From positions 1,703,656 to 1,767,655 of the forward strand of contig JADCRB010000041.1 of assembly GCA_021464245.1 (NCBI GenBank): a stretch of 64,000 nucleotides of DNA, given 5' to 3'. The notes beneath the pieces were generated by a model, which worked only from the letters and a program-made list of their open reading frames with translations, was not told the origin of the DNA and did not search any database. Origin of the DNA: Carallia brachiata (taxonomy: Eukaryota > Streptophyta > Magnoliopsida > Malpighiales > Rhizophoraceae). This document shows, in pieces, positions 1 through 64,000 of this stretch. Each line of letters starts with the position of its first letter. The first letter of the stretch is position 1. Both the position numbers and the translations under genes were made by a program.

Positions 1-780
1 AACTAGTTATTTAACTTAGTGTCATCGGGCGGCTTATTTAACTTGTTCTCGATGCTGGTGAACAAAGTGTAGCTTCGACCATTCCCGAACAAGCAAGAGT
101 ATATTGAGTTCTCAGTTTCGTGGAAAAAATGCCCTCTGTTTAAAAAAAAAATGAAATGAAAAAAAAGAAAGGAAAACGGCCTTAGCCTTAGTCAAATTCT
201 TAGCTAATGAAATTGACGCGACATTGACATGAACTTATATATAATCACCGATTATTGCATGCTTGGATGTATTAGTTAACATTTGATTGTTTAAATTATC
301 TCTTTGATTTGTACTACTTCTAGTAGGTGAATTTCTTACTATTAAAAAGAAACGTGTTAACATTTAATATGTGATCAGCTAACTCATCAACTAACTTAAT
401 CTCTTGAGTTAACTAATTTCTTGATGCATAAATATGTACCGTGGATGGACCTAAACTACTATTAATATTTTTTTTAAAAATGAACGAATATTTAGATAAA
501 GCAATCCATGTGAAACATTTGGAGACGTTGCATACATATAAAGTAGTCTTAAATAACTTTGAAAAATCATTGTCAGCGAAGTGAACTAAACAAGAAGGGT
601 AAAATGTTATATCTTTTGTGGCTATTGTAACCGTCTGAATATTATTCCTCTTCTCAAACAAAAAAAGAAAAAAAAGAAAAAAAAATGCAAACCCTGATGG
701 ATACCACATTAAAAAGTCCTTTTTGAGAGCTCCATTTAATCTAACGCCTCCCCTTCAATTTTCCAAGCTAGTTGTCATAN
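1..780. other. AT-rich intergenic DNA, no gene seen
   Basis: I see no convincing coding exon on either strand. There are A-rich runs near 140-175 and 660-685. The stretch ends at an N (780), after which retrotransposon pol sequence begins abruptly, so the junction may be an assembly join and not a biological boundary. Confidence 0.6.
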
Positions 781-839
781 CTCCAATTTAGCTGGTAGAT
801 GTCAACCTTTCCATCGGTTGATTGAAGAAGGAAGGATGT

Positions 840-3357
840 CAACTTCGAGTGGGACGAAGCTTGCAGCAAAGCCTTTGAGAGCATAAAGAAGTACCTTTCC
901 AATCCACCAGTCCTGGGGAGCTCCAATTCAAGGAAAGTCGTGATTCTCTACATTTGCAGCGCAGGAAAGATCTTTGGGAGCCTTGCTTGCACAGGAAAAC
1001 GAGCAGGGAAAGGAAGTTGCCCTGTCTTACTTGAGCAGACACCTCTAAACGGTCCGGAACTGAGTTATTCGCCCATTAAAAGACCATGTCTAGCACTGTT
1101 CTTTGCCATTGACAAGCTGAGGCACTACATGCAGGCTCACACGGTACGTCTCATTGCCAGAGCTGATCCTGTCAATATATCTTATCTAGACCAATCTTGT
1201 CAGGACGACTTGCCAATGTGGGCAGTAATCCTACAAAGCTACGACATTGTCTATGTGCCTCAAAAAGCAGTCAAAGGACAAGCTCTAGCAGACTTCCTTG
1301 CAGATCACCCTATCCCATCCGATTGGGAGTTCACAGATGATCTTCCAGATGAAGAGGTCTTTTACATTGAGGACACTGCCACATGGACGATGTTCTTTGA
1401 TGGTGCAGCAAGGCGTGATGGTGCTGGTGCCGGTATAGTGTTTGTCACTCCTCAGCGACAAATACTACCATATGCTATCATACTCGGTGAGTTATGTTCA
1501 AATAATGTTGCTGAATACCAGGCTTTGATCATTGGTCTTCAAATGGCTGTCGATATGAAGATTCCAACTATAGAAGTCCATGGAGATTCCCAGCTCGTCA
1601 TCAACCAACTTACAGGATTGTATGATGTGAAGAAAGAGGGACCTTGCACTTACCATCAACTTGCTCGACAGCTAATGGATGAATTTGAAAGCATCACCTT
1701 GGAGCATGTGCCTCGACGAGAAAACACTCAGGCAGACGCGTTGGCTAACCTGGCCACTTCTCTTGCAAAGTCAGAAATCCAGGCTACAGTTGTTGCCGTA
1801 TGCCAGAAATGGATAGTGCCACAAAAGGATGATGAAGAAACTACAGCAGCCAACACTGTATCTGTACGTCTCGCGGAGGACGAGGACTGGCGTCAACCAA
1901 TCATTGACTACCTACAACACGGGAAGCTGCCCGAAGATCGTCGTCATAAGACAGAAATTCAACGACGAGCTCCCCGCTTCATATATCTCAAGGATGCTCT
2001 GTATCGAAGGTCTTTTGATGGAGTTCTACTTCGCTGCCTAGCCAATGAAGAGGCAAAACAGGCTCTCACTGAAGCACATTCTGGTGTTTGTGGCGGACAT
2101 CAATCAGGGCCTAAGTTGCACTTCCAACTTAGAAGGATGGGATACTACTGGCCAACTATGGTACGTGATTCAATTGAGTTTGCTAAAACCTGTCAAGCTT
2201 GTCAATTTCATGCGAATTACATACATCAACCACCGGAGCCACTGCATCCAACTGTCTCATCCTGGCCCTTTGAAGCTTGGGGTCTCGACTTAGTGGGGCC
2301 CTTGCCAAAGTCATCCCTAGGTCACCTGTACATCCTCGCAGCAACCGATTACTTCTCAAATGGGCTGAAGCCATTCCACTTAGAGAGGTAAAGAAGGAGC
2401 ATGTTGCCAATTTCATCCGGACTCAGCTGATCTATCGCTATGGAGTCCCTCGATTCATCATCACTGATAATGGTAAGCAGTTCTATAACAGCTTAATTGA
2501 CAAGCTCTGCGAGAAATTCAAGTTCAAGCAGTACAAGTCATCCATGTACAATGCCCCAGCAAATGGCTTGGCTGAAGCATTCAACAAGACCTTATGCAAC
2601 CTGTTGCGAAAGGTAGTCTCTAAATCCAAAGAGATTGGCATGACAGAATTCCGGAGGCATTATGGGCGTATCGTACAACTTACCGGACTCCAACACAGGC
2701 GACGCCATACTCACTTGTCTACGGTGTCGAAGCATACTGCCGTTGGAAACACAGATTCCATCCCTGCGCATGGCTGTTCTGGAAGGACTCACACAGGAGG
2801 AGAATGCTCGCCTACGTCTGGATGAGTTAGAAGCTCTCGATGAAAGGAGGCTCGAAGCACAACAGCAACTTGAGTGCTACCAAGCCCGGCTCACCAACAC
2901 GTTCAACCGCAGGGTCCGTCTTCGATCTTTTCAAGTTGGGGATCTTGTTCTTGCAGTGCGACGGCCCATCAACATGAAGCATCGGCCTGGTGACAAGCTT
3001 ACTTCCAAATGGGACGGGCCATACTTAGTGCAGGAGGCCTACACTCACAACGCTTACATGCTGTCAGACCAAGAAGGCGTCCGAATCGGCCCAATCAATG
3101 GTAAATTTCTGAAACAAATTATGTGTAAATATGTTTGAAAAAAAAAAAAAAAAAAAAAAAAANTTGGAGATCTTGTTCTTGCAGTGCGACGGCCCATCAA
3201 CATGAAGCATCGGCCTGGTGACAAGCTTACTTCCAAATGGGACGGGCCATACTTAGTGCAGGAGGCCTACACTCACAACGCTTACATGCTGTCAGACCAA
3301 GAAGGCGTCCGAATCGGCCCAATCAATGGTAAATTTCTGAAACAATATTATGTGTAA
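840..3357 (+). pseudogene. Tat-type pol fragment: gypsy RNase H, archaeal-type RNase H, integrase
   Basis: The protein trace runs through three frames. About 840-1320 is the end of RT/RNase H, with at least two frame jumps. At 1384-1770 an RVT_3-type RNase H shows its acidic residues in FFDGAA, NNVAEYQAL, VHGDSQL and TQADALANLA. At 2070-2220 is the integrase zinc module (HSGVCGGH then CQACQ). The integrase core shows LDLVGP, ITDNGKQF and GLAEAFNKT, consistent with D,D,E. A base is missing near 2356 and further shifts fall at 2640-2790. The C-terminal tail occurs twice around the N at 3163. Only the second copy ends in the expected GKFLKQYYV, with a stop at 3355-3357. As written it cannot make integrase. 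The breaks may be mutations or sequencing errors. Confidence 0.85.
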
Positions 3358-3366
3358 ATATGTTTG
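2936..3366 (+). repeat. 195-bp direct duplication across an N base (likely assembly artefact)
   Basis: 2936-3133 and 3164-3361 are almost identical. I saw one substitution (TTGGGGATC against TTGGAGATC) and one shifted base near the end (ACAAATTATG against ACAATATTATG). They are separated by an A-run and one N at 3163. Only the second copy keeps the pol reading frame to its end. Two overlapping contigs joined without merging would look like this. Confidence 0.85.
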
Positions 3367-3546
3367 AAAAAGAAAAAAAAAATCAAAAAAAAAAAAAGAG
3401 AGAAGAAAAAAAAAAATCAAAAAATCAAAAAAAAAAAAAAAAAAAAAAAGAAGAGAAAAAAAAAATCAAAAAATCAAAAAAAAAAAAGAAGAGAAGAAAA
3501 AAAAAATAAAAAATCAAAAAATCAAAAAATCAAAAAAAAAAAAAAA

Positions 3547-3581
<35 letters not shown>
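3364..3581 (+). repeat. A-rich low-complexity tract
   Basis: Nearly pure A, interrupted by repeated AATC and AGAAGAG units. The lysine-rich open frames here are composition artefacts. It lies just after the pol stop, in the non-coding 3' spacer of the element. Confidence 0.9.
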
Positions 3582-3583
<2 letters not shown>

Positions 3584-3599
3584 CGGAAGTCCCGATCTG

Positions 3600-3900
3600 A
3601 AAGTCCAAGCGAAAATCCAAACCCAAAAATCCAAACCCAAACACTTGAGCCCAATTCAGAAAACACAAAACCTAAGTCCAAAACCCAAACACTCAACCCA
3701 AATCCAAAAATCCAAGTCTAGAAGCCCAAACACTTGAGCCCAATTCAGAAAACACAAAACCTAAGTCCAAAACCCAAACACTCAATCCAAATCCAAAAAA
3801 CCCAAACATTCAAACCCAAACATCAACCCAAATTCAATTCAAAGCCCAAAACCCAAAAAATTCCAAGTTCTAAACACAGTCCAGAAACCAGGTTCAAAAT
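3600..3900 (+). repeat. C/A-rich tandem repeat, 89-bp period
   Basis: A block containing CACTTGAGCCCAATTCAG starts at 3642 and again at 3731, followed by the same run of short CCAAAnCCAAA units. The tail to about 3900 is a more degenerate version. Tandem repeats between pol and the 3' LTR are typical of Tat elements. Confidence 0.8.
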
Positions 3901-3950
3901 CCAATCCAACTCCTGGCCCGCATGAGTATAAACTGTGAACGGCCCAAAAA

Positions 3951-3957
3951 TATAAAA
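3951..3957 (+). promoter_or_regulatory. Putative TATA box of the homeobox gene
   Basis: TATAAAA lies 95 bases before the homeobox ATG (4046). With a start about 30 bases downstream, the 5' leader would be about 65 bases. It is not part of the LTR promoter, so the cargo gene may have its own promoter. Confidence 0.5.
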
Positions 3958-4045
3958 GCGACGGAGGGTTTGAGTCTGAAACTCAGCATCAGTCTCAATC
4001 GATCTTCACCACACACCAAACCTTTGCTCCTCTACCACAAGAAAG

Positions 4046-4665
4046 ATGAAACCAGTTGCAGAACCTCAAGACAAGGGAGAAGAAAGGTCACCCCGCACAA
4101 GGTGGCAACCAACCATGGCGCAACTGCAAATTCTAGAGGAAGTCTTCCACAACAATGGAGGTATTATGCCTAATGCATCTCAGATTTACCAACTTGTCTC
4201 ACGATTGCGCCCACTCGGGGCAATCGAAGGAAAAAATGTGTTTTATTGGTTCCAGAATCGGAGAAGCAGGAAGAAACCAGCACTGAGAGCTGATTTTTCC
4301 AAAGAACAGTCTGCTGTTCCGATGGTAGATCCCACCAGTACAACTTCGCCGTCAAATGAAGCAGGTCCGAGTTCTTCCACCGCAATAGTCTCTCCACGGT
4401 ATGTTCATCAAAGCCGTAGCCCATGGGAGCATGCACGCTGGTCCTGGTGGTCTTACGGAGTCAGCCAAGGGTTCATCCCTCTAGGTACTTAAGTCTAGGA
4501 GGACATTTTCTAGCAGAAAGGAGTCATTCCGGCGAAACTTTGCCTCTCTTTCCAGAATATTCCGGCAGCATCAACCAGCCGGAAAGCGACGTCGACGTTG
4601 ACATCAACATCATCGGCCCAGACGAGGTCGAGCTTGACTTGGAGTTGCACCTCGGGCCCCGCTAG
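4046..4665 (+). CDS. WUSCHEL-related homeobox (WOX) protein inside the retrotransposon
   Basis: Two exons, 4046-4398 and 4485-4665, give 177 residues. The 86-bp intron has strong sites (CACG|GTATGT and CATCCCTCTAG) and joining it restores one frame. Residues about 17-80 are a WOX homeodomain: RWQPT at the start, ILEEVFHNNGG, then EGKNVFYWFQNRRSRKK in helix 3. The C-terminal exon carries a WUS box TLPLFP (136-141) and an EAR-like LDLELHL (168-174), both known repressor motifs of the WUS clade. WOX proteins are nuclear transcription factors of stem-cell and organ patterning. It lies between the pol stop (3357) and the polypurine tract (5591), on the element's strand, with a TATA box at 3951. 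I see no disabling change. Without the intron it looks like a frameshifted pseudogene, so transcript evidence decides. The family call is strong; activity and cargo status are inferred. Confidence 0.85.
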
Positions 4666-4685
4666 GACGGCCGACAAGATAAGGT

Positions 4686-4751
4686 GCAACGACTTCCGCA
4701 GCACACGGCAACGACTTCTGCCACACACGGTAACGACTTTCGTGACACGCG
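4686..4751 (+). repeat. Three 22-bp tandem units after the WOX stop
   Basis: Units at 4686-4707, 4708-4729 and 4730-4751 share the core GnAACGACTT and end in CACACG or CACGCG. They start 20 bases after the WOX stop codon and may be 3' untranslated sequence. Confidence 0.75.
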
Positions 4752-4832
4752 TCAGCCGCTGCCTCTTTTGTCTCTTATGCAGGAAAGGGACGTGGATGGC
4801 CCTATCCGATTCTGCATACCTTTTTGACTTTT

Positions 4833-4871
<39 letters not shown>

Positions 4872-5590
4872 TTATTATTTGTATATATATCCTGCATGCC
4901 CGAGTCGTAATATTCACCCCTCAGCTCTTCTTTCTCAAAAAAAATGGCTAGTCTCTACTTGTCTCAGGAAGTTCTTCGATCAAGAAGTTGGAGGCGCACG
5001 AGCTAAGAAAAGAAGGAGTAGTCTTCTTCGAGGGATCCCTAAAAGCCCTCGAAACTCAATCTCCAACGCCATCGGTGTCATGGAGTTCCAACTACTCTCC
5101 TTAGTTCACATCTACCACAGAGGGATGAGAAGCTGCAATTATCCTAATCTTTCTTTGGATGCAGCGACGTACAGGGAAGTTCCAACTACTCTCCTTACGT
5201 CGAAGCAGACTTGGAAATCATCACTACAGTCAGTCTCTCTGTGAGCCGGTCTTGAAGTTCCAAGGTCCTGAGCCTTTCTCTTGGGGAGGTTGAAGTTCTT
5301 TGCCTACTGGATCATCCTCACCAGAGCTCTGGAACTTTAAGAGATATAAAAAATCCTTTGCGGGCTATGGAAGCTCGAACGCACCTGGAACCAGAATATC
5401 AATTTTTATATTGGCTGGGGTGCTAACTTTCTCAAGATCGTATCGGGTTCCTATTGTGATCCAACAACAGCAGCATGGTCAAAGATAGAAGACTCCAAGA
5501 TTCAATGTTCATCAGGACGTTTCCAAGTTTCAAACTGGACTTCAAGACTCGGTGCGGATCACGTCTGCAAAGTTCTTCCTTACCGACCCC
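4752..5590 (+). other. Non-coding 3' spacer of the Tat element
   Basis: Contains an A-run (4838-4867) and two copies of AGTTCCAACTACTCTCCTTA (near 5085 and 5178). Short open frames show no recognisable domain. Confidence 0.6.
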
Positions 5591-5605
5591 TGAAGTGGGG
5601 GCATT
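5591..5605 (+). other. Polypurine tract before the 3' LTR
   Basis: TGAAGTGGGGGCATT directly precedes TGTAAACA. A G-rich purine run abutting a TG start is the standard plus-strand priming site of LTR retrotransposons. It ties the upstream spacer, and so the WOX gene, to this LTR. Confidence 0.75.
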
Positions 5606-5617
5606 TGTAAACATTAA

Positions 5618-5649
<32 letters not shown>

Positions 5650-5670
5650 AAAAAAAAAAAAAAGTCAATA

Positions 5671-5870
5671 GTCGACTTATTCCTTTCGCATGTGTGCTTT
5701 CACACGGAAAAGTCGACTTATTCCTTTCTCACGCATGCTTTCACACGGAAAAGTCAGAAAAGTCGACTTATTCCTTTCTCACGCGTGCTTTCACACGGAA
5801 AAGTCGACTTATGCCTTTCACACGGAAAAGTCGACTTATGCCTTTCACACGCGTGCTTTCACACGAGAGG
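5671..5870 (+). repeat. U3 tandem repeats, five units
   Basis: Units start at 5671, 5712, 5762, 5803 and 5830. Each opens GTCGACTTAT and carries CTTTCACACGGAAAA. The fourth unit is shortened to 27 bases and the others are about 41-50. The repeats lie just upstream of the LTR TATA box, where enhancer repeats often sit. Confidence 0.85.
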
Positions 5871-5878
5871 GGAAACCC

Positions 5879-5886
5879 TATAAATA
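5879..5886 (+). promoter_or_regulatory. LTR TATA box
   Basis: TATAAATA follows the U3 repeats and precedes a GC-richer leader (GGCCCATGCCCC). The position fits the promoter of the LTR, with transcription starting near 5910. Confidence 0.7.
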
Positions 5887-6751
5887 GGCCCATGCCCCTC
5901 AGTTCAAAAACATTCAGCAAATCTGTAAACAGAAAAATTCAGAGAATTTGAGAAAAAAGAAAATTTTGAAAATCTCTCAAGAAAATTTCTCCTTTTCTTA
6001 CGTGCTTTTACTTAGCAGTATACTCTCCTAACTCCGTTTTGAGAGATATTTCAGGGGTAAAGCCCAAAAAATTTGCTGTTTCCATTTCTAAAGTTTTTTT
6101 AAATTTATATTCTTGGATCGTTCTAGATCTGAATTTCTGAGAATATAGAGTTAAAAATATCAAATTACTACAAATCCGGCTGGGATTAAGCCTCATACGG
6201 CCCTCAGCAAAATCCAGGCAGCTCATCCGAGAACAAGTCTCTTCGACCCTCGGTGAAATTAAGCCAGATCGGCTCAGATCAGGTCTCTGCGGTTCTTAAC
6301 CGTAGTCAAAACGTCCAAATCAGATCCGGTTTCAGTCTACCCAGTTCAAGAAAAAGTAGTGGAAATTATTTCTGTCAGGATCAAGCTCGTGCAGCCCTTG
6401 ACGGAGTCAAAAAAGGAACACTAATCGGAAGATCTACGGAGATCGACCCCACGTAAATTTTCTTTTATTTTTAAATATTTATTTGTAATTTATTTTTGTA
6501 TTTTTGAGTTTAATTGTTTTTAGGCTCGAAATTTACGCATTACATAGAGTCAAATCAAGTCATCAGTTGTTAATCTCTATAGCCAATGTGAGTTTAATTG
6601 TATTGACTAGCAAAGGAATTAAATTGAGTTGTTCGGATCAAATCAATTTTTGCCAACTTTGCAATTACTCCCTCGCGAAGAGGGTGTGATGAAGCAATAA
6701 TTCCGTTACTTATTTATTAGCATTACTTAAGACATACCCGAAAAATTTACA

Positions 6752-7059
6752 GACCTCATCATTATGGCTTTTCATTGAACTCAAATTTATACGTGGGAGG
6801 TTCCAATTTATGAGCACTAAGTAAGCAATTGCATGTGAAAGCGCAATTGAGTGCTTTTGTGTATGTGTTTGGACACACAAACTCATAAAGCTCATGATAA
6901 ATCTTGGGCCCAAAGAGACCAACAATCCAACAACACGAAAATCTTAATTTTCAGAGGTTTAAGCCAATGTAATCAAAATCGGATGAGTCATCAATTTCAA
7001 AAAAATTAATAGATCAAAGATTTAATCGGTATTTAGACTGGTAGAAATAGTTCTTAACA

Positions 7060-7103
<44 letters not shown>

Positions 7104-8239
7104 TTGATAAAATAACAATTATATATCACATATTGCTACAAATAATTTTAAATAGTTAAATTCAAATATTTTTAACCAAAAAAATATAGAATAATTTGTT
7201 GTATACTAATTTTTTAGTTTTGATAAGTAAATTATAAGTTTAGATCAAATTTATGATCAAATTCAAAATTCAAAATTATAATTAAATGTAAGATTCAATT
7301 ATAATTTAATTAAAGTGTGGGGTTAAATTATAATTTTTGGTATTTGTGGCTTATTTGTTTGATCGGTCTAACCATACCAATTTTTTTCCTATTTTTAGCC
7401 AATTTTGATCAATTCGGATAGATACTGAAAATCAGACATAAATCGAACAAAAAACTTGACCAGTTCTCAATTCAATCAATTCAACCAATCGATTCAGCTT
7501 GTTATAATAACAACCAAATGTGCATTGCTTAGTACTTTTAAAACATAGTATTTGAGTTGATAATTTAGTTAGTGATTTGATGTACTCCTCTAACATTAAT
7601 TTAAATTCAAGTCTATTTTCTATTTTTCATCCATTAATAAACAAAAATTTATGTTGAAAGCACGTAATTGAGTTTTTAACTCATTAACACAACAGTCGCA
7701 CGTAGTGATGACCTACTAGAGTTTAATAATACTCAAATAATATATTTTCTCTATAGAAAAAGCTCAACACGAATGACAACAACTGACTTCTGACTTCAAC
7801 TAATAGATGCGTTGAGCAATGTATTGCTGATATATTTTTTAACAAACAAAAAATGGTACCTTGAGAACATAACACACACTGCTGTAAGATCAATGATTCT
7901 TCTTTCCACACCAGTCAATGATGTCAAGGACTGCAGTCTTCGCTTGTTGACTCCGCAACTATCCCAAGTTGAAAGGACCTCAAACGAGAAAAACCAATAA
8001 AAACCAATTGAACCCAGCTTACTTTCCAGTGCAGACAGAGAACGTGCAGTTTCCTTTACTAGGCCTGCATAATTTGCCCTTCTGGCAAGTTTTGTCTATT
8101 TGTGGGTGATGTGAGAGCCTAATTTTTTTTAATAAAAAAAATATATTATTAATATATAAATTATTACGCTTATAAATAAAGACTATAGATACTTAAAAGC
8201 CCCCCTCTTTTTTTACAGGACTCAAAAGTATTCACTTTG
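6752..8239. other. AT-rich intergenic DNA
   Basis: No gene recognised. Contains a TA/TG microsatellite at 7060-7102. Open frames near 7720-8000 have no domain that I recognise. Confidence 0.55.
7060..7102 (+). repeat. (TA)n(TG)n microsatellite
   Basis: About five TA units followed by about sixteen TG units. A perfect compound microsatellite, probably length-polymorphic. Confidence 0.95.
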
Positions 8240-8475
8240 GAAAAAAGTAAGTGGCCGGGAAGAGAGAGACGCGGAAGAGACAGGAAAAATTTTTTGTGCA
8301 ACCAACTAGTTTTTTTGTGCAACGAGATGTCAAATTTGTGCAACAAAATTTGAAAATATTTTTCATCTATTTTTTCGTTGCACAAATTCAGCGTCTCGTT
8401 GCACAAAAAAAGTACCTGGTTGCACAAAAAAAAAATTTCGGTCTGCTCTGCGTCTTATTTTCCTGTCCACGTAAC
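8240..8475. mobile_element. Foldback element with six TTGTGCAAC motifs
   Basis: The left arm (about 8245-8349) and right arm (about 8375-8475) are imperfect reverse complements around a loop of about 25 bases. The inner arms each carry three copies of the palindrome-like TTGTGCAAC. Outer homology continues through GACGC and the AGGAAAA stretches. It looks like a MITE or an inverted duplication. I could not find a clear target-site duplication. Confidence 0.7.
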
Positions 8476-10439
8476 AGTACTCATTCACTTTTACTTTCCA
8501 ATTCCCACACTAGTGTTGATGCAGATGTATGCAGGACTGTTAGACAATATGACCATATTTTATTTTTCGATTGACTTGACTTATTCAACGGTGGAGAATG
8601 AGTCTCAAACTGTGTATATTTGTACCAAATCGTTTTCATTATAATTGTTCAAAACTGCACGGCAACATGGGTTATAATTCTCAAGGGAATAATGAATTAG
8701 CAGACTGTTTTTTTTTGCTATAATTTCCTGTAAGGCATGATTGCAGCACTAATAGCTAGCACATGCTTTGCATGAAAAAGGGGAGAAAAGACCATTAATA
8801 GGTTAAAAAGAATTCGGTTGCTATTACGGAGTTGCTGAGTATAAATTTTTATTAAGGTATTTAATAGAATTAAACGTATGTCTAATTTAATTATGAGATA
8901 AATTAATAATTTTTATTGGACAGTATGTATAGACTTAACTTATTATGTGAAAAAAAAAAATTCTTGATGACACGATAAAATGTCATCCTACATTTCTTTT
9001 TTTTGCTAAAACAACAAAAAAGAAGAAGAAGAAGAAGAAATAAGTGGATGAAAGAATCCAGAGGGGCTTAGGTGAAAGAGAACAAAGAAATTAACGCTTG
9101 CTCTTCCAAAAGATTTGCTAAGTCCTATTCAACATGCTTTAATGCTGTCTCTAGACCTCAAACATTCATTAATTGCAATGCAATTACATGCATGATGTAT
9201 CAAATCTCCAACAACCAACCCATTTGCTTCCTTAAAAAGGATCAAATTGTGATTAGTGTTGGTGGTGATAGCCAGCCAGGCATGTGAAAATCTGCTTTTT
9301 AAAGTTATGGAAAAAGCACAGCCATTAATGCAGATAGCTATGCCACCAAACTGGATCATCTGCTTTCTGCTTTTTTCCCGATTAGCAGAATGGTAGATGA
9401 TTATTAGTTTAATAAGGATTTGTCATTTTTATGGAAAAGTTATTTATGGCACTGTGATATTACGTGAACCTTTCAAGTTAAAGATAACATTCGATTGGAA
9501 ATTTGCTCAAAAAAAGATCATATTCGATTGGAAATTTGAAACCTTTTCATTTCTACATAAAAATTTAATTTGTGCTAGTGCAGGAGATGTCACTTGGAAA
9601 TGGCAAGGCATTCTTATGCTTGAGACATCGAACAAATGTAAATTAATAAATTTGATTCTACAAAGAGTTTCATTGCAAGAATAAGGTTAACGCATTCTAG
9701 ACACATACCAATTTTTTATTATCATGGCATTTAGACTCATATTTGTCATTTTTTTCGTGAACTGCAATCTTACATCCGACTAATAGTAAGATCTGTGTCC
9801 ACGACACCGTGTCCAACAAGTATTTTTTGATGAGTCAAATGTGATTTGGGGGGAGGGGCGCGGCTGTGGCAAGTGGGCCTGTTTTTTTCAACTCGAAGGC
9901 GATGCAAATGGGAGTTATGATTTCATCTCAGATGACATAGACGAGTGGTGTGGCATCCAGGGTGGATTTCTTTCAACTCACTGGTTTTTATTTTTTATTT
10001 TTTGATTCAGAATGATTTTTATTTGGTCATATTTGTACTCTTTTCCTTGGCTAACGAACAATTAAAGTTAAAATTCTCCTTTGTGGGGTTAAGCCTTTGG
10101 GATTTCTCTGCGCTTCTCGTCTTTGCTTTCTGCTCAGTGTAACCCTTTTTTTTTTTTTTTTTGTGTGTCTAATGTAAACTTTCTTTGAAGAGTATTATAT
10201 ATCAGCTTCCTAGGCTCCTGGCCGGCCCACTCAGATACGATACAAGAAACAAGAGCTCCAATTTTTGGTCCAAATAAAAAGCCGTCTCAAACTTGGGCCA
10301 GAACTGGTTTTCAGCTGGGTCTTGCGCAAGCGCCCATGAAATAGGAGGAATGCTATTGCACATCTAAAATGAAAATCCAAACAATCGATTAATTATGAAA
10401 ATATTAGGTTCAATATGTAGCAGACGAAGTGTAGACATT
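8476..10439. other. Intergenic DNA
   Basis: No gene recognised. Contains a GAA microsatellite (9021-9039), a short direct repeat ATTCGATTGGAAATTTG near 9488 and 9520, and T-runs near 10145. Confidence 0.55.
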
Positions 10440-10995
10440 AGGGGCTTATGAGGGTGATACTCGATGGGTTTCCTCAGCTGAAGGTTTTTGTAAGATTAGT
10501 TGTGATGCTTCTTTTGATGCTGCAACCAATAGAGCTGGTGTCGCAGCACCGTGCAAAGGTCCTGATGGTATACTTGTTGACGGCAGAACTAGTGCAAGAA
10601 GAGTTAGATCAGCTATGCAGGCCGAAGCGCTTGCAGTTTTGTTGGGGCTTCAGCTATCAGCAAACTTAGCTATTCCATGCAGTTCAATTGAGACTGATTC
10701 CAAACTCATACACCTGACTATACAGACGTCTCAGGAGAAGTGGCCGTGGGACACTTCACCTTTACTTTCGGACGTCAAGTGAGAATTGTCTTTTACTATT
10801 AATGTTTCTATTATCTATGTACCTAGATGTGTTAATAGGGCAGCGGATTAAATAGCTAAACAGACCAAATTGGGTTCTTGTTCTCAAAACTAGGTTAGCA
10901 ACTCGCCGGATGTTTTTGCTCACTTGTTAACTTCTGATTTGCCCTAGTAATATTATTATCTACCTTTCTTTCGTAAAAAAAAAAAAAAAAAAAAA
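10440..10995 (+). pseudogene. LINE RNase H relic with poly-A tail
   Basis: One frame from about 10470 reads CKISCDASFD, then AMQAEALAVLLGLQ, IETDSKLIHL and YVPRCVNRAAD. This is the order D, E, D, D of an RVT_3 RNase H such as ends plant L1 ORF2. Stops interrupt it near 10780 and 10850. It closes with an A-run (10977-10995), as expected of a 5'-truncated LINE insertion. It differs in sequence from the LINE at 34.8-40.8 kb. Confidence 0.7.
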
Positions 10996-11200
10996 GAGGT
11001 CACCTGAGGGAGTGGTTTAGTAGTTACTCGATATGTCTCTTTTCGTCACGATTCAAGTTCGAGTTCTGATACTAAATTTTGTCTGCCCCAATTATTTGGG
11101 ATTATACTAGACCATAGTTGTCGATTCAAGACTCGTTAACATTATAATCGGACATGAGAAAGTCCTGTTGGAGCCAACAATACTCAGATAGTGAGTCTGC
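10996..11200 (+). repeat. tRNA-derived SINE-like unit
   Basis: TGGTTTAGTAGTTA (about 11013) resembles a pol III A box and AAGTTCGAGTTCT (about 11055) a B box, spaced as in tRNA-derived SINEs. There is no full tRNA fold, so it is not a tRNA gene. The 3' end is unclear. Confidence 0.45.
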
Positions 11201-11508
11201 CCCTTGAAAGTGTTTAAACAATATTTAAACAAATGAGAGTTACTCTAATCTTTACTCACAAATTTGAAGACTGCCGCACTTGCGATGATTTTTTTTTTCT
11301 TAATCCAAAAAAAGTGTAGACCTTAAAGAATGACATGTAGTGAGAATGAATTCACCTGTGTGTTTTTTTTTTTTTTTTGGATGAAATGAGGTTTGAATCC
11401 CAATAAAAAATGACAAGTATCATAATATATTACGTATAACTTTGTATTTAATTTAATACTTATTTATATAAATATTGTATTTATTAGTAGATTCTACTTA
11501 CATTTACT

Positions 11509-11725
11509 ATTTATTTTTTGTAGGTCAAATGTATATAAAAAAGAAATAATTGGATATCAGTTTGATTTTATTTGGGCAAATTTTTCAACTCTGAGCATTG
11601 TTTCGTTTTTTAGTCAAATTTATTTTTTGTAGTCAAATGTATGTAAAAAAGAAGTAATTGGATATCAGTTTGATTTTATTTGGATAAATTTTTCAACTCT
11701 GAGCATTGTTTTGTTTTTAGTCATA
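11509..11725 (+). repeat. Tandem duplication, 109-bp period
   Basis: 11509-11617 and 11618-11725 share long identical runs including GGATATCAGTTTGATTTTAT and CAACTCTGAGCATTG, with few changes. I recognise no coding function. Confidence 0.85.
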
Positions 11726-13250
11726 ACTTCCTCTCCATAAGTTAGAATTACATGATTTTTGAGTCAAATTAACGTTAAGCGATAGAGTTACAATTTTTTT
11801 GGTTTGACAAAATTTAGATTCTGTTTAAAAGAGGGTCAACATTAAACCAAAAATTAGAGGGTTAAAGCTATTTAGAATTTTAGAATCTTTATTTCATTCC
11901 GACTTAAATTTTTTACCTACAATCCTTTTAAAGCTATATATGCAAAATATGGGAAGAAGTTAGAAGAGGTTCTTTTGGAGAAAAACAAAGCCCAAAAGAG
12001 GAGAGAGAAAGGGAAAGAAAATTAAAACTACAACTAAAGTTTCTGATTTTCGGACGTTTAAACGGTATTTTTCTTATTTCTTCTTATTCTTAGGAATTTA
12101 ATTATACTTTTAACTTTTGATCTTTTGATTTCTAGTATGAATAGCTAAACTTAAAGTTATGGTAAAAGATATAGCCTAATTTGGTGTGTTAAATTATTTA
12201 GTTTTCATGAAATATTATTATCTGTTGAAAACTTAAATTTGATTTATTTACATTGAATTAATTATTGTTTATATGTCTGATCACCATAATAATAAATTAT
12301 TGGATTGTGTCAAAATTTTAGGAGATGAGATACTAACCGTGCACTAGGTCGATGAACATACAAATTTTGATATCGAGAAATGAAAGATTTGTATGACGCC
12401 AATATGAGCTCTTTAATTTTAATGAGTTTAATCCATTTTCGTGTAATTTTGAAAGAAGATCGCAAATATATTACGTATGGTTTAGTTACTCGGGAAAAAG
12501 TAAAAATTATAGTAGTAAAAATAACGTTCAAATCACGAAACTTATGAAGCACTAACGTAATTTACTCCCTGTAAGTGAAATTTTAAACTCTAGTCTCTTC
12601 TTATATTTGAAAACCTTAATTTTTAGTTTTGTTTGTTAGCTTGTAATTAATTTGATTTTTTAGTTGCTTTAATCAATTTTCAATTTTAGTCTTAGTTCAA
12701 CAATTAATTTGGTTAACTTTAATTCTAATTAATTAGTTTAATTTTTATTTTTAATTTAAGAAGTTTAATTAGTGATACAAATTTGAATTAATTTCGTTTT
12801 CTATGAGTTCAACATTTGAAATATTTACTACAATTTTATTATTACGATTAGCTTTATACACTTGTAGAAATTGTCTGATTATATGCATAAAATATCATTT
12901 TTATTTTTTTTGTTTGTATGTGTTTTTTTTAACTTGTATTTATTTGTTTATTTATTTGTCTACAAAAATATGGCAAGACCACAATAAAGGAAAAGGGGAG
13001 ACTGTAACTGGAACCCCAGTGTTGGGCTTCTAAGGACCTAAGCCGCTGTTAAGAGCTCCTTTGATTTATTTATTTAATGTGTATACATTGCTCACCGAAA
13101 AAATAAGCCAACCCAATTTTGCCCATTTATGTAGATATTTGAACTGCAGGGCAGATTAATGTGAACCACCAAATTGAGATTCATCCAAGGAGGGGGAGGC
13201 TGAGGGATTTGATTTCAGATTCTGCATGCCACATGGCAACCCAACAGCCA
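11726..13250. other. AT-rich intergenic DNA upstream of LHCA2
   Basis: Nothing coding recognised. Composition is strongly AT-biased, becoming GC-richer towards the LHCA2 promoter after about 13140. Confidence 0.55.
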
Positions 13251-13284
13251 ATTGGACATTGTTCCCCTTATCCTTCAAGATAAG
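13251..13284 (+). promoter_or_regulatory. LHCA2 promoter elements: CCAAT and two GATAAG I-boxes
   Basis: CCAAT at about 13251, CTTATC (inverted GATAAG) at 13267-13272 and GATAAG at 13279-13284 lie about 105-140 bases before the ATG. CCAAT plus paired I-box/GATA motifs are typical of light-regulated Lhc promoters. No clear TATA box was assigned. Confidence 0.5.
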
Positions 13285-13388
13285 CCCCTGCATGCATTAA
13301 CAAACTTGCATCACCTCCTCCTCCTCCTCCACGTACCATCCAAACACAGCACACAATCATTTGAAAGAGAAGTTTTGGCTGCAAAAAA

Positions 13389-14680
13389 ATGGCTTCTGTT
13401 TCTGCTTCTTCTGCAATTGCAGCCGTTTCCATCTCTTCACCCAGGCATGTGCACTCAAAAATCATTAATAATTCTACTACTAGCTGTTTACTTTGTGACA
13501 CATTAGAATTAGAAAGACTATGCAAATAAGCTGACCATAATTGGCAACTAAATGAATATATTGATTAGTAGTTCATATTTAACAAAATTCTGAAGCAATT
13601 CATGCAAAATGATATATTGCAGTTGCCAGAAGAATGGATCCATCGTGGGAGCAACAAGGGCTTCTTTTCTTAGTGGGAAAAAACTGAGATTGAGAAGGTA
13701 TGCATCACCAGCTGCAAGACAGTCTGTTACAGTTTGTGCTGCAGCTGACCCTGATAGACCTCTCTGGTTCCCTGGAAGCACCCCACCTCCATGGCTTGAT
13801 GGAAGGTTAGTTAAATAACTTTGTTTAATTCCTTCTGCATTCATTGGAAGAGTTGAAGTTTCTATGCTTTTTAACTGTTGCCCGAAAATTTCAATGCAGC
13901 CTCCCTGGAGACTTTGGTTTTGATCCCCTTGGCCTCGGTAAGTTAAGGCCGATATCATTAGCTTTCAATCACTTGCATAAAATTAAATAACTTAAAAAAC
14001 TTCCAAGAAATGACCATATAAGCTGTAATGGGTGTTGGACAGGGTCTGATCCTGAGACCCTGAGATGGAATGTGCAATCAGAGCTTGTGCACTGCAGATG
14101 GGCAATGTTGGGTGCTGCTGGAATTTTCATCCCCGAATTCCTGACAAAAATTGGCATCCTAAATACCCCATCATGGTACTCTGCTGGAGAACTGGAATAC
14201 TTCACTGACACCACCACACTTTTCATAGTTGAGCTCATCTTTATTGGCTGGGCTGAGGGGAGAAGATGGGCAGACATTATCAAGCCAGGGTGTGTGAACA
14301 CTGACCCAATCTTCCCCAACAACAAGCTCACCGGGACTGACGTTGGTTACCCAGGTGGACTATGGTTTGATCCACTTGGTTGGGGAAGTGGGTCTCCCGA
14401 AAAAGTCAAGGAATTGAGGACAAAGGAGATCAAGAATGGGAGATTGGCAATGTTGGCTGTGATAGGCGCTTGGTTCCAACACATCTACACTGGTACTGGC
14501 CCCATTGACAACCTCTTTGCCCACCTTGCTGATCCTGGCCATGCCACCATTTTTGCTGTAAGTGCAGCCGTATATTATTAGCTTGACGATAATAGCTAGT
14601 GATAAAATTGTGCTTGAATATTTTACCTTGATTGGGCTAACCGGTTAAATGGCATCTTTCAGGCTTTCACCCCCAAGTGA
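13389..14680 (+). CDS. LHCA2: Photosystem I chlorophyll a/b-binding protein Lhca2, chloroplast precursor
   Basis: Five exons: 13389-13444, 13623-13805, 13900-13937, 14043-14557 and 14663-14680. They give 269 residues, against about 257 in Arabidopsis. The first 50 or so residues are a Ser/Ala-rich plastid transit peptide. The mature part has FDPLGLGSDPE, the first LHC helix with [14 protein letters not shown], a middle helix, and [14 protein letters not shown] in the third helix. It ends AFTPK. The charged ExxHxR and ExxNxR motifs hold chlorophyll and pair the crossed helices. Lhca2 binds chlorophyll in the LHCI belt of photosystem I in the thylakoid membrane. The His in VHCRW fits Lhca2, whereas Lhca3/4 have Asn there. 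Intron 1 uses a GC donor (CCCAG|GCATGT). Lhca6 is a close paralogue and the main alternative. Confidence 0.93.
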
Positions 14681-15501
14681 CCATAGCTTCTTGGGAGAAA
14701 TGCCATGATTACAATGAGGGAGCAACAATGGTGAAGCTAAGGAATCGTTATCTGTCGAAAGAACCTTTGTATCATTAGATCTTGTAATGCTTGTGTTTAT
14801 GGTTTTCATATAGTTAAAATTCTCGTGCAACGTACAAAGTCCGTTGTGTAATTTAGCCCTTGTCCATGCTATTAAGCATCCTAACGTCATCTATGATTTT
14901 CACTAGCTTGACAACTATGGATGGATCTGACCAGCTATTAATCAAAAATACAAGGAATGCAATCTTGCTGAGCGCTGTCGAAGAGACCAAGTTCAATGCA
15001 ATGGTTCTCGCATATTTATGGAAATGAAGAAATCTAATTGCGTAGCCCAATGGTTTCTTAATGTATATATAAATAAATAAAAAAGAGGGGGAAAGAAAAC
15101 TCGTCTCTTTTTTTCCCACATGTTAAAGATATTGCCATTGAGCGACCGAAATTGCTGAAGGAATTTAAGTACATATAATCAGTGTTCTCGCTGCCTCTAA
15201 TCAGCAATGTTCTGATCTACTCCATTTGCAACCAAAATGTATCACACATTTATCAACGGAATTGTAGCTTGTTTGTTTGGGTTAGACTTGCTTTCTTCCG
15301 GTCAAAACCCAGAAAATTTATCACTCTGTTTGATAATGCGACCTTAAACCTTCATAAACCAGTCAGCGGTCCAATGGGGTTCCTATGTCGTATCCTCTAG
15401 ACTCTTGTCAGATTGGGAATCTCCCTGCTTAGTGCTAAACGTATTTTTCAATGTCATCCTATATCAAGTTTCACACATTGGAAGGCGAAGAATCGGTAGA
15501 C
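14681..15501. other. 3' flanks of two convergent genes
   Basis: Holds the 3' untranslated regions of LHCA2 (+) and of the AlkB-like gene (-). No other gene seen. Confidence 0.6.
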
Positions 15502-18297
15502 TCAGAAAACCTGCCTGATATTGATGTTAATTCTTGAAGTTCTGCTATATTCCAAAAAATCGTTTTCATGTGAGAGATGCAACTCAAGAGGTGTGATTTC
15601 AGCGTTTTCTCTGTCTGTGAAGATCCGAGGCACACCTGCCATAATGGAATCGACGAAAAGAATTAGTATGCAGCAAAATACAAATACACTAACCAAAAAA
15701 TTCGAGTGAGCAACAGATTAACCAAAAATGCGTTATTTCCATGGTATACTTTAAGCAACATTCTCCAAGTTCCTTGATACCTAAAATATTTTTGGCAACA
15801 CTAGCAAGCTCTTTTAGCTGATCGTTCCAAGGCAAGAAAATTCTCCATCTGCTATGAAAACGGCATTGAAAGGCAGACTTTGTGACAGGTTTAGAAGACA
15901 TAAGCTCTTTGAAGTGAGCTGTAGTTCTACTGGTTGATTGGACACCCAACAAAAACCTATCTTTGGCCATTTAAACTGCTTTAATTGCAAGCACACTACA
16001 GATGTTAGTGACATTTATCCCTCAAATTTAGTAGCCAGCATCACCAAAGCATTATTTCACCAGCACAATCGTTTGAAATCCCTTTGACAATAAATTTCCA
16101 AAATCAAAATCTTGAAGTCGACTTTCAAAATGAGAGTAAACTTCTAGACCTACAATGAGTGTGATAACCTAGAACCCTAATCTTTCCAGAAAATTGAGGT
16201 GCACATAGCTAAAATTACCATGAAAGCATTCCCTTGCATCTTTTGCCATGAGCACAACGTCACCACTTCGAAGAAACATTGCTAATGGAATATCATCTCT
16301 AGACTTTCCTCCCAAAAGAAATATTGCCTTGCAGCCCAAACTGAATTAGAAAGAGGCAATAAGTCTGGCAGGTGCCGTTTGTGCTATTATTTTCATTAAT
16401 TAAAAAAAAAAAAAAAGAAACACAAAAGGTTAATAGCAATGAACCTCATGCTCACAATGGGTTTACTCCAATCAGCTTCCATATCATCCAGGTGGCCCCC
16501 AAGTGTATCGCCTGAAAATCCAAGAAAGGTACATGAATTCTGTATGTTGGTTAAATCCAGTTCTAAGGTGACAGGTCCAATCGAAGTCATCGTTTTAGCC
16601 ACATATAGAATGTAGCCGTCATGCAAATGCCTGGACAATTTTGTGTTCCTTTAAACTTGCTTTAAGAAATAATCAATTAATTTGGCAACACTACGATCCA
16701 ATGGTAGCTAGTTAATCTCAAACACAAAATGCTGACTCAGAAATCTTTCATGATGCAGAGTTACGTATGAAGTTTACCCAATCCAAAATAGTTGACTATT
16801 GCAGCTTCTGGTCGGAATTCTTCTCCTATTGGCATAGCAGGAGCAGCCAGTCTTTTAGCTAGTTGACAGAGTGCATCAGGTATATTATTATGCGGCAGAG
16901 AGACATTGTAATTGCGCTACACCATGAACAAATATATATTCAGAAATTTGTATTAATTTTAACAAGCAGGCAATTAATATTAAACAAGATTTTATAAGGA
17001 TTTGAGCAGCAATATGTATGTAGTTTGGAGCTGCATCTTGCTCGCATATATTAGCAGTTAAAGTCACAATTGGTTGAGAATGCTACATTATTATGTCTTC
17101 TTAAAGCAACATAGTAGGCACAGCATGTTCTTTACATATAATTCAGGGTTAGGAGACCTATGGTGGCATTATGGTGATGAATAGACTATCGAATCAAAGT
17201 CTAAGGCAGGTCATCCATGCATTCTAACGGTTCTGGTGTGATTAACTTAGCATTAGAAGTGAAGAACTTCACCCATATAGCGACAACGCAGCAAACACTC
17301 TTAAGATATAAAAGCAGATACATGACTGAGACACTTGCTCTTACTACATCAAACAACATAAAACTAACTGGGAGCTGTAAAGGGGAGCTATGAAAATATG
17401 ACTCATGCTGCCCCTGCCATAATATAATGCACAGTCGAAGGTCTTTTAATACAAATGCTAGATGCATACAAGCACATAATGAGGTAGGTAAAATGTAATA
17501 GGTCAAACGAAAACTGCTAAGAAGTGGGTCTGCAATTACCTTGGACCAGTCAAATTGGACACCAAGGGTACTCCATCGCAACTTTCTCAAAAGAACTAAA
17601 GCTGAAATGGGTTTGCAAGTCTTTCCTCTCAATGAATCACCATGCCCCTCACAAAATTTCCATCTATGGCCATCCCCATTGCTGATGCAATCATTCGATT
17701 CAGAGTCCAAATCAGCAGGTGCATTGTCATCCTCCACCAATACTCTCCTGTCCTTTGCTGCAGCAAACAAGTCACGTATAGGACCGTATATTGCATTGTG
17801 ATTTGTTCTATTAGGAGGTTGTGGGAACCTTGTCAAGCTCTCTCTTATCCATTGGCATTGCTCCTCAATACTCAATGCACCGGGAATGAAGTAAAATCCT
17901 GAACGTCAAAAACACACAAATGTTCCACTCTTTTTATAACCATTACCCTTAAAAAGGCCTAGCTATTTAACAATTTCAAAACGAAACTATTAGTACAATT
18001 TCAAACTAAACAACCAGTGCCCAAATGCTCCCGATTGAAGTTAGTTAACAAGCCATAGAAGAACAATGAAATTCAATCGCATAAAGCTCTTAATCAATAT
18101 TGAAACTGACCTAAAAACGTAGTAAATCTAACAACAATAAAACTTTTATATCAAATTTAATTAAGATCGGCTATATAAGTCTTTTCTCGTCATTACATTT
18201 ATTATAAACTAATTTTAGTACGAAATAAAATTATTAACTAAAAATTTTTCAAGTCAACCTTCATTGTCCTCTCGCTCTCGCCTCGATTTGATCACAG

Positions 18298-18338
<41 letters not shown>

Positions 18339-18815
18339 CTGGATTTGTAAACCTAAGTTGCCGAACTCCAGATTAACTCAACGCGAACGTCAATCTCTCA
18401 ATTTATCCACATTTCGTGTTGCAACTTGCAACTACTTTATTGCTATGAATATGGTCATACCTGGCCGACTTTCCAAGCAAAAGACAGGAAAATCAAAACC
18501 GCATTGAAGCGCGAAAATTCCGGCAGGAAGTTCACCGCTCTGATTATAAACGTCTAGAATTGACTTGAAATCTAATACCTCCGATAAATCCACCTGTTTC
18601 GGCTGCTTTTTCCTGTTTTCAATTGCCGGAATTAAATTCTAAAACCCTAAGGAAACATCTCCGTAGCAAAATTTCGATTTAAAGGAGAAATAATCGACGG
18701 TAACGTACTTTTTGGAGCTTCTGGAGTCCTGATCGTAGTACAGTTTGTACTTCTTCTCCGCTCTCCTGAACGCCGTTCGCTCTCCGTCGCCGGCCACCGT
18801 GTCTGCTCCGTACAT
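15502..18815 (-). CDS. AlkB homolog 1-type Fe(II)/2-oxoglutarate dioxygenase
   Basis: Seven exons on the minus strand: 18815-18709, 18612-18461, 17898-17540, 16916-16778, 16511-16445, 16340-16219 and 15635-15502. They give 359 residues in one frame. The start MYGAD with ERTAFRRAEKKYKLYY resembles plant ALKBH1 N-termini; an in-frame upstream ATG at 18920 would add 35 residues. The catalytic set is complete: GGHLDD (H259, D261), FHGVP (H315) and RININIR (R350, R356), matching HxD...H for iron and the AlkB RxNxTxR pattern for 2-oxoglutarate and substrate. AlkB-family enzymes oxidatively remove methyl groups from nucleic acid bases; ALKBH1 acts on DNA and tRNA in animals and the plant substrate is less certain. 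It converges with LHCA2 and diverges from the DUF493 gene. A (CT)n microsatellite lies in the second intron. Confidence 0.92.
18301..18337 (+). repeat. (CT)n microsatellite in an AlkB-like intron
   Basis: About sixteen CT units between exons 2 and 3 of the minus-strand AlkB-like gene. Confidence 0.95.
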
Positions 18816-20180
18816 GTCGCCGGCTCGTGCTGAGGAAAACGGAATGGGACTCGCTCGATTTGTGATTGGATTTGGCCCCCCTCGTACTCGAAGCCAAAAC
18901 GCGTCTGGATTTCTTGGCACCGACAGGTCGCCCTTTGTGATTTTGGTTGTATCGACATGTCGTCAGGAAAATATTAAACCAGAGCCTAATAAATGTTGCC
19001 GTGCTAGGCGGCCTAGCCATAATATGGACTAAGGCGGGCTAGGTCGCCCTTCGTGCCATACGTTTTATGGCTCGAAGTAAGATTAAGCTGCTCTTAGACT
19101 TATGCATTAGGTTAAGTGATCACCCAGATTAAGTTACTTTAGGTTTTGAATTAATTTAATTGGTTATTAGTTTTGTTAGCTAAGAATTTAGTTAAAAATT
19201 CAAATTTACTATATTCATCTTTTTTGATATAGATTTAACTTTCTTTCAAAACTAAAAAATTAAACGGCTATTAATAAAATTATTATTTAAAATTAGACTA
19301 GTTTTCAAACTTAAGGTTTCAATCGAAGTCAAAAAAATCAATTAACCAAAATTAAAATTATGAACTTTTTTTTTTTTTGGCTCTGGAGGAGGTGGATGGG
19401 TTAGAAAAAAGAAATCAAGATAAAAGACATTTTTTTTAACTAACTTAATTAAATTGAGTCCTCATTATTAACTAACTTAAAACGGGTTAAATCTTGTTTG
19501 AAATAAATTGTTGGTTAATATTATTAACATTCTTTTTAAACTTTAGCCTTAATATTTTGGTCTACAATAATACTTCTTATGAGTGCAGTCCTTTAATAAT
19601 AAATATAACTCTAAAAATGTTAAAAGAAATAAAGTTACACCGTAACAAACAGCTTAAATTTTAAGTATAACAACAAACACTTAATCTTAATAATTAATGT
19701 CTGAGTAATCTCGTAAATTTAGTCTCTCAAATAACTATACGAAAGAGGTCGTCAGTTAATATTATCAACATTTTTTTTAGACTCTAAAGTTAATATCCCG
19801 GTTCATGACACATATTAGGGGTTTAAGTTTTTAGTACGGTGGTAAGATTTTTTTTTTTTTTCCTTTTTACGATGGTAAGATTGTAACACGTAAGTACCAG
19901 GCGAGAATAAATTTGAACAAACATGACCTTTTGGACATTTCATTAAGGTTTGACCACTTCACTGCCACACCGTGGACAACCATCTTTCCATACGCCAAAT
20001 TTTGCGATATCCAAGCTCCTGTCACCCGTGTGTGTCGCCGAGGATGGACAAGAAATTCTTGTTAGGTTTGAATGGACAACCTCAGAATGTTAGAAATACT
20101 ATAAAAGGCAGGCTTATCGAGAACACTATTAACATTGTCAACTTAAAAAGGGAAAAAAGAGGATCAACTTTAACAAAGAA
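18816..20180. other. Spacer between divergent genes
   Basis: Separates the AlkB-like start from the DUF493 start. Contains a near-palindrome GCTAGGCGGCCTAGC at 19003-19017 and AT-rich sequence. No coding exon recognised. Confidence 0.55.
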
Positions 20181-23100
20181 ATGGCTTGCGGTTGCAGGAC
20201 TTTTATTCGTTCCGTATTCGCAATGGGGCCGTGGAGGAGACCGTTGCATCAGAATCGAGCTCTCCATTCTCTTCCACCGCTGGCCTTTACATTTTCAAAG
20301 CGTAAACCCATTTACAGACTCTTCGGAGGCATCGGGGCTCGTGAGTTTGGCTTTTGGAGACCAGCCGACCTTGATTGCTCCCGTAACAATGGCGTCCCAG
20401 CCCCTGAGAGTGAGCAGGATCAAGGGCCACCACAAGCAGCTGTTCTCAAGGCTATTTCGGGTTTCCTTTTCACCCTTTTTACTTAACTCAGCGGTTCACG
20501 ATTTTCGTTTGGCGTAGTTTTTCTGGGTTTATTTTTCTGTCCTTTCTGTGTGCTTTAAATTCTTACAGATTACTACGACCTCTTGTGGTTCGGATAGTTT
20601 GAAGGGTTAGATTCCAACTGAAAGATTCGGGATCGAATCCTGCCAAATCAAGTAGCGGGATGAACCTACAGCTCAGCGTGAGCGACGCGTTAACCATCCG
20701 TTGCTTTGTACTGCTTGAGTACAAAGTCATAATACTTCTTGCGTTAGACATCACTTTGCTTTCCCATTTCTCATTTGTTGGGCAAAAGAAAAAAAAAATG
20801 CTAACAGATTACTAGGTACGAGAGAGAAACTTAAACTTTAGCCAAGTTCGATTCCTAATAGGTGTTGCCTACCCACCCACGTGATGAATTTCACAAAGGG
20901 TCGATGTAACTTGAATTAGTTAATAATGGATAATGAATGGCACTGTAAAAATATGGATGCAGCGTTAATATTATAATAGGAAATGTGGAATTTTGGTTTT
21001 CTAATCGAATCAATGGCCATTTTAGGATGCACCAATTAAATGCAGGATTCTGTGTATGAAAGCGAGCAGGAGAAATTCGCTATTGTCTCTGGCTATAGTT
21101 TTGTTATGGCAGCATTTGGGCCAATCATATGAGCTGGCTGAACCAACATAAAGTTTATTCGGTAAGTCCGGGTCCAAGATGGAAGACATTGGTAAGCTGA
21201 TGGCCAATGTTAAACTGCAGCCACTGCTGCAATCTTGAATGCAATTGATTTACGATTATTGTAGGGAACTTGGTCTGTGGAAGGAAACTCTTTTTGCTTC
21301 AAAGCCTGACATCAATAACTCTGCAATTGTCTCTTACAACTCTAAGAAGCTTATGTTCGTGTGATGATGGAGATTTTTATTCACTTTTTATACAGAGGTG
21401 TCAAAGACTGAGGGAAGGATTGGACAAATCACAAATGTGGTAATTGGAGGCACCATAGCTGATGATTCTACTAATGAATGGCTGGCACTGGATCAGAAGG
21501 TACAAGCTTCCCCTTCGATAAGCTCATGTGCTTTTAGCATTCGTCAAACAATTTCTCTCTGTCGATTTTAAATTGAGTGGTCTTTTGAGTCTTAATTGTA
21601 ATTGTACTCGTAGATCTGCCATGAATATGCCTTATTGAAAAAGTTACGTTTCCAGACAAAAGAAAACAAAAAAATGTGTTGGAATGCAACCAGTCGAATT
21701 CAATGTGTAACTGATTAGATTTCAAATACAATTAAAAATAAAAAGAAATTTCTTTTTATATTTAGTTGCATTTGTAATTCAGTCAGTTGTATATTGAATC
21801 CGATCAATTATATTCAAACATTTTTTTAAGCATATTTTATCTGAAAATATAACAGTGTCTTATATAATATTACAATTTTTGCTTCTAAATGTTTACCACA
21901 GTGATATTGTAGTGCGGTTGAGACACTGTTTGTACCAATTTTATACTTCATTTCATTGATTGGGGTTTTTAAATAGTCTAATCAGATTGGAAATCGCCTC
22001 TGGACCTTAAACAGTGGTATTGTCCGCTCACCAGGTAAACTCATACCCAACAGTTAGACGCTTTACAGCAATTGGAACTGGAGGCGATGACTTTGTTCAA
22101 GCCATGGTCGTTGCTGTTGAATCTGTAATTCGACATCCAATTCCTGAGGTATCCTCTTGGTGCGCATATATAGTTTGTTCCGACAGTTTACTGATTTTCA
22201 TTCTATATTTGCTTTTGGGCTTATAGGCCATTGCGTGCAAGACCTTGCAATGCTATTCCTTCTTTGCTACAGATAACCTCATTTCTTTTTTGGGTCCTTC
22301 CTAGATTGGCCACAAGTCCCTCTGAGGATTTTAATCTCCACCGCACATTTACTTAACAGTCCAACACACACTACAACAAATCATCTTTAGCTAGAAAGGA
22401 TTTGGAATATTACACTTAACATCAAACTAATATTGTAGTGTAGTGGAATAATGAAAAAAAGATTCATGTGACTGATTCTAATTAAATTTAAAATTATCTC
22501 TTTGTTATTTTTAACATTAGAAATTCATGAGAAAGAAATTTTCAAATTTCAATAAACTTTTCTTTATTTGGCAAAACCTGAAAAAATTGTGAGAAAATAG
22601 ATATAGTGTAAGTCAGACACCACAGTGTCTTGTCATTTTTAAATCCCATTTTGGAAAAAAAAAAGGAAAAACAAAAAACAAAAAATATGAAAGCAAAATT
22701 ACAAAAATAACCCAATCTCATCAATTTTTTTTGTACCTTTTTGGTCTTTTGCATGTATTTAAAACCACTAAACAAGTAGGATAGTTTTGTAATTTTAATC
22801 TTATCATTTTCGTTATCACTATTTTATCGTATAATCCAAATATATAAATTCACTTACTAATTATTTTTTTTCTACATTTTTTAATCTATCCAAATAACGG
22901 ATTCTTACACATTTCTTTCTCACAATTTCCTTTTTTAACAACTTTCTTTTTTACAATTTTCTTTCTATCTAAAATCTCATAATCCAAACACAACTTAAGG
23001 CTTTGTTATTGTTGCTCTATGTCAAGACTCGAAGAATTGTGTTAAGGGAGAGCTGAATTGATCAGCAGCTAATGTGTGACTGTTGCGAATGGGCATGACC

Positions 23101-24067
23101 GACTGTTAGAACAGCTTAGTGACAACGAAAGGATTTGAATTGGTGCTGACCGAGAAGCCTAGGAAGATAGGACTACAATAAGTAAACCATTAATAAGTTA
23201 TGCCAATAAATCAAGTGTATTAGCTGGCTTGGAAATGACACCATTTTGAATGGGAAGTTTTTGCTCTAGAGAATGATCAGCGAAATGAATTTGCTGTGGG
23301 GTATTCTGCGTTATGGAGAGAATATGACAAATAGAACCATCTACATCCTAAGCTGCCATGGAAGATGAGTATTAGATAACTTGTACAGTCTTCTTATGGC
23401 CTGTTGTATACCCAAGAAGCAGTTATTTTTCATTCTTCTTCATCCATAGGTGGATAGTATTGTGGCTTTGAGTGCTTTTCGACTAAGTGATTTTCATGTT
23501 TCCTTAACTGCTAATCGTGTTCAAGCAGTTGAAAGACTGCAGCTTGAAATGCTCTGTGACCTGCTTCAAAATGTTTTGATGTTCAATCTTGATTATCTGG
23601 AAGTAAACAGGGTGCTAATCGTACTTTTGTATGGTGACTGCGAGATCCATAGCAACTACTTTTGATACTGTTTAGCTACAACAATTCCACCCAAACTAAA
23701 TATTTGAGTTGTAATATTTACATCAGGGGCATGTGAGGCAGAGAGTATCATCGAGGGGCAAATATGTGTCCGTTAACATCGGTCCTGTTCAAGTTGTTTC
23801 CAGTGAGCAGGTCTCTTCTCTCTCTCTCTCTCTCTCCGACCGAACCACCCACGTAGACACTCAAGCGTGCAGACAAATACTCACTAAGATCTGGGGCACA
23901 TCGTTTTGTATTTCTCGTAGAGCCCAACTAACATAATGTGGAAGAGTTCAGCATGCGTGCATCTTGAAATATCTCACATTTGCTAGTGGAACTTCTCTTG
24001 TGCTTTTCAGGTTCAAGCTGTATACAATGCCATGAGGAGGGATGACCGGATGAAGTTCTTCTTGTAG
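20181..24067 (+). CDS. DUF493 (YbeD/UPF0250-like) protein, probably organellar
   Basis: Five exons: 20181-20460, 21396-21499, 22035-22148, 23727-23810 and 24011-24067, giving 212 residues in one continuous frame. Residues 1-45 are Arg/Ser-rich with almost no acidic residues, like a mitochondrial or plastid presequence. The C-terminal 85 residues are the DUF493 fold: RRFTAIGTGGDDFVQAMV, then GHVRQRVSSRGKYVSVNIG and VQAVYNAMRRDDRMKFFL at the end. Bacterial YbeD is a small ferredoxin-like-fold protein of unsettled role; I know of no established plant function. An open frame at 23450-23665 in the third intron is not needed, because exons 3 and 4 join perfectly without it. The first intron holds SINE-like sequence. 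Confidence 0.85.
20585..20660 (+). repeat. SINE-like or tRNA-like segment in an intron
   Basis: GTGGTTCGGATAGTTTGA followed by GGGATCGAATCCTGCC (from about 20630) resembles pol III A and B boxes. A second B-box-like AAGTTCGATTCCT follows near 20842. It does not fold as a complete tRNA. Confidence 0.35.
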
Positions 24068-25075
24068 TATAAGAATCTGCTTTTGTTTTGTATAGATGCT
24101 GATCATGCAGGGCTTCATCATGATCTGCCCTTTCGCTTCACAATTTTTTCTACTGTCACTCCGCTTAATGTCTTTTGATTAACCTGTGTAATCAGTCAAG
24201 AAAATATGTCTATCCGGTACTTGCGCAAAAGGTGTACTTTGATCGGCTTGTAACCGATGTGGCGGCTATTCTTTTTTCATTAAGCTTCATTTCTTTTCTG
24301 TTGTGAACGCCAGCATTAACTTTGACATAAAGTTCATTGGCTTGGCTTTTTAATCTTCAGTTTTTTTCTTTTATTTATTTAGATGGAAGTCATGTTTGTA
24401 CCAGAAAGTCAAAAAAGGCATGGTATATTGTGGGAGTGGTTGCAAAAATTTTTCCCAGATGCTATCCCAGCAAAAGTCCAAAAATGATCATGCTCCGTGG
24501 CTTTTTTTGTTTGACTGGAAAAAGCCAGTGTTGTGCAATGTTAATTGCATCCCTTATATCAAAAGTAGATTGTAGGAGTGCGTTTGGTATATAAATTGAA
24601 CAATACAGTATATGATAGTATACGTTAATATAATATATGATATATTAGATTACTAGCATATATTATATTTGGATATCATCAAATAGTATAGAATAGTTAT
24701 TCTATTTAATATTTAGATGATACGAGGTAAATAGTATAGTACATTAAAATTACTTTTTTACCCTTAAAAATAATTGATTTACATTTATTATTAATGTTAA
24801 TCTTTTTATTAAAAATAATTAAAATTAAGTAATGAAATTAATATTTATTTTACATATTATTATACATTATACTGTTTATAATTTTCAATTTTGTATAAAA
24901 ATAATTTTTAAAATTAAGTATTAATTTTATTTATACAAATAAATTTTAAAATATAAAAAAAGATTAATATTTTTTTAAAATTTTTTGAGGAAAAATTAAA
25001 TAAATTTTAAGAGATAAATTTTCAAATTTATATATATATATAAAAAAAAAGAAAGAATGAGCACGAGAGTAAATG
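24068..25075. other. 3' flank and AT-rich intergenic DNA
   Basis: Begins with the DUF493 3' untranslated region. GTGCGTTTGGTATATAAATTG at about 24577 looks like a MITE end, but I found no matching right end. Confidence 0.5.
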
Positions 25076-25830
25076 TAATTCTGTCATCAATGCGAGAGTA
25101 AATCTTTGCCTCAGATAGTTTACACCACGCATGGCACAGTAACAAAATTTTGAAATAATAATTGATTTACTTTGGGCTCGTTTGGAGTGGTTGAAGTAAT
25201 ATGTTTTCTGTTTATTTTTCACAAAAAAAATAGAAAACATGTTTGTTATTAATTCTATTTTCTGTTTTTTGTTGAAAAGTTAAAAGTGTTTTTCAAAGAA
25301 AAAAATCAAATTGGGAACGATAAACACAAAATTGTTTTCTCAATTTGATTTTTTTCTTTAAAAAACACTTTTAACTTTATAACAAAAAAACAGAAAATAG
25401 AATCAATAACAAACACGTTTCCTATTTTTTTTGTAAAAAATAAACAGAAAAAAAAACTTAAACCACTCCAAACGAGCCCTTTGTTCGCAATTGACTATTA
25501 ATCGAATACAAGCCTTGGTTTACTAATAAATTTATTTTACTATGACTTAAGAAAGTTAAAGTCGCTAATCGGTGTTGAAATCTCGTACACCGAGATGCAA
25601 ACAAAGTTAATCAATTTTTTCTTCAAAGGAATTCTGTCAGCGATTGACCGTAGATCTTTGGCTAGATGGTTTACACCGTGCATGTCACGGTAATAAAATT
25701 CAGAGTGGAAACCTTCGTTTACTGGTAAGTAAAGTTATTTTATTATGATTTAGAAAATTAAAGTAACTGAAATGAGATTGAGTACATTTCTTATATTTCA
25801 ATGTGTCGGAATCTCATACATCGGGATGCC
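25076..25830 (+). repeat. Old tandem duplication split by a MITE
   Basis: Copy 1 (about 25076-25600 without the MITE) and copy 2 (about 25626-25830) share AATTCTGTCA, GGTTTACACC-type and GCATGxCACxGTAA stretches, and an AAATCTCGTACACCGxGATGC-type end. Copy 1 is interrupted at 25174-25479 by the MITE. Confidence 0.7.
25174..25479. mobile_element. 306-bp foldback MITE
   Basis: The ends are GGGCTCGTTTGGAGTGGTT and its exact reverse complement. The arms (25174-25317 and 25334-25479) stay more than about 90% complementary by eye, with a loop near 25320. A TTT on each side may be the target duplication. The TIR style and 3-bp duplication suggest a PIF/Harbinger (Tourist-like) MITE. It has no coding capacity. 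Confidence 0.88.
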
Positions 25831-25940
25831 CTCTTAGGCTATCACATTAAACTAAAAATAGGGCATGAACTTAACAACAGTACTTAGCATGGGCATACAT
25901 GCCCAGCACCAAAGCCAATATAGGCGACCGCTGCCTTCCC

Positions 25941-26052
25941 GACAATGATGACCTAGGCCAATTCGTCATTAGCGCTATAGCAAAACATGAAATTTTCCTT
26001 TGTCCAATGTTTTTGGACAATAATGACCTACGCCAATTCGTCATTAGCACTA
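25941..26052 (+). repeat. 37-bp direct repeat, 75-bp spacing
   Basis: GACAATGATGACCTA... at 25941 recurs as GACAATAATGACCTA... at 26016, both ending AATTCGTCATTAGC. Three changes were seen between copies. Confidence 0.85.
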
Positions 26053-26069
26053 AGCTTTGTTTCTTTTTC

Positions 26070-26155
26070 TCTTGGTCAAGTGATGCAGGGGGTTGTCATT
26101 CAGGACAAGTCAACAAGTTCGAATTCTAGTGCATAATCTCAAATACGAACAAAAA
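26070..26155 (+). repeat. SINE-like unit with short A tail
   Basis: TGGTCAAGTGATGCAGG resembles an A box and CAAGTTCGAATTCTAG (about 26114) a B box, closing with an A-run at about 26151. Weak but similar in layout to the unit at 10996. Confidence 0.4.
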
Positions 26156-26159
26156 AAAA

Positions 26160-26744
26160 CCATGAATTTTTCCAAGCGATTAATCATAACCGTTAAACTA
26201 AGTTTGAAAATTACAACATGATCGGACAATATAAGCGAATTTTATATTTCTCGTTTTGACCAACCCCATGACCAGTCCTTTTCCATTCCAAAAGATTCCC
26301 ACCCTTTGCTACCTTTTCATTGCATACACAAATGGGACCCGCTGCTAAACTTAATTGCAACGTCTTCAAATGCCTAACAGGAAATTCCCAACAAGTCGCC
26401 ATCTCCTCTTAAGTTTTATAATCATGTTGGTGACAAAGCACCCCAAATGTGCTTAGCCAATGCAGTGGAAGCAACTCAATCAATTATTGGTCTTGCACTT
26501 TGTGCATTATTATTTAATTCGTTGTATGAGAGCACTATAGTGTCGTAACTTGTGGGTGTTTTTCTCTCTGTCTTGCCCTCTTGAAATTTCTTTGCTGCCC
26601 CAATTTGGATCCATTTCTGCTGTCTGATTTATTGTAAGGCAAGAGACAGGGACTTATGTTCAAATAAAAATAAAAAGGGACAGATTCTCAAAAACCCTCT
26701 GCATACTGTTTTTTGCCTTGGGGCTGCATAAGAAAGCAGGAATC
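26160..26744. other. Upstream flank of the MOCOS-like gene
   Basis: Probable promoter and 5' leader of the gene starting at 26745. I could not assign a TATA box. Confidence 0.45.
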
Positions 26745-28232
26745 ATGGCTGCTGGCAATGTAGAACAGCTTGTTATTAATGGAGAATCACAGGTAATTTG
26801 ATTTCTTTTCCTTCTATTGCCGCTTTTTTTTTGCATTATTTCCTGATCCAGGCGCCCTGCTGCCTTCTTTTTCTGTTTATTAGGACATCTTAGAAAGTAA
26901 ATTTGATGAAACCCTCTTGGCTTCTGTATCCAATCCGACCATCCAAGGTGGCAGACCAAACAGCATGGTTATAAAGGCAAGTATTTTTTTTGTTTTTGCT
27001 TTAATCCAATCATGGGTCTGCTTCTTAATCAAACTTGGTATATGTTATTGCTTTCCTGCTATTGTTCATGATTGATTTACATGGTTTTCTACCATCGGAA
27101 TTGAATAAGGTTAAAGATTCATCCAAAAAAAAATGAAATATTAGATAGCAACATTTGAGTATAATAATAACAAAATGTTATAGACTAATTGAAATTAAAA
27201 AAAAAAAAGATAAATTATTAAATTACGATTGTGTAGTTATTTTATTATTATATTAAATTAAATTGCGTAGTTAAGCTAAAAAAAATTGATGATTTTTGCG
27301 TTGACTTGATAACAGAAGGTGCATACGGTAATTCCAGCACACCTGGTAGCTGAAGCCATATCAACACTCCGTGGCCTTGACCTGAGATGGTCTGGCCCAA
27401 TAACCCCTAGCGAAATGCAATATGTCAGGCAGTATGTCTTTGCTAAGTACCCACAATATTGTAACGGGATTGTGGAAGAGGGAGACACAATCGAGCTTGG
27501 CAACAATCTTTGTATCAACGAAGAATCTTCATCATCATCAGAAACTGCAGCGCAGAACAAACGTAGTTCCATTTCTTTTACTAGGAGTCTCTCCGAATTG
27601 GACAAGACACAACTGGAGGCTTCGAGACTCCTAGACATCCTGACAAAGAAAACTTCCTTCCAAGGAAATTTCTTGTCAATCCCAGAAATCCAAGCTCAGA
27701 ATAGAGCCCTCAAACACTGCGGGCTAAGCGAAGACGATTATTTAGTCATTTTCATGCCAAGCTATAGAGATGCAATGGTGATGATTGGAGAGAGTTATCC
27801 TTTCTTTAGGGGCAACTACTACATGAGCATCATTAGTGAAGAGCTTGATTCCATAAGAGAGTTTGCAACACACAAAGAATCAAAGGTTATTGCAATGCCT
27901 GAAGCTTGGTTGGACCTGAGGATCAAAGGGTCACAACTTAGCCAATACTTTAGAAGGAAGTGCAAGTACACGCCAAAGGGGCTCTTCTTATCCTGCCATT
28001 GTTGAGGGGACTAGATATTCAATGCATTGGATCTCGGAGGCACATAGAAATTCCTGGCACGTTCTGCTTGATGCCACGGGCTTGGTTTTTGGGGAGGATC
28101 GGCTGGCCCTTGCTCTTTATCGCCCCGACTTTGTGCTGTGTATTTTGGATAACATACATGCCCAGCCTTCTAAGGTCACCTGCCTTTTTGGTTAGGAAAT
28201 TGTCATTTGAAACTGCTGCACCCTTGGCCTAG
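26745..28232 (+). pseudogene. MOCOS-like PLP-transferase-fold gene with two frameshifts
   Basis: Exons 26745-26792 and 26884-26976, then one long exon from 27316. The protein matches plant molybdenum-cofactor-sulfurase-like PLP-transferase superfamily proteins: DYLVIFMPSYRDAMVMIGES, SKVIAMPEAWLDLRIKG, QYFRRKCKYTPKGLF, then the HWISEAHRNSWHVLLDA region in another frame. Two bases appear lost at 27985-27990, giving a stop at 28003-28005. One extra T lies in the T-run 28184-28188. The last residues SFETAAPLA return in a third frame, ending at 28232. The position where ABA3-type enzymes hold the PLP lysine appears to be Asn here, so catalysis is doubtful even apart from the breaks. Exon 2 ends in a GC donor (AAAG|GCAAGT). 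Sequencing error is the alternative to decay. The exact biochemical role of this subfamily is unknown to me. Confidence 0.72.
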
Positions 28233-30014
28233 AGGCCCTTTTTCAGGAAATCCCAGAAAACTAGTAATGGGCATGTAAATAAGGGATTTGCCTTTAATTA
28301 TGGTACAAGTTGTCTTTGCGATAAAAATAAATTATGTTTTACAAGGGACTACTCTTCACTGAGACATTTTTTTTTTTTTTTTTTGGAAAAGGCATTGGGA
28401 CGCTCTTTTTTTCTTCTTTCTTTCTTTTTACATACTATATTTGAGAGGTTTCCTTGGATTGTCAAACTATGACTTAATTACTATATGTTTATGCAAGGCT
28501 CTCTTCTTCCAGTCATTGATTTCTATTTCCCAACAAAAAAATTGCTAGGGTTCTTCTATTAGAGCCAGCGGATTGTTAAATGGGTTATGGATTTCAAAAG
28601 AAATGCGAACAAAGTAGTCCAAAACAAAAAGGTCCAATTTCATCAAGCTCAATGAAATCATTCATGTAGATCTGTATCCTCAAATTTGTTTAGCCTTTTT
28701 CTATATGAAATGCACTATTTTTAACTTAAACTAGGAATGAAAAAAAAAATAAGGAAAGAGGCTATTTTATTAGAACTAGACACATGGCCACAACCCACAA
28801 GATGAAGACTCCAATTATCTATCTCCGGGCCACAAGCTTTGACCCAATTAAATGGACCTAGCTCAAGTGACATTGGGACCAGGAAAGTGTCATAGCAAGC
28901 TTATTTCATGATGAAAATCTCTTTCTTGTCGGAAATGGGGATGAGGATGAGAATAAAGTTCAACAGCGAGGACAGGAATCAAAAAGGCTATTCTCGTCTC
29001 CAATCTCCCAGTTGGCATCCCTAATTTCATCCATTTGGAACCATCCAATTTTGACATAGGCCAAGGGGACCAAGCCCTTTCTTTATGACTGCGTCCAGCT
29101 CTTTTCTTTTTCCTTTTGTTTTTTTCTTTTTTTTTTTTTGTTTTAGAAGGAGGGGTCAGAGCCCCAGAATTTGGAAGTAAGTGAGGAGGAACGAGAGTCG
29201 CGCTTCTGTAATAAATAACATGTCTTTTTGTCACTAAATTTATACGGACTCCTTTCTTTTCTTTCTCGTTTTTTTTTTTCTTGTAACAATGACCATCGAT
29301 TTTTTTTTTTGTTAATAAAATGAGAAGATATAGGTGATACCTCATAATTTTGTTAGGAAATATTGTCTTTACTCTCAAGATAATTTATGTATTGTTTAGA
29401 TAGTTACAATACAATCCAGTATTATAAGTGAGAAGAGTATATTTAGTCGTATTAAACGTTTTAACAGCTTTTAAATCTAAAATTTTTAATTTAATAACGT
29501 TGAATACTTACTATTAAACTACGACCATTAATTAATAGTAAAATAGGAAGACAGGACGACAATGACATTGGATTGATAGCAACAAATGCACACTGAAGCC
29601 TAGCTCTCAAAAATTGGGCTTGGTCCAGGCTTTTGGAGATATTTAGATTGGAATAGTGTGCTTGGAGCTGGATTTTGGACCTTCTGGTTGTACATTTATT
29701 TCATCAGACGTGTTCTCTTCCGCTGGTTTCTAATTGTCTACAATCTCTTACTTTAATCTATCGCCACGTGGGTTCTTCGACACGTGTCTCTACCTAAGCT
29801 CCGCCTCCTTAAAGGCATAGGTCTCCGCCTTGCGAGCCAGACAACCATCCTAGCCCTAGGAATTAACTGCAGTCTGCAGTCCCCAACTACCCATAGGACA
29901 GTCCAGATTTCAATACCGCCCAGGTTCCCGCCAAATGCCAAGGCAGGGGTCTTTACTTCCTGCGTTACAGTTGTTGCCCATTAATGCTAATTTTCTGTTT
30001 CTATTTTTATATTA
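28233..30014. other. Intergenic DNA
   Basis: Contains the 3' flank of the MOCOS-like gene, T-runs near 28370 and 29270, and a GC-richer island at about 29755-29990 without a convincing exon. The 162-codon minus-strand frame at 28890-29378 spans low-complexity lysine runs and is not supported. Confidence 0.5.
29765..29788. promoter_or_regulatory. Two G-boxes 10 bp apart
   Basis: CACGTG at 29765-29770 and 29781-29786; the second lies in the 10-base palindrome GACACGTGTC. G-box pairs bind bZIP/bHLH factors in stress and light promoters. No gene start is visible nearby, so function is unproven. Confidence 0.35.
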
Positions 30015-30322
30015 GGGTGTGTTTGTTTTTTTGTAAAATATTTTATAAGAAAAAATTTTATAAATTTTTTGACATTTATTTTATAAAAAGTATTTTACAT
30101 AGGTAAAATTTAAGAAAAATTTTTAGATTTTCAGGTAAAATAATTTCTCTTTTTGCAGAACTGAAGTTATTTTCAGGAAAAATATAAACTGTGTTATAAG
30201 TAAGTGACAAAAGAAAATTATTATATTTACTGTAAATATTTTTTCAGTAAATATTTCATAAATATAAATTATTCTATAAATATTTCACAAATATAAATTA
30301 TTTTACAGCAAACAAACACAAA
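30015..30322. mobile_element. MITE-like element with GTGTTTGTTT ends
   Basis: The left end GTGTGTTTGTTTTTTTGTAAAAT and the right end ATTTTACAGCAAACAAACAC are inverted repeats. The inside is AT-rich and non-coding. No clear target-site duplication was identified. Confidence 0.6.
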
Positions 30323-32597
30323 GCTAAACTCCTTTGACACCCAGTAGCCATTCCGAATATACATATACATATATTAGTATTAGATGGGTTCGGTGAGTTT
30401 ATAATTTTTTTCATTAAATTTGTTTTAAATTAAGTTTATTATATATTTAATTTAAATTTAAAAGGTAAATAGTTAAAAATTTAAAAAATAATAAAATTTA
30501 AACTTTTAAAAAACTAATTAGTAGAGACTGTCATATATGTATATAAATTTTCTTTCATCAGTCACCATCAATAATTGTATTATACATCGTTAATAAAAAA
30601 TTTAGACTTTTTTTTGGTTAAAAGTATGGAGTTTTAATTCTAAAAATAATATGTGAAATTTGAATGAGTGAAAAAAATTATTCTTTTTTTTTTGGTTTAA
30701 GATTGTCTAGTATCCAACTCAATAAACTGACTAATTTGAACTGATTCGAGTGGAATTTTGAAAGACGGTAAATGTCTCCCAACAGGTATTTAACGCGACT
30801 GCATTTTCAGGACTCGAAATTGAAATTTTTGGTTAAATAAACTTAAACTCGTACTATCTGAAACAGTACCTACTAATAATATTATTCTATTTTATAGATT
30901 ACGGACCAATAAACTTTTTAATGAAAAAAAAAAACCGGGTAAAAGTTCTTTTGATATACAGGACGGTGCAATGGTATAAATTAAGCCGACATTATCCTTA
31001 TTATAAAAAAGGGGCGAAGGGCATCAATTGTCGACATTTTTGGCTCTATCATTATTGTGTATGCAGAGAGGATTGTTTTGCACAAATCGAGAGAGCTATT
31101 ACCTTAATTCCCAAAATTAATAAATATTAGCCGATCCAAATGTGTATTACAGAGAGTTAGACATCTTAAAGCATCGTCACAATTTGAGGTCATGATATGA
31201 TACACAATAAAAAAAAATATATAAAAATTTTAAGACATCACCTAATGGAAAAAAAAAAAAAAACTTATTAATCTATCAAATCAGAACAATAAAATTGCCA
31301 AATAAAATTATAGTTGCAAACGAAAGACATAAGAAGGATTGGACGAACCTTGAAAGCGATAGTGATGCCGTGCTTCTGCTCGAAACTAATGGAGTTCATA
31401 GCATGCTTGTAAGGGATGGTAAATAAATATATAATCAGAAAAACTAAAATTACGCTAATCAATTATAAATACTAATTTTAATGAAAAATTGTTTTGATGT
31501 AAAAATTAAAATTTAAATTAAAAAAATCTAGTTAAGAGAAAGTAAAACATACTTGTATTTTTATATTGTGAAAAAGACAATTATATGCATATGAGAGTAC
31601 TAAATAAATCTATTAAAATTGAAATCTTAATTCTATTAGAATATTAAGAAATACTATAAGTATCGATAATTTATTAAATTAATAAATTTAAAATTCTCAA
31701 AATGAAGCTTTTGAGAATTTAAATATCATAAACTATCACGTAAGCATGTGAATATTCTATCTACTTTTGTTATTATATCGTTTGATGATATTTATTGACA
31801 AATTTATTTTTATATTTTTTTATTCAAAAGAAAAAATAAAAACTCATTCTAATTATGAGTATTGTTTTTTCTAAGAATTTTTAAACTGTTTTAAAGACAT
31901 TTTAAAATTGAGTATTAATTTTCTTTTTAAGGAAAAAAAATAGGGAGTAGTTTTTCTTTCTCTTCTTCTATTTTGAAAATATTTTAATGTAGTTCTTTTT
32001 TTTTCGTAGGTAAATTTGAGAGATTTTCTTAATTTTTTTTGTTGAAAATTTAAGTATAGTTTTTCATTTTGTTTTTATTAATTTCTTTTATAATAAAATT
32101 TTATAATTACAAAGATTTAATTAGAGTCAAACTAATATTAAGTAAATCAATTGAATTTTTATTTAATTATGATTAAATTTATATTAATTGATTTATAGAA
32201 TTTTAATCGTAATTATAATAAAATTTTGATATTTATAAGATATTTTAATTTTTTTAATTTACAAATTTATGAGAAGTCACCAAAAATTACAAAGAGGTAA
32301 GTTGAGATTTTTTGTCAATTTGACTTTATATACTTATATATAGATATAAATATATAATAGACTTAAAATAGAGATTTATTAAATATCAAGTGTATAAAAG
32401 TTAAAATTGATTTACAATTGATATAATGTGTATAATAATTAAAATTAATTCACAAATATAATAAATATGAATTGGAAAAAAAAAAAATAATAACCGTGGC
32501 TGTCTCTATTTTGATACCCACGTCCGGCTATCAAGACTCCAATATTTATATGCCCAGAATTTGCAAGAGAAAAAACAAAAGAACACAAAAAAGATCA
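30323..32597. other. Very AT-rich intergenic DNA
   Basis: No gene recognised. On the minus strand, about 31335-31420 is a GC-richer patch reading as a possible isolated exon (KHAMNSISFEQKHGITIAFK) with a GTTCGT donor-like end; I do not recognise it. Confidence 0.5.
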
Positions 32598-33640
32598 ATG
32601 AAGAGGATGGGCAGCCTAATTTCTCTCTTGTTCTTGTCTTTTCTGTGGAGTAGTAGTTCATCATTGGGCTTTGGGGTTGTGAGAGGGGCTACCATAAGTG
32701 AACAGTGCAGCAACGATATTCAAAAGTTGATGACCTGCCTGAGCTTTGCGACAGGGAAAGCAAATACACCCACAAAGGAGTGTTGCGGTTCGCTGGCAGA
32801 TGTAAAGGACAGTGACCCAAAGTGTTTGTGTTACATAATGTTACAGACTTATAATGGCAGCACCCAGATTAAGAGCTTGGGTATCCAGGAGGCTAAGCTG
32901 CTTCAGCTCCCTTCTGCTTGCCAGTTGCAGAACGCTGCTGTTGCTTTCTGTCCCAGTAAGTTTTTTTTTGTTTTTGGCTAAGGATTAAAGTTTATATTAT
33001 AACTAAGAAATAAAAATTTAAAAATGGTGATAGTTGAATTCTCATTTTTTTTATTTAACATAATATTAGTGAACTAGCGCGAGGATGAGTTAGCGGCTTT
33101 TTATTTAATGAATTTTCTAATTTTATTCTCATGAGCTAACCAAGTTAACTCAATATAAAAAAAAAAATAATAACTGAGATCCGATTATGTGAATAATAAA
33201 ATCAATTGTTTTTTTAACTTAAAAAAGGTGATTAAACATAGCAAATCGCCTTTCATACTTAAGTTTATAGTTTATATGTTATGATCAGATGTCTATATGT
33301 GGTTGGTTGTTTCATCTTGTTATTGATCTATTTTTTGACCAACTAAAATTTGCATGCTCTTCTATGTGACGCAATCATTGCCTTCTACATCTTTCCGGCC
33401 TTTTAAATGACAGGGCTTTTAGGGTTGTCTCCAAGCTCGCCCGACGCTGCCATTTTCAGTACAAATGCTTCATCATCATCAGCAACTCCTACTGCGTCCA
33501 CAGGAACATCGGCTGCACAGGAGACATTCGGTCCCTCCAATGGAGGGGAGCATAAAGCTCGCTTTGCTGGCCCTTTGGTGACCGCCACTACGGCTATCTT
33601 CATCTATGCTTTTGGTGCTCAGCTGCTTCCCATGTCCTAG
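32598..33640 (+). CDS. GPI-anchored non-specific lipid transfer protein (LTPG type)
   Basis: Two exons, 32598-32955 and 33414-33640, give 194 residues. Residues 1 to about 32 are a signal peptide with a Leu/Phe/Ser core (SLISLLFLSFLWSSSSS). The eight-cysteine motif is complete and in order: EQC, TCL, ECCG, CLC, SACQ and FCP. A Ser/Thr/Ala-rich linker follows, then a hydrophobic C-terminal tail (ATTAIFIYAFGAQLL) fitting a GPI-attachment signal. Such proteins sit on the outer face of the plasma membrane and help move or deposit cuticular and suberin lipids. I chose the ATG at 32598 because it gives a clean signal peptide; an upstream in-frame ATG at 32472 would add 42 basic residues. The single intron falls just after the last cysteine, common for this family. 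Confidence 0.9.
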
Positions 33641-33810
33641 AACATTTGAGATTGATGCGATCCATTATTGGGCAGAGGCTGCTGTTTCTTTCTTGCTTTT
33701 CGTTTTGATTTCCCTTGTTGTCATTTTAACTTCTAGCTGCAATGTTGACTATTGCTACAACTTAATTTCAGCGGAATGTGGTTGTTATCCAATCCATTAT
33801 TAATTTCAGT

Positions 33811-33991
33811 AAACATATTTATATAGTCTTATTCATAACTGAAATCGAATAGAAGAAAACTCCGGGAGTGACAATAATAGGTGCTGTCAACCACAAAACT
33901 AAACATATCTATATTAGTCTTGTTCATAACTGAAATCAAATAGAAGAAAACTCATGGGATGACAATGATAAGTGTTGTTAACCACAAAACT
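33811..33991 (+). repeat. 90-bp tandem duplication downstream of the LTPG gene
   Basis: 33811-33900 and 33901-33991 both run from AAACATAT to AACCACAAAACT with scattered substitutions. They may lie in or just beyond the 3' untranslated region. Confidence 0.85.
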
Positions 33992-34751
33992 TCCAAAAGA
34001 TAATTTGTCACCCAGTTTGATAGCTTCAATGAGAAATGCAAGATGACAAAAACAATGGATTAATCTGAATAAACGCAAGAATAACAATTTAAAAAAAAAA
34101 AAAAAAGAAATCTTAGATGATTTGGAAATCCCCCATTACTCTAAATGAACGTCGTCTCTGAAACCAGCATCATCATGCAACGCAGACATCATTTTTTTTT
34201 TTCTTCTTTTGAGCAAACGCAGACATCAATCTTATTAAATGGAAGTTTTGACATTGACCCCAAGTTTCATGATTTTCAATCCGGTGTAATCTGAAAAGAG
34301 ATGCGAGTTCGACCACCTAAAGAAGAGAGAAGAATAAGTTGAGTTTCCTGACCTGCAAGATAAAATACGGCATAGAGTGTTGAGATGAGATTCAGTGTTA
34401 ATACTTTAATAATTAAATCAGCAATAAATATAATGACGAGAGATCAAAGTATATAGAATAGATATCATGTCATTATTTTAAAAATAATGTATTTTTGAGA
34501 TATTTATATATAGTTTAATGGGCTTTTATTGGATTAGTAGATAGTTGTACTGAAAGGCAACGTATCTCATTTAATTGGTCGGACCTAAGATCTCGAGTGA
34601 TGACATGGAGTCTAGGGTCGGACCTGAGATTTTCATGAATCTGCTCTTCTTGTGAGGTGAGCTTTGACTTTATAGTCTTGGGACTATGCTTAATCTTTAT
34701 CAATTTTTAATCTTACATTTAATTCTCGCGCCCATGCAATAAAACTCATAC
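33992..34751. other. AT-rich intergenic DNA
   Basis: No gene recognised. Ends at the target site of the LINE insertion. Confidence 0.55.
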
Positions 34752-34800
34752 AAGAATGCTTGAATTGCAAGGAAAACCTAGTAACTTTTTTGACGGCGAC

Positions 34801-36522
34801 ATGTCCACCTCGGCGGCCAAGTCCTCAGAAGAAGAAGATCAACTGGAGAGGAGCAACAAAAAGGTAAAATTTTCAACGCCCCATGGTCATGCAGCAAACT
34901 CTCAGGCTGAGGGGTTTGTTGAGGGACGGAAAAGGATCTCGTACAGGGATGCGATCCTGTTCTCGAACGATTCGCAGGGAGGGCCTGAAGACACTGATCT
35001 CCCAATGGAACAAGATGATGAGGAGTTCCCACTTGAAGAGGAATATGAGCATGGAGAGGAGGATTGTCCGGATGTCATATTTTCAGCTCCAAAAAAGGGC
35101 ATGTTTCGAGAACCATGGAGACGTACTCTGATAGTGAAACTACTGGGGCGATCGATTGGGTATATTTTCCTCCAACGCAGATTGAATCAATTGTGGTCCC
35201 CTTCTGGCTTGATTCAGCTCATTGACCTTGGCAATGACTTTTTCCTAGTCAAGTTTGAAGTCCCACGGGACTATGATTATGTTCTTCACAATGGCCCTTG
35301 GGTTGTGGCAGGACACTACCTAACAGTTCGACGCTGGAGAGCGGATTTTGACCCGGATGAAGCAGGTATCACTAGTGTTGCTGCTTGGATTCGCCTTCCT
35401 CGGTTGCCTGTGGAGTACTACCATCCAGAGGCATTGTGGGAAATAGGGAATAAGGTTGGTCGCACTATCAGAGTTGATCATCTAACTGAAGAAGTGGCAC
35501 GAGGTAATTATGCAAGACTTTGTGTGGAAATAAATTTGTCCCGCCCTCTGATTACTCGTTACAGACTAGGAGGGAAGGTCCGTCGGATAGAGTATGAAGG
35601 GATTCATTTGGTCTGCTTTCAATGTGGATGCTATGGCCATAAAACGGGAGCCTGTGTTCAGAATAAGGAGCCCGGAGATGGGGAAGTTCCACCAACAGCT
35701 CCTGGCTCATCTAAAAAGCCAGAGGAAGAAGCCCCATATGGTCCGTGGATGCTAGTGCAAAGGCCTAGGCGAAAGAATAATAGTGCAAAAGCACGTGTTT
35801 CTGGAGAAAATTATTCTAAAGAAGTTGCTGGAAACGCTTTTAATGATCAGGGGGGGTCTCGTTTTTCAGCATTAGTTCCGGTGGAGAATGGTGAGCAAGA
35901 AAATCCAACGGCGGCAGCCGCAACGATGGAGATAGGCAATGGCTCTTCGCTGCCAACTCGCCGAGCAGATTCCCGACGAGATTCCAAGCCCATAGCTACA
36001 CGTGGCTCAAGGTCACAGGGTATTGCTAAGGGGAAAAATCAGGCAGAGAAGCCACAGACTGCGGGCGAGGCTGACGCCATTGATGCGCCTCAAACTCAGG
36101 ACCGTGATCCTAGTGTTTCCCAATTAAATGCTAATAGGGATAGGAACCCTAAGATTTCGGCAACTAGTATCTTACGAGTTTCACATCCTACAGACTCCCT
36201 TCAATCCCAAAAGTCGTTTGAATCAATGGTTCCTATGGAAGTCCAAAAAGGGGTTTCTATTGGGCCTCCTGCCAGGCTCAAAATTGTCAGCTCCTCGGAG
36301 GTACCCCCCTCTCCCGATGGACCGCTCAACACTGGAGAAGCATCAATTTTCTTGGGTTATGGGCGCAATGAAAATGCAAAGCCCCCTGACCCTATAGCAG
36401 CCATGGACTGTGAAGGATTGGAGTCTGGAGGCGTGGGCTTGGAATCTCAAGTTCAAGAGACTCCTTTGTTGATGGAAACAATTATGTGTCCTCCAGTAGG
36501 TGAGCTACATACGTCGCACTAG
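34801..36522 (+). CDS. LINE ORF1: DUF4283 and zinc-knuckle nucleic-acid-binding protein
   Basis: From the ATG at 34801 it has 573 residues. About 100-260 is a DUF4283-type domain (WSPSGLIQLIDLGNDFFLVKF, then VLHNGPWVVAGHYLTVRRW). A CX2CX4HX4C zinc knuckle, CFQCGCYGHKTGAC, follows near 271-284. The rest is hydrophilic and Ser/Pro-rich. ORF1 proteins of plant L1 elements coat the LINE RNA. The open frame extends up to an ATG at 34756, but that codon lies in the target-site duplication and so is host DNA; 34801 is the first ATG inside the element. ORF2 starts 41 bases after the stop. No frameshift was seen. Confidence 0.88.
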   Translation: MSTSAAKSSEEEDQLERSNKKVKFSTPHGHAANSQAEGFVEGRKRISYRDAILFSNDSQGGPEDTDLPMEQDDEEFPLEEEYEHGEEDCPDVIFSAPKKGMFREPWRRTLIVKLLGRSIGYIFLQRRLNQLWSPSGLIQLIDLGNDFFLVKFEVPRDYDYVLHNGPWVVAGHYLTVRRWRADFDPDEAGITSVAAWIRLPRLPVEYYHPEALWEIGNKVGRTIRVDHLTEEVARGNYARLCVEINLSRPLITRYRLGGKVRRIEYEGIHLVCFQCGCYGHKTGACVQNKEPGDGEVPPTAPGSSKKPEEEAPYGPWMLVQRPRRKNNSAKARVSGENYSKEVAGNAFNDQGGSRFSALVPVENGEQENPTAAAATMEIGNGSSLPTRRADSRRDSKPIATRGSRSQGIAKGKNQAEKPQTAGEADAIDAPQTQDRDPSVSQLNANRDRNPKISATSILRVSHPTDSLQSQKSFESMVPMEVQKGVSIGPPARLKIVSSSEVPPSPDGPLNTGEASIFLGYGRNENAKPPDPIAAMDCEGLESGGVGLESQVQETPLLMETIMCPPVGELHTSH

Positions 36523-36562
36523 AGAGTGCAGGTTCTTAACATATACTTAATTGGTTTTATTA

Positions 36563-39500
36563 ATGTCTGAACTAAACATTTTTGTGTGGAATTGCTTTGG
36601 AGCTGCTAAAGCTAGCTTCAAAAGGACACTAAAGCTATTTATCCATAAGCATAAACCTGCTATTGTTGTTCTTGTTGAGCCAAGGCTTAGTGGCGCTCGT
36701 GCAGATAAAGTGTGCAAGAGTATTGGCTATTCTGGAATGGTTAAAGAAGATGCAGATGGCTTCAATGGTGGAATTTGGGTGTTATGGGACAATACTCTCC
36801 TAGATATTTCAGTTAAAAGGAGAAGTGACCAATTTCTTCACCTTTGTGTGCAAGAACATGGTCGTGAACCTTGGCTTTTTACTGCTATTTATGCCAAGCC
36901 ATACGCAGAAAATAAAAAGAGATTATGGGTTGATTTAGCTGACATCCACTCACATGTCTCAGAACCTTGGCTCGTTGCTGGGGATTTTAATGCAGTTTGC
37001 TCACCGGAAGAGAAAAGAGGAGGGAGAGACCTAGCCCAGTACTAGTGGACTAAATTTTCTAGCTGGATAACTAACTTGGCACTTATTGATTTGGGATTTA
37101 TTGGGTCTCGCTTCACATGGGCTCGTGGTAAAACGCCGCAGACCAGAGTCCTTTGTAGGCTGGACCGTGCCCTCAGTAACCTTTCATGGCGCCTAAGATG
37201 GCCTGAAGCTTTAGTATGGCACCTCCCCAGAGTTAGCTCAGACCACTGCCCACTCCTTCTAAAGCTCTTTGGCAACCCAATCAAAGAACAACAAAGAAAG
37301 CCATTCCGGTTCCAAGGAGCTTGGCTATTGCACAAGGACTTTTTTAAGTTGGTAGAAAATTCTTGGAAACGGAATACATATTTACCAGATTCACTATCAG
37401 AGCTGTCTAGAGTTCTTGCAGAGTGGAACAAGAATGAATTCGACCATATAGAACGACGGAAGCAACGACTATTAAATAGAATTCGTGGGTGTCAAATATC
37501 TATGGATTCCAACTGTACACCGGGCCTCTTTGCACTGGAACGTAGACTTCAAAAGCAACTGGATTTGGTGTTGGAGCAAGAACAGATTTTTTGGTATCAA
37601 AAATCCCGTGCACAATGGATTGTAGATGGCGATCGCAACACACGTTTTTTCCATTCTACGACCATTGTGAGACGAAAAAGGAACAGGATTGAAGCTCTTC
37701 GCAATGAACAAGGATCTTGGGTGTTAGATGATGAGGAACTAAAGGAACTAGCGATCGATTTTTTTTCCACCCTGTATACATCGGAAGAAATAGGTACAGC
37801 AGTGCCAGCTTTGCCTGCAAACTTTCAGGTACTCTCGGCAGCAAACATGGACAGACTAAATGCTCCGTTTACTGTAGATGAGGTAAAACAAGCACTTTTT
37901 GATATGCAACCTCTCAAAGCACCCGGGATTGATGGCTTCCATGCCCTATTCTATCAAAAGTTTTGGCATATAGTTGGGGGGTCACTCACAAATTTTATAC
38001 TTAGGATACTACATGGGCAGTCTATCCCTCCAGAGCTAAATAAAACTCTTCTGGTTTTGATCCCTAAACAGTGTTGTCCTGAAAGGATACTGGATTATCG
38101 ACCCATCAGTTTATGTAACGTCAGCTATAAGATAATTACAAAGACCATTGTTAATCGCTTGAAAGATTTCCTACCACAATGGGTTGCCCCAACACAGACC
38201 AGTTTTGTCCCAGGTCGTCAGATCATTGATAATATTGTTATCCTCCAAGGAGTCCTTCATTCTTTCTGTTTTTTGAAAGGTAAGAAGGGCTACATGATCT
38301 TTAAACTGGACTTGGAGAAGGCTTATGATAGACTCGAGTGGAGTTTTGTGAGGGATACTCTGGTTCATTTAGCTCTACCCAGTTCTTGGATCAATCTTAT
38401 TATGGATTGTATATCTTCTGTGTCGATGAGCATCCTTTGGAATGGAGGAACAAGACAACAATTTAAGACTTCGAGAAGGCTACGCCAAGGTGACCCTCTT
38501 TCTCCATATTTGTTTGTTCTCTGTTTGGAGCGTTTGGGGCATATAATTGAGGAACAGGTTGGTTTGGGAATATGGAAGCCTTGCTTCTTATCTAAAAATG
38601 GTCCCGACTTGTCCCACCTTTTTTTCGCTGATGACTGTATATTGCTCTCAGAGGCATCTAGTTCGCAAGTAGCAGTGATTAGACGGTGTTTGGAGATGTT
38701 CTGTTCAGCCTCTGGCCAAAGAGTTAGCTTCCCCAAGTCTAAAATGTTCGTCTCTCCCAATATACAGAGGCACGAAGCTAGGAGCCTAAGCCAACAAGCA
38801 GGCATTGCACTCACAGATAATCTTGGTCGATACCTGGGCATGCCAACTATTAATGGCAGGGTCTCAGCTTCTCTATATAAGGATATTGTAGAGCGGGTTC
38901 AAAATAAATTGGCAGGTTGGAAGGCTCAACAACTTTCCTTTGCAGGTCGCTTGACCCTTGTCAAGTCGGTAGCCTCAGCAATCCCAACATATGTGATGCA
39001 ATCGGCAATGCTTCCTGTATCTACTTGCAATCACCTGGATAAATGCTATCGGGACTTTCTATGGGGTGATAATGATCAAAGTAAAAGGCAGCACTTGGTA
39101 AATTGGCAGGTTGTGTGCAGATCAAAGGAAAGTGGTGGCTTGGGTGTGCGAAGCACAAAAGTTTTTAACCAGGCGCTCCTGTCAAAGTTGAATTGGCGTC
39201 TTATTACTGAGTCAGAGAGCTTATGGTCCAGAGTGATCAAAGGAAAATACTGTAAAAATAGCGACACGGCCATTAAGCATAAAAAAGTAGCATCCCACAC
39301 ATGGCGAAGTATGGTTAAAGCCCAACCGCTGCTAGAGAAAGAATGTCAATGGCGTGTCGGAGATGGTAGCTCAGTCTTGTTTTGGCAGGACAGATGGCTA
39401 ATTAAGGACCCACTTTCTGTGTATACAGTTTCACCATTGGATGAGGAGGAACTGAATGCCTCTGTCCATGATTATTGGATCAACGATGAGGGATGGAATT

Positions 39501-40702
39501 ATCAAAAGCTTCGGACCTGGTTGCCTAAGCATATCCTCGACATCCTATCCTCTCAAGTGTTGTATGTAGGCATTAACAATGTGGACAAGTTGCGATGGGG
39601 TTCTACTCCAGACGGAAAGTTCTCTGCTCGAGCAGCTTATGTGGCACTTTCTAGAGATATGAATAATGCCCCGAGTGCCACCTGTTGGCAACCACATTTT
39701 CATTTATTATGGAAGCTCAAAGTTCCAGAGAAAATAAGATGTTTTATATGGCAATTAGCCCATGGCCGCTTAATGACTAATGTTGAAAGAACAAGAAGGG
39801 GTCTAGCTACTTCGAGTGCTTGTAGCTTATATGGAGAATATGATGAATCCCTTCTACATCTCCTACGGGATTGCAGGAAAGTGGCAGGTCTATGGTGCTC
39901 CTTTATAAGTAGTCCACATAGGGGCAGGTTTTTCCATCTCCAATTTGAGCAATGGCTGCTATTGAATTTGCATGGGGAGTTCAAATCCACAAAGTTCGAA
40001 GGTTGGCCAGAGTTGTTCGCTACCTTTTGCTGGGAAGTGTGGAAGTGGAGAAATGAATTTGTGTTTTCCGGGAACTCTTCACAATCATACTCTAGTAGTT
40101 TTATTCAACAGCAATGCTGTTTGTATCTGCAAGCTAACAGCAGTGAGGATGTCACTTGTGCTATCCCAAAAAGGACCACCTGTCTAGTGAGCTGGAACCC
40201 TCCTCATGGTGATTGGTGTAAGCTTAATACTGACGGAGCATCTAGAGGAAATCCTGGGGAGGCTTGCGCTGGAGGTGTGATTCGAGACAGCAATGGAATA
40301 TGGGTGGCGGGTTTTGCACGAAATATTGGGGTATGTACTGCTTTTGCAGCTGAACTTTGGGCAATTTTAACAGGGCTACAGCTAGCATGGGAATCTGGCC
40401 TCCGAAAGTTATATTTGGAAGTTGACTCCACACTGACTTTGCAAAGCATTCATAATGGTGTCCCCGATTCACATCAATATGCCAATTTGGTTCGCCTGTG
40501 CCAAGATTGGCTATCACGAGACTGGATTATTAAGGCTCAACATATATTCCGAGAAGGCAATGCAGTAGCAGATGGGCTAGCCAACCATGCTTTTTCTTTG
40601 GCTAGAGGGCTTCATATCCTTCCGAATCCCCCAAGGCAGATACAACAATTGCTCAGTCAAGATGCTATTGGGGTCGCCTGGCCTCGAATGATCTCATTGT
40701 AG
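36563..40702 (+). pseudogene. LINE ORF2: endonuclease, reverse transcriptase, RNase H; one stop codon
   Basis: One frame of 1,379 codons is broken only by TAG at 37043-37045. Order: APE-type endonuclease (LNIFVWNCFGAAK, VAGDFNAV, then SSDHCPLLL; about 1-245), reverse transcriptase with FFADDC near 687, a zf-RVT region near 1045-1110 whose cysteine pattern is degraded (CSLYGEYDESLLHLLRDC), and an RVT_3 RNase H near 1220-1345 (NTDGASRGNPG, AELWAIL, EVDSTL, GNAVADGLAN). The stop falls inside the endonuclease, after the VAGDFNAV motif. The protein nicks target DNA and copies the LINE RNA. A single nonsense change in so long a frame indicates recent inactivation, or one base error. Confidence 0.92.
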
Positions 40703-40773
40703 TTTCCTTTTTATCTATAGGCTTTAAGCCTTCCTATATAACCAAAAAAAAAAAAAAAGAATGCTTGAATTGC

Positions 40774-41381
40774 TTCATTGGTTACGCAATCACGATTTTT
40801 CACCAGCCTAATTTCAAGGCTGGCGCGAGATATAAACAAGCATCCAAAAGTGACCATTAAACAACTAAAACCACTATTGTTCATTATTGTAAGGTTTGGA
40901 GATTTCCCCAAACAATAAAAGTGTAATTGGTTAACTTTCTAGATATAGATATTTAAGTTGCATCATAATCCTTTTTTTTTTTTTTTGACTGAGGTTACAT
41001 CATAATCCAATTACACAAATTTGGTTCAACTTTCTGTCTTTCTCATTAAATAACAGGAATTGGTATTTTCCATTCTACCTTTTGAATCAAAAATCGTAAA
41101 TTGGTTGATAAATATTGTTTCATAAACTCAATAATAATTTAAGTGATTTTTATCTCAAAGTCAGAGTACTTATAACTTGTGCTTTCAGTTTAAAAAAAAA
41201 AAATAAATTTTTTTTTTATGAAAAGAAAAAAAATAAAAAACAGTATTATGTTATTTGTACTGTTCAATTTAGTGGGCCCCACCATAAAAATTCCACCGGT
41301 GACCAGACCCCTCTGTTTTTTTTTTTTTTGGTCACAAACCAGCCCCAGAAGTCCGGAACCAAGCATGTAAAGATTTCCTTC

Positions 41382-41414
<33 letters not shown>

Positions 41415-41532
41415 AGAATGTAAAGATTCCCAAAACGGTGCGTACCGTTCAGATTTCGGTTCACGCGCATCCAAATAACGTTAAAGCAGCACATCGTCTT
41501 CGACTCCTGCTCCACTCTGTCTCGCCGACGCC
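40774..41532. other. Upstream flank of the zinc-finger gene
   Basis: AT-rich with several A and T runs (40973-40986, 41383-41413). A GC-richer stretch at 41420-41532 is probably the 5' leader of the gene at 41533. Confidence 0.5.
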
Positions 41533-44500
41533 ATGTCTCAGGTTCTTCTCTATCTATTAATTCGTTTAATTTCTTTGTTTTTTTTTTGTCCCTTGCCATT
41601 CTTTTTTCTTTTCTTTTTTTTTTTTTTTGAAATTAACCTGATTGCAAGCTGACGGATCTGATGATACTTTAAATCTTACGTTTTTATTTGGTAATCAGGT
41701 GGATAACAGAAACTCCTCCGCCGCCAAGCGCGCTAGGACCGACGGTACCGAATCTTTTCCCTTTTCCTGACCTAAGGTTTTACGCCAATAGCAATTAGGG
41801 TTTATTGGTTCGCGTTGGTGTCCGATGATGTCTGCTAAAGAGATTTTTTTTTTTCTTTTTGTGATTTTATTTTAAAATTTCCGAACAGAAAGAATAATTG
41901 GATGATTGTTGTTTCGTGTTGGCGTCGGATGTTGTCTCCTAAAGAGACAAATTTTTTTTTCCTGTTCTGTGATTGTTTTTTGTTTTTGTTTTGGGCACAC
42001 TTGCAGGTAGCCGCAGAGAAGATGACTGGACGTGTCCGAGCTGCGGTAACGTCAACTTCTCGTTCAGGACAACTTGGAATATGCGTAATTGCACCCAACC
42101 TCGTCCGGCTGATCATATCGCGGTAACCTTTGATTGTATTAGTTCTCTTTTCTCAAACAGACTATGATTGATTTAAAATGGGAACGGGTTCTGGTGTTTT
42201 GTCTTTCCCATGTATTCGTAGAATATAATGGCTATTTTTTTTTTTTAAAGTAGTGCTGGTATTGAATGTGCGTGTCGTTGAACTCGTGTTTTGGCTATTA
42301 TCTAGACTTGTAATAGATCTTGTAATTTAACAAGAAAATATTATAGATGACCAGACAACCTGTAGCAAATTGGAGGTGTGCTGCAAAACCAAAGATTGTT
42401 TGTATCGGTATGTATGTGTCAAACTGGAGGGATTGGCTGCCATAGGACTATGCTTAGACCCTTTTGAGGGTTATTTATGGTTTGAGGATACCTTGGTTCC
42501 TGGTGTCATTTGGTTGCATAGATTGTAAGCTGAAAGATTGTTTGATATGCTTGCCTTTTGATGTTCCAGTTCTATTGTTCTCAAGATGGGATTGTTTTTG
42601 GTTATGATCCTTAATTCGTTACTTGCATTCTCGCTTCACAGAAATCTGCTGCCAAGCCACTTCAAGCCCCACAGCCCTACGCTTCTTCAGCTCCTTATGG
42701 AGCTTCTGGTCCTCCATATATGGGTGTGCCACCATATGGTTCTTCCCTCTTTAATGGATCTTCTGTTCCTCCTTATGATGTTCCTTTTGCTGCAAGCTCA
42801 GCTTATCATTACAATTACAGCAGCCGCCTTTCCGGGGGTAGTCCATATAGACCATTGCCCATGTCTACACCGCCCCCATACTCTGGTGGATCTATGATGG
42901 GGAATGGTACGCCATCTTATGTTACTCGAGATTTTTTTTTCTGCATGTTGGAGGACCAACCAAGTACATTTCTTGGTTTATTTTGTTTTCTTTTCTGCTA
43001 AATCAGAAGCTTTACTTCCATAAACAAAATTTTCCATTTTAACTTTTTTTTTCCCTATCTACCATATTGTCTCATAGGTGAAAGTGTTTGTTGGTAGTTC
43101 ATGCATCTTATCATTGTATTTAGCTGCATCTCTTGTGCAACATTTCTTTAAGTGCACATTCCCTTCTTCATTGATTGTACAATTTGAGCACTTTGGGGTT
43201 GCATTGACGGCTGACAAGGTAATAGCCCTTTGTATTTTCCTCAGGTGGGATATATGGCATGCCTCCCCTAATGGACCGGTATGGATTGGGTATGTCAATG
43301 GGCCCTGCTGCAATGGTATGCTAAGTAATTATTCAAGATTTAGTGTCTCCAAATTAGATTAGTTATGTATGGATCATTTTGTTTAATTTGCATCTTATGT
43401 GCTTTCCTGAATTCTGTTTATGATAAAAAAAGATCCTTTGACATTTTGTTTAATTTTCATTGATTTTTTTACATGGCAAACAATTATTACAAACAGTACT
43501 GCATCCCTCTCTGTTGGCTTGTCGATAGTTGTCATTGCCTTAACAAAATGCTACCTTTTTATTTTTGATTAATTGGCTCCGATTGGGACTCTAACTGGAG
43601 CCCTTCAGTTCTGGAGATGACTCTAGGTCTTTGGTAAATTGTTACTTATTTGCATACGTGCAAAAAATATTCATGTGCATATATATTTGGCCTGCATTGC
43701 GTATTTGATGAAGATATGGAGGATCAATTTTTGTTTTTTTTCAAGTTGTAATGTTGCTCCTGATCTTGACTTGAGATATGGTTCATATATCCACTTTTTG
43801 GCAGGGTCCAAGGCCAGGGTTCCTTCCCGATGATATATCTCAGAAAAAAGGTTCAGATTTGTCATTTCAATGCCATCTCTAAGCAAAACATGTGTTTGTT
43901 TTTTTTTCAAAATTTTATATCCTCTTCTTATAATGCATTTGTAGATGCTTCAAGGGATAATGACTGGACATGCCCGAAATGTGGGAACATCAACTTCTCT
44001 TTCAGAACGGTTTGTAACATGAGGAAGTGCAATACGCCAAAGCCTGGATCTCAGGTCCTGGAACTAGTTTTGATCAATCATGTTTGGAGGCAATAATGTT
44101 TCTTTTGATATATGAAAATATCCTAACATTGCTATGGTTTTGCAGCCTGAATTTAGTAGGCTATTTATTGCTTTGGATTAGCTTGTTTGTACAAGAAGTA
44201 TGTTTTATAGTGCTGTTTTGTTCTGTTCAAGTAACCTGTCCGAATTTCTAACATTTTTGTTTTGCAACTGTAGGCTGCAAAGTCTGACAAAAATTCCAGT
44301 AAGTCTTCTTAAATCCTGTAGCATTTGTGGGCATTCTATTCTGAATTGATACGTATGCTCTTCTTGCTTTGCAGAACAAAAAATGCCTGAAGGAAGCTGG
44401 AAGTGTGAGAAATGTAACAACATAAACTACCCATTCCGGACCAAGTGCAACAGACAGAATTGCGGGGCCGAGAAACCAGATGAATCAAAGACGTCTCCTT

Positions 44501-44794
44501 CTTCTGCGCCGGATGAGAATGATCAGGTTTGTTATGTAATTCATTTTGTCTGTATTCGCAGTGGTTCATGGAAACCATCATCAATCACATTTGTACACTT
44601 GAAAAAATTAATGACCATTGGTGAGAATGATGTTTTCAAGTCTAGACTTTTTCCTGTTTTGCCTGTTTCTTCCCTTGCTCTCCCTCTGCCTCTGATGTCT
44701 CTTGTTGTGTAGATGCTGTAACATACATTGTTAGCTGTCAATGTTTTTGTGACATTCGCAGTCATTGATTTGCAATTATCTACTGTTCCAGTGA
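41533..44794 (+). CDS. Three-finger RanBP2-type zinc-finger protein (At1g67325-like)
   Basis: Nine coding exons: 41533-41541, 41699-41744, 42007-42122, 42642-42906, 43245-43315, 43805-43850, 43945-44054, 44274-44298 and 44375-44526, with TGA at 44792-44794 as the first codon of exon 10. They give 280 residues. Three RanBP2/NZF fingers are visible: DWTCPSCGNVNFSFR (about 25-48), DWTCPKCGNINFSFR (about 190-213) and SWKCEKCNNINYPFR (about 237-262). A Pro/Tyr/Ser/Gly-rich linker separates fingers 1 and 2. Fingers of this class with N-F-x-R motifs bind single-stranded RNA, so an RNA-binding role is likely. Finger 1 reads RTTWNMRNC: the third zinc cysteine is Trp (42075-42077), so it may not hold zinc. 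Exon 1 encodes only MSQ. Identity to At1g67325 is recalled, not searched. Confidence 0.9.
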
Positions 44795-46089
44795 GTACTA
44801 GACATGTTTGAGGGTTGAGAAGGTCCAGAGTTGTCGTCCAGCATTGCTCAATATGGGTGTCTGAAAGTCAGTCTCGTCGTCCTCATGTTGCAGCAGTTGT
44901 CCAGTTACTCTATTTTCACATGATGTCTGTCAAGTTCTATTACTTGCAATGGTATTTGTGGTCTTTCTGGATTATGGGATGTGCATTATGTGTCTGTCAG
45001 TTAATCTGGAAAAGATTCTACAGGATAATTGTGGTTTCTATTAGCTAGGTTTTTGTATTGTTGGAATCAACTCTTTTATTCTAGTGGGTATGCTACTATG
45101 AACTGAGAGTACTGCAGGCAGCATATTTCTTACTTGGTGGGAATGTCCTTACGCCTTGAAAAGTATAACTGTTGTCAGCAGATGCTTCTGTTAGGAGCAT
45201 ATGTAGCTTTGAAGGATAAAACTTGATTAGGAACGGACTACTAAATGTGTCTTGGCAATTGGGTAGTTGAATCTAATCAACGATAAGTGTCCTCCACATT
45301 CAGTTGCCTCTGTTCTGGTCTGGGTCTAATACTTGTGTGAACTTGTTGGGGGTAACAACTGTTTTGCACGATCCAAGCTAGTTTGTTTGGGTTTTTGAAG
45401 CTTGTTGCCTGTATCTGTTGTACAAATGTTTCAGGGGCTTTAATTTTATAATGTTGCCTCAATTTTCATGAACATCTTTATGACTGAGACGTCTTTGTTC
45501 ATACTTTGGTGTTCACACCGGTTAGATCATGATTAACTATGTCAAGTATATAATTCTTCCTATTTGTTACCTCGGGAATATCTGTATGTCTATGTGGTCA
45601 ACAACCTCATTGTTTTAATCTATACTCACAATGTTGACACTCTCGTTCTAGCGTGGTGAATAGTAAGATTTATTTAGGATCTTTGATAATTGTGTTTTCT
45701 GATGAGTAAAATTGTGAAAGTAGTTCAAAAAAGATAAAAAAAGGTCTTTCTATTTTGTCAGTTGACAAGGCAGTGTAATTTACGTGGGCGCAAAGTCCAA
45801 TTTCATAGTTTGGGTTCTTTGCAATGCTTTTTTGTCTGTCCTAACATTTGCATTTGATGCTGCTAGTCTGAACTGTAGACTTATTTTCGGAAATTCATTC
45901 TGTTAATTTCGGACTTAAGTTTTCTGGACATTGGTTATGAGTCAGTGTCGGTTGCATTGAACGCTTGAGATCATAGAAAAAAATGGTTAATGTGGAAGAT
46001 GTTGGATGTAAGGAGAAAAACTGTAGTTTATAATTATATGACTGCCCCCGGTTTAGTAACTCTCAAGTTTCTACAAAAACATGTCTTTT
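44795..46089. other. 3' flank of the zinc-finger gene
   Basis: Probably 3' untranslated region at first. No other coding exon recognised. Confidence 0.55.
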
Positions 46090-46090
46090 G

Positions 46091-46137
<47 letters not shown>

Positions 46138-46173
46138 AGGTGGTGGTGGTGGTGGTGGTGGTGGTGGTGGTGG
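46090..46173 (+). repeat. Compound microsatellite (AT)n(AG)n(GGT)n
   Basis: AT at 46090-46107, AG to about 46131, then about twelve GGT units at 46138-46173. Three motifs in direct succession. Confidence 0.95.
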
Positions 46174-47798
46174 AGAAGGATGCGGTGCTGAGTGAGGGAT
46201 AGGAAGATCTTTCCCCATTTTTTTCAGATTAAAACAAAAAAAAAAAAATCTCTTTTGTTTGATGGAAAACCGTATAATACTCGATGCCATCTCGATAATT
46301 TAACCACACTTTGAGTTGAGGTGGGGAGATAACCTATAAAAAAATAGTGGAAATAATTAGATGTTCATCTAATCAAATGTTTTTTTATTGATTTTTTTGA
46401 ACAAATATTTCTTTATTGATTAACATGTATTTTTGGTCCATTTGAATGAGGGGAGAGATTTAATTATGGTTGAGGGATTTGAGTCTGAAATTTGTTTCGC
46501 ACTTAGGTGACGTTATATTGACCAATGTTGTAGCCCTCACATGTGGCCATTTTTTTTAACGAAAATGATAGCTGGACGCAGGGAATGGGATGTGAAGCTA
46601 ACGCATTTACTTATAATCCACTTTGTTATATATTTGTTGCATATTAAGTTTAATTATAAGTTTTATAAATTTTTATAATTTGGTGGTCTCGTCAATTTAT
46701 AATGTGTAATAGTGTTAACTGTAATGTGTAATGGGAGTATGAAATATGTACAAAAAATAATAATAATAATAATTGTGTCTTGGGTTAATGGATTTTTGCA
46801 TCAAATTATTAACTTTTTTTTATTAAAAGGATTTAATTAGAAATATGTCAAAAATTTCTGTAACTGGCACAAATACTCAATAGGGCACCTGGGCTCCTCT
46901 CCCAAACCCTCCTTGTCACGAGACTTTGATTACATGCAAGCCATCGATTATTAGCTAACATCAATCTTCCCAGCATCAAGAGTATCGGGCATGATTCGAT
47001 TGGTTGATGACTTATATCACGACTCTTAAGTTTGAGATTTGAACTTTAGATCTGGTGCTCATCTTTAATGGGGAAAGAAAAAATCTTCCCAGTATCAATA
47101 TCATTATGATGAACAATCTAAAAATATCCAACTGTAACAAGTGATAAAGGAATAGCCGGGAAAGTTTTTGGTTTTATTCGAATTGCCAATATGGTTCATT
47201 GACCAAACCTTTTTGATTCGGGCTTACTCGTTACAAGATTGATATAAATAATTGGGCAAGGGAACCTGGCCCAAGTGTGTCTCGGGCTAGGACTTTTCAA
47301 AAGAGGGTGCCATGGGGCCCATGCGATAAGGAGGCAGTATAAGGTCGCCGGCTTAAGGCACCAACTCAGGCCGGTTATCTTTTTCGTAAATTATTTATTT
47401 TTTTATTAAAATTTTTTTTTTAAGTTATAAATTATACAATGAGAGTAATTTTTTTTAAAAATTTTATCTTTTTATTTTTAATATTTAAATTTAAGACTTT
47501 TAAAATAAAATTTTAAATTATAATTACTAAACTATCTTTTAAAGATTTTTTTTTTTTATAAATTAATAGACTCGAAATATCGTGACAATTTTACTTGTTA
47601 CCTTTTACATAAATTAATAGACTCGAGAAATGTGACAATTTTACTTGTTGGCTAGCACTACCCGGTACTTCGGTCACAAATCAGACTCACGTGACGATTT
47701 CTCAAATGGCTGCGTAGACAGTGGTAGGATGTTCCCACTAAAAGGGTGACAGAATTGCTAGAATATATGAATACGTATAAAATGTTGTGTGTCGTGTC

Positions 47799-47826
<28 letters not shown>
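47799..47826 (+). repeat. (AT)n microsatellite
   Basis: About fourteen uninterrupted AT units. Confidence 0.95.
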
Positions 47827-47830
<4 letters not shown>

Positions 47831-49149
47831 TACGAAACTTGTCAAATATTCTTTAAATATATGTTGAATATTCCAAAACATATCTAACAAAAAGATAAAA
47901 AAAAAAATAAAATTAATACATGCGTATTGGACATTTCTAATACATATGTTTAATTTTTTTAATTAGTATGTTATATACATACACATATATATTATTTTCT
48001 TAAATATTTTGTTACATATATGTACATACACATATATAATCTTTTTTTAAAAATTCTTAATAAAATATAAATTACATCATAAAATATCATAATAATTATT
48101 ATGATGAATTATACTTAAAAAAATTTAAATTTATTAAAAAATATTTAAATTACACATATACATATATAATATTTAATATGTTGTATAATCGTGTCTATGC
48201 CTCAATGTTTTAAGAATTTCCGTAATCTTATATCTGTATTGTATTGTATCTATATCTCGTATCCATATCTATGTATCCAAACAAAATTGTAATGGTTAAG
48301 AGGGCATTGGTACTTTTCAGCCTCCAATGAAGGCTCAAAACTCAGTAATACCTCAATGATGAAACTTCTGCTCTAAAGACGCAATTGGTTAGTGTTTCTC
48401 ACGTTCCATAGGGAATGCCACTAAAATCGACAGGACCCATGTAGGATTTTGAGCACTTCCACTACTATATATCATCAGGGATGCAAACATTCTTTGTAAT
48501 TTTTGGCCTTCTTGGCGATTGTTTTCTACATTCAGAATGTTGGGATTTTGTCTCTAAGACACTAATTAGTTATGTACCTTATCGTTGTATCAAAACTCGT
48601 CTGATATGTCATGTCTTGTTACTTACATAACATAAACATACGGTAGGTTCATTGAATGAAATAAGATGATGACATAAATGAGACAATGCAGCATTTCATT
48701 AGTTCAAAAGAAATGAATTAGAATCTTTCACCAACTTGCAGCTCACATAGAGAGGGAGTCAATGGGAATTGAATGCACAAACAAGGAAACATTTTGAGAC
48801 ATTGGGGACCAAAAAATTGCCCAAAATGGTATTCTCTATGATTCTTCATAGGATTTGTTATCAAGAATAATATTTTCAAAAAAAAAAAAAAAGGAACAAA
48901 AATCTTCTCACTCGATCACTTCAAATGGGTAGCAACAAGGTACTACTCATGAGCCGCATCCCCATGCCAGACTCTTTACACTTATATGTTGGTTGACAAG
49001 ATTGAGAAACAAGTAGGGACGGTTGGCAATTGCCATCTTTTTCTTCAGTTTCATACGGCCTATATGCTGCCTAACAAGAGTAGAATAACTATGTCCAAAC
49101 CCAATTTAGCTTGTCTTTTATTTAATTTTTTTAACTTTATTATATAGTT

Positions 49150-49275
49150 TAATATTAAATAATAATAAAATAGTTACGCAGTTCATCCAACAACATGTAA
49201 TAATTTATATATATTTTTTTTTAAAATTTCAATCATATAACGAGTTATCTTACTTTATTACTATCTAAATCTTGC
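49150..49275 (+). repeat. Dispersed AT-rich repeat, copy 1
   Basis: AATAATAATAAAATAGTTACGCA followed by TCCAACAACATGTAA-type sequence recurs at about 60993 in nearly the same form. Related text appears inverted near 27230. Probably a decayed non-autonomous element. Confidence 0.6.
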
Positions 49276-52200
49276 TACCTAATATTTCCTTTTATTTTTA
49301 TTTTTATTTTTATTTTGGTTTTTGTCTTGTACTTAAATACATTATTCACGATCGACCAGATTATTTCCCGACGCAGCTATATTTGGTTACTAGGCGCCTT
49401 CAGTGAATGTGGGATGTTTCAAAACCACCCAAACTATAATTTGAATAACGAATACTGTGGGCTGAAATTTTTCGGTAAGCAGGAAATTGCAAGAACAGCA
49501 GATCTCTTTACTTGGTTTTACATCCTTGTCTTCTCCAAGAAAACTTATCATAGTGCGATCCGCCATGCAAGTGGGCCATTATAGGTTGCAGATTCATGAA
49601 CGCAAATGTATATATGTTCACATGTTATCTCAAAGTGTCGATGAATGCAATCAATGTTTTTCGTTGGCTAGCTACTTGTTTTTCATAGATATATTGGAAC
49701 ATTTGTTCTCGCTGCTCTCAAGGAGTGTGTTTCCTCTTTTCTTTGTTTTTTCTTGGTTGGTTACTATAACAAATATGGCTTTGAGCCACCATTTTTTTGC
49801 AATTTAAGGCTTTGAGCTACCATTTTTTTCTCGATTAATCCAAATATGGACCGTAAATGAAACACTTTTAATTTTGCAACTATTTTGGACAAAGTAGTTG
49901 CCTAATTACAATTTTGTTAGCAAGCTACAGTCCAATCAGCACAGGTTTGGTGAAATGGAATAAACTACAGATTACAACTTCTTTTTTTTTTTTTGGTTGG
50001 CATTTGTGTTGCTGCACTTGTGAATTGTGAGCTGCCACTTAGACACTTTTTAGTAGTTTATTCCTCTTTAATGAATTTTTGTTTGATTTTCCTTGAAAAA
50101 TACGTTGAGAAGGGCAAATTGATTTTCACTTTTCAGTACATAAAAATTTAAGATTGTTACCATTGGAAGATTTTTTTATACTGAATTTGTTTATGTTGAT
50201 TTGTGTTCTATAAAACTTGTATCTGACTAGTTTTTATCAATCTATGTATGATATTATTTCTTCAGTAACAAATTTAATCATTTTAATGAACTTAAGTTTG
50301 TCTAAAAGTTGTGTGGTCGTGACAATAGCACCTAGACAAAGAGAAGGTTCAGCTATAATGGAGTGGCGATATTAACAATGCATCTGGATGGTCGATAATG
50401 TTTATAAACACCCAATAACCAAATCCCAAGAATATAAACAAAGTTCCAGCAAATGCTCAAAGAGTAAATAATAATATCAATATTCTCAAATTGTCTCCCC
50501 AAAACCTAACTTGGATATGTCAAACATGATCAGGCATCCAGTGTGTCCTAAAAAGTATCCTTCTAGTAAAAAGTCGCAGTGTTGTGGTAACAACATTTAG
50601 AAATGGTTCCCAGTCATAAAAAGAAATATATTTTTCATGATTTAGGGTTATCAATCTCAAAAGTTAGCCAGCAATCCTTTTCGATGTACCGAAAAAAATA
50701 AAATAAAATAAGAAGGAAGAAGCTATAACTGGCTAGGCTAACAATTGCTTGAAACTTTTATTTATTATTAGAGAAATTTTAGATAGCCCCACCCTTTCAT
50801 ATATATATATATTCCTTTTTTCAATTAAACATTTCCTTAAGTAAGATTCTGTTCACACCCTTTCTTATGTCCTTTGAAGGAAACAAAATGGTCAATGCCA
50901 TGTGTGAGAATGTATAACATGCGCAAGCGGTATAAAAAAGTTTAAATAAAAAAAAAATCATCAAACTTCTCTTAACAATTTGTTCTAAACACACATCCTT
51001 AATTCAAAGGACAAAATTGTACTATTTTGTAAGCGAAAATGCTATAAGCCAACTAAAAAATTATAGGATTTAGAACGATTTTAAAGATTCGGCAGTATTC
51101 TTTTTTGGTACATCGATATGAAACTTTAATGTGATCTGTATCGTTAAGAGTACTTCATATGCTGCTCTTGTTACGCCTACTTGTACTACTATAATAGCTA
51201 TATCCGATAATAATAAAATTAAGATTAACCAACTAGTACTGTCTAATTGGTTATCGGACAATATATTCAAACAGGGTTATGGGAGGTGGGACTCCTTCAA
51301 GACCAAAAAATAAATAAAATTCCTGCAGCCAACTTATCGAAAAAAGAAAATTAGTGAATATGTTGATAGACTTAATTATATGCATTCTATTAATTTATCT
51401 TGTCATTAAGAGAATCTTTTCATATATGGTAACGAAATCCCCCCTCGATAATACCAACCTTCCATTCTACTATTTAAAAGTGATTGTACGTACAAGAATC
51501 CTCAAACTTAATAGAGTCATATACACATTCGGGGGTTCTGATACAATTCTCTCCCTCTTCATCTTTCTCATTTGAGTTTTTTTATGATCTCTAGCTTGGT
51601 GTTCACAATCAATCTGCTGATGGTAATAAGAAAATTAAGGAGACGGTGGCGTAAAGACAAGGAAAAGGTGAAATGGGTTATGCCTGGCTCCCTGTATGCC
51701 ACAAGCATATGCCAATTTTTTACCGTATGACTGGCTCTTGCTGCTGGCATGCACGGCGCCAGGCATGCCTTCTCTTTCTCTCTTCTTAATTTCTGTCCAC
51801 CGTGTGTCCAGAGTTGCACATGCAAGAAGTATTTCTGCTTGAGTTTTGTGTGTGTGAGTGTGTGTGGGGATTGTGTGTGCGCGTGTGCTCTGCGTATGGT
51901 AGATTTACTTGTTATGTCTTTATTTGGCCATCCGTTCGCTTGGTCGGTAGAGTATCTCCATTTTCACGTATACACCTCAAACAAACATTTGTCAAAAAAT
52001 AAAAATGTTGGGAAAATAGGGCAAACAAACATGCAAACGCTACTCTAACATAATTAACTGGGGCGTTCTATTAGAATTTTTTGATTGTTTGTTCAAGTAT
52101 TATTAATTCTGTTATCTTTTAATGGTCTTTCACCTTTTCTTATAATAGGAAAAAAAAAACGAATAGGTATGAAGAATTTTCACGTATTTCATTATGTATA

Positions 52201-54104
52201 GTCAATAGTTATGATTAAATAAGGCGTGCCAATCTTTTAATTTCTTGTTTAATTTCTTGTGCCTTTGTAATGAAAATTTCGGGAACTTAAGAAAAGATCT
52301 GCAAAAACTAAAAAGAGAGATATGCTTGATCCTTCGGAACAATCAATATCCACAAATAAAGTCCACATCTTTCTTTTGCTTGCTTGAGCACTTACCCTCC
52401 CATCCATATATGGTGTCAAATCATTAATTATTTATGCCCAAAAAAATCACAAGGATAATCTCCAATCTCCCTAATGAAGGAAATTTCTACTTACCTTAAT
52501 ACAAATTTTCAGCAAGTTTTGCGCATCAATCAAGCTTAAGATTGTTGGACATAGAATAAACACAAACCGACACATTGCAATATTTATAATCCTTCCATGT
52601 TAATAATCAAGTTTGTTCAATTTAGCTATGTAAAAAAAAAACAAAAAAGTTCAATTTAGCCAGAAATTTGTATATAAAATTGTGGCCGCATTGATGAACC
52701 GAGTTCACCTAAAAACTTATGGTGGGGTTGAAGTAATTAGACCATTTATTTGCTTTGTCCTGTCCCAAGAGCCCTGGCCCCGGCGAGGTGATCATCATTC
52801 ATCACCGACAAAGATTTATATAGACGCCAAAGGAAATATGCTAATCAAATATATGGCCACCTATGTCACACCAAGTCAATGTTTTGGGACGCTCCAGTTA
52901 TTAACACTTATTCCATAGCTTGGAGAGAGGAATTTCAGTAAGAGGGAAGAAATTGCGGGAATTGGGAGGACTGAGGACAACTTGTGCTCAGGAACACCAG
53001 GGGAAGAAAAAATTTTAGTGGGCTCCCTGGTCCCCACCAGATCCCATTTCGCCAATATTAGGGGAATGGGACCAAAACCTCCCACTTTTTTTTTTTTTTT
53101 GAAAAAAAATTATTTTTATATCCTTTAATTTAATTTTTTAAAATGTTATTGTTTAATAGTATAATTAATTTTACAATACATTATTTTCTTTTTTCACACT
53201 TCCTACTTATTTCTAAACAAAATATTTTCAACTTTCTTTCTTCATATTTCACTCTTCTAATTACAAGAATGATGCATTTGTTCTAACATTCATTTATTTT
53301 ACTTTCATTCCTCTTATAAATCCCCTCCCCCCCTTTTTTTTTGTTTTGCGAACAAGGCGTAAAACTTTCATTTAAAAGGTTTTTGATTCTAATCTCATAA
53401 AAAAAATGAGATTCTAATCTTAGTGGACAAAAAAATATATTTACACCATCTCACCAATCCGTCAACAAGACAAAAGAAAACCTAATAAAATTTAATTAAA
53501 TTTGAGATCAAAATTTTTTTATTGTCGTCGGTATATTTTCCTCGAATTTTCCTAACTATGGTTAGTGGGGGGTCAACTCAAATTTTCGTATCTGGAAGCA
53601 CAATAAAGTTGTTCAAATTGGTGCAACGGCATTTACAAGGCCGACTGGCATCCTATGGTGGGGAACAACTTCATGAAATTAGTAGCTTGTCGGCAGGATT
53701 TGTAGGACAAGCCAAGACAATCCAGATCCAGTTCCCGAAGAAAATAGACAAGGACCCTCGTCAGAGTTTTTACCGGGGAGCATGAATTTCATCAAGTGAC
53801 AGAATTTCCACTACTAAAAATTGTGAAAGAAGGCAAGGCAGTAACTATAAAGAAAACAGCCTTGTTTTCATTTCTGAAGCAGAAGCTGCAACAGTTTTAG
53901 ACCAGGTATGTTGCAACTTGTTTACTAATTGTTTTGCACACAACTCATAACATATGACCTTGACAATAACGATCAACTTCATGCAAGTGCAAACTGTTTT
54001 TGATGACCAAAAAGCATCAGGCCAACGAAACTCTATCATGCCCAACTGAGTTTTCTTCGTAACTGAGCACGTTAAGATCAGAACAAAGGATCACATGGGA
54101 GATG

Positions 54105-57100
54105 CTATTTCAACTGATTGGGATAGAAGTCACTTTGGTATGGGACTCTTAATGGCTGGAGATCTTGGAAGTAATTACCAGTATCACTGTTTGAGGAATG
54201 CACCCGTGAGTCAGTAGACAATTGTTCGGTCCTCCAGTAATCTGAGGATGCAAATGGCAAACACTGGGGAGTCACTTGCTGCAATGACTGAGGCATACTT
54301 GCATGAGTTGGTGGGAGAGGCTGTTCAAGTGGCAATTTCGGGTCACACGAAGGCCAAGACTTAGTTGACAGAAGAGAGAGAGCACGACGAAGATTTTGAG
54401 TCGAATCTGCGTTGAAAGAGAGAACAGATTCTTCTAACCCTGAAAAGTTCCAAGAATCAAACAAACCATATGAATCAATTTTAGAAAAAGCAACATTGCT
54501 TTCAACAAAAATGAAAGGGCTTCCACAATGCTGCTTCCTTTCAACTTTTGCCATATGTTCTCTTTAAAAAATTTTGAGACTTCAAAATTATAAGTTCAGA
54601 AGTGTGCCATCTGAACAATCTTAGTAACATTTGAGCTTTATTATCTTTATCCTTCACTCGTAAGGATCCTGCAAACTAAACCATACTTAAACGTGCATTG
54701 GTCTGGTTAGTATGCTCAATTCCCTACCAAAGACATCAAAACATAAGTCGTTTCAAATGATACACTACTTCTTGTGTGTCCCTTCTCTATACTTCGCTTC
54801 AGTTGCATGAATATTTTCTCGTCAGTCCATTATATTATACACTTAGTTATGAATCTTTTCTACATTCAGTTCTATAGTCCACCAGAGACATCCATATAAG
54901 GAATCATATTATCTTCTTAATCATGCATTAAACTCTCAAACTCCTTGAAGGCTTCCAAGTCTAGCACTTTTAGTTAGACTACAAAATTCAGATTGGTGAA
55001 CATTTCACTTTTTCTTTGTATGTGTGTGTGTGTGTGTGTTCTTATAGAGAAAACAGAAAGCAGAGAGTCGGTGGATCTTCCAGGCATAGTTGAATGTCCA
55101 TTTTAGGGCCACAGGCGACTAAGTTGTATATCAAGTGGTCAGTTACGCACTGGATTTCCCGATCAAGAAACAAATAAATGTAATGCAAGAACTGAAAGCC
55201 TTGTTTCTAGTAGAGCAAAAGAAACCTTGATTTGGAATCTCAGATGTGATGCCCTTGTTCTTGGATGGAAAGAAGCTGTTGGAATCACACCGATCTATAA
55301 GGTTGGAATTAGTCAGCTCCTGGCCAGGTGAATAAAGCTGCTCAGCTATAACTTCCATTTTTGCTGGCTTCAACATATATTCTTTTGTTACCATAAACTT
55401 GGACACAGGTGCACCCTCCAAAGTTGAACCTGCATTGGGCTTGGCATGAAAAATTTGGCCGGCGTTCCAATCAAAGTTCATCTGTTGCTGTCTGTCTGCA
55501 TAAGTAAATGCATATCCATATTGAAGTTGCACAAGTATAAAGTGCTACCGATTTCACTTGCACAAGAGTCCGATAATCCTGAGTCTAGACAGTGTTGAAG
55601 AACAACATTACAGCCACAGCCATGACTTATGAGAGAAATTTGATCGGCAAGAATGTTTGGTGCATTGAATCCACAGAGTTATACCAAGCACAAGGGGCTA
55701 TCTCTTTAAGAAATGCATTACAAGAGGAAAAAAAAAATTGGGGACCAAAAAGATGGAACAATTAATACTTTAATGGAAAAGCAAGTAAAATTCTACCCAT
55801 AACTAATAAGGAGAATAGTAATAAATGTTTAATAATAGTTCAAATGGTTCTGGGAAAAATACTTTGAAATTAGTACTCTGGATATGGCTCTTACGTACCA
55901 ACATGTAAATACGCCACAAAAAATGTTTCCACAACCAATCTTGTGTATAATTCTAAACCAGTCATTTGCAAGAACCATATGATAAATTTAAAATTTGATT
56001 AAGTAAAGAACCTAAGGTGGCTGTGAGCTTGCAACTTAAACGGAATTGGCAGTATGTTAGAAAGCGAGAGGTCCAAGGTTTGTATCCTCGACCTCCCCAA
56101 CTGTTCCCCCCTCCTCAAACCAGTTGGTCTATGTCTAGGAAAGCTCAGAAAAAAAAAAAAACAAAAAGCCTAAGGTGAGATTGCAGTTGTGTCGAAACTT
56201 GTCCAAGGCCTGTTTCTTCAGTCAAGCCAAAATTATCATTCCCCAGAAAGATTGATAAGAGTTAATTCAGAACAAAAAGATGGCGAAATATATTTAAACA
56301 AGATGTGAATAACATGTTCTGTGCACAGGCAGAAAAGCACTAGAAATCTGGAGATTAAAACAGCACCATATAGCATTGCAGACAGTCTGGCGGATTCTAA
56401 CTGGACTGATTCTGGCTGAGGCTTGCGCCGCCTTGCATTGTGATCAGAAAGACGCCTTCGACAACTTCGCTTCTTTTCATCAAACTCTGACAGACCATGG
56501 AACCTTTCAAGGAAAAATTGACAATTTTTGAGGTCAACAAAGTTGATTTCAGTTAGGACTTACTATACCTACTACATGGAAAGTTGCCATAATCCATATT
56601 TATAATGAAAGATGAGCAAGATGAATCAACACAGAGCAAGAAAATGCCACATCAACATAACAAGCCAAGAATAAGCAAGATGAAGTTTCACCTGCTACAC
56701 TGCTGGCAAAACCTGCGTTCTACACCAGCCACAATGACCTTTGGGAACTTTGAATGAATTTCACAAACTCTATGTTTCCGATGATATTCTTTAGCTGAAG
56801 AGAGGTCCATGTCACAGCCTTCTACCTGGCAGCGCGAGGCTACTGCACCCTGGTAGCTGGACTTGGATCTCTTTGCTGGAGGAACAGAAGACCCAGGAGT
56901 GGCAGAAAGTGATGAAATCTTAGCATTAGTCCCTGCACAAACATCTTCAAAGTATGTCCTTTTACCAAGCTTCAAACTGAGCAGGGGCTCACCTGGGCCA
57001 ACTGAGGCCCCAGGTGTAGAAGAAGTCACAGCTGGCTTAGCTTTAATAACTTCTTTCTTATTGCTGAATTTGTCTGGCATAGCTTCAGAGGCCTCCAAAG

Positions 57101-57371
57101 TCAGTTTGGGTGCTTTCACTTCCCCAGTTGATGAAGAACTGATGGAACCTGATTTCAAGTTCTTTGACAATGAAGCAAGACCTAAATCAGAACCAGAACC
57201 ACTGCTACCACTAACTCCCCCAGACGAATGGAAAGTCCCAGTGTCAATTTCCCAATCAGCTGCCGGTAACTTCTTTGAGGTCTCTGCAGTTGTTGCATTG
57301 AACATAATAAGGCTCTCCCAGTTCCATTGTATTCCAGTTTTGTATTCCACTCCATCAATCACTGAGCTCAT
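54105..57371 (-). CDS. SBP-box transcription factor, SPL2/10/11-like, miR156-targeted
   Basis: Four exons on the minus strand: 57371-56692, 56503-56367, 55495-55226 and 54439-54105. They give 473 residues in one frame. The N-terminus has [13 protein letters not shown] and KLPAADWEI, as in Arabidopsis SPL2/10/11. The SBP domain (about 179-255) holds both zinc sites (RCQVEGC...YHRKHRVC and [11 protein letters not shown]...RSC) and the bipartite nuclear signal [18 protein letters not shown]. The usual SBP intron splits the domain after QQCSR. Exon 4 encodes ALSLLSTK, the protein trace of a miR156 site (54366-54385). SPL factors bind GTAC-core DNA and promote phase change and shoot maturation. 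The exon 2 donor (ATG|GTGCTG) is weak and is the least certain join. The exact paralogue is unresolved. Confidence 0.9.
54366..54385 (-). promoter_or_regulatory. miR156 target site in SPL exon 4
   Basis: The plus strand reads TGACAGAAGAGAGAGAGCAC, which differs at one base from miR156 as I know it (TGACAGAAGAGAGTGAGCAC). The SPL mRNA would therefore pair at 19 of 20 positions. This is coding-sequence targeting at ALSLLS, conserved among SPL2/10/11 genes. Confidence 0.9.
55018..55039 (+). repeat. (TG)n microsatellite in SPL intron 3
   Basis: About eleven TG units between exons 3 and 4. Confidence 0.95.
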
Positions 57372-60300
57372 AGAATTACCTCACTGTGTTTTCTTCCTCC
57401 TATTTTGTGCAAGCAACAGACCATCAGACCCTGAAAGTATAGAACTCAGGTTTACATGACTTGTTGACAAGGCAGGATAAATTTGTAATCATAGCCGTAA
57501 CAAAATTCAGCATAATTGATGCTGGAAACATGGTAAAGATTGATTAGGCATACCAAACTCCACTTAGATGTTCCTGTACAGAAGATAAAAGTTACATATT
57601 GAAATCTTTTTCAAAGGTCAAGTTAGTTGAAAATGGAGAAACTGGTAACAATTAATTTCAGCATTGTACACACAGCGCACAATCTAAAATTCCAAGAACA
57701 AAGCTTTACCTTCTAACCTCCCGCCCTAATCAGACCGTCTTCTCCGTTTATCTAAATTAGGAATGCTAGTCCCTTATCCCCATCAAAAGGTTTGTTCAGA
57801 TCTGCTTGTTCCCTTTGCACACAACACACTCACTAGATGCTCTTAAAACCCAACAAACTCCAGAGACCAATGAATTTAATAGAGAACCAAACTCACTTGA
57901 CCAAACTAGGAGTAGCATACACTAATAAACAAAACTAATCTGTCCCTCAGAAACCCTCTTCCGGATATTAATTTCCACAGTCACAAATATATGAATCCAA
58001 GAAATTTGCTCGCAAGTTTCAAACTTCACATATATGTTCCCAAGATCAAAAAAGTGGTATACAGAAGAATTTTTTTCCCTCTCCAGAAAGGCTAAATCAA
58101 AGAATCCAAGTACTATACAAATGAAAACAACCTTCCTTTGTATTCTCCAAATTCACTTATCCAGCAATGACTTCTCAGCTCTGCAGTCTCCTGGAAAAGC
58201 AACGAAGCTTCAATTCAATCACAGTAAAACTGCTACTTTGTTCCCCAAATACCTGCAACAACACTTGTGGTCAAATACCCTCCAAGATTTACCCTTATTT
58301 ATAAGGTTTTTCCTAGTAAAAAAGATCCCTCTCTCTTTCAATAGGCCTGTAGCTCTCTCTCTCTCTTCACCCCTCTCTACCCAATAACATTATCAAGAGC
58401 TAACTGTCCTATGAATGGAAATGTTTCCCCTTTTATCTTCAGGCATATGACATAAAGGTGTTCTAGGAATCTTTCCCCATACGCCAATAATACACATATC
58501 TTTTTTTTTTTTTTGACATGCAATAATACACATTTTAATGTGTTTGAACCGATCAAGAGGCATAGCCCCGTGAATAGGGCCTGCAGCTACCGATTAAAAT
58601 AGAGATTGATTAAATAGGCGCATTAAAAATATGTAATTAATTTAATAATATTTAATAATTTACTTATTTTTTATTTTTTAAAATTTAATATAATTTTTAC
58701 AATTAAACAGTCTAAATTATTGTATATTTACCATACTTTCATTAATACACATCCACTTATCTTTTTCAATTAAAATATGTGTTTTATACTTTGTCAAGAA
58801 ACAAAATATGTGTTTTATAATTTTTCCAAAAAAAAAAAATATTTTATAAGACTTCCAATAAAGATGGATTAAGAGTTTTTGTGGGACATTCAAATAATTA
58901 TAATTTTAAATTTTTAGAGGTTTTAAATTTTAATTTTTTTAAAAAAATATAAAATTTATAAAAGTAAAAAAGAACTCCCTGTTATTACACACCAACAAAC
59001 TAATCGAACTTTGGATCCAAAAAAAAAAAAACTAATCGAACAAAAAGAAATAACGATGCCAAGAAAAAAAAAAAACTTTTTACCTCAACCCACAATCCTG
59101 ATAGCTACCCAATACCCGACTACATTCTAAAACCCAATCGCAAGGAAAGTTGAACTAAAAAAAAAAAATTCACAGGTTGCCAATCACATGCAGCCACAAA
59201 AAACCAATTAATATTGTCTTTTTTTTTTAAGGGAAAATGTTTCCAAGCTACGACATCGTTTCGACCTGCTCTTTCCCGAGAAAGCAGTTTATAGTAACAA
59301 AAAAAAAAAAAAAAAGGTTGAAGACGCACTTGGAGCAGAAATAGAAGAAGGGTTAAAAAAAAAAAGTATCTTTCTTTTTCTTTCTTCTTTTTTTTTTTTC
59401 TTTTTGCTTTAAATAAAGTCCAAGCATCAATCAATCATTGAATGAAGTATCCAGAAAACAAAATAATGTTTCAATCAGAGCCGTTTCTCCAAATTTAGAA
59501 AAGAAAACAAAAACAACACACACACACACACACAAACATTATTCTTGTTCCAACAAAAAAAACTAAAAAAATTGCCATATGGTGATAAAAAAGCGAGAAA
59601 CCCCCACTTGCCTATTAGCCTAACTGGAAAGAACATTGGCTTGGCTTCTCGATGCAGCAGCTGCGGCGGCAAAAAATGAAGAGAGAGGAAAGTAGCAAGC
59701 TTTTTCTTTCAGCTCGAACTTTCTTTTATGAGAAATACTAAACAGATATAATAGTTGAAATCTAAAAAAAAATTATTAAATATTATTTAAGATAATAGTC
59801 TGACTGTTAATTGATGTGTTTTTTTTATTTTTAATCTGAGTTTTAGTTTAACCAGCTGCATGAGGAAAGTAATAGCCTTTTAAAATTTTTTAGTTTATTC
59901 ATGAGCATGTACTCGTTGTTTGAAATTAGTTAATATTATAATTAACTTAAAAAAAAGTTCATTCAGTCCTTATAGTACTTGATGAGTTAACTTTTATAAA
60001 AATTGTTAAATAAAGTATTTAAATATGATTACTCTCACTTTGATCTGTAAATCTAACAATATACTTGTAATAAATTCTTTTTAATAAAAAATATTATTAA
60101 ATAAATTATATAATATTAATATTTAAAATTAAATTATACCGTTTTTTTTTTTTCCTTCTCTCTAGGGTGCATCGGATGGAAGCGGGAGCATTTCAATTTT
60201 CAGGACAGCATTTTGCTTTTTTGGACGGTTTTAAAAGGTTGCCTTGTCACGACACAGGAGGACGAAAATGGGGTGAGATGTGACCGAGTTTCATCCGATT

Positions 60301-60990
60301 TCACTCGTTCCGACTCGGACTCTTGTTGTTGACCGCAGCATGCGTGTTAATGATCGACAATTCAACTACATGAAAAAAAATGAATGAATTTTTTATTTTT
60401 TGGATTTGCATTTCTGTTTTACGACTAAGGGATAAAACGAAATAAAAAAATAAAAAAATAACTGTAACAGATTACAAAAGTAAATCAATAACTGAAGATT
60501 ATTATGGCTTCGAACATCTTTCAAACTTGAAAAACTAAAAGACTGACTCGAGACAAAAAAAAAAAAAAAAAAAAAAGAGAAAATACGTGGCCCATATGAG
60601 AAATAATTTGAATACCCACGTTACCTCCTCTACATATTATTACTATTTAAATATGATTAAATTTTAATATATAATTTATATTATGTGCTTTACCTAATAA
60701 TTTAAAATTTTAAGTATAATAATTTCTTAACAAATTTAAAAAAATAATAATATTATGGATAATCTATATTAAAGTGCAACTACTATTAACGTAAAGTATG
60801 TTTCTTCTTTCAAATTATAAAATTTTGTAAAGAAAAAACCTAGGTGACCACGCTTAATAAAATTAAGTTTAATTTTGGATGGCATTCCATGCTCGAAAAG
60901 GAGGCACTTTCTTAAAGGAACAACTTTGGGAGATTAACAATTATACCACATAAACATATGCTACCAAAAGTTTCACTACACAATTTGTTT
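57372..60990. other. SPL upstream region and AT-rich intergenic DNA
   Basis: Up to about 58400 is probably SPL 5' leader or promoter, with CT-rich runs near 58350. A (CA)n run lies at 59513-59535. Long A and T runs are frequent. No gene recognised. Confidence 0.5.
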
Positions 60991-61135
60991 TTAAATAATA
61001 ATAAAATAGTTACGCAATTTATCTAACGACATTTAACAATTTATTTGTTTTACTTTTTAAAAATTTTAACTATTTAATAGTTCATATTACTATATTATTA
61101 TTTAAATATTACTACTTAATATTTTTTATTATCAA
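60991..61135 (+). repeat. Dispersed AT-rich repeat, copy 2
   Basis: AATAATAATAAAATAGTTACGCA and the following TCTAACGACATTTAACAATTTA match the copy at 49150-49275 in order. Confidence 0.6.
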
Positions 61136-62487
61136 TTACCAAAAATGTCCTATGGACCAAAATAAGGGGCCACACGTGGGGGAGAGGGGGCGACGCGGGG
61201 TAACCTAACCTAACATTGGATGTGGTCCAAATCATATAAGATTCAGCAGAAACGTTAAGACATGGTAGACAAACAAAGGTGGTGGCTTTTAATATTAGAA
61301 ATTGTAAATAACAGATAAACTAATCTGTCAGCCGACTTGCTGGTATTTCTTTTGGTCTAAGTGGGGAAGTAGGGGTTGTTTTTTTTTTTGGTCAAGAAAT
61401 AGAAAAATATGAGTGAATACTTTAGAATTTATTTAAAAAAAATATGCACCCTCACACTATATAATAAGTTGGTATATGTTACTAAATATATAGAAAAGTA
61501 AATTGTACAGTGTTCAGTTGTAAAATCTAATTATTTTCACAATTATATATGTCTATACATACGTTTAGTTTAACAAAATTAATTAACGAAAATTTAAATT
61601 CATAACTTGTACGATATCACTAATCGCTCCAACCTCTCAATTTGTTGACCACCATCTTCTCTGGAATGCAAGTGGCACCCATATCATCAACCAACTTCAA
61701 GATCTCACACTATGATTGTTCCGGGTCATTCCGATAAATACATTGAGTAATGTAACTGGTTTTTTCTTTCATTTTCATTTATGGACCTTGTTTTTGCCAC
61801 ACCACCTTGTTTTGAATAAGAAAAAAAGGTACTCGTAAGTATGTTAATTATAACACTTTAGTTTTTGTCACGCCACATTTATGTTTGTCTTTTTGCTATT
61901 AAGTATAAATTTGATCACTGACCTTTTATATTGATAAACCGAGTTTCCCCAAATCAAAGCCAAAACGACAGAGAGAGTTACTGCCAGCTACTAAAAATAT
62001 TTTCCAATGCTTTAATATAAAACACTTAGTTAAGGACCTCTCCTGCCAAATTCAAGGAAGTTAAACATCAATTTAGACACCTATAAATCTATTCCCAGCA
62101 CATGCATGACTTGATTCCAAAATCACTGGACCACACTGGCTCAGCCAACATCACTGTCCTAACGTGGGCACATTATTGATACAATTTATGACGCCATGGA
62201 TATTGGGTGTTTCTACGTCCAAAAAAAAAAGAGATATTGGGTGTTTCTAAAGGGATGCAGATCGTCATGTGTATTAATAAATTCTAATACACTGACATCG
62301 AAATCGGATTAAATTGAAGATCTCAAATTTGAATTTCAAATTAATCAATTAACAAAAAAAAAAAAAACCCTCAATCGTCCCTCCACTGGTAGTTCCTCGA
62401 TTGTTTTATCAGTCAAACATTTGATAAAAACATTTGACTGTTTAATGAACAGGTAATCTCAATACCAACGTCCAAAACATATTACAC
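61136..62487. other. Intergenic DNA
   Basis: No gene recognised. AGATATTGGGTGTTTCTA-type sequence occurs twice near 62195-62250 around an A-run. Confidence 0.5.
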
Positions 62488-63370
62488 TTATTCTTTTGGT
62501 GCAATAATTATCCATTTTTTCAATCGGACATCAATGGTGGGTTGGCTTGATACTTGTTCTGCCATTTTTAGTTTGAGTGGCCTTTGCATGATTTTCCTCG
62601 AAGGAGATTTTGAGCTATTGTCCACAAAATGCACCCCATGACTTTTCTTGTAATAAGCAAAATTGGAAGCAACATGTTTGATTACATCTTCTTCGCTATC
62701 TTTGGCTTCTTTGCCCATCAGAATACAAGCAGCCGGGAGCTCTCCACCTCCTCATCAGGCACCCTGTAAATCCATATTATTAACGATCCCATCATTGACA
62801 TTTAGGCACTCAAAATAGCCAAAATTCTACAATTGCCTTGGAATAGATTTTTTTATTTTAACTAGACCTTATAATTGACTTCGTATATGACAGAACAAAA
62901 TGATGATGATAGATTTATTTAGTTGGCCCAATTAAATCTGATATTGAAGTTTTGTTGTTGGTGTTGTTTGAGCAACGCCTTCAAATAGAATGTTGAATGG
63001 GAAATTCTAAAAAATTTTTAAGCAAAGATCCATCACCAGCATGACCTCTGTTGACCCATTTCACAGGATTGTATCGCGACTCTGCCATCTCATGGAATCC
63101 AAAGAAATTTTGTTACCCATCCATTTATTGGGTCTATGTCACCTGATGTACTCCTGCAAATTATTTATTTAAGGTTTTTTTTTATGTTAATTAGTTTTGA
63201 CTAGTATTTAAAAATCAAAATTTTTGGTTTTGGGAAAAGTTGGTTGAAATAGGAGAAAATGTGCCAACAATTAGGATGTTGACCGGCAGCTGAATACTCA
63301 CGGGCAAAACGGCCGCATCTTCAATTGAGGGATGTGGAAGCACGATGGCCTCTAGTTCTGCAGGGGCCAC
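62488..63370 (-). pseudogene. 4-coumarate:CoA-ligase-like C-terminal fragment
   Basis: Exon A (63370-63302) reads VAPAELEAIVLPHPSIEDAA, the classic start of the C-terminal domain of 4CL-like acyl-activating enzymes, with AG and GTGAGT at its edges. Exon B (about 62770-62488) starts VPDEE, then changes frame to GELPAACILMGKEAKDSEED, and continues VASNFAYYKK, VHFVDNSSKSPSRKIM. The family's PKSPSGKI lysine motif has become SKSPSRKI, losing the Pro and Gly. An extra G at the acceptor and a missing base near 62748 break the frame, with TGA codons in the acceptor frame. Such enzymes adenylate carboxylic acids and form CoA esters. The adenylation domain would lie beyond 63370; I found no convincing exon before the window end. 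Very probably dead. Confidence 0.72.
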
Positions 63371-64000
63371 CTGCCAAGCCAAATTCGCCCATAAATTATC
63401 AGAGGCAATGTTTTTGCAATGACCTCAATCCAATGCAAAAGGGGCAAAAAAAAAAAAAAAAAAAACAGAGAAAAGCTTGCATGTTGTACACGTGCTTATT
63501 GTATCAGTATGTTTTTTGTTTTCTTTCCCTTGTTCAGAGTCTCATGCTATGCCTTCTGAATTGCTGTCGTTTGTATCTTGCAGGTTTGTCATGCCCCATA
63601 ATAACTACAGGTCCCAACCCTTTTTCTTTTCCAAAAATTGAAAAACAAGTGATGCCCGTAATTTTATTAGAATTTTAATTTTACATCGTAGAGAATAAAT
63701 AATAATTAGATAATTGTAATATTATTTACATTAGATAATAAATTATGTATTTAATTTCATCATTTAATTTTAATAAAATTTAAAATTATAATTTTTTTGA
63801 TATAAATTTAAATCAGTCAATAAATCAGTCAAATCACTAAAAGTGGTGGTCCCACCGATATTAATGCTTTCTAATAAATTATTGCGCTGGTAGACCCACA
63901 AAACCACAGTGTGCTGTTTGGTCCATACGCAAAACCATATCTTGACCTCAACTGCAAACCTTTGCAGCCACCCATCCTTGTCTATTGTACTCTGGCAGTC
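63371..64000. other. Intergenic or intronic DNA to the window edge
   Basis: May be an intron of the 4CL-like gene or flank. An A-run lies at 63447-63466. No exon could be supported. Confidence 0.45.

Follow-up and report, generated by a model that had tools for sequence, protein, structure and literature searches.

A WUSCHEL-type homeobox gene probably captured and carried by a Tat-clade retrotransposon family in Carallia brachiata

The Tat elements Retand, Grande, RIRE2 and Ogre possess a second RNase H and carry an extra gene between pol and the 3′ LTR. In Grande this is gene23, an antisense gene with a reported promoter of its own (PMC7264820; PMC11963269; both cited from part of their text). 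Among 63 Retand clusters, no sense frame between pol and the 3′ LTR encodes a known domain, as far as the accessible text of PMC11963269 goes. Host-type domains have been described in multi-copy Gypsy families, namely an AlkB-type RNA demethylase in Phalaenopsis, a YgdH (LONELY GUY) domain in Citrus and a B3 domain in elements of Aegilops tauschii, and LONELY GUY proteins regulate cytokinin activity, according to the accessible portion of PMC9289625; the main text of that paper, a Gypsy screen of 121 angiosperm genomes, gives no homeodomain. In a 2026 review of plant gene capture, the main text contains none of the strings 'homeo', 'WUS' and 'WOX', and the literature searched, mostly papers available without subscription, gave no LTR retrotransposon with a homeodomain. 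A host-type domain in a Gypsy family is already known, and a homeodomain as cargo appears to be new.

The element described here, from Carallia brachiata (Rhizophoraceae), shares a host-type domain fixed in a multi-copy family with the Phalaenopsis, Citrus and Aegilops tauschii elements, and the second RNase H and the position of the extra gene with the Tat elements. Unlike the antisense gene23 of Grande, its extra gene, a WUSCHEL-like homeobox (WOX) gene, is in sense orientation, has a recognisable host origin and encodes a homeodomain factor. Cytokinin control by LONELY GUY neighbours WUS in meristem control, and by this link the Citrus YgdH elements and the WOX element both touch meristem control, which is possibly a pattern. 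The window analysed is a stretch of 64,000 nucleotides (contig JADCRB010000041.1, positions 1,703,656 to 1,767,655 of the forward strand), in which the element has the following features.

781..3138, + strand: 3′ part of the Tat pol with RNase H, additional RNase H (RVT_3) and integrase (Pfam); left side cut by an apparent assembly gap (N at 780)
3164..3366, + strand: second copy of the pol tail, after a single N at 3163 (204/206 identical to the first copy)
3367..3832, + strand: spacer, A-rich and with a CCCAAA repeat (tandem repeats)
3936..3985, + strand: promoter-like core, with the TATA box at 3951, 95 bases 5′ of the ATG (TATAAA in 48/48 loci)
4046..4492, + strand: homeodomain part of the WOX reading frame, 148 aa in the window copy (translation, Pfam, structure-chain match)
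4094..4291, + strand: homeodomain of 66 aa, the length of that of WUS (profile and alignments)
4495..4665, + strand: C-terminal part of WOX, in a different frame in the window copy and in a single frame with the homeodomain in intact copies
4537..4554, + strand: WUS box TLPLFP (translation)
4633..4653, + strand: EAR-like motif LDLELHL (translation)
5592..5605, + strand: polypurine stretch 5′ of the 3′ LTR (sequence; identical in copies L010 and L022)
5606..6544, + strand: 3′ LTR of 939 bp, from TGTAAA to TTACA (sequence comparison of copies)

Pol, spacer, TATA box, WOX, polypurine stretch and LTR thus follow one another on the + strand of the window. An earlier note on this DNA had placed the WOX gene between Tat pol and the 3′ LTR, collinear on one strand and with its own TATA box; Pfam and the sequence confirm this layout, and the TATA box is present. 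The same note had called the WOX frame intact, which does not hold for the window copy: the frame with the homeodomain stops after 148 aa at 4492, and TLPLFP and LDLELHL are readable in another frame only. The homeodomain, the WUS box and the EAR-like end that it had listed are all present, but the last two lie out of frame with the homeodomain. Intact WOX frames were found in other copies of the same genome. Aligned with the young copy L010 over 2,358 bases, the window pol shows 18 gap openings against 3 mismatches; because gap openings outnumber mismatches, indel errors of the assembly could be the cause of the broken window frames. The 5′ end is absent from the window copy, and two single N's, at 780 and at 3163, seem to mark joins made in assembly. 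The second N has a copy of the pol tail, about 205 bases long, on each side, and this doubling is probably an assembly overlap and not biology.

The 337.5-Mb host genome was searched with the Pfam homeodomain, and 150 of 1,348 candidates were scored. At least 101 of these 150 homeodomains, on 53 contigs, were assigned to the element type by score and span. Sequences were read for 47 of the 101 loci (20 in a first pick, 7 more and 20 in a second pick) and all 47 match the element WOX, the assignment of the remaining 54 being by score and span alone. Four candidates in a similar score range (L038, L039, L047 and L048) turned out by sequence to be host WOX genes and were left out of the count. 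The true copy number exceeds 101, since the window's own copy is absent from the 150 scored.

Twenty copies, chosen mostly for long open frames, were read with 6.8–10 kb of surroundings. Tat pol lies 5′ of WOX on the same strand in 20/20 of them and LTR sequence lies 3′ of it in 20/20, inverted in one (L026). The earlier note had named the absence of further family copies with the gene as a sign of chance insertion; what was found is Tat pol on the left and the LTR on the right in every copy read with its surroundings. Both LTRs are preserved in L021, a short insertion in which each LTR runs from TGTAAA to TTTACA; the LTRs enclose parts of pol and an intact WOX frame, and a perfect 5-bp target duplication, CTCTA, lies outside them. 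Target duplications were examined in two copies, and in the other, C86, which also has both LTRs, no matching duplication was found in the flanks. The pairwise distances of WOX and of pol agree across copies (Mantel rho 0.74, with 0/999 permutations as high). Because pol and LTR adjoin WOX across copies, and L021 carries its target duplication, WOX moves with the element; the capture and mobility put forward in the earlier note as inference are now well supported by the copies and by this duplication, and the gene is very probably a mobile captured gene of the WUS type. Two copies deviate in structure. In L026, inverted LTR pieces stand behind WOX (2494–2818), by rearrangement or misassembly. 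In L009, two WOX copies about 1.5 kb apart (264–985 and 2423–3047) both have broken frames with an LTR piece between them, which suggests a nested or tandem insertion.

In the pol frame of L010 (1,003 aa), reverse transcriptase is followed by RNase H, a second RNase H and, last, integrase (Pfam: RT_RNaseH 273–374, RVT_3 426–545, integrase 643–811). A second RNase H between RNase H and integrase is a mark of the angiosperm Tat branch (PMC6317226, from part of its text), and the element is assigned to the Tat clade of Ty3/gypsy (Ogre/Retand branch) because of it. Tat elements have TG...CA LTRs and mostly 5-bp target duplications, as does L021. A gag over the Pfam cut-off lies upstream of pol in L009 and L027, and aspartic protease-like matches below the cut-off occur in L009 and L020. 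Pfam recognised no gag in the frames tested of L029/L010 and L016, and L025 resembles this gag-less form by eye. The gag-less copies are a shorter, probably dependent form; the WOX sequence is identical in L010, without gag, and L020. In the gag-less form, repeated CGCACGAGTATAAAAGG-type units stand before pol (L029:8290–8700; L016:7997–8275) and resemble the CGCATGAGTATAAA stretch before WOX, perhaps through duplication of the promoter-like unit inside the element. An antisense Transposase_28 frame between pol and the 3′ LTR is present in 97% of the published Retand clusters, with two clusters lacking it. Three antisense frames of the window gave no Pfam match, hence no Transposase_28, and the antisense frames of L010 all fall short of 120 aa.

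The two LTRs of C86 are 98.4% alike, with 8 mismatches in 941 aligned columns, and those of L021 differ by 17 mismatches in 792. Since the LTR pairs differ so little, the insertions are recent. At a substitution rate of 1.3 × 10⁻⁸ per site and year the divergences correspond to roughly 0.3 My for C86, whose LTR pair may be recombinant, and roughly 0.85 My for L021. The first 250–270 bases of the LTR are unlike the window LTR in eight copies (L011, L012, L015, L021, L024, L025, L027 and L028), so the family has at least two U3 types. Pol is under strong constraint: among 21 copies, shared variants comprise 3 nonsynonymous and 35 synonymous changes (omega about 0.03), and single variants 28 and 42. 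Relatives of pol are widespread, with up to 77% identity among the best 120 of 5,899 matches in a protein list without genomic context.

The window homeodomain matches PF00046 with an E-value of 1.1e-12 and the WUSCHEL chain 6ry3 with 1.4e-18, and it is of the WOX type with 66 residues. An intact copy carries both the TLPLFP WUS box and the EAR-like LDLELHL. The length of the homeodomain, its base contacts, the ETLPLFP box, which the two host WUS genes also read, and the EAR-like end are shared with WUSCHEL. By alignment, the base-contact residues of WUS are kept in the element homeodomain; two minor phosphate contacts of WUS differ, K92 being R and R96 being K in the element. Unlike WUSCHEL, the element gene is intronless (both host WUS genes are not), has an arginine at WUS position 36 and encodes a homeodomain only about 50% identical to those of host WUS (33/66 and 32/66 residues). 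Database searches gave WUS proteins as best matches, none above 53% identity in the best 120 of 419, a protein search in which relatives in proteomes with masked repeats would be missed. The tree, in which the element sits on a long branch, singles out no donor, no pairing being rejected (AU p 0.19 for the element with WUS, 0.10–0.48 for five other pairings). Among the rows compared, an extra homeodomain residue is common to the element and WUS alone. The host has two WUS paralogues (L038, L039, L069, L070), and in one of them no LELSL, LELTL or LELRL was found near the frame end. Among the proteins compared, exon 1 of one paralogue comes closest to Turnera and that of the other to Gossypium; another gene of the window has its best match in Rhizophora mucronata (77%).

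The region before the gene was compared among copies in both picks. In the 20 second-pick copies, the bases 110–60 before the ATG, a core delimited after the position of the TATA box was known, have 1.7% mismatches per site, the fewest of seven zones. The whole 150 bases before the ATG have 3.2%, the preceding spacer 11.7% (18/20 copies), three parts of the WOX gene 4.9, 8.0 and 4.2%, and the stretch behind the gene 5.8%. In the first 20 copies, identity is 98.5% in the TATA stretch, 98.3% in the integrase, 94.4% in the LTR and 95.4–96.1% behind WOX; the homeodomain, at 99.6%, stands above the TATA stretch, a value biased upward because the copies were found via the homeodomain. Within the spacer (window 3590–3890) the best aligned piece averages 83% identity over 20 copies, and 61% of the stretch consists of identical bases. 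The comparisons support constraint on the TATA region without settling it. The window LTR contains none of TTAATGG, TGAATGAA and TCACGTGA; it contains TTAATSS as often as expected from single-base shuffles, and TGAA 15 times against 10.9 expected, a count not clearly enriched (63/500 single-base shuffles as high). TAAT is depleted, with 9 occurrences against 19.2 in the shuffles. Because WUS-type sites are not enriched in the LTR, direct activation of its own LTR by the WOX protein is disfavoured.

The WOX frame is intact in 22 of the 42 fully read copies, a set biased towards intact frames since the first 20 loci were chosen at open frames of 206–229 aa (one of 350), and 3 of the 20 copies picked from the rest of the list are intact. 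A tree of the 42 copies separates 22 young copies, a middle group and 4 older copies, and intact frames were found among the young copies and in the middle group, the middle copies (L060, L028, L050) being 6–9% from the young ones. Among 49 copies, single variants comprise 117 nonsynonymous and 41 synonymous changes, which fits neutrality (expected ratio 2.88), and variants in at least three copies comprise 51 and 31 (omega about 0.57; p 0.016 against expectation), these shared variants not being independent of each other. Shared against single variants gives p 0.074 in the 49 copies, and the same selection test with 21 copies alone gave p 0.39. Read in the two wrong frames as a control, the values are 1.06 and 1.62, so that the nonsynonymous deficit is confined to the real frame. 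Indels shared by at least three copies are multiples of three in 3/3 cases, two of them starting at one site, against 1/4 of those in two copies and 7/40 of the single ones. Divergence is faster in WOX (mean 0.0215) than in pol (mean 0.0142), and pol, judged by the 21 copies, is far more tightly constrained. Weak purifying selection on the WOX protein is supported but not settled, and a gene with its own promoter and weak constraint as a protein is the simplest reading.

We propose that a Tat-clade Ty3/gypsy LTR retrotransposon once acquired a WUSCHEL-clade gene, most likely WUS itself, by way of its spliced mRNA, that the gene has since been carried as a sense accessory gene between pol and the 3′ LTR behind its own TATA promoter, and that the family would have passed through at least two rounds of spread with WOX aboard. 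We give this reading a probability of about 80%. It draws on the position of the gene, its recurrence with pol and LTR, the agreement of distances, the lack of introns, the many intact frames and the one target duplication.

Taken alone, the window copy would be compatible with a Tat element that happened to insert next to a WOX gene already resident in the host; pol upstream of WOX in 20/20 copies at different places, and the target duplication outside the LTRs of L021, make this scarcely credible. Another question is what the segment does for the element, if anything. The promoter-like region with its few mismatches would also suit a segment that acts as an RNA silencing host WUS and not as a protein. 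Exact matches of the segment to the two host WUS genes reach at most 11 nt, however, and the shared indels keep the frame; such a role, one sense of the regulatory RNA that the earlier note had envisaged, is very improbable.

A more serious possibility, short of an even chance, is that WOX was an accidental capture of no use to the element, its frames being intact through youth alone. The small differences within the LTR pairs and the 3/20 intact frames in the second pick favour this, as does selection so weak that the tests disagree (p 0.016, 0.074 and 0.39). Youth alone accords poorly, however, with intact frames in the middle group, with shared indels that keep the frame where most single ones break it, with a TATA core poorer in mismatches than its surroundings, and with a shared nonsynonymous deficit that the wrong frames lack. 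If the protein does act, it could be a mimic of WUS, in competition with the host protein or its partners; one effect might be that invaders are no longer shut out of shoot stem cells by the exclusion linked to WUS. While its DNA contacts and the repressor motifs were kept, the homeodomain fell to about 50% identity, and WUS takes part in excluding RNA viruses from stem cells (PMC10589665, from part of its text); the kept repressor motifs nevertheless suggest an active repressor instead, and we regard the mimic as a serious rival but an unlikely one.

For the captured accessory gene that we prefer, the balance tips slightly towards a WOX protein useful to the element. WUS recruits co-repressors, and the kept DNA contacts and repressor motifs point to a nuclear repressor. 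The element protein would enter the nucleus and bind TGAA-type sites, the arginine at WUS position 36 might make it a better binder of TAAT-type sites than WUS, and TOPLESS-type co-repressors would be recruited through the WUS box and EAR-like end. We favour an action on the host cell, be it on division, stem-cell state or defence: the element would be helped most likely either through cells kept dividing or meristem-like or through damped differentiation and defence in the precursors of germ-line cells. As a particular mechanism, a repressor working along one of these routes is a tentative suggestion. Equally tentative is the fuller proposal that the element expresses, from its own promoter, a WUSCHEL-type repressor with altered DNA recognition and so brings about a cell state favouring copying and germ-line passage.

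Oncogene-carrying retroviruses are retroelements with a spliced host growth regulator. They are one-off and defective, whereas the WOX family went through at least two rounds of spread and some of its copies have gag. If a WUSCHEL-type repressor is indeed the element's own gene, plants would have their analogue of the retroviruses with growth-control genes aboard. In any case, the family has taken a developmental transcription factor and a promoter-like region through at least two spread rounds and about 100 insertions. Were the protein active, a retroelement would be acting on host cell fate, its copies would form a natural set of altered WUS proteins, and the route of plant elements into the germ line would become testable. 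Element copies can also inflate WOX gene counts in such a genome. Elsewhere in the window (34723–40702), two frames of 599 and 1218 aa appear LINE-like by eye, with a zinc-knuckle ORF1 and a reverse transcriptase ORF2.
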